NCBI GenBank assembly: GCA_028277365.1
Contig: JANQGK010000043.1
Span: forward strand, 1 to 39,148
Direction of reading: 5' to 3'
Length of the DNA: 39,148 bases
From: Halieaceae bacterium
GTDB taxonomy: Bacteria > Pseudomonadota > Gammaproteobacteria > Pseudomonadales > Halieaceae
Below, piece by piece: positions 1 through 39,148 of the stretch. The first letter of the stretch is position 1, and each line of letters starts with the position of its first letter. Position numbers and translations under genes: made by a program. The notes under the pieces were generated by a model. The model was not told where the DNA came from and did no database searches. It saw nothing but the letters and a program-made list of their open reading frames with translations.

Positions 1-1
1 G

Positions 2-109
2 GTGGCCACGCTGATTGCCCCGATTGCGATGGAAGAAGGCCTGCGCTTTGCGATCCGCGAAGGCGGTCGTACGGTGGGCGCCGGCGTCGTCGCCAAGATC
101 ATCGAGTAA
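2..109 (+). CDS. tuf: Elongation factor Tu, C-terminal 35 aa (truncated by window start)
   Basis: Reads [35 protein letters not shown], the characteristic EF-Tu C-terminus. Confidence 0.96.
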
Positions 110-121
110 TCGATACCCGTC

Positions 122-141
122 ATTCCCGCGCAAGCGGGAAT
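122..141. repeat. dRS3-like palindromic repeat ATTCCC-N8-GGGAAT
   Basis: attcccgcgcaagcgggaat, perfect inverted repeat 12 bp after the tuf stop. Confidence 0.7.
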
Positions 142-146
142 CTGGA

Positions 147-175
147 AAAGCCCCGCACCCGCGGGGCTTTTTTTT
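147..175 (+). terminator. Intrinsic terminator of tuf
   Basis: aaaagccccgcacccgcggggctttttttt: GC-rich stem followed by a T tract. Confidence 0.9.
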
Positions 176-196
176 GCCTGTCTGTCACCTGAATCC

Positions 197-315
197 GCGC
201 GCGCAATGCCCGGGGCGCTTCCGGGACGCGCTAAAAGCATGACGTCCCTGTCTCGCTCGGCTGCGGCCGTCCTGGCCGCAGACGGTCCCGGAAGCGCCCC
301 GGGCACCGCACGCGC
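197..315. repeat. Long hairpin repeat A: 31-nt stem around a ~57-nt core
   Basis: Arms 197-227 and 285-315 are complementary with about 3 mismatches; core contains catgacgtccctgtctcgctcgg, shared with hairpin B. Confidence 0.85.
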
Positions 316-380
316 TCTGCAGGCAGCCCTCCAAACTCAAAACTTCGATTATGAAAGGGGCAGCATTTGGCGTTGAAGCA

Positions 381-502
381 GGGCGCGAGCTGGGTCTACC
401 CCCTCCCCGGACCGTCGACGGCCAGGGACGGCCGTCGCCGAGCGAGACAGGGACGTCATGCTTGTAGCGTGTCCGGGGAGGGGGTAGACCCAGTTCGCGC
501 CC
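381..502. repeat. Long hairpin repeat B: 31-nt stem around a ~60-nt core, inverted relative to A
   Basis: Arms 381-411 and 472-502 are complementary with 1 mismatch; the reverse complement of the core matches the core of A. Confidence 0.85.
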
Positions 503-530
503 GACCTGCGGAGCTCTTGTTCAAATGGCT

Positions 531-3263
531 TCAGGCCGGCACCGCTGCTGGTTGCCTGGCGCCGTTGCGCAGTCTGCGTACCAGCTTGTCCGCCTCGATG
601 GCGATGAAGCTGGGGAAGAAACAGGCGAGGATCAGCGGCCACCACTCCACCGGGAAGGCGGCTGTGCGGAACAGGGCGGCGGCTTCCGGTACCAGGGTGG
701 GGATGAAGCGGATCAGCAAGCTCAGCACGATGCCGCCCAGCAGCCAGCCGTTGGAGAACGGGCTGAAGGTGAAAGCTGAGTCGTACACCGAGCGCGCCGA
801 GAGCACGTAGCCGAAATGGGCAAACAGGATGGCCCAGAAGGCCGCGGTCTGGGCCTGGGTCAGCAGCAGGGCGTCAACCAGTTCACCGTCCACCACCGCC
901 GCGGCGCCGAAGTGGTAGTAGATCAGGAATCCCGGGGTGGAAATGGCCAGTCCCAGCAGCACCACGCGCTGCAGGAACAGGGCGTCGATAATATGAGCGC
1001 CTGCGGGTCGCGGCGGTTGCTGTAGCAACCCGCGCTCTTTTTGCTCCATCATCAGTGGCATGGTCAGCAGTACCGAGTCCAGCAGATTGACCCAGAGAAT
1101 CTGCACGGGTTCCAGTACGAAGCGCACGCTGAATAGCGGAATAAAGGCCGCTATCAACACCGCCCCCATGATCAGCAGTGCCTGGGCGGCGTTGGTCGGC
1201 AGTGTATAGAGAATGGCCTTGCGCAGGTTGTTCCAGGCGTGGCGGCCTTCTTCCACGGCGGCGACGATGGTGGCGAAGTTGTCATCCGCCAACACCATGT
1301 CAGAGGATTCCCGCGCCACCTCGGTGCCGCTCTTACCCATTGCCACCCCGATATCCGCGGCTTTCAATGCCGGCGCGTCGTTGACCCCATCGCCGGTCAT
1401 AGCCACCACCTTGTTCAGCTGCTGCAGCGCCTCGGCGATAGCCTTCTTGTGCTCGGGGGCTACCCGTGCGAATACCGAGACCTCGCGCGCCACCTCGCGG
1501 TAGCCCGCCTCATCCAGCGCTGAGAGCTCGGTACCGGTCATGACCCGATCCGCATCGATCCCCAGCTGTCGCGCCACGGCCTGGGCCGTGTCCGGGTGGT
1601 CGCCGGTAATCATCACGGTGCGAATCCCGGCCTGCTTGCACTGGGCGACCGCCTGCACGGCGGACTCCCGCGGCGGGTCGATCATTCCCTGCAGGCCCAC
1701 AAAACAGAGATCGCTCAGGTCGTCCTGGGTGAGTCCACTACAGTCTGCCGGCACCGGCTTGATGGCAAAGGCCAGGGTGCGCAGGGCATCCATGGCAAAA
1801 TCCCGGGCGGTGGCCAGGGCCCGTTCCGGTTCGAAGACGGCGGTATTCCCCGCCGCGTCCAGGGTGGTGCCGCACATGGCGATCACCCGTTCCGGCGCGC
1901 CCTTCACCAGCACGTAACGGCCGCCGGGCATATCCACCAGCACCGCCATGTACTTGGCCGCGGAATCGAAGGGAATTTCCACCAGGCGATGAATGCCGTC
2001 CACCACCAGCTCAGCCTTGGCGCCGGAGATTCGCAGCGCGAGCTCGGTGGGATCACCTGTGCCGCCCTTGCCGCTGAGGTGGGCATTGTTGCAGTGAAAG
2101 CCTGACTCCAGCAGCTTCATCAGCGCCGGCTGCTGCCGGGCGGGTACCGGCCGCTGGTCGCGCAGGAACTGGCCTTCGATGTCGAAACCCACCCCGGTAA
2201 CACTAAAGACCTCTGCGCCGGCGTAGACCCGGGTTACGGTCATTCGGTTTTCTGTCAGCGTACCCGTCTTATCGGAGCAGATCACCGACGTGGCGCCCAG
2301 GGTCTCCGCGGCGGGTAGCTTGCGAATCAATGCCTTGCGGCCGGCCATCACGGTACCGGACAGCGCCAGGATGGAAGTGACCAGCGCCGGCAGCATCTCC
2401 GGAATGGAGGCCACCACCAGCGACACTGCGCCAAGGAAGCTGTAGGAAATGGCGTAGCCCAGGTAGATGCCGAGGCAGAAGTTGAAGCCACCCACCACCA
2501 GAATGGCGCCGATCAGCGTGCGCACGAACTCCTTCATCTTGCGCTGCAGGGGCGTGAGGCCCTGGTCGGCGGATTTCACCAGATCGGCGATGCGCCCAAA
2601 CACGGTATTGGCGCCGGTGCCCACCACGATGCCCCGGGCGGTCCCCCTGGTTACATAGGTGCCGGAGAAGCCCACGTTCCTCTGGTCGCCCGGAACCAGG
2701 TTCTCGCCCTGCAGGGCGTCGATGGTCTTCATCACGGGAATAGACTCCCCGGTGAGGGAGGATTCGTCCACATGCAGGTCGCTGGTTTCGATAAAACGCA
2801 GGTCGGCGGGCACCCGGTCGCCGCTCTCCAGCACCACCAGGTCACCCGGTACCAGCTCCCGCGCGGCGATCCGGCGCTGGTCGCTGTCACGCAGCACCAG
2901 GGCTTCCTGCACCATCATGTTGCGCAGGGCGTCCAACGCCCCCTCGGCCTTGCCTTCCTGCACGAAGCCGAGAATGGCATTCAGCAGCACCACGCTGAGA
3001 ATCACAACGGTGTCGGGCAACATGTGGCTGCCCAGTGCCGACAGCACCCCGGTAACGGTGGCGGTCACCAGCAGGATGATCACCATGGGGTCGGTGAACT
3101 GGCGCAGCAGCCGGAGCCAGGCAGGGGTTTTACGGAACTCGATCTCGTTGGGCCCATGTTCCGCCAGGCGCTGCTGCGCCGCGGAATCGGACAACCCGGT
3201 TTCCCGGGTGTCCAGCAAATCCATGACTTCCTCGGGGGATTTCGCGTACCAGGTTTCTTCCAC
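531..3263 (-). CDS. Cation-transporting P-type ATPase (P2-like), GTG start
   Basis: DKTGTLT phosphorylation motif, TGES, TGDGVNDAPALKAADIGVAMG hinge motif, N-terminal cation-ATPase domain; SD-like aggag before the GTG. Confidence 0.93.
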   Translation of the reverse strand: MEETWYAKSPEEVMDLLDTRETGLSDSAAQQRLAEHGPNEIEFRKTPAWLRLLRQFTDPMVIILLVTATVTGVLSALGSHMLPDTVVILSVVLLNAILGFVQEGKAEGALDALRNMMVQEALVLRDSDQRRIAARELVPGDLVVLESGDRVPADLRFIETSDLHVDESSLTGESIPVMKTIDALQGENLVPGDQRNVGFSGTYVTRGTARGIVVGTGANTVFGRIADLVKSADQGLTPLQRKMKEFVRTLIGAILVVGGFNFCLGIYLGYAISYSFLGAVSLVVASIPEMLPALVTSILALSGTVMAGRKALIRKLPAAETLGATSVICSDKTGTLTENRMTVTRVYAGAEVFSVTGVGFDIEGQFLRDQRPVPARQQPALMKLLESGFHCNNAHLSGKGGTGDPTELALRISGAKAELVVDGIHRLVEIPFDSAAKYMAVLVDMPGGRYVLVKGAPERVIAMCGTTLDAAGNTAVFEPERALATARDFAMDALRTLAFAIKPVPADCSGLTQDDLSDLCFVGLQGMIDPPRESAVQAVAQCKQAGIRTVMITGDHPDTAQAVARQLGIDADRVMTGTELSALDEAGYREVAREVSVFARVAPEHKKAIAEALQQLNKVVAMTGDGVNDAPALKAADIGVAMGKSGTEVARESSDMVLADDNFATIVAAVEEGRHAWNNLRKAILYTLPTNAAQALLIMGAVLIAAFIPLFSVRFVLEPVQILWVNLLDSVLLTMPLMMEQKERGLLQQPPRPAGAHIIDALFLQRVVLLGLAISTPGFLIYYHFGAAAVVDGELVDALLLTQAQTAAFWAILFAHFGYVLSARSVYDSAFTFSPFSNGWLLGGIVLSLLIRFIPTLVPEAAALFRTAAFPVEWWPLILACFFPSFIAIEADKLVRRLRNGARQPAAVPA

Positions 3264-3391
3264 AGCAGGCTCCTGAGGACACAGCGGGACTGGCCCGCGA
3301 CCGGGATAGGGACTGCTTGCAGTTTAGTCGCTGTCCGCGAGTGGCGAATTGATGCGGCTCAAGGACCGGGTGGAAGCCGCCCGGGGGCGTT

Positions 3392-3907
3392 TCAGCTTGC
3401 GTTTAAGGATTCCGCCCAGTGTTGATCGACCAGCTGGCCGATCATGTTGGCCGCCACCAGATGGGCGGCGTACCAGGTGTGCAGGCAGCGGATGCGGTCC
3501 GGCTTCTCAATGCCGCCGATGCCGCGCTGTTGCAGGCTGTCAAAGAAGCCTAAGCACTGCAGCCTGGCGCGGTCTTCCTCGGTCATGAGGGAGTTGCGCA
3601 GGGCAACATGGGCGGCGTGGTCCTCGGCCATGGCGTCCCGCAGGCCCGGCTCCCCATCGATTCGCGCCTGCAGCTCGGCGATAAAACCACCCGCCTCGAG
3701 CTGATCGATGCGGTAGTTGAGCCCCGGGTCCACCAGCCAGAACAGGGTGGGGAAGGGCTTGTCGTCAACCAGCGATGCGACCCGGATGACCATCGGCTGG
3801 CCCTCGGCATTCTTCACCGGTATGGCGCGCAGCCCTCGAGCCTCGCGGCCCAGCAGTTCGCTGACGCGGGCGTGCTCCTCCCGGGTGACGGCGGCAGATC
3901 GGGTCAT
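3392..3907 (-). CDS. DUF501 domain-containing protein
   Basis: 171 aa; pattern IPVKNAEGQPMVIRVASLVDDKPFPTLFWLVDPGLNYRIDQLEAGG resembles the DUF501 family. Confidence 0.75.
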   Translation of the reverse strand: MTRSAAVTREEHARVSELLGREARGLRAIPVKNAEGQPMVIRVASLVDDKPFPTLFWLVDPGLNYRIDQLEAGGFIAELQARIDGEPGLRDAMAEDHAAHVALRNSLMTEEDRARLQCLGFFDSLQQRGIGGIEKPDRIRCLHTWYAAHLVAANMIGQLVDQHWAESLNAS

Positions 3908-3994
3908 GGACTGTCCTGGATATTGGGGGCGCTATTCGACGTTATTCATTGCCCGAATGCAAGTTAGAATAGGCTAAGGTCTGCGCAGGAGGTG

Positions 3995-4954
3995 ATGAGG
4001 CGTATGGCATCCCGAGTATTCCGTTGGCTGGCCCTGGGTCTGGCCTTGTTTTTACTGCTGCTATCCGTGCTGGCGGGCTGGCTGTGGCGCGCTGCGCAGG
4101 AGCCCCCCCAGCACCTGGCGCGCAAGGGGCAGCTGGTGGCCGTAGAGCCCCTGTCCCACTACCGGCTGCGGGACAGTGAAGTGCGCGAGTTTCGCCTGTT
4201 CTCCAACAGCGGCCTGGCCGCCGATATCGCCGTGCGCCGCCCCGACCGGGGGCTGGACCACCGGCCCCTGTTGCTGGTCATGGGCGGCCAGGAAACGGGC
4301 CGCGCGGCCGTAGACGTGATTCCGGATACCCGCGGTGCGACGGTGGCCGCCATCAGCTACCCCTTTGGTACGGTGCCACACCGCAGCCTGTTAGAGGTAT
4401 TCCTTGCCCTTCCGCGTATCCAGCAGGGTATCTTCGATACTCCGGCGGCGGCCCTGTTGGCCCTTGATTACCTGTTGAGCCCGGATGCCGGGATCGACCC
4501 CGGACGGGTGGAACTGGCGGGAATCAGCTTTGGCGCCTACCTGGCCTCCGTGCCGGCGGTGCTGGACCCGCGCGTGGAGCGCCTGTGGCTGATTCACGGC
4601 GGCGGTGCGCCGGCGGAGGTGTTCGATTACGGCCTGAGCAAGCGCATCCCGGTATCACCGGTAAGACGCGCGCTGTCCGACTACCTTGCAGGGGTGGCGG
4701 GTGCCACTCACCTGGGTCCGGAAGCCTGGGTCCACCGGCTGTCGCCGCGGCCGCTGGTGCTGGTGCACGCTTCCCGTGAAAGCTCTCTGCCGCCGGCGGC
4801 CATCGATGCCTTGGAAGCGGTGGTGCGGGAACCGGTGGAAGTGCTCTATACCGAAGGCAAACACGTGCACCCGAAGCGTCCCGAGGTGGTCACTGCGATT
4901 TCAGAACTGATGTTTGAGCGCATGCGCTGCCCCAAGGTGACCCTAAGCTGCTGA
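3995..4954 (+). CDS. Membrane-anchored alpha/beta-hydrolase-like protein
   Basis: N-terminal hydrophobic anchor; GISFGAY nucleophile elbow (GxSxG); start could also be ATG 4004. Confidence 0.7.
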   Translation: MRRMASRVFRWLALGLALFLLLLSVLAGWLWRAAQEPPQHLARKGQLVAVEPLSHYRLRDSEVREFRLFSNSGLAADIAVRRPDRGLDHRPLLLVMGGQETGRAAVDVIPDTRGATVAAISYPFGTVPHRSLLEVFLALPRIQQGIFDTPAAALLALDYLLSPDAGIDPGRVELAGISFGAYLASVPAVLDPRVERLWLIHGGGAPAEVFDYGLSKRIPVSPVRRALSDYLAGVAGATHLGPEAWVHRLSPRPLVLVHASRESSLPPAAIDALEAVVREPVEVLYTEGKHVHPKRPEVVTAISELMFERMRCPKVTLSC

Positions 4955-5050
4955 ATCCTGGCCTGATTTGACCTTTTTCCGCTGTCGGCGACAGTCGCAT
5001 GGCTCCGGACGCCATGCGTAAAAAGTCTATGAAACTATTGGGAAAACTGT

Positions 5051-5460
<410 letters not shown>

Positions 5461-5562
5461 CAAACAACCAAGACCTGCTCGGGACCTTTATCCCGGGTGT
5501 GTAACGCTCAGCGATGAGCGGCCATAGAGGGTGTGAGCCCCGTACACTGAGAGGTTAGAACA

Positions 5563-6198
5563 ATGACTATTGGCTTAGTCGGCCGTAAGTCCGGTATGAC
5601 TCGCGTTTTTACCGAAGACGGCTCTTCCATCCCGGTGACGGTGATTGAGGTCGAACCCAATCGCGTCACGCAGGTAAAAGATTCCGATAGCGATGGCTAT
5701 CGCGCGATCCAGGTAACCGCAGGCAGCTGCCGCGCGAACCGCATCAGCAAGTCCGAAGCAGGTCACTTCGCCAAAGCCGGCGTTGAGGCCGGTCGCGGCC
5801 TGTGGGAATTCCGCCTGGAAGCGGAAGACGAAGCTCCCGAAGTCGGCGCCGTCCTGACTGTGGAAGCCTTTGAAGCCGGCCAGAAGGTCGATGTCGCCGG
5901 CAAGTCCAAAGGCAAGGGCTTCCAGGGCGCCGTCAAGCGCTGGAACTTCAAGACTCAAGACGCCACTCATGGCAACTCGCTGTCGCACCGCGCGCCGGGC
6001 TCCATCGGTCAGTGTCAAACGCCGGGTCGTGTCTTCAAAGGCAAGAAAATGGCCGGCCACATGGGTGCTGAGAACGTCACCACCCAGGGCTTGGAAATCG
6101 TCCGCGTAGACGTCGAGCGCAACCTGCTGCTGGTAAAGGGCGCCGTACCCGGTGCCCCCGGTGGCGATGTAGTCGTCCGTCCGGCAGTCAAGGCATAA
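5563..6198 (+). CDS. rplC: 50S ribosomal protein L3
   Basis: [20 protein letters not shown]...; operon order. Confidence 0.98.
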
Positions 6199-6216
6199 GG
6201 TCAGGGAGTCTTTACC

Positions 6217-6834
6217 GTGGAATTGAGTATCGTAAAGCCCGGCAAGGCGAAGCCCGGAAAAGTTTCGGTTTCCGACGTGGCCTTTGCACGTGAGTTCAAC
6301 GAAGACCTGGTTCACCAGGTTGTTACGGCCTACCTCGCTGGCAGCCGCCAGGGTACGCGGGCCCAGAAGAATCGTTCCGCCGTCAGCGGCGGTGGCAAGA
6401 AGCCCTGGCGCCAGAAGGGCACCGGTCGTGCCCGTGCCGGCACCATCCGCTCGCCGATCTGGCGCAGCGGCGGCGTGACCTTTGCGGCCAAGCCGCAGGA
6501 TCACAGCCAGAAGGTCAACCGCAAGATGTACCGCGCGGCGCTGCGCTCCATCATGTCCGAGCTGGCCCGCCAGGATCGCCTGGTGGTGGTTGAGAGTCTG
6601 GACGTCGAGGAGCCCAAGACCAAGCTGCTGGTCAAGCAGCTGGATGACTACGGCCTGGACAACGTGCTGATTGTGTCCGACCAGGTCGGCGAAAACCTGT
6701 ATCTGGCAGCCCGCAACCTGCATAAGGTTGACGTGCGCGATGTCGAAGGCGTGGATCCGGTATCCCTGATCGCCTACGACAAGGTCATGGTGACCGTGGA
6801 TGCCGTGAAGAAGTTTGAGGAGATGCTGGGATGA
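6217..6834 (+). CDS. rplD: 50S ribosomal protein L4
   Basis: L4 sequence and operon order; 4-bp ATGA overlap with rplW. Confidence 0.97.
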
Positions 6835-7127
6835 ACCAGGAGCGCGTATTTCAGGTGCTGTTAGGCCCGCACGTTTCCGAAAAGGCGGCCGTGGTCGCAG
6901 AGATGAACAACCAGTACGTCTTCCGTGTTGCGGTCGACGCCACAAAGCTGGAGGTCAAGAAGGCCGTCGAGCAGCTGTTCAAGGTGGATGTGGCTGATGT
7001 CCAGACCCTGAAGGTCAAGGGCAAGGTTAAGCGCAACCGTTTCGGCCTCTCAAAGAAGCCGAGCTGGAAGAAGGCATACGTCAAGCTGGCGCAGGGTCAA
7101 GACATTGACTTTGCTTCCGCAGAGTGA
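6831..7127 (+). CDS. rplW: 50S ribosomal protein L23
   Basis: [19 protein letters not shown]... Confidence 0.97.
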
Positions 7128-7144
7128 GGAAGGAGTAGGTTTCC

Positions 7145-7972
7145 ATGGCAATTGTTAAGAGAAAGCCGACTTCAGCCGGTCGCCGCCACGTGGTCAACGT
7201 GGTTGGTGAAGGCCTGCACAAAGGTGCGCCTCACAAGGCCCTGCTGGAGAAGCAGTCCAAGAACGGCGGTCGCAACAACAACGGTCGCATTACCACGCGT
7301 CACGTGGGCGGCGGTCACAAGCAGCATTACCGCAAGGTCGACTTCAAGCGTAACAAGGACGGCATTGTCGCCGAGGTGGAGCGCCTGGAGTACGACCCGA
7401 ACCGTACCGCGCATATCGCCCTGCTGAAGTACGCAGACGGCGAGCGCCGCTACATCATCGCCCCGAAGGGTATCGCTGCCGGCGACACCGTGCAGTCTGG
7501 AGACAACGCTCCGATCAAGGTCGGCAATGCTCTGCCGCTGCGCAATATCCCGGTCGGTAGCGTGGTGCACTGCATCGAGCTCAAGCCCGGTAAAGGTGCC
7601 CAGATGGCACGCTCTGCCGGTGCCTCCTGCCAGCTGGTGGCCCGCGAAGGCCGCTACGCCACCCTGCGTCTGCGCTCCGGTGAGATGCGCAAGGTGCTGG
7701 CGGACTGCCGCGCCTGCCTGGGTGAGGTATCCAACAGCGAGCACAGCCTGCGCAAGCTCGGCAAGGCCGGCGCTGCGCGCTGGCGCGGTGTTCGCCCGAC
7801 GGTTCGCGGTGTTGCCATGAACCCGGTAGACCACCCGCACGGTGGTGGTGAAGGCCGCACCTCGGGTGGCCGTCATCCGGTGTCCCCCTGGGGTACGCCG
7901 ACCAAGGGTTACAAAACCCGCAAGAACAAGCGCACGGACGATCTTATTGTCCGCCGCCGTCGCAAGAAGTAA
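7145..7972 (+). CDS. rplB: 50S ribosomal protein L2
   Basis: 275 aa; [17 protein letters not shown] signature. Confidence 0.98.
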
Positions 7973-7996
7973 CCGGATTAGAGTGAGGAATAGAAA

Positions 7997-8269
7997 GTGC
8001 CCCGTTCACTGAAGAAAGGTCCTTTTATTGACCTGCACCTGATGAAGAAGGTCGAGGCCGCGGTCGAGAGCAACGATCGCCGTCCCATCAAGACCTGGTC
8101 GCGCCGCTCCATGGTCTCTCCGGATATGGTCGGCCTGACCATCGCGGTACACAACGGTCGCCAGCATGTTCCCGTTCTGATTAACGAGGACATGGTTGGC
8201 CACAAGCTGGGCGAGTTCGCCGTAACGCGTACGTTCCGCGGCCACGCCGCGGACAAGAAGGCGCGCTAA
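7997..8269 (+). CDS. rpsS: 30S ribosomal protein S19 (GTG start)
   Basis: [19 protein letters not shown]... Confidence 0.98.
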
Positions 8270-8289
8270 GGCGCTAGAGAGGTTAAGAG

Positions 8290-8628
8290 ATGGAAGTTGC
8301 AGCCAAACTTAAAGGTGCGCGCATTTCAGCCCAGAAGGCTCGTCTGGTCGCCGACCAGGTGCGCGGCAAGGGTGTCGAGGACGCTCTCGACCTGCTGACC
8401 TACAGCAACAAGAAAGCCGCCCACATTATCAAGAAAGTCCTGGACTCGGCGATTGCCAATGCCGAGAACAATGAAGGTGCTGATGTCGACGAACTGAAGG
8501 TCTCCAGCATCTACGTAGACGAGGGTATGACGATGAAGCGCCTGCGTCCCCGCGCCAAGGGCCGCGCAGATCGCATCTTCAAGCGCACCTGTCATATCAC
8601 CGTAAAAGTAGCAGACGGGGAAGGTTAA
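8290..8628 (+). CDS. rplV: 50S ribosomal protein L22
   Basis: [23 protein letters not shown]; operon order. Confidence 0.97.
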
Positions 8629-8632
8629 GCTC

Positions 8633-9307
8633 ATGGGTCAGAAAGTACATCCGGTAGGCATCCGCCTGGGTATCGTCAAGGACCACAGCTCGGTCTGGTA
8701 CGCGGACAACAAGAACTACTCCAAGAACCTGATTACGGATCTGGAAGTTCGCGAGTATATCGAGAAGAAGCTCGACCACGCGTCTGTCAGCCGCGTCGTC
8801 ATTGAGCGCCCGGCGCAGACCGCCCGCATCACCATTCACACTGCCCGTCCCGGCATCGTGATCGGCAAGAAGGGTGAAGACGTGGACAAGCTGCGCGCAG
8901 TGCTGAGCGAGAAGATGGGTGTGCCGGTGCACATCAACATCGAGGAGATCCGTAAGCCGGACCTCGACGCTCGCCTGGTGGCCCAGAACGTGGCCCAGCA
9001 GCTGGAGCGTCGTGTGATGTTCCGCCGCGCCATGAAGCGTGTTGTACAGAACGCCATGCGCCAGGGTGCGGAAGGCATCAAGGTGCAGGTGTCCGGTCGC
9101 CTGGGTGGCGCTGAAATCGCCCGTACCGAGTGGTACCGCGAAGGCCGTGTGCCCCTGCACACCCTGCGCGCTGATATCGATTACGCCACCTACGAGGCCA
9201 GCACCACCTACGGCATCCTGGGTGTGAAGGTTTGGATCTTCAAAGGCGAAGTGATTGGCGGTGAAGAAGCTGCCGAAGCCGGCGCCAAGAAGACAGCTAC
9301 TAATTGA
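8633..9307 (+). CDS. rpsC: 30S ribosomal protein S3
   Basis: [18 protein letters not shown]... Confidence 0.98.
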
Positions 9308-9332
9308 CGGTTACTAATTAAGGTTTACGCAG

Positions 9333-9746
9333 ATGCTACAACCAAAGCGTACGAAATTTCGCAAGATGCAGAAGGGCCGTAACCGCGGCCTGGCACATCG
9401 CGGCAGCAAGGTAAGCTTCGGCGAGTTCGGCCTGAAGGCCGTCGGCCGCGGCCGTATCACGGCTCGCCAGATCGAGGCAGCGCGTCGCGCCATGACCCGT
9501 CACATCAAGCGTGGCGGCAAGATCTGGATTCGCGTGTTCCCGGACAAGCCGATTACCACCAAGCCGCTGGAAGTTCGCCAGGGTAAAGGTAAGGGTAACG
9601 TGGAGTACTGGGTAGCCCAGATCCAGCCCGGCAAGATGCTGTACGAAGTACAGGGTGTTTCCGAAGAGCTGGCCCGTGAGGCGTTCACGCTGGCCGCTGC
9701 GAAGATTCCGGTTGAAACGAAATTTGTAAAACGGTCGGTAATGTAA
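9333..9746 (+). CDS. rplP: 50S ribosomal protein L16
   Basis: [19 protein letters not shown]... Confidence 0.98.
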
Positions 9747-9937
9747 TGAAAGCGAATGAATTGCGTGAGAAGTCCGTAGAGGACCTGAACAAGGACCTGC
9801 TGTCCTTGCGTGAAGAGCAGTTCAAGCTGCGCATGCAGAAGTCTACTGGCCAGCTGGGTCAGAGCCATCTGTTGAAGCAGAACCAGCGCGACATTGCTCG
9901 CGTTAAGACTGTGCTCACCGAGAAGGCAGGGGAGTAA
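9746..9937 (+). CDS. rpmC: 50S ribosomal protein L29
   Basis: [31 protein letters not shown]. Confidence 0.97.
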
Positions 9938-9940
9938 ACG

Positions 9941-10207
9941 ATGACGGCAGAACAGAAGACTGCGCGTACCGCGACCGGTCGTGTAGTAAGCAACAAGATG
10001 GACAAGACGGTTACCGTGCTGGTCGAGCGCCGGGTCAAGCACCCTGTGTACGGCAAGTACATCACCCGTTCCTCCAAGATCCACGCTCACGATGAGAACA
10101 ACGAGTGCGGCATCGGGGATGTGGTTACCGTCCAGGAAACGCGCCCGATTTCCAAGTCGAAGAGCTGGAAGCTGCTGCGCGTTGATGAGAGTGCCGTCCA
10201 GGTCTGA
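9941..10207 (+). CDS. rpsQ: 30S ribosomal protein S17
   Basis: [27 protein letters not shown]. Confidence 0.97.
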
Positions 10208-10235
10208 TAGCAGCTGGATTAGCTGGAGTTAAGAG

Positions 10236-10604
10236 ATGATTCAAACACAAACCTATCTGGACGTGGCCGACAACAGCGGTGCCCGTCGCGTGATGTGCAT
10301 CAAGGTACTGGGTGGGTCCAAGCGTCGCTATGCCGGCGTGGGCGACCTGATCAAGGTAACCGTGAAAGAAGCGATTCCGCGCGGCAAGGTCAAGAAGGGC
10401 CAGGTCATGAACGCCGTGGTAGTACGCACCCGCAAGGGTGTGCGCCGCAACGACGGTTCCCTGATCAAGTTCGACGACAATGCGGCGGTGCTGCTGAATG
10501 CGCAGAACGCCCCGATCGGCACGCGTATCTTCGGCCCGGTGACTCGCGAACTGCGCGGTGAGCAGTTCATGAAGATTGTTTCCCTGGCTCCCGAAGTACT
10601 GTAA
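10236..10604 (+). CDS. rplN: 50S ribosomal protein L14
   Basis: [33 protein letters not shown]. Confidence 0.98.
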
Positions 10605-10651
10605 GCGGACGACGGCAAGAGCAGAGGCGCCAAGAAGGCAAAGGCAGAGAG

Positions 10652-10966
10652 ATGAAAAAGATCAAGCGTGATGACGAAGTGATCGTCCTGACCGGCAAGG
10701 ACAAGGGCAAGCGCGGCAAGGTTCAGCAGGTGCTGGACGACAACCGCCTGCTGGTCTCCGGTGTGAACATGATGAAGAAGCACACCAAGCCCAACCCCCA
10801 GATGGGTGTTGCCGGCGGCATTATCGAGAAGGAGGCCCCGATCCAGGTTTCCAACGTGGCGATCTTCAACCCGAGCACCAACAAAGCCGACCGGGTCGGC
10901 TTCAAGGTGGACGGTGATTCGAAGGTTCGCGTTTACAAATCCAGTGGCGAGGCGATTGACGCTTAA
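10652..10966 (+). CDS. rplX: 50S ribosomal protein L24
   Basis: [28 protein letters not shown]. Confidence 0.97.
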
Positions 10967-10980
10967 GCGGACGAATAGAT

Positions 10981-11520
10981 ATGGCAACGCTGAAAGAAGT
11001 TTACAAGACGGAAATTGCGCCGAAGCTCAAAGACGAGCTGGGCCTGCAGAACGTGATGGAAGTTCCCCGCATCACCAAGATCACCCTGAACATGGGTGTC
11101 GGTGAAGCGCTGGGCGACAAGAAAGTCCTCGAGAACGCCGTCGCTGACATGGAAAAGATCGCTGGCCAGAAGCCGGTCGTCACCAAAGCTCGCAAGTCAA
11201 TTGCAGGCTTCAAGGTGCGCGAAGGATGGCCGATCGGCTGCAAGGTAACCCTGCGCAGCGATCGCATGTACGAATTCCTGGAGCGCCTGATCAGTATTGC
11301 GATCCCGCGTGTCCGTGACTTTCGCGGTATCAGTCCGAAGTCTTTCGACGGTCGCGGCAACTTCGCGATGGGCGTTACCGAGCAGATCATTTTCCCGGAA
11401 ATCGATTACGACCAGGTAGACGCCCTGCGTGGCCTGGATATCACGATCACTACGACCGCTCGTACTGACGACGAAGGTCGAGCGCTTCTGCGGGCGTTTA
11501 ACTTCCCGCTGAAAGGCTAA
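10981..11520 (+). CDS. rplE: 50S ribosomal protein L5
   Basis: L5 sequence, 179 aa; operon order. Confidence 0.98.
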
Positions 11521-11538
11521 GAGAGAAGAGGCTGATAG

Positions 11539-11844
11539 ATGGCTAAGAAATCGATGATTGCGCGTGAGAAAAAGCGTGCGCGCACGGTAGCAAAGTTCGC
11601 TGGCAAGCGCGCTGAGCTGAAGGCGATCCTCAAGGATCCCAATGCCAGCGACGACGACAAGTGGGACGCGCAGGTCAAACTGCAGAAACTGCCCCGCAAC
11701 GCCAGCCCGGTACGGCAACAGCGCCGCTGCCAGGTTACCGGCCGCCCCCATGCGGTGTATCGGAAGTTTGGCCTATGCCGCAACAAGCTGCGTGAAGCAG
11801 CCATGCGCGGTGACGTTCCCGGCCTGGTTAAGTCCAGCTGGTAA
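11539..11844 (+). CDS. rpsN: 30S ribosomal protein S14, zinc-free type
   Basis: 101 aa; no CxxC zinc motif; [17 protein letters not shown]. Confidence 0.97.
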
Positions 11845-11869
11845 GCGCGGTAACGGAGAGAGCAAATAG

Positions 11870-12265
11870 ATGAGTATGCAAGATCCCCTGGCAGATATGC
11901 TGACCCGCATCCGCAATGCGCAGCAGGCGGGCAAGACGACGGTTGAGATCCCGGCTTCCAAGCTCAAGCTTGCAGTCTGCAATGTGCTGGTTGAAGAAGG
12001 CTACGTTGCCGGCGTTCGCGACATGGAGCGCGACGGCCACAAGCAGCTGGTCGTTGAGCTGAAGTACTTTGACGGCAAGCCCGTCATTGCCGAGCTGGAC
12101 CGTGCCAGCCGCCCCGGCCTGCGTCGCTACGCCGGCAAGGACAAGCTGCCCACGGTTCGTGGCGGTCTGGGTGTGGCCATTGTGTCTACCAGCCGCGGCG
12201 TGATGACCGACCGAGCTGCACGCGCTGCCGGCGTCGGTGGCGAAGTACTGTGCACCGTATTCTAA
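11870..12265 (+). CDS. rpsH: 30S ribosomal protein S8
   Basis: [18 protein letters not shown]...; [26 protein letters not shown]. Confidence 0.98.
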
Positions 12266-12309
12266 AGATTTGAGCAGTTATAGAACTAGACGATTAAAGA
12301 GCGTTCACT

Positions 12310-12837
12310 ATGTCCAGAGTAGCTAACAGCCCGGTCAACGTACCGAACGGCGTAGAGGTCAAGCTCGACGGCCGCGACCTGTCCGTAAAGGGCAGCAAGG
12401 GCGCGCTGACGATGACCGTCGACGCGGGTGTCGAGATCACCCACGAGGACAACACGCTGACCTTTGCCGCCAAGAGCCCGAGCAGCGTTGCCATGTCCGG
12501 CACCACCCGGGCCCTGGTTAACAACATGGTGGTTGGCGTTTCCGATGGCTTCGAGAGAAAACTGGTCCTCAACGGCGTCGGCTATCGTGCTGCCGTGCAG
12601 GGCAAGAAGCTGAATCTCACGGTCGGTCTTTCCCACCCGGTGGAGTTCGAGCTTCCCGAAGGGATTTCCGCCGAGATGCCGAGCCAGACCGAGATTGTGC
12701 TGAAGGGCATCGACAAGCAGGCCCTGGGCCAGGCCGCTGCAAAAATCCGCAGCGTTCGTCCCCCGGAGCCCTACAAGGGTAAAGGCATTCGTTACGCGGA
12801 CGAGTACGTCCGTCGTAAGGAAGCCAAGAAGAAGTAA
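12310..12837 (+). CDS. rplF: 50S ribosomal protein L6
   Basis: [21 protein letters not shown]...; [24 protein letters not shown]. Confidence 0.98.
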
Positions 12838-12849
12838 GCAGGTAAGGTT

Positions 12850-13200
12850 ATGAGTGCAAAAAACGATTCACGGCTGCGCCGCGCTCGTCGCTCCCGCGCC
12901 AAGATGCGTGAGCTGGGCATCAACCGCCTCAGCGTGCACCGCACGCCCCGGCACATTTACGCCCAGGTTTTCGCGCCGGGTGGCGATAAGGTGCTGGCGA
13001 GTGCTTCCACGCTCGACAAGGACCTGCGCAGCGGCAGCACTGGCAACATCGACGCAGCCAGCCTGGTAGGCAAGCTCATTGCAGAGCGCGCCAAGGCGGC
13101 GGGCGTCGAGAAGGTCGCTTTTGACCGCGCCGGCTATAAGTATCACGGGCGGGTGAAGGCGCTGGCCGACGCTGCACGTGAAAATGGACTGGATTTCTAG
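12850..13200 (+). CDS. rplR: 50S ribosomal protein L18
   Basis: L18 sequence, 116 aa; [26 protein letters not shown]. Confidence 0.97.
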
Positions 13201-13211
13201 GGTTAAGCGAA

Positions 13212-13724
13212 ATGGCGTACAACGACCGCAAGAAAGATGACAACACCGAAGGCCTGCAGGAGAAGCTGGTCCAGGTGAACCGTGTGGCCAAGGTGGTCAA
13301 GGGTGGCCGTATCTTTGGTTTCACCGCCCTCACCGTGGTTGGCGATGGCAATGGCAAGGTAGGCTTCGGCCGCGGCAAAGCCCGCGAAGTGCCGGTAGCG
13401 ATCCAGAAGGCCATGGAGAACGCCCGTCGCAACATGATCCAGGTGGAGCTGGCCGACGGCACAATCCAGTACCCGATCAAAGCTCGCCACGGCGCCTCCA
13501 AGGTGTACATGCAGCCGGCCTCTGAAGGTACCGGTGTCATCGCCGGCGGCGCCATGCGCGCCGTGCTGGAGATTGCGGGTGTGCACAACGTACTGGCCAA
13601 GTGCTATGGCTCTACCAACCCTGTGAATGTGGTACGCGCCACCTTCAAGGGCCTGCAGAACATGACCTCTCCCGAAGCAGTCGCCGCCAAGCGTGGCAAG
13701 TCGGTTGAAGAGATCCTGGGTTAA
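13212..13724 (+). CDS. rpsE: 30S ribosomal protein S5
   Basis: [30 protein letters not shown]. Confidence 0.98.
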
Positions 13725-13753
13725 TCAGCTTTATTTGGGACCACGACACAGTC

Positions 13754-13939
13754 ATGGCTAAAGAATCAACGATCAAAGTTACGCAGATCCGCAGCGTGAA
13801 CGGCCGGCTCAAGAGCCACAAAGCCTGCATCGCCGGTCTGGGCCTGCGCCGCATCGGTCACACCGTTGAAGTGCAGGACACGCCTGCAATTCGCGGCATG
13901 ATCAACAAAGTCAACTATATGCTTCGGGTAGAGGAGTAA
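13754..13939 (+). CDS. rpmD: 50S ribosomal protein L30
   Basis: 61 aa L30; operon order. Confidence 0.97.
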
Positions 13940-13942
13940 GAC

Positions 13943-14389
13943 ATGTCTGATTCAATGCGACTGAATACCCTGAGCCCGGCGCCCGGTTCGCGCAAGAACG
14001 CCAAGCGCGTTGGCCGCGGTATCGGCAGCGGCCTTGGAAAAACCGCCGGCCGCGGTCACAAGGGCCAGAAATCCCGTTCCGGAGGCACCGTGAAGCCCGG
14101 TTTTGAGGGTGGCCAGATGCCGCTGCAGAAGCGCCTGCCGAAGTACGGTTTCACCTCCCGTGTTTCCCGCGTTACTGCACAGGTTCGCCTGGGCGAGCTG
14201 GGTAAGGTGGATGCCGATGTAATCGACCTGGACGCGCTGAAAGCGGCCGACCTGGTGCGCAATGATGTGCTGCGCGCACGTGTCTTCCTGTCCGGCGAAC
14301 TGGACAAGGCAGTAACGGTCAAAGGTTTGGCGGTTACCAAGGGTGCACGTGAGGCCATCGAGAAGGCCGGCGGCAAGATCGAAGAGTAA
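13943..14389 (+). CDS. rplO: 50S ribosomal protein L15
   Basis: [38 protein letters not shown]. Confidence 0.98.
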
Positions 14390-14432
14390 GCCGCTAGCGT
14401 CACGAACGGATTAAGCCGAGGATTGGGATTTA

Positions 14433-15755
14433 ATGGGTAGACCTTCTCTGCCGGGTGCAAACACCGCGGGAATGGGCGAGCTGCTGGCTCGCCTTCGCTT
14501 TGTATTGATGGCGATAATTATCTATCGCATCGGTACCCACATTCCTGTGCCGGGCATCAACCCCGACCAGATCGCCGCACTGTTCAACCAGAACCAGGGG
14601 ACGATCCTGGGTCTGGCGAACATGTTTACCGGCGGTGCGCTGGAGCGCATGAGCATCCTGGCGCTGGGCATCATGCCCTACATCTCCGCCTCCATCATCA
14701 TGCAGCTGATGTCCGCCGTGACGCCGTCACTGGAGCAGCTAAAGAAAGAAGGTGAGTCCGGCCGCCGCAAGATCAGTCAGTACACCCGTTACCTGACCGT
14801 GGTGTTGGCGCTGGTACAGGCCACCGGTATGGCGGTGGGCATGGCGAACCAGGGCATGGCCTACAGCGTCAACCTGCTGTTTTACATCGTGGCTGTCACC
14901 TCGCTGGTCACCGGCGCGGTCTTCATGATGTGGCTGGGTGAGCAGATTACTGAAAAAGGCGTGGGCAACGGCATTTCGCTGCTGATTTTTGCCGGTATCG
15001 TCGCCGGTCTGCCGGCTGCGGTCGGCCAGTCACTGGAATCCGCGCGCCAGGGCGAACTCAATATCCTGTTGCTGCTGGCGATTCTGCTGCTGGCGGTACT
15101 GGTGATTTATGCCATTGTGTACATTGAACGCGGCCAGCGTCGTATTACGGTGAACTACGCCAAGCGGCAGCAGGGCCGCCGCCAGTACCAGGCGCAGAGC
15201 AGCCACCTCCCGCTGAAGGTCAATATGGCGGGTGTGATCCCGGCGATTTTTGCCAGCTCTATCCTGCTGTTCCCCGCGTCTATTGCGCAGTGGTTCGGCA
15301 CCGATAACGAGCTGCTGCAGGAAATTGCGCTGGCCATCGGCCCGGGACAGCCGCTGAACGTGCTGCTGTTTACCGCACTGATCGTGTTTTTCTGCTTCTT
15401 CTACACCGCGTTGATGTTCAACCCCGAAGAAGTGGCGGATAACCTGAAGCGCTCTGGTGCTTTCGTGCCGGGTATTCGTCCCGGCGCACAGACCGCCAAC
15501 TATATCGATGGCGTGCTGACGCGTTTGACCGTGTTTGGCTCTGCCTACATCGCCATCATCTGCCTGATGCCGCAGTTCCTGCAGATATGGGCCAACGTGC
15601 CTTTTTACCTGGGCGGCACCTCGCTGCTGATCGCTGTGGTGGTGGTGATGGATTTCATGGCCCAGGTACAGAGCCACCTGATGTCACAGCAATACGACTC
15701 GGTGCTCAAGAAGGCCAATCTGAAGAATTACGGTGGTGCCGGCCGCGTCCGGTAG
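14433..15755 (+). CDS. secY: Preprotein translocase subunit SecY
   Basis: 440 aa; multiple TM segments; MGLGxxxY-type SecY sequence and operon position. Confidence 0.98.
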
Positions 15756-15782
15756 TCACCTGGTAAGTGTGGAGAAGAAGTC

Positions 15783-15899
15783 ATGAAAGTACGTGCTTCC
15801 GTGAAGAAGATCTGCCGCAACTGCAAGATCGTGCGCCGCAAGGGTGTGGTGCGCGTTATCTGCAGCGCGGAGCCCCGGCACAAGCAACGCCAGGGTTGA
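15783..15899 (+). CDS. rpmJ: 50S ribosomal protein L36 (zinc-binding type)
   Basis: [38 protein letters not shown]; absent from the supplied ORF track because it is only 38 aa. Confidence 0.97.
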
Positions 15900-15918
15900 T
15901 TGCAACTCGCGTAACGTG

Positions 15919-15947
15919 TTGATTTTTAGGATTTATGTCGCTAGAAT
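15919..15947 (+). promoter_or_regulatory. Putative internal promoter of the alpha operon (rpsM-rplQ)
   Basis: TTGATT (15919-15924), 17-bp spacer, TAGAAT (15942-15947). Confidence 0.65.
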
Positions 15948-16045
15948 GCTGCGCCTTTCGCGCCGGTGACCCCCAAACCCAGGTTTCCTGGGAGGGTCGT
16001 CGTCGCGTTGCAGCGCATGTGGCTGAAGATATTTGGAGACTTTGA

Positions 16046-16402
16046 ATGGCTCGTATAGCCGGTGTCAACATTCCCGATAACAAGCATGCAGTGATCTCGC
16101 TGACCTACATCTATGGTGTGGGTCGTACCCAGGCGAGGAAGCTGTGCGCCACCACGGGTGTCGACGAGCAGAGCAAGATCAGCGACCTGTCTGAAGATCA
16201 GATAGACGCGCTGCGCAATGAAGTGGGCAAGATGACGGTTGAAGGCGACCTGCGTCGCGAGATCAGCATGAACATCAAGCGCCTGATGGACCTGGGCTGC
16301 AACCGCGGCCTGCGTCACCGTAAGGGCCTGCCGCTGCGGGGCCAGCGGACCAAGACCAACGCGCGTACCCGTAAGGGGCCGCGTAAGCCGATTCGCCGTT
16401 AG
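16046..16402 (+). CDS. rpsM: 30S ribosomal protein S13
   Basis: [28 protein letters not shown]. Confidence 0.98.
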
Positions 16403-16551
16403 CTTTTTATTTTTAAAACCGCTCGGAGCCCGTGCTTCGAACGAACTTGGGAGGCGCTGCGTCACCTTCGAAGTAGTAAAGAGACAAATCGAATCCGATT
16501 TAGTGTAGCTGCACCTTAAGTGCAGTGTTGATATTAGAGTAGGAACTCAAT

Positions 16552-16944
16552 ATGGCTAAGCCAGGTGCGAAGAGCACTCGCAAGAAAGTCCGGAAGACCG
16601 TGGTAGATGGTATTGCCCACGTCCACGCGTCCTTCAACAACACCATCATCACGATTACCGATCGCCAGGGTAACACCCTGAGCTGGGCGACGGCCGGCGG
16701 TTCCGGTTTCCGTGGCTCACGCAAGAGCACCCCGTTTGCCGCACAGGTGGCAGCAGAGCGTGCCGGCGAGGCCGCCAAGGAATACGGCCTGCAGAACCTG
16801 GACGTCCAGGTGAAGGGACCCGGTCCGGGTCGTGAGTCTGCCGTGCGCGCCCTGAACGCCTGCGGCTTCAAGATCAGCAACATCACCGACGTGACGCCGA
16901 TTCCGCACAACGGCTGTCGCCCTCCGAAAAAGCGTCGCGTATAA
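16552..16944 (+). CDS. rpsK: 30S ribosomal protein S11
   Basis: S11 sequence ending [13 protein letters not shown]. Confidence 0.98.
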
Positions 16945-16957
16945 GGCAGGACAAGAC

Positions 16958-17578
16958 ATGGCAAGATATATCGGTCCCAAGTGCAAGCTCTCCCGCCGCG
17001 AAGGAACGGACCTGTTCCTGAAGAGCGGTGTGCGCTCACTGGAAAGCAAGTGCAACATCGAGAACGTCCCCGGCCAGCACGGCGCCCGTCGCGGCCGCCT
17101 GTCTGACTATGGTGTACAGCTTCGTGAGAAGCAGAAGGTACGTCGCATCTACGGCATTCTCGAGAAGCAGTTCCGCAACTACTACAAGGAAGCAGCCCGT
17201 CAGCGCGGCGCTACGGGTGAAAACCTGCTGCGCCTGCTGGAGTCGCGCCTGGATAACGTGGTTTACCGCATGGGCTTCGGCTCCACTCGCGCCGAAGCGC
17301 GTCAGCTGGTATCACACCGCTCCATCCTGGTGAACGGCCAGTCGGTCAACATCCCGTCGTACCAGGTCGCACCGGGCGATGTGATCTCCCTGCGTGAAAA
17401 GGCCAAGAAGCAGCTGCGCGTGCAGTCTGCCCTGGCCCTCGCTGCCCAGCGCGGTGAGCCCGAGTGGATTGAAGTGAACAACGACAAGCTGGAAGGCACG
17501 TTCAAGGCCTACCCGGATCGTCTGGATCTGAGCTCGGACATTAACGAGAACCTGATCGTCGAACTTTACTCCAAGTAA
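16958..17578 (+). CDS. rpsD: 30S ribosomal protein S4
   Basis: [24 protein letters not shown]. Confidence 0.98.
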
Positions 17579-17627
17579 TCCGTTTTACGGACTAACGTAA
17601 CGGAAAACCGAATACACAGGTGCACAT

Positions 17628-18632
17628 ATGCAGACAGCAGTAACCGAATTTCTGACGCCTCGCGTTATCAACGTCGAAGAGAAGAGCGACACCCGTGCCC
17701 AGGTTACCCTGGAGCCGCTCGAGCGTGGCTTCGGCCACACCCTCGGCAACGCACTGCGCCGGATCCTGCTTTCCTCCATGCCGGGTTGTGCCATTACGGA
17801 AGTGGACATCGATGGCGTGGATCACGAGTACACCTCTATGGAGGGTGTACAGGAAGACGTGATTGAAATCCTGCTGAACCTCAAGGGTGTTGCCCTGGTG
17901 CTGCACGGCAAGGATTCCGCCGAGCTGGTGCTGAGCAAGCAGGGCCCCGGCATTGTCACTGCCGGTGACATCCAGACCGACCACGAAGTCGAAATCCGCA
18001 ACCCGGAGCATGTGATCTGCCACCTCAATGCCAAGTCAGAGATTCGCATGAATCTGACTGTCGCTCGCGGTCGCGGTTACTCCCCGGCTGACAGCCGAGA
18101 TAATCCGGAAGAGGAAACTCGTGCCATTGGCCGCCTGCAGCTGGACGCTACCTTCAGCCCGATTCAGCGTGTGTCCTACGTGGTTGAAGCCGCTCGTGTT
18201 GAGCAGCGTACCGACCTGGATAAGCTGGTACTGGATCTGGAAACCAACGGCACCATTGACCCGGAAGAAGCGATCCGTCGCGCGGCCACCATCCTGCAGC
18301 AGCAGCTGGCGGTCTTCGTTGACCTGGAGAGCGAGAAGCTGGAAGAGGCTGCCGAGGAAGAGGACGAAGTCGATCCGATCCTGCTGCGCCCGGTCGACGA
18401 CCTGGAGCTTACGGTTCGTTCCGCTAACTGCCTGAAGGCTGAGAACATTTACTACATCGGCGATCTGGTACAGCGCACGGAAGTGGAGCTGCTGAAGACG
18501 CCGAACCTGGGCAAAAAGTCCCTGACAGAAATCAAGGACGTGTTGGCGTCCCGCGGACTGTCGCTGGGTATGCGCCTGGATAACTGGCCGCCGGCCAGTC
18601 TCAAGAACGACGACCGCGTACTGAGCGTCTAA
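17628..18632 (+). CDS. rpoA: RNA polymerase alpha subunit
   Basis: 334 aa; [27 protein letters not shown]-terminal alpha-CTD. Confidence 0.98.
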
Positions 18633-18652
18633 ACAGCACAGTACCGGGGCCT

Positions 18653-18731
18653 AAAAGGGGTCAGAACCCTTTTTGGACGTTGAATTGAAAAATTGAAGAG
18701 CAGGTGAGCAAAAAGGGTTCTGACCCCTTTT
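18653..18731. repeat. REP-like element, perfect 22-nt inverted repeat between rpoA and rplQ
   Basis: aaaaggggtcagaacccttttt (18653-18674) and aaaaagggttctgacccctttt (18710-18731). Confidence 0.9.
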
Positions 18732-18757
18732 AAGCACCGGATTATAGGATTGTAAAA

Positions 18758-19156
18758 ATGCGTCATCGTCACAGTGGACGTCAGCTGAATCGCAACAGCT
18801 CGCACCGCAAAGCCATGTTCCGCAACATGACTGCATCTCTCGTGGAGCACGAGCTGATTAAGACCACGCTGCCCAAGGCCAAGGAACTCCGCCGCGTGGC
18901 CGAGCCCCTGATTACACTGGCAAAAAATGACAGCGTCGCTAACCGCCGCCTGGCGTTTGATCGCCTGCGCAACAAGGATGCCGTCGGTAAGCTGTTTGCC
19001 GAACTGGGCCCGCGCTACCAGGAACGCCCCGGTGGTTACATTCGCATTCTGAAGTGCGGCTATCGTGCCGGTGACAAGGCCCCCATGGCCTATGTCGAGT
19101 TGGTGGATCGTCCCACCTTTGATGTGGATGACGCCTTCGAGGACGACGACGAGTAA
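18758..19156 (+). CDS. rplQ: 50S ribosomal protein L17
   Basis: [24 protein letters not shown]. Confidence 0.98.
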
Positions 19157-19200
19157 CATCGGCCGCTTTGTCTGGGCGTAGGCTCAGGGCGGATCGCAGG

Positions 19201-19224
19201 AGCCGGGCATTGCCCGGCTTTTTT
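19201..19224 (+). terminator. Intrinsic terminator of the alpha operon
   Basis: agccgggcattgcccggctttttt. Confidence 0.9.
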
Positions 19225-19275
19225 GTGCCGGTAAACTAGGGCCAATTCTGGTAGTGAGAGCAGGCCCGGAGCGCC

Positions 19276-19986
19276 ATGATCGGGAGAGCATTGATGGAAG
19301 GGGAACAGGTACCCGGCCGGCCGGTGTCGCCTGCACGCTACCTCAGCCTGGTGGCGCTGATGCTGGTGAATCTGTTGCCGGTGCTCGGGGTGTTCTACTT
19401 CGGCTGGGACGTGGGCGCGCTCATGATCCTCTACTGGTCGGAAAACCTTGTGATCGGCTTCTACGCCATCCTCAAGATGCTCGTGGTCTCCCCCATTGGG
19501 GGGGTGTTCGGTTCACTGTTCTTCCTGGTGCACTACGGTGGCTTCTGTGCCGGGCACGGGCTTTTCATTGGCTTGATGCTGCTCGACATGAAGCCCGATG
19601 TGCTGGGAGGCGTCAATGACTGGCCGTTCATGCTGGTGTTTGTGGAGCTACTCTTTGACGTGATATCCGCCGTTCTCTCGGTGGCACCACCCGAGTGGCG
19701 TTGGGGCTTTGCGGCCCTGGCGCTGAGCCACGGCATTTCGTTTCTGCAGAACTTCCTGCTTGGCGGCGAGCGCCACCGGGTCGGGGTCCGCAGGCTGATG
19801 AACGCGCCCTATGCCCGCATGATGGTCCTGCATATTGCCATTGTCCTGGGCGGGTTCGCGGTGGTGTCCATGGGGCAGCCCCTGTGGATGTTGCTGACGC
19901 TGGTGGCTCTCAAGCTGGCGCTCGATATCGCCCTGCACCTGCGCGAGCACCGCAAACTGCATGCTATGGTGATCGTGATGGACTAG
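19276..19986 (+). CDS. DUF6498-like integral membrane protein
   Basis: Several hydrophobic segments; LYWSENLVIGFYAILKM and FFLVHYGGFCAGHG patterns resemble the family; start uncertain (ATG 19276 or 19294). Confidence 0.65.
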   Translation: MIGRALMEGEQVPGRPVSPARYLSLVALMLVNLLPVLGVFYFGWDVGALMILYWSENLVIGFYAILKMLVVSPIGGVFGSLFFLVHYGGFCAGHGLFIGLMLLDMKPDVLGGVNDWPFMLVFVELLFDVISAVLSVAPPEWRWGFAALALSHGISFLQNFLLGGERHRVGVRRLMNAPYARMMVLHIAIVLGGFAVVSMGQPLWMLLTLVALKLALDIALHLREHRKLHAMVIVMD

Positions 19987-19999
19987 TCGCCCCCTGAGC

Positions 20000-22864
20000 T
20001 CAGGCCGCCTTGTCCTTGCCAGCTTTGTTCTTACCGGCATCTAGGATGGGCTTGAGGAACTGGCCGGTGAAGGAGCCCTTGGTGTCAGCCACTGCCTCGG
20101 GTGTGCCGGTGGCGATGATCTTGCCGCCGCCGCTGCCGCCCTCAGGGCCCAGATCGACAATCCAGTCCGCGGTTTTGATAACGTCCAGGTTGTGCTCAAT
20201 GATGACCACCGTGTTGCCGTGGTCGCGCAGCCGGTGGAGTACGTTCAGAAGCTGCTGGATATCCTCAAAATGCAGGCCGGTAGTGGGTTCGTCGAGGATG
20301 TACAGGGTCTTGCCGGTGTCGCGCTTCGACAGCTCTCGCGACAGCTTGACCCGTTGCGCCTCACCGCCGGACAGGGTGGTTGCCGCCTGACCCAGGCGGA
20401 TATAGGACAGGCCTACGTCCATCAGGGTCTGCAGTTTCTTGGCAATCGCGGGCACCGGGGCAAAGAACTCCAGCGCATCCTCCACTGTCATCTCCAGTAC
20501 CTCGTGGATATTTTTGCCCTTGTAGCGCACTTCCAGGGTCTCCCGGTTGTAGCGCTTGCCTTTGCATACATCGCAGGGCACGTAGATATCCGGCAAGAAG
20601 TGCATTTCCACCTTGGTCACACCATCGCCCTGACAGGCCTCGCAGCGCCCGCCCTTGACGTTGAAGCTGAAGCGGCCCGGCTTGTAACCCCGCGACCGCG
20701 CCTCCTGAGTGCCAGCGAACAGTTCCCGCACCGGCGTGAAAATTCCGGTATAGGTGGCCGGGTTGGAGCGCGGAGTGCGGCCAATCGGGCTCTGGTCGAT
20801 GTCGATGCACTTGTCGACGTGCTTGAGACCCTCAATTTTGCGGTAGGGGGCCGGAGACAGGGTCGAGGCGCCATTCAACTCGGTGGCGGCAAGCGGGAAC
20901 AGGGTGGCATTGATCAGTGTGGACTTGCCGCTGCCCGAGACGCCGGTAACACAGGTCATGAGGCCGAGGGGAATCTCCAGATCGACATCGTGCAGGTTGT
21001 TGCCGGTGGCGCCCTTGAGCTTCAGCATGCGCTTCGGGTCGACCTTGACGCGTTCGCCGGGTATCTCAATGCGCCGCTTGCCCGACAGGTAGTCTCCTGT
21101 AAGCGAATGTTTGCTGCGCACGATGTCCTTGAGTTTTCCCTGGGCGACGATTTCACCGCCGTGCACACCGGCGCCGGGGCCGATGTCGATGATGTGGTCC
21201 GCGGTGCGGATGGCGTCCTCATCGTGTTCCACCACCAGCACGGTATTGCCCAGGTCGCGGAGGTGGGTGAGGGTGTTCAGCAGTCGCTCGTTATCGCGCT
21301 GGTGCAGGCCAATAGAAGGTTCGTCGAGGATGTACATCACGCCCACCAGCCCGGCGCCGATCTGGGAGGCCAGGCGGATACGCTGCGCCTCGCCGCCGGA
21401 TAGGGTCTCGGCGCTCCGGTTGAGGGTCAGGTAGTTGAGGCCCACGTCCACCAGGAAACGGTAGCGGGCGCGCAATTCCTTGAGGATCTTGTCGGCGATC
21501 TCGCCCTTGCGGCCCTCGAGTCGCAGCTCGATGAAGTAGGTCTCCGCATCCCCTACCGACATGTCGACGATCTCGGGCAGGGTGCGGCCGTCTACATAGA
21601 CGTTGCGCGCATCCTCACACAGCCGCGTGCCGTGGCAGCTCGGGCAGTTCTGGGTGCTCAGGTACTTGGCCAGCTCCTCGCGCACCGACTGGCTCTCCGT
21701 GTCCCGGTAGCGCCGCTCCATATTTGGGATGATGCCCTCGAAAGGATGGGTGCGCTGGAACACGTCGCCGCGGTCGTTGATGTAGGAAAAGGTGACCTCG
21801 TCCTTGCCGCTGCCATGCAAAATGATCTGGCGGTGCTTCTTGGACAGCTTCTTGAAGGGCGTGTCGATATCGAATCCGTAGTGATCGGCCAGTGAGGTCA
21901 GCATATGGAAGTAGTACACGTTGCGGCGGTCCCAGCCGCGAATCGCGCCCTCGGCGAGGCTCGCTTCTGGGTGCAGAACGATGCGTTCTTCGTCGAAGTA
22001 CTGGCGCACACCAAGCCCGTCGCAGGCAGGGCAGGCGCCGGCGGGATTGTTGAATGAGAACAGCTTGGGTTCCAACTCGCTGATGCTGTGGCCGCACACA
22101 GGGCAGGCGAAGCGTGCAGAAAACAGCAGCTCACCGTCGTCGCTACTCTCATCCATGGGGCAGATTGAGGCCAGCCCGTCGGTGAGGTTGAGTGCGGTTT
22201 CGAAGGATTCCGCGAGGCGCTGCTTGAGGTCTTCACGGACCTTGAAGCGATCCACAACGACTTCGATAGTGTGCTTCTTGTTCTTCTCCAGCTCTGGCAC
22301 GTCGTCCAGGTCGTAGACCCGACCGTCAATCCGGGCGCGTACGAAACCGCCGGCGCGCAGCTCGTCGAACACATGCAGGTGTTCACCCTTGCGGGCGCGA
22401 ACCACCGGGGCCAGCAGCATGAGGCGGGAGCCTTCTGGCATTGCCAGCACGGTATCGACCATCTGACTGACGGTGCGGGCCTCCAGCGGCAGGTCGTGTT
22501 CCGGGCAGCGGGGCTCTCCGGTGCGCGCGAACAGCAGGCGCAGGTAGTCGTAAATCTCGGTGATCGTGCCTACTGTGGAGCGCGGGTTGTGGGAGGTGGA
22601 CTTCTGCTCGATGGAGATTGCCGGCGATAAGCCCTCGACGTGGTCGAGGTCCGGTTTTTCCATCATCGACAGGAATTGGCGGGCGTAGGTGGACAGGGAC
22701 TCCACATAGCGCCGCTGGCCCTCTGCGTAGAGTGTGTCGAAAGCCAGAGAAGACTTTCCCGAACCGGACAGCCCAGTGATCACCACTAGCTTGTCCCGGG
22801 GGATGTCGAGATCGATATTTTTGAGGTTGTGGGTGCGTGCGCCGCGGACCTGAATCTCGTCCAT
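20000..22864 (-). CDS. uvrA: Excinuclease ABC subunit A
   Basis: 954 aa; two ABC cassettes, zinc-finger CxxC motifs, [53 protein letters not shown]. Confidence 0.98.
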
Positions 22865-22973
22865 GCTATACCTGTGTCCTACCGCCTGTCAGCGGCCGCC
22901 AGGGCCGACCGCTGGTGAATGAGTAACAGCGTCCCTGGCCCGCAGCTGGGACCGGGCTAACGCCAAACCTTAA

Positions 22974-23003
22974 AGTATACGGCCGGTGACCGGCCTCCTC
23001 CAA
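22974..23003 (-). promoter_or_regulatory. Putative uvrA promoter with an inverted repeat in the spacer
   Basis: Minus-strand TATACT (22974-22979), weak TTGGAG -35, and dyad ggccggtgaccggcc at 22981-22995. Confidence 0.4.
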
Positions 23004-23148
23004 AACTAATGGATAATTACGCCGCCAGGCGGGTCGCGGATGCCCCACCGTCCGGCGCTGACCCGGGTTTTGTCCATGCCTGCAGGTCGGTTCTGCCGTT
23101 GCGGGCACCCGCCATGCTACTATTCGCGGCGCTTTAGCCGAGGACGCC

Positions 23149-24540
23149 ATGCTGACCAAATCCCCTATGAACGCCCTGGAGCGCCGCTCGGTGGCGGCGT
23201 TGTCGGCGCTCTATTGCTTCCGCATGCTGGGCCTGTTCATGGTGTTGCCGTTGCTGGCGCTGTACGCGGACGATCTCAGGGGCGCGACGCCCGCCCTGAT
23301 CGGGCTGGCCATTGGCGTCTACGGCCTTACCCAGGCCCTGCTGCAGGTTCCGTTGGGCATGTTGTCGGACCGGATAGGCCGTTTGCCGGTGCTGCTGGGC
23401 GGGTTGGCAGTGTTCGCGCTCGGTAGTTTTGTGGCGGCACAGGCCCAGACCATTGAAGGGGTCATCGGCGGGCGGCTGTTGCAGGGCGCCGGGGCGATCT
23501 CCAGTACCATCATGGCACTGGTTGCCGACCTGACCCGCGATGAGCAGCGCACCAAGGCCATGGCCCTGGTGGGCATCAGCATTGGGCTCTCCTTCGCCCT
23601 GGCCATCATGCTGGGGCCGCTGCTGGCCTCTACCGGTGGTCTGTCGCTGGTGTTCAACGCAACCGGTGGCATGGCGCTGCTGGGCATTCTGGTATTGCTG
23701 CTGGCGGTGCCGCGCGTGCGGCGGGTGGCTACGCACGGCGAAGTGGGCACGGTGCCTGCTCTGCTGTGGCGCACCCTGGTGGATCGTAAGCTGCTGCGGC
23801 TCAACACCGGGGTATTCACCCTGCATTTCCTGCTCATGGCCGCCTTCGTCGGCCTGCCGCTGGTGCTGGAGCAAACCCTGGGCGTGAGCCGGGATCATCA
23901 CTGGAAAGTCTACCTGCCGGTGCTGGTGGCCTCAGTGCTGGGGATGTTTCCGCTGATCATTCTGGCCGAGCGGCGCGGCAGGTTGAAGCTGGCACTGGGC
24001 ATCGGTATCTGCAGCCTGGCGGCGTCTCAGCTGCTGGCTACTGGCGCCCTCGGGCTGACCGTATTCTGTCTCGGGCTGTGGCTCTACTTTACGGCGTTCA
24101 ACTACCTGGAGGCGGCCCTGCCGAGCCTGGTCAGCAAGTCAGTCTACGCGGGGGGCAAGGGTACGGCGCTGGGCGTCTACGCCACCTTTCAGTTCCTGGG
24201 CGCTTTCGTGGGCGGCGCCGCAGGCGGCCTGGCGTTGCAGCTGGGCGGTACTTCGGCAGTGCTGGCCCTGTGTTCCGTGGTTGCCGTGCTGTGGCTGCCA
24301 ATGGCGCTCAGCATGGAGGCCCCCGGCAATCTCGCCAACCACCTGGTGCGACTGCCTGCCGACCGCCAGCGTGCGGAGGCCGTATTGGGGCGTCTCCGGG
24401 CTGCACCGGGAGTGGCTGACATGCTGGTGATGCGCGACGAGGACACGGTCTACCTGAAGGTTGACGCCGAGCTATTCGACAGTGAGCTGTTGGACCCCGG
24501 CAGGGACCTGCCGGGCGGCCCTATCCCTGAGCGCGGCTGA
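23149..24540 (+). CDS. MFS transporter, YajR-like, with C-terminal soluble domain
   Basis: MFS motif GMLSDRIGR; about 12 TM segments; C-terminal LGRLRAAPGVADMLVMRDEDTVYLKVDAELFD; uvrA-MFS-ssb synteny. Confidence 0.85.
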   Translation: MLTKSPMNALERRSVAALSALYCFRMLGLFMVLPLLALYADDLRGATPALIGLAIGVYGLTQALLQVPLGMLSDRIGRLPVLLGGLAVFALGSFVAAQAQTIEGVIGGRLLQGAGAISSTIMALVADLTRDEQRTKAMALVGISIGLSFALAIMLGPLLASTGGLSLVFNATGGMALLGILVLLLAVPRVRRVATHGEVGTVPALLWRTLVDRKLLRLNTGVFTLHFLLMAAFVGLPLVLEQTLGVSRDHHWKVYLPVLVASVLGMFPLIILAERRGRLKLALGIGICSLAASQLLATGALGLTVFCLGLWLYFTAFNYLEAALPSLVSKSVYAGGKGTALGVYATFQFLGAFVGGAAGGLALQLGGTSAVLALCSVVAVLWLPMALSMEAPGNLANHLVRLPADRQRAEAVLGRLRAAPGVADMLVMRDEDTVYLKVDAELFDSELLDPGRDLPGGPIPERG

Positions 24541-24600
24541 TCCCGCGCTGCAGCGCCGGCGTCCGCCGGCCGATCCTACTTCAGCACAGCCCGCGCTGCC

Positions 24601-24653
24601 GGCGAGGTGCGGCCGGCGAGGTGCGGCCCGACCTGCGCGGCCCGACCTGCGCG
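24601..24653. repeat. Two adjacent tandem duplications, both with 14-bp period
   Basis: ggcgaggtgcggcc x2 (24601-24628), then cgacctgcgcggcc + cgacctgcgcg (24629-24653). Confidence 0.85.
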
Positions 24654-24753
24654 CTCGCTCCGGTGACTCATCTTGACCAGTTTTGCGGTGCCGCCCCGTG
24701 GCATCGAAGTGGGGTAGTGTTATAGTTTCTTGTTACCAGAAAGAGGACACAAC

Positions 24754-25236
24754 ATGGCCCGCGGCATCAACAAAGTCATTCTCATCGGCAACCTGGGCAA
24801 CGACCCGGAGACCCGCTATACGCAGTCGGGCTCGGCGGTCACCAATATCTCCCTGGCCACCAGCGAGACCTGGAAAGACAAGCAGACCGGCCAGCCCCAG
24901 GAGCGCACCGAATGGCATCGGGTGGTGTTTTTCAATCGTCTGGCGGAGATTGCCGGCGAATATCTGCGCAAAGGCTCCAAAGTGTACGTGGAGGGCTCTC
25001 TGCGCACCCGCAAGTGGCAGGACCAGTCGGGCCAGGACCGTTACACGACGGAGATTGTCGGGAACGAGATGCAAATGCTCGATAGCCGCGGCACCGGTAT
25101 GGGCGCTCCCTATCCGGACCAGGGCCACGACGCCCCCGCACCAGCACCCACGCCGGCACCGCAGCAGGCCGCAGCAGGCGGCCAGCCCGCTCCCCCGGCC
25201 AGCTTTGAAGACTTCGACGACGATATTCCCTTCTGA
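24754..25236 (+). CDS. ssb: Single-stranded DNA-binding protein
   Basis: [22 protein letters not shown]; acidic tail [10 protein letters not shown] agagg. Confidence 0.97.
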
Positions 25237-25286
25237 CTGACGCGTATTGGACTCGCGCAAGATTTCGATTGGGGTAGGGACCGGCC

Positions 25287-26228
25287 ATGAAAGCGCTACT
25301 GATCGGTTCGGATACTCCTGTCGGCCAGGCGCTGTGCAGCTTCTTCGAACTGCGCGGCACTGAGTACACGGCACTCAGCAAATCCGAGTGCCGCTGGAAG
25401 AGTGAGCGCCAGGCTAAGAAGGCGCTGCGGCGGAGCGACGCGGGTTTTACGGTGGACGCGCGCATTCAGGCGGCAGCCGATGGTGGTATCCGCATTCACG
25501 AAGCCGATATCGAACGCTGTATGTGGGTGGCGCGAGCCAGCCAGGCCCTGCGCACGCCGCTGCTGTTGCTCTCCTGTGCCTCCATCTTCGAGGGTAATGA
25601 GTCGCGCGCTTATCGTGAAGAAGACTACCCGGACGGCATGTCCACCCTGGCCAGCCTGCTGGGAGCCGCCGAGACTGCGGTGCGCGACCACTGTGAACGC
25701 CACGCCATTCTCCGCATGGGTCCGGTATTCTCTCCCGTGGGCAGCAACTCACTGACCTGGATGCTCAACCGCCTGCACGAGCAGGGCAGCCTGTCCCTGA
25801 GCCGTAAGCTGCGCGGTTGCCCGGTGGCGGCGGAAGATGCCGCCCGCGTGGTGTCGGGCATGGTTGACCAGTACGGCTGCGGTGTCGAGGCCTGGGGCAT
25901 TTTTCACTACTGTAGCTCGGACGTGACCAGTTGCTATGAGTTCGCTGAGGTGCTGCTGGCCGCGGCCTACCAGTACACGGCGTTCCGGGAGGACGACCCC
26001 TCGATCCTAACAGCGCTGGAGCAGGACGATGACAACGAGCCCGATGGGGAGCGCTGGGAGTCGCTTGAATTCCGGCTCGACTGCAGCAAAATCCGCGACA
26101 CCTTTGCCATCAAGCAACAGCCCTGGCGTGCCAGCGTGGCGGGGCATGTCAAACACTACTACGCGCATTACGACGCGAAGGAGAAAACCGATGGTGAAAG
26201 CCGCGGACAGCGAGACACAAGCGCTTGA
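25287..26228 (+). CDS. RmlD-like / extended SDR-fold protein
   Basis: N-terminal LLIGSDTPVGQAL nucleotide-binding loop; SCASIFEG at the position of the RmlD STDYVFDG motif. Confidence 0.7.
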   Translation: MKALLIGSDTPVGQALCSFFELRGTEYTALSKSECRWKSERQAKKALRRSDAGFTVDARIQAAADGGIRIHEADIERCMWVARASQALRTPLLLLSCASIFEGNESRAYREEDYPDGMSTLASLLGAAETAVRDHCERHAILRMGPVFSPVGSNSLTWMLNRLHEQGSLSLSRKLRGCPVAAEDAARVVSGMVDQYGCGVEAWGIFHYCSSDVTSCYEFAEVLLAAAYQYTAFREDDPSILTALEQDDDNEPDGERWESLEFRLDCSKIRDTFAIKQQPWRASVAGHVKHYYAHYDAKEKTDGESRGQRDTSA

Positions 26229-26721
26229 AGTCGCCGTGCTCACGGTATCGGACACGCGCACCGAAGAGAATGACACTTCCGGGCAGTATCTGGGAGAGGC
26301 CCTCCGGGGCGCCGGGCACCGCGTTGCCGACCACCAGATCGTCAAGGACGATGTCTATCAGATCCGCGCAGTACTCTCGGCCTGGATCGCCGACCCAGGC
26401 GTAGATGCGGTGCTGATGACCGGTGGTACCGGTTTTTCCGGGCGCGACAGTACCCCGGAGGCCGTGGCGCCACTGTTCGACAAAGAGATCGAGGGTTTTG
26501 GTGAGGTCTTCCGCGCCCTGTCCCTGCAGGAGATCGGCTCTTCCACTGTGCAATCCCGCGCGCTGGGCGGTTTTGCGAATAACACCGTGATCTTCTGCAT
26601 GCCCGGATCAACCGGCGCCTGTCGCACCGCCTGGGAGGGCATCATCCGCGATCAGCTCGACAGCAGCTACCGCCCCTGTAATTTTGTTGGCGTCATTCGC
26701 GTGCGCGACGAGGGTCACTGA
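26191..26721 (+). CDS. moaB: Molybdenum cofactor biosynthesis protein B
   Basis: [50 protein letters not shown]. Confidence 0.94.
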
Positions 26722-26724
26722 GTC

Positions 26725-27933
26725 TTGGCGGGCCTGACCCCACTGGACGAGGCGCTGGCGCTGGTACTGAATGACGCGGCCCCGGTCGCCGAAACGGAAA
26801 CTGTGCCGCTGGCCGAAGCGCTCGGGCGCACCCTGGCCGAGGAGGTGCTGGCCCGGGTGCCGGTGCCGAATGATGACAATAGCGCCATGGACGGCTACGC
26901 CCTGCGCGCCGATGAATCCAGCCAGGTCCTGAAGATCACCCAGCGTATTCCCGCGGGCACTGCCGGCGAGACCCTGTTGCCGGGCACCGCCGCTCGCATC
27001 TTCACGGGCGCCCCGATCCCGCCGGGTGCCGATGCCGTGGCCATGCAGGAGAACTGCGAGGTCGAGGGTGACAAGCTGCGACTTTCTCAGCCGGTGATGG
27101 CTGGCGAGAACATCCGTCGCAGTGGCCAGGACCTTGAACGGGGCAGCCAGGTGCTGGCAGCGGGCAGGCGCCTGCAGGCCGAGGACCTGGGAGTGCTGGC
27201 CTCGGTAGGTTGCGGCCGGCTGAGCGTGTTCCGGCGACTGGTGGTGGGCGTTCTCTCCACCGGTGATGAGCTGGTGGAGCCGGGGACGGCTGACAGGCTG
27301 GCTCCCGGGCAGATCTTCAATTCCAATCGCTACACGCTGCAGGGGCTGTTGGAGTCCCTGGGTTTCACGTTCAGGGATTACGGGCTGGTAGCGGACAAGC
27401 CTGCGGAAACGCGGCGCGTGCTGGAGTCTGCAGCGGGAAGCTGTGACTGCGTCATCAGCACCGGTGGGGTGTCAGTGGGGGAGGAGGATCACGTCAAGCA
27501 CCAGGTAGAGGCGCTTGGCAGCCTCAAGCTCTGGAAGCTGGGGGTCAAACCGGGCAAGCCGCTCGCCTATGGCAGGATAGGCAAGGCTGGGTTCTTCGGC
27601 CTGCCCGGCAACCCGGCGGCAGTCTACGTTACCTTCTCCATGATCGTGCGCCCCTGGCTGCTGGCGTGCCAGGGAGCTGAAGCCGCACCACCGCTGTCAC
27701 TGTTCGCAACGGCGGATTTCGAGATCGGCAGGGCCGGATCGCGTCTCGAATTCCTGCGAGCGCGGGTGAGCAGTGCTGGCCGGGGCCTGCGGGCTGAACT
27801 GCACGAAAACCAGAGCTCGGGCGTATTGAGCTCAGTGAGCTGGGCGAACGCCCTGGTGGTACTCCCCCCCGGGCAAACGGTGGCCCGGGGAGATGTCGTG
27901 GAGGTCCTGTTGCTGGATCAGCTCAGCCGCTGA
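26725..27933 (+). CDS. moeA: Molybdopterin molybdotransferase (TTG start)
   Basis: [37 protein letters not shown]. Confidence 0.95.
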
Positions 27934-29138
27934 AACACCAGTGAGGCGTTGGTGCCGCCGAAGCCGAAGCTGTTCGACATCACCCGCTTGAGGCCGGCGT
28001 CGTCGACCCGCTCCATGGCGATCGGCATGCCTTCGGCTTCGGGGTCCAGAGTTTCAATGTTGGCAGACGCCGCCACGAAATCCGCCTGCAGCATCAGCAG
28101 CGAGTAGATCGCTTCCTGTACGCCGGCGGCGCCCAGCGAGTGCCCGGACAGGGACTTGGTGGAGCCCACCAGCGGCAGGTCCGCTCCCGCGAAGGCTTCT
28201 TTCACCGCCTTAAGCTCCTGGATGTCCCCGGCCGGCGTGCTGGTGCCGTGCGCGTTGATGTAATCGACCGGGCCATCCACGGTAGCCAGGGCCTGGCGCA
28301 TGCAGCGCTGGGCGCCTTCTCCGGAGGGCGCCACCATGTCATAGCCGTCGGAGGTGGCGCCGTAGCCCACCAGCTCTGCGTAGATTTTCGCACCCCGCGC
28401 CTGTGCGTGTTCCAGTTCCTCGAGTACCAGCATGCCACCGCCGCCGGCAATCACGAAGCCGTCGCGGTTGGCATCATAGGCGCGGGAGGCCTTCTCTGGC
28501 GTGTCGTTATACCGGGTGGAGAGCGCTCCCATGGCATCAAACAGGCAGGACATGCTCCAGTGCAGTTCCTCCCCGCCGCCGGCGAAAACAATGTCTTGCT
28601 TGCCGAGCTGGATCTGCTCCATGCCATTGCCGATGCAGTGTGCGCTGGTGCTGCAGGCGCTTGAGATGGAGTAGTTAACACCCTTGATCTTAAAGGGTGT
28701 GGCCAGGCAGGCCGATACCGTGCTGGCCATGGTCTGGGTCACCCGGTAGGGCCCCACGCGACGCAGGCCGCGCTCGCGCAGGATGTCAGCGGCCTCGACC
28801 TGGCTGGAAGAGGAAGCACCGCCGGAGCCGGCGATGATGCCGGTGCGTTCATTGGAGACCATGCTCTCGTCGAGGCCGGCGTCGGCAATGGCCTGCTCCA
28901 TGGCGAGATAGGAGTAGGCCGCCGCCGGGCCCATAAAGCGCAGCTGCTTGCGGTCGATGTGCTCACTGAGGTCGATGTCGATAGAGCCCGCGATGTGGCT
29001 CTTCATGCCCATGTCGACCTGCTCCTGCTGGAAGCGGATGCCTGAGCGGCCCTCCCGCAGGGATTCGGTGACGGCGGCTGTATCGGTTCCCAGGCATGAA
29101 GTGATCCCGATACCTGTCACTACAACGCGTCTGGCCAT
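27918..29138 (-). CDS. fabB: Beta-ketoacyl-ACP synthase I
   Basis: [42 protein letters not shown]-terminal [14 protein letters not shown]. Confidence 0.97.
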
Positions 29139-29159
29139 AATGATACCTGGCTGATCCTG

Positions 29160-29675
29160 TTAAAAGTTGTCTGTCTGCTGAAACAGGCCGACGCGCAGGT
29201 CCTTGGCGACATAGATTTCCTTGCCGTCCACGGCCATGGCGCCGTCGGCGATGCCCATGACCAGCTTGCGCTCGATTACCCGCTTCACGTTGATGGTGTA
29301 TGCCACCTGTTTTGCCGTGGGCAACACCTGGCCGGTGAATTTTATCTCGCCGGCTCCCAGCGCCCGACCGCGGCCCGGATTGCCGCGCCAGCCCAGGAAG
29401 AAGCCGACCAGCTGCCACATGGCGTCGAGGCCCAGGCAGCCCGGCATCACCGGGTCGCCGCGGAAGTGGCAGTCGAAAAACCAGAGGTCGGGGTTGATAT
29501 CCAGCTCCGCCGTGATGACACCCTTGCCGTACTCGCCGCCCTCGGAGCTGATGTGGGTCACTCGATCCATCATCAGCATGTTATCTATCGGCAGCTGCGC
29601 ATTCCCGGGGCCGAACATCTCGCCGAGGCCACAGGCGATAAGATCGTCCTTGGAAAAGCTGCTTTTTGCGGTCAT
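29160..29675 (-). CDS. fabA: 3-hydroxydecanoyl-ACP dehydratase/isomerase
   Basis: [46 protein letters not shown]-type active-site motif ([19 protein letters not shown]). Confidence 0.96.
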
Positions 29676-29712
29676 GTACGGGGGAATCCTGAGGGGCGTG
29701 TTCGCGACCTGC

Positions 29713-29740
29713 ATTCTAAACTCTGGTGACCGCATGTCCA
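29713..29740 (-). promoter_or_regulatory. Putative fabAB promoter
   Basis: Minus-strand TGGACA (29735-29740), 16-bp spacer, TAGAAT (29713-29718). Confidence 0.6.
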
Positions 29741-29753
29741 GTGTGGGTTAAAC

Positions 29754-29796
29754 TTTGCGGCCCCGCAAAACCCCGGGAAAACCCCGTATTTTGCGG
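29754..29796. promoter_or_regulatory. Three-segment alternative-pairing element
   Basis: tttgcgg (29754-29760), ccgcaaaa (29763-29770), ttttgcgg (29789-29796): the middle segment can pair with either flank. Confidence 0.45.
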
Positions 29797-29884
29797 TATG
29801 AGCTGCCGGGCGAGCGCTGCGGCATATTAGAACGGCAATGCCGGGGCAGTATCCAGCCGGGGCGCCAGCGTAAAAGGATTTCCG

Positions 29885-31291
29885 ATGTTAAAGGCAGTGC
29901 TTCTTTCCGGTGGCGTAGGTAGCCGCCTCTGGCCGGTCTCTCGCGAGGCCTACCCTAAACAGTTCCTGCCCCTGGCAGGCGACAATTCCATGCTGGTAGA
30001 TACCGTGGCTCGGGTCGCGGGCGTCACCGATTCCAGTCCACTCTACATCTGCAATGAAGAACACCGCTTCATCGTTGCCGAACAGGTGCACGAAACCTAC
30101 GCCGGCGAAATCGTTCTCGAGCCGGTGGGACGCAACACCGCGCCCGCCGTAGCCATTGCCGCGTTGCGGGCCCTGGCGGAGGACGAGTCGGCCATGATGC
30201 TGGTGCTGCCCGCAGATCACCTGATCAACGACACGGCCGCCTTCCTCGCGGCGGTGGAAATCGCTTTGGTGCAGGCACGCGCGGGCCGGCTGGTGACTTT
30301 TGGTGTGGTGCCCGACCGACCGGAAACCGGCTACGGCTATATCCGTCGCGCCGACGCACTGGGTGAAGGCAGCTACGCTATTGGTGAGTTTGTAGAGAAG
30401 CCCGATGCAGACACCGCCAACGGTTATCTGGACAGCGGAGACTACTATTGGAACAGCGGTATGTTCCTGCTCGGCGCGCAGATATACCTGGAGGAGCTGC
30501 GCCGCCTGGCACCCGACATGGTTGCCGCCTGCGAGGCGGCGCTGGCCGGCGCCAGCACTGATCTTGACTTCGTGCGCCTCGACCGGGCCGCCTTTGAAGC
30601 CTGCCCAGCGGATTCTATCGACTACGCAGTCATGGAGAAGACGGCACTGGGCGCGGTGGTGCCCCTCGACTGTGGCTGGAGCGATGTGGGGGCCTGGTCT
30701 GCCCTGTGGGAAGCCGGCGAAAAGGACGCCGACGGCAACGTGCTGCAGGGCGATGTGCTGCTGGAACAGGGCAGCAACAACTACCTGCGCGCCGAGTCCC
30801 GGCTGCTCGCCGCCACCGGGGTCGATAACCTGGTGGTGGTGGAAACCCCGGACGCCGTGTTGGTGTCAGACCGCGACCGGGTGCAGGACGTCAAACGGCT
30901 GGTGACTGCCCTCAAGACATCCGGGCGCGACGAAGCTCGCCTGCACGCCCGTGTCTATCGGCCCTGGGGATCCTATGAATCGCTGATCAACGGCGATCGT
31001 TTCCAGGTCAAACGCATTGTGGTCAACCCGGGGGAAAAGCTCTCCCTGCAGAAGCACCATCACCGGGCCGAGCACTGGATTGTGGTCAGCGGCACGGCTG
31101 AAGTGACTTGCGAGGACAAGGTCTTTATGCTGGGTGAGGACGAGTCGACGTATATCCCGCTGGGCCACAAGCACCGCCTGGTGAACCCGGGGCGTATTCC
31201 GCTGGAATTGATTGAAGTCCAGTCAGGTACCTACCTCGGGGAGGACGATATTGTGCGCTATGACGATATCTACGGTCGCAGTGACGGCTGA
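29885..31291 (+). CDS. manC: Mannose-1-phosphate guanylyltransferase / mannose-6-phosphate isomerase
   Basis: LLSGGVGSRLWPVSREAYPKQFLPL; C-terminal cupin RPWGSYESLINGDRFQVKRIVVNPGEKLSLQKHHHRAEHWIVV. Confidence 0.96.
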   Translation: MLKAVLLSGGVGSRLWPVSREAYPKQFLPLAGDNSMLVDTVARVAGVTDSSPLYICNEEHRFIVAEQVHETYAGEIVLEPVGRNTAPAVAIAALRALAEDESAMMLVLPADHLINDTAAFLAAVEIALVQARAGRLVTFGVVPDRPETGYGYIRRADALGEGSYAIGEFVEKPDADTANGYLDSGDYYWNSGMFLLGAQIYLEELRRLAPDMVAACEAALAGASTDLDFVRLDRAAFEACPADSIDYAVMEKTALGAVVPLDCGWSDVGAWSALWEAGEKDADGNVLQGDVLLEQGSNNYLRAESRLLAATGVDNLVVVETPDAVLVSDRDRVQDVKRLVTALKTSGRDEARLHARVYRPWGSYESLINGDRFQVKRIVVNPGEKLSLQKHHHRAEHWIVVSGTAEVTCEDKVFMLGEDESTYIPLGHKHRLVNPGRIPLELIEVQSGTYLGEDDIVRYDDIYGRSDG

Positions 31292-31357
31292 TGCAGCGAC
31301 CGCTGCAGGAGAGTTGATACCTCGCACCACGATAGTGATTGAGCCAGGGAGAGTTTG

Positions 31358-32191
31358 ATGATCAAGAAGTGCCTGTTTCCGGTGGCGGGTTATGGAACCC
31401 GCTTCCTGCCCGCCACCAAGAGTATGCCCAAGGAGATGCTGCCGGTGGTGAACAAACCGCTCGTGCAATACGGGGTGGAAGAGGCCATCGAAGCGGGCAT
31501 GAATACCATCTCTTTCGTGACCGGCCGCGGCAAGCGCTCTATTGCCGATCATTTCGATATTAGTTACGAACTCGAGCACCAGATCGCCGGCACCAGCAAG
31601 GAGGTGTACCTGGGCAGCATCCGCAACGTGCTGGAGCAGGGCGTCTTTACCATGGTCCGGCAGCGCGAAATGAAGGGCCTGGGCCACGCGATCCTCACCG
31701 GAGAGCCACTGATCGGCAGCGAGCCTTTCGGCGTCGTGCTCTCTGACGACCTGTGCTTGAACGAGGGTGGTCCGGGTGTGCTGTCGCAGATGGCCGAGCT
31801 CTACTCCCAGTTTCGCTGCAGTATCGTGGCGATCCAGGAAGTGCCGATGGAACAGGCCCACAAGTACGGCGTCATCAAGGCCGAGGAACTCAAGGACGGC
31901 CTGTACCGGGTGGACGATATGGTGGAAAAACCGCCGGAAGGCGAGGCGCCTTCGAATCTGGCGATTATCGGTCGCTACATCCTGACGCCGGATATCTTCG
32001 ACATCATCCGCGAGACAGCGCCCGGCAAGAACGGCGAGGTGCAGATTACTGACGCACTATTGACACAGGCGAGAAAGGGCTGCGTGATGGCCTACAAGTT
32101 CAAGGGCCGCCGCTTCGATTGCGGCAGTGTGCCCGGCTTCGTTGAGGCGACCAACTACGTCTTTGAGAACGTCTACTCAGACCCGGCATGA
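31358..32191 (+). CDS. galU: UTP-glucose-1-phosphate uridylyltransferase
   Basis: [34 protein letters not shown]. Confidence 0.97.
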
Positions 32192-33537
32192 GCGAACTCA
32201 GCTGTTTCAAGGCCTATGATGTCCGTGGTCGCATCCCCGACCAGCTCAATGAAGACGTCGCCTACCGCATTGGCCGCGCCTACGCGACGGTGATCAAGCC
32301 CGGGAGCGTGGTGGTGGGGCACGATATTCGCCTCAGCAGTGAATCACTCAAGGCGGCGCTGACCGAGGGACTGAGAGACGGTGGCGTTGATGTCTTCGAC
32401 ATCGGCCTGTGTGGCACCGAGGAAATCTACTTCGCCACCGATCACGCCGGCGTCGGCGGCGGCATCGTGGTCACGGCCAGCCACAACCCCAAGGATTACA
32501 ACGGCATGAAGTTTGTGCGTGCCGGCGCCCAACCGATCAGCGGTGACAGCGGGCTTGTGGACATCCGCGAGCTGGCAGAGGCCAACAACTTCCCAGAGCC
32601 CGGCGAGCGCGGCGAGCTCAAGCCCCTGGATACCTCGGCAGCCTATATCGGACACCTGCTGTCCTATGTTGACCTGACGGCGCTGAAGCCGCTGAAACTC
32701 GTAGTGAACGCGGGCAATGGCGGTGCCGGACTGGTGGTTGACCGCATCGAGAGCAAGCTCCCCTTTGAGTTCATCAAGCTGTTGAACGAACCGGACGGTC
32801 ATTTCCCCAACGGTGTGCCCAATCCTTTACTGGTGGAGAACCGTGCCATTACCGCAGAGGCGGTTCGTGAGCATGGGGCGGATCTCGGGATAGCCTGGGA
32901 CGGTGACTTCGACCGCTGTTTCTTCTTCGACGAGCGCGGTGAGTTCGTGGAGGGCTACTACCTGGTCGGCCTGCTGGCAGAGGCCTTCCTGCGCCGCGCC
33001 GGCGGCGGCAGGATTGTCCACGACCCCCGGCTCACCTGGAACACGCTGGACGTGGTAGCGGAGTTCGGCGGTGAAGCGGTGCAAAGCAAAACCGGGCACG
33101 CCTTCATCAAGGAGCGCATGCGTGCCGAGAATGCCATCTACGGTGGTGAGATGAGCGCACACCACTACTTCCGTGACTTCGCCTACTGCGACAGCGGCAT
33201 GATTCCCTGGCTGCTGGTGGCGGCATTGGTCAGCGAGCGCAATCTGCCGCTGTCAGAGCTGGTGGCCGAGCGCATGTCTGCTTACCCCTGCAGCGGTGAG
33301 ATTAATCGCGAGGTAGACGATCCTGCGGCGCTGCTGGCGGCCGTCGAAGCACGCTACGCAGGCGGCGCTGAATCTGTGGATCATACCGATGGTCTCAGCG
33401 TGAGCTACGCCGACTGGCGTTTCAACTTGCGGATGTCCAATACCGAGCCGGTCGTGCGGCTCAATGTGGAGAGCCGCGGTGATCAGCGCCTGATGTGTGA
33501 AAAGCGAGACGAGCTGCTGGCGCTTATCGATAGCTGA
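32188..33537 (+). CDS. manB: Phosphomannomutase
   Basis: [48 protein letters not shown]. Confidence 0.94.
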
Positions 33538-33544
33538 ACCGGCC

Positions 33545-34807
33545 CTACAGCCTACCGTCGACTAGCTCGGACGGCAGGATATACGTCGCGTCGTAGAGCA
33601 CCCCACCGGGGCGGCAATAGGCGCGAATATCATCTGCTCCCAGCGACCTGAATTGGTCGTGACCCACCGCCAGGATCACGGCGTCGTAGTCGCCGGCCGG
33701 CGCCTCGATCAGCTCCAGGCCCAGATCAGCCCGTGCCTCCTCGCGATCGACCAGCGGGTCCCAAACGCTCACCCGGGCATTGCAGCTCACCAGTTCATCG
33801 ATGATGTCCGCCACCAGGGTGTTGCGGATATCACTGCAGTTCGGTTTGAAGGCAACGCCCATCACCAGTATCCCGGCGTCCACCACGTGCAGGCGCCGCT
33901 GGGTCATCAGGTGCATCACTTCTGCGGCCACCTGCTTGCCAATCTGGTCGTTGAGCCGGCGGCTGGCCGAGATGATCTCCGGGAAGTAACCGGCCTGGTT
34001 GGCGCGATGCACCAGGTAGTAGGGGTCGACACCGATGCAGTGCCCGCCGACCAGGCCCGGCCGGAAGGGCAGGAAATTCCACTTGCTTCCGGCGGCTGCC
34101 AGCACTTCCTCAGTGTCGATTTCAAGGCACTTGAATATCTGTGCAAACTCGTTGGTCAGGGCGATGTTCACGTCGCGCTGGGTATTCTCGATGACCTTGG
34201 CGGCCTCGGCGACGCGGATGCTGCTGACCGGAAAGGTGCCGGCAACTACGATACGTTGGTAGAGCGTGTCGACCGCGCTGGCCGCCTCGGGCGTCGAGCC
34301 GGAAGTGATCTTGATGATGTCCGCCAGCCGCCGTTCAGGATCCCCCGGATTGATGCGCTCCGGGCTGTAGCCGACAGTAAAGTCCCGGTTGAACTTCAGC
34401 CCGGATGCCCGTTCGAGAATGGGTACGCAGTACTCTTCAGTGCATCCCGGATATACCGTCGACTCGTAGATAACGATACTGCCCGGCCTCAACACCTCGC
34501 CGATCATGCCGCTGGCGGCGCCCAGCGGATGCAGGTCCGGACGCCGGTCTGCGTCGATCGGGGTGGGAACCGTGACGATAAAGACGTCGTTACCAGCCAG
34601 CGTCTCGGGATCGGCGCTGAACACCGCGCCGCTAGCGGCGAGCTCGTCCGCTGCTACTTCACCGCTGCTGTCTCTACCGCCTTGCAGCTGCGCGACGCGC
34701 TCGGGATTGATATCGAAACCGAGCGTCGGCTGGTGCCGGGCCAGGGCCAGCGTCAGTGGTAGGCCCACGTAGCCAAGCCCCAGCACCGCGACACGTTGTT
34801 CACTCAT
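33545..34807 (-). CDS. Nucleotide-sugar dehydrogenase, TviB/WbpO-like UDP-HexNAc dehydrogenase
   Basis: VAVLGLGYVGLPLTLALA; YESTVYPGCTEEYCVPILE; GGHCIGVDPYYL. Confidence 0.9.
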   Translation of the reverse strand: MSEQRVAVLGLGYVGLPLTLALARHQPTLGFDINPERVAQLQGGRDSSGEVAADELAASGAVFSADPETLAGNDVFIVTVPTPIDADRRPDLHPLGAASGMIGEVLRPGSIVIYESTVYPGCTEEYCVPILERASGLKFNRDFTVGYSPERINPGDPERRLADIIKITSGSTPEAASAVDTLYQRIVVAGTFPVSSIRVAEAAKVIENTQRDVNIALTNEFAQIFKCLEIDTEEVLAAAGSKWNFLPFRPGLVGGHCIGVDPYYLVHRANQAGYFPEIISASRRLNDQIGKQVAAEVMHLMTQRRLHVVDAGILVMGVAFKPNCSDIRNTLVADIIDELVSCNARVSVWDPLVDREEARADLGLELIEAPAGDYDAVILAVGHDQFRSLGADDIRAYCRPGGVLYDATYILPSELVDGRL

Positions 34808-36440
34808 GGCTCGCCCCATCCAAGAGGGCATCGGTCGAGGCATCAAAGCGCTGGCCGGAGCCTTGCAGCGCGCCGAGAATCTCCGCACCCATTTCCTTTC
34901 CCAATTCCACGCCCCACTGGTCGAAAGAGTTGATCTCCCAGATGCGACCGCTGCAGAAGGTCTTGTGCTCGTACAGGGCCAGCAGTGCCCCCAGGCTATG
35001 CGGAGTGAGGGCCTTGCAGCTCAAGGTCGAACTGGGGCGATTGCCCGGAATGACCAGGTGGGGCGCCAGTTCCCTCGCGCGGTCGATGGCCATGCCACGA
35101 CCTTCCAGCGACGCTCGGGAGGCCGCTTCGTCACGGCCCACCATGAGTGCGCGCATCTGGCTGAGCCCGTTGGCCAGCAGCCGCTGCTTGCCTTCCGGGC
35201 CGACGGCGTCGCCAGTGATTAGTACAAAATCTGTGGGGCACAGCACTGTGCCCTGGTGCAACAACTGGTGAAACGAATGCTGGCCGTTGGTGCCCACATC
35301 GCCCCACAAAATGGGCGCGGTAGCGTAGCCGAGGGCCTCGCCGCGGTGGTTTACCGATTTACCGTTGCTCTCCATGGATAGCTGTTGCAGGAAGGCGGGC
35401 AGCCGCACCAGGTGCTGCTGGTAGGGAATGACGGCATGAGACTGGGCGCCCATGAAATTGACATACCAGACTTCCAGGAGGCTCAGCCACAGGGGCATGT
35501 TGCCCGTGGCGTCGGCGCTGCGGAAATGCTCATCCATGGCCTCGGCACCGGCCAGTAATTCTTCGAATCTCGTCATACCTATGGCGAAGGCGATGCTCCA
35601 GCCGATAGCCGACCACACTGAATAGCGGCCACCCACCCAGTCCCACATGGGCAGGATGTTGTCTTCGGGAATCCCGAAATCGCGGGCCGCCTCGATATTG
35701 GTGCTCACCGCCAGAAAGTGCTGGGCCAGGCCATCTTCGGGAACTCCAGCATCCAGCGTCCACTGTCGCGCGCGATGGGCGTTGTAGAGGGTCTCTTCAG
35801 TACGCAGGGTCTTTGAGCAGATGATGAACAGCGTGTTGTGGGGGTCCAGCCCGGCCAGCACGCTGTCGAGGTCATCGGGGTCGACGTTGGCGCAAAACCG
35901 GACTTCGATACCCTGCACCCGGTAGGCTTGGAGTGCGTCGACCACCATCCTAGGGCCCAGGTCGGAGCCGCCGATGCCTATATTGACGATCGTATTGATC
36001 CGCTCGCCGCGGTGGCCGCGGTGGCCGCCATCGTGCACGCGCCCCACCCACTGCGCCATTCGCGCCTGGCAGTCTTTCACCGCGGCGAACTCCTGCTCGA
36101 GACCGGCGTGAGCGGCGGTTGCGCGCAGCAGGGTGTGCAGCACCGCGCGCTGCTCGGTGTGGTTGAGGGGGCTGCCGTCAAACAGGGCGGCGCGATCGTC
36201 CAGTACGCCGGCGGTCTGTGCAAGCTCCACCAGGCTTGCGGCGCTGTCATCGCCCAGCAGATGGCGCGAATAATCCAGCCGCCATCCCGCTGCCTCCATC
36301 TGGAAGCGCTCTACCCGAGCCGGATCCTCAGCAAGCAGTGAATCGATGGAGAGGCCGCGATCCCGCCGCGCCAGCGACGCGAGTCGGTCGGCAATGACCG
36401 GGTGGGGGAACTGCGCCGAACCGGCGCCATGTGCTGTCAT
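34800..36440 (-). CDS. pgi: Glucose-6-phosphate isomerase
   Basis: NIGIGGSDLGPRMV; GRYSVWSAIGWSIAF; ends in 8-bp overlap with the dehydrogenase start. Confidence 0.97.
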   Translation of the reverse strand: MTAHGAGSAQFPHPVIADRLASLARRDRGLSIDSLLAEDPARVERFQMEAAGWRLDYSRHLLGDDSAASLVELAQTAGVLDDRAALFDGSPLNHTEQRAVLHTLLRATAAHAGLEQEFAAVKDCQARMAQWVGRVHDGGHRGHRGERINTIVNIGIGGSDLGPRMVVDALQAYRVQGIEVRFCANVDPDDLDSVLAGLDPHNTLFIICSKTLRTEETLYNAHRARQWTLDAGVPEDGLAQHFLAVSTNIEAARDFGIPEDNILPMWDWVGGRYSVWSAIGWSIAFAIGMTRFEELLAGAEAMDEHFRSADATGNMPLWLSLLEVWYVNFMGAQSHAVIPYQQHLVRLPAFLQQLSMESNGKSVNHRGEALGYATAPILWGDVGTNGQHSFHQLLHQGTVLCPTDFVLITGDAVGPEGKQRLLANGLSQMRALMVGRDEAASRASLEGRGMAIDRARELAPHLVIPGNRPSSTLSCKALTPHSLGALLALYEHKTFCSGRIWEINSFDQWGVELGKEMGAEILGALQGSGQRFDASTDALLDGASHE

Positions 36441-36504
36441 TTGCCGCATCCCTGAAGCGTTTGGCGGAGTATAGGAAGCGCCCGTGGGCAGCGCAATTGG
36501 GAGG

Positions 36505-37500
36505 TCAGTGGTCCCGGGCCAGCGCCAGGTGGGCGATCGCCGCCATTGCGTCCCGGCAGGCATTGGCGGGCAGTCTCTCCAGCGCGGCCAGTGCGCTGGC
36601 CTGGTAGCTCTCGGCCAGACAGCGGGCGTAGTCGAGTGAGCCGTTGCGTTTCACCGCTGCCAGCACGGCGCTGATCTCACTGGCGTCCTTGTCGCGGATG
36701 GCGCGGGTGACCAGTTCCCGCTCAGCGCTGTTGCCGTGCTGCAGCACGTGAATCAGCGGCAGGGTCGGCTTGCCTTCGTTGAGGTCGTCCCCCACGTTCT
36801 TGCCCATCACCGCCGGGTCGCCTTCGTAGTCGAGCACGTCGTCGATAATCTGGAAAGCGATGCCCACGTTGTCGCCAAATTCCGCCAGCGGCGTGCCGGT
36901 CTCCTCGAACTGCGTACAGAGGGCGCCGGCGCCGTAGCAGGCGGAGGCAAACAGGATGGCCGTCTTGCGATGTATCACGTCCAAATAGTCGTCTTCCCCG
37001 GTGGACGGATCTCCTGCGCGCACCAGTTGCAGTACCTCGCCGGCGGCGATTTCATTGGTGGTGTTGGCCATATCGCGCATGATGTCCATATTGCCGATGG
37101 CTACCATCAGCTGAAACGCGCGCGAGTAGAGGAAATCACCCACCAGCACACTGGGCGCATTGCCGAACTCGGCATTGGCCGTCGGGCGGCCGCGGCGCAG
37201 GGCCGACAGATCGACCACGTCGTCATGCAGCAAGGTTGCTGTGTGGATGAATTCCACCACGGCGGCGAACTTGATGTGGTCCCCGCCCTGATAGCCGCAG
37301 CAGCGGGCCGCCAGCAGGGCGAGAAGGGGCCGCAGGCGCTTGCCGCCGGCCTCGACGATATAGTGTCCGATGTTCTCGACCAGCCCCACGTCCGAGGCCA
37401 GGTTGGCGACGATCAGCGCATTCACGGCCTCGACATCTTCGAGAACGGGTGCGCGGATAGCCTCGATGGGCGACTCAGGGGTGTTGGACGGTGCAAGCAT
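36505..37500 (-). CDS. ispB: Octaprenyl/polyprenyl diphosphate synthase
   Basis: GGKRLRPLL; LLHDDVVD; FQIIDDVLDYEGD. Confidence 0.95.
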   Translation of the reverse strand: MLAPSNTPESPIEAIRAPVLEDVEAVNALIVANLASDVGLVENIGHYIVEAGGKRLRPLLALLAARCCGYQGGDHIKFAAVVEFIHTATLLHDDVVDLSALRRGRPTANAEFGNAPSVLVGDFLYSRAFQLMVAIGNMDIMRDMANTTNEIAAGEVLQLVRAGDPSTGEDDYLDVIHRKTAILFASACYGAGALCTQFEETGTPLAEFGDNVGIAFQIIDDVLDYEGDPAVMGKNVGDDLNEGKPTLPLIHVLQHGNSAERELVTRAIRDKDASEISAVLAAVKRNGSLDYARCLAESYQASALAALERLPANACRDAMAAIAHLALARDH

Positions 37501-37570
37501 GGGGCGGATCCGGAAAATCAGCTGCGTAATATAGTGGTTCGTAAGTCATTGTGACATATGGAATAAGCGC

Positions 37571-37599
37571 TTGCCTGCCCCGGTCAAAACCAGTAAACT
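37571..37599 (+). promoter_or_regulatory. Putative rplU-rpmA promoter
   Basis: TTGCCT (37571-37576), 17-bp spacer, TAAACT (37594-37599). Confidence 0.6.
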
Positions 37600-37748
37600 C
37601 GCCGCCCTCGAATGCCCTGGCCGCGCCATCGGCATTCGCTGCGGCAGCGCGGCTGCCGAATACAGACGATACCCAGTGCCGAGCTCTGCCCCCGCATTGA
37701 CCCGCGGGCCGTACCAGACAGCGAGACGGCGAACTAGAGGAAGCGACA

Positions 37749-38060
37749 ATGTACGCAGTGATTGAGAGCGGTGGCAAGCAGCATCGCGTCGAAGAGGGCG
37801 AAACCCTCAAGCTGGAAAAGATTGAAGTGCCCACCGGGGATAGCGTCGAATTCGATCGCGTCCTGATGGTGGGTAGCGGCGAAGACGTCAAGATTGGCAC
37901 GCCGCTGGTCGACGGTGGCAAGGTGACCGCTGAGGTGGTTTCCCACGGCCGTCACGAGAAGGTAAAAATCATCAAGTTCAACCGCCGCAAGCACCACCGC
38001 AAGCAGGCGGGCCACCGTCAGTGGTACACCGAGGTCAAGATCACCGCGATCAGCGGCTGA
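37749..38060 (+). CDS. rplU: 50S ribosomal protein L21
   Basis: [27 protein letters not shown]. Confidence 0.98.
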
Positions 38061-38083
38061 TTCAGGAGATTAGGAGATAGACT

Positions 38084-39148
<1,065 letters not shown>

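Follow-up and report, generated by a model that had tools for sequence, protein, structure and literature searches.

What is the pair of long inverted hairpins that lies between the 3′ end of a tuf gene and a convergent ATPase gene in the window (the whole 39,148-nt stretch of Halieaceae DNA analyzed here), and what keeps its arms paired? An earlier note had described two inverted long hairpins with a shared core, and the description holds. The arms of hairpin A (197–227 and 285–315) are 31 nt long and 90% complementary, and those of hairpin B (381–412 and 471–502) are 32 nt long and 97% complementary; the cores (218–272 and 426–480) are 89% identical in inverted orientation. Folds on all four strands reach z-scores of −7.9 to −11.5, with 0 of 200 dinucleotide shuffles folding equally well, and the window contains two occurrences of a 27-nt core where none is expected. 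Table 1 gives the layout. The putative tuf terminator is absent from the output of the terminator scan, probably because its stem runs into the A/T tract.

Table 1. Features of the tuf–ATPase interval in the window
Feature	Positions	Strand	Remarks and basis
tuf (EF-Tu), 3′ end	1–109	+	Left neighbor; Pfam PF03143, E 5e-11
Putative intrinsic terminator of tuf	150–175	+	7-bp GC stem with 8 T after it; precedes the unit; sequence
Hairpin A (A-type), TwoAYGGAY-like RNA half	197–315	− (GGA, sense strand)	Arms, fold, model R1
A hairpin 2	235–259	−	GAC-AGGGAC-GTC, loop 244–249; sequence, fold, conservation
A hairpin 1	261–281	−	8-bp stem, loop AGGAC at 269–273; sequence, fold
Spacer separating A and B	316–380 (65 nt)		Weak conservation; conserved promoter not seen
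Hairpin B (B-type), TwoAYGGAY-like RNA half	381–502	+ (GGA, sense strand)	Arms, fold, RF01731, R1
B hairpin 1	416–437	+	8-bp stem, loop AGGGAC at 424–429; sequence, fold
B hairpin 2	440–463	+	GAC-AGGGAC-GTC, loop 449–454; sequence, fold, conservation
P-type cation-transporting ATPase	531–3263	−	Convergent right neighbor; Pfam PF00122, PF00689, PF00690

Positions 197–502 are one copy of a repeat that is dispersed in this genome and throughout its Halieaceae relatives. The genome-wide search with the core that the earlier note called for, made with a 26-nt core and up to three mismatches, finds 33 copies in the 3.88-Mb genome against 0 for a reversed control, mostly in pairs separated by about 200 nt. 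Among named genomes, a scan recovers 61 stretches, nearly all from Halieaceae MAGs and Parahaliea, and one from Mariprofundus erugo. Within a genus set of 74 loci, drawn from the window's genome and three genomes of the same genus and yielding 119 sense hairpins, the sense (GGA) strands face outward—minus, then plus—in all 45 pairs, and in 44 of the 45 one stem is A-type and the other B-type. The stems had been taken as unrelated; this is true of A against B, but A-like stems resemble one another across the genome, as do B-like stems, such that each of two stem types recurs from copy to copy. The suggestion that stems are acquired or exchanged is not supported, given the near-constant pairing of one A with one B and the drift of stems by paired substitutions at fixed sites.

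The description that suits the element best is that of a multicopy TwoAYGGAY RNA (RF01731) arranged as outward-facing twins; the motif was reported by Weinberg 2010 (PMC2864571) and had already been predicted to bind CsrA (PMC4333381). Hairpin B aligns with the full length of the Rfam model on the plus strand at 39.3 bits, slightly under the gathering cut-off of 43 bits, and hairpin A is not among the matches listed; two sister copies in the same genome exceed the cut-off on their sense strands (47.1 and 45.6 bits), as do matches in 15 of the 120 genomes searched at family level, 16 of 369 at class level, and 28 of 399 at phylum level. Model R1 scores hairpin A at 137.3 bits on the minus strand versus 39.5 on the plus, and hairpin B at 137.5 on the plus. 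Because the TwoAYGGAY match on hairpin B is to the plus strand, the functional strand is the reverse complement of the core reported in the earlier note. Folds, model alignment, and loop tallies recover the TwoAYGGAY layout, in which a long outer stem encloses two inner hairpins with AYGGAY-like (here ANGGAY) loops on one strand. However, TwoAYGGAY is catalogued as one stand-alone RNA motif, of Rfam type Cis-reg, whereas here it forms half of an outward twin, with many repeats per genome and two stem types; this organization is new. Outward twins are also present in distant gammaproteobacteria: among neighboring Rfam matches, by our count, the searches at family, class, and phylum level contain 11, 4, and 8 outward pairs, respectively; a single pair faces inward (G021), and there are some clusters with matches in one direction.

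The proposal that the repeat family is selected for structure is strongly supported, by the number of copies and by the behavior of the stems. Standard pairs fill 97.3% of pair cells across the 119 sequences, compared with 79.2% after shuffling, and the covariance test finds two-sided changes in 35 of 49 pairs, a signal that collapses in controls with partners slid by 1–3 columns. Kinship among sequences inflates such counts, and orthologous sites were therefore compared as well: between species, 165 pair changes are compensatory, 71 are one-sided with pairing kept, and 79 are broken. The mismatches that the stems tolerate are informative about strand. With arms aligned under strand-blind scoring, and counting cells rather than independent events, the GGA strand of the genus set carries 306 G·U mismatches and 20 A·C, with 109 hairpins having more G·U and 1 having fewer; the ratio is 37:3 in other genera, 29:2 in a further distant set, and 16:7 in fourteen hairpins of other families, the last not significant by count alone. 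Some G·U pairs in hairpin 2 are nearly fixed. A cruciform, or purely mutational repair, would be expected to yield G·U and A·C equally, and the asymmetry therefore reflects a constraint on a single strand; replication-strand bias cannot explain it, since within one unit A lies on the minus strand and B on the plus. As read from these alignments, selection is on a single strand in both halves, and that strand is most simply RNA.

Conservation is highest in the GGA loops and the hairpin-2 region, and the hairpin-2 loop has the form ANGGAY in almost all copies. GGA is present in the hairpin-2 loop of all 117 parsed hairpins (AGGGAT 48, ATGGAC 38, AGGGAC 29, AAGGAC 1, GTGGAT 1), and among 23 orthologous pairs the second (N) position of this loop differs 15 times and the sixth (Y) 8 times, the GGA never. 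ACGAC takes the place of the hairpin-2 GGA loop in several distant copies and occurs in hairpin 1 of one A hairpin of the window's genome. Of 95 cases, 71 have the hairpin-2 context ACANGGAYGT, and 87 separate the two GGA motifs by 22 nt. The CsrA SELEX consensus is RUACARGGAUGU, presented in hairpin loops, and CsrA bridges sites 10–63 nt apart with an optimum above 18 (PMC7652899); a loop spacing of about 22 nt, as seen in these sequences, fits one CsrA dimer. The presence of GGA in hairpin loops at a CsrA-bridging distance is shared with CsrB/CsrC and RsmX/Y/Z (clan CL00106), and in Rfam TwoAYGGAY has the clan number of RsmY. The CsrB/CsrC and RsmX/Y/Z sRNAs each come from a single locus with its own promoter and contain many GGA motifs. 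Unlike such sponges, the element has two motifs per hairpin and many loci, and a promoter was not found; internal divergent promoters in the spacer were considered and rejected, since a conserved promoter was looked for there and not seen. One csrA gene is present in the window's genome, and csrA also occurs in all 30 other element-bearing genomes, which says little because CsrA is very common in the class. A genome-wide search with the RsmZ model detected no family member in six Halieaceae genomes, and, with no match found, a canonical RsmZ was set aside as this genome's sponge.

Taken together, it is probable that the locus is one of many dispersed twin TwoAYGGAY-type repeats whose halves are read through from neighboring genes, each binding a CsrA/RsmA dimer as a decoy or as a 3′-end site. 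Each half would consist of a long closing stem, free in sequence and held to pairing, around two short GGA-loop hairpins; with the functional strands directed outward on opposite strands, read-through from either flanking gene would yield one functional hairpin, and each hairpin RNA would bind one dimer. The copies jointly would act as a spread-out CsrA decoy or supply CsrA sites at the 3′ ends of neighboring transcripts. Transcription, CsrA binding, and titration are what we infer here, and the genome may thus carry dozens of built-in CsrA decoys. Several observations count against a decoy. The unit lies beyond the probable tuf terminator, with no conserved promoter seen in its spacer; unpaired hairpins in tandem gene contexts, at about 2 sense versus 3 antisense, show no sense preference; and the ACGAC loops noted above depart from GGA. 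There is a parallel in the RrA/RrB/RrF RNAs of Escherichia coli, which interact with CsrA and arise by terminator read-through (PMC8144298): there as here, where we propose it behind tuf, the source is read-through past the terminator of a very highly expressed operon. Those RNAs differ in having only three near-identical copies, in rRNA operons, and the likeness is drawn without any claim of sequence relation.

A bolder version, which we offer tentatively as a possibility, is that the element is a self-propagating or domesticated repeat that spreads CsrA decoy RNA. Its twin build would ensure that transcription from either side always yields one working decoy, and dozens of dispersed read-through decoys would set the level of free CsrA, instead of or besides a dedicated CsrB-type sRNA. 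TwoAYGGAY has been a structured RNA of unassigned function since 2010, and the literature found holds no follow-up of the CsrA prediction. A dispersed twin with a strand-specific pairing constraint would link interspersed repeats to CsrA control, both sides of which are directly testable, and moves the question from which sRNA gene is responsible to why there are dozens of copies per genome.

The strongest competing account, though an unlikely one, is that of a non-autonomous mobile DNA element (MITE- or REPIN-like) whose GGA-loop hairpins would be recognized in single-stranded DNA by a transposase acting in trans. It would explain the many scattered copies of a twin inverted unit bounded by imperfect inverted ends and the patchy spread over gammaproteobacteria, and G·T wobble tolerated in single-stranded DNA could also produce a strand bias; the close match of the loops to the CsrA rule does not favor it. 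REPINs, BIMEs, and the intergenic families of Pseudomonas fluorescens (PMC2718517, PMC3116915) are likewise dispersed paired inverted hairpins with a tail-to-tail bias. However, the element measures about 305 bp, versus 20–40 bp for REP units, keeps its pairing with one-strand wobble, has GGA loops, and does not need a RAYT. The link to a RAYT that the earlier note proposed looking for finds no backing, and a RAYT/REPIN origin was rejected: four of the eight genomes with the element (G008, G047, G021, and G482) yielded no Y1 transposase, and the one in the window's genome (L204) has no element copy nearby. Nor was the element found on any plasmid, phage, or viral contig.

The history of individual sites bears on the same account. 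No sites common between genera were recognized in the limited sample, as mobility would predict, but about 17 sites of the window's genome are common to the genus, and the one difference resolved in detail is decay rather than new insertion: L197 (G000:C348:12600-13750) is a deletion relic of a unit that is a full twin at the same site in G008 (L199). Since such a relic occurs in the window's genome itself, no one site can be essential, which also counts against the decoy reading. Two candidate sites were inspected for fresh insertion beside an intact empty site; neither showed one, the first being the deletion relic and the second a contig break. At the orthologous tuf loci (L144, L145, L146), G008 has precisely lost hairpin A, and its remaining hairpin B shows paired substitutions and lacks one base in each arm, while in G032 the whole unit is inverted in place alongside a remnant of an older B arm; a second in-place inversion distinguishes L085 from L018. 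These two inversions also speak for mobility, which is plausible over long times. Recombination is at work on the units, through in-place inversion, loss of single hairpins, and homogenization of cores, but there is no sign that it makes the stems. The element at L099 joins flanks that in the window's genome belong to two separate sites (L006 and L012), which suggests a rearrangement between copies. An IS30-type transposase gene (HTH_38 and rve; L089:4690-5841) interrupts the loop of hairpin 1 in a B-type copy; a larger autonomous element was considered and rejected, this insertion into a loop being the only case of a twin with an internal gene. Four other copies (L025, L029, L015, L111) carry about 15 extra nucleotides in the hairpin-1 region, a recurrent insertion spot.

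Gene context raises a further alternative, that the unit is a bidirectional end-of-gene structure—a stabilizer, a terminator, or a BIME-like gyrase or nucleoid site—in which the loops are incidental. By home-made gene calling, 20 of the twins with both neighbors called lie between convergent genes, 14 between tandem genes, and none between divergent genes, and repeat families in P. fluorescens show the same tail-to-tail bias (PMC2718517). Tolerance of insertion alone would give this bias, however, and such a structure would need only the stem, yet it is the GGA loops and the hairpin-2 region that are best conserved. The window copy has no T tract 3′ of its stems, and at tuf a probable terminator already precedes the unit; we regard this explanation as improbable.

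Long near-perfect palindromes are prone to self-templated correction, and cores are more alike within units than between them (the two halves have the same stem-2 type in 35 of 37 units, a figure matched in 0 of 1000 permutations), which suggests gene conversion. An account without selection, in which such correction pairs the arms and gene conversion keeps the cores alike, is nevertheless very improbable, as it predicts neither the roughly 15:1 excess of G·U over A·C on one strand, nor the near-fixed G·U pairs of hairpin 2, nor an unchanging GGA beside freely changing loop positions.

Other small repeats accompany the unit at tuf. L144 and L146 carry a short repeat (CTTCAGCTCCGTCCCCCTCCCA..CTACGGAGC) between tuf and the terminator that is not seen at this locus in the other two species. 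A second small palindromic repeat (CATTCCCGCG..CGGGAATC) occupies positions 121–142 of the window, and near-identical stretches occur in L145 and L089.
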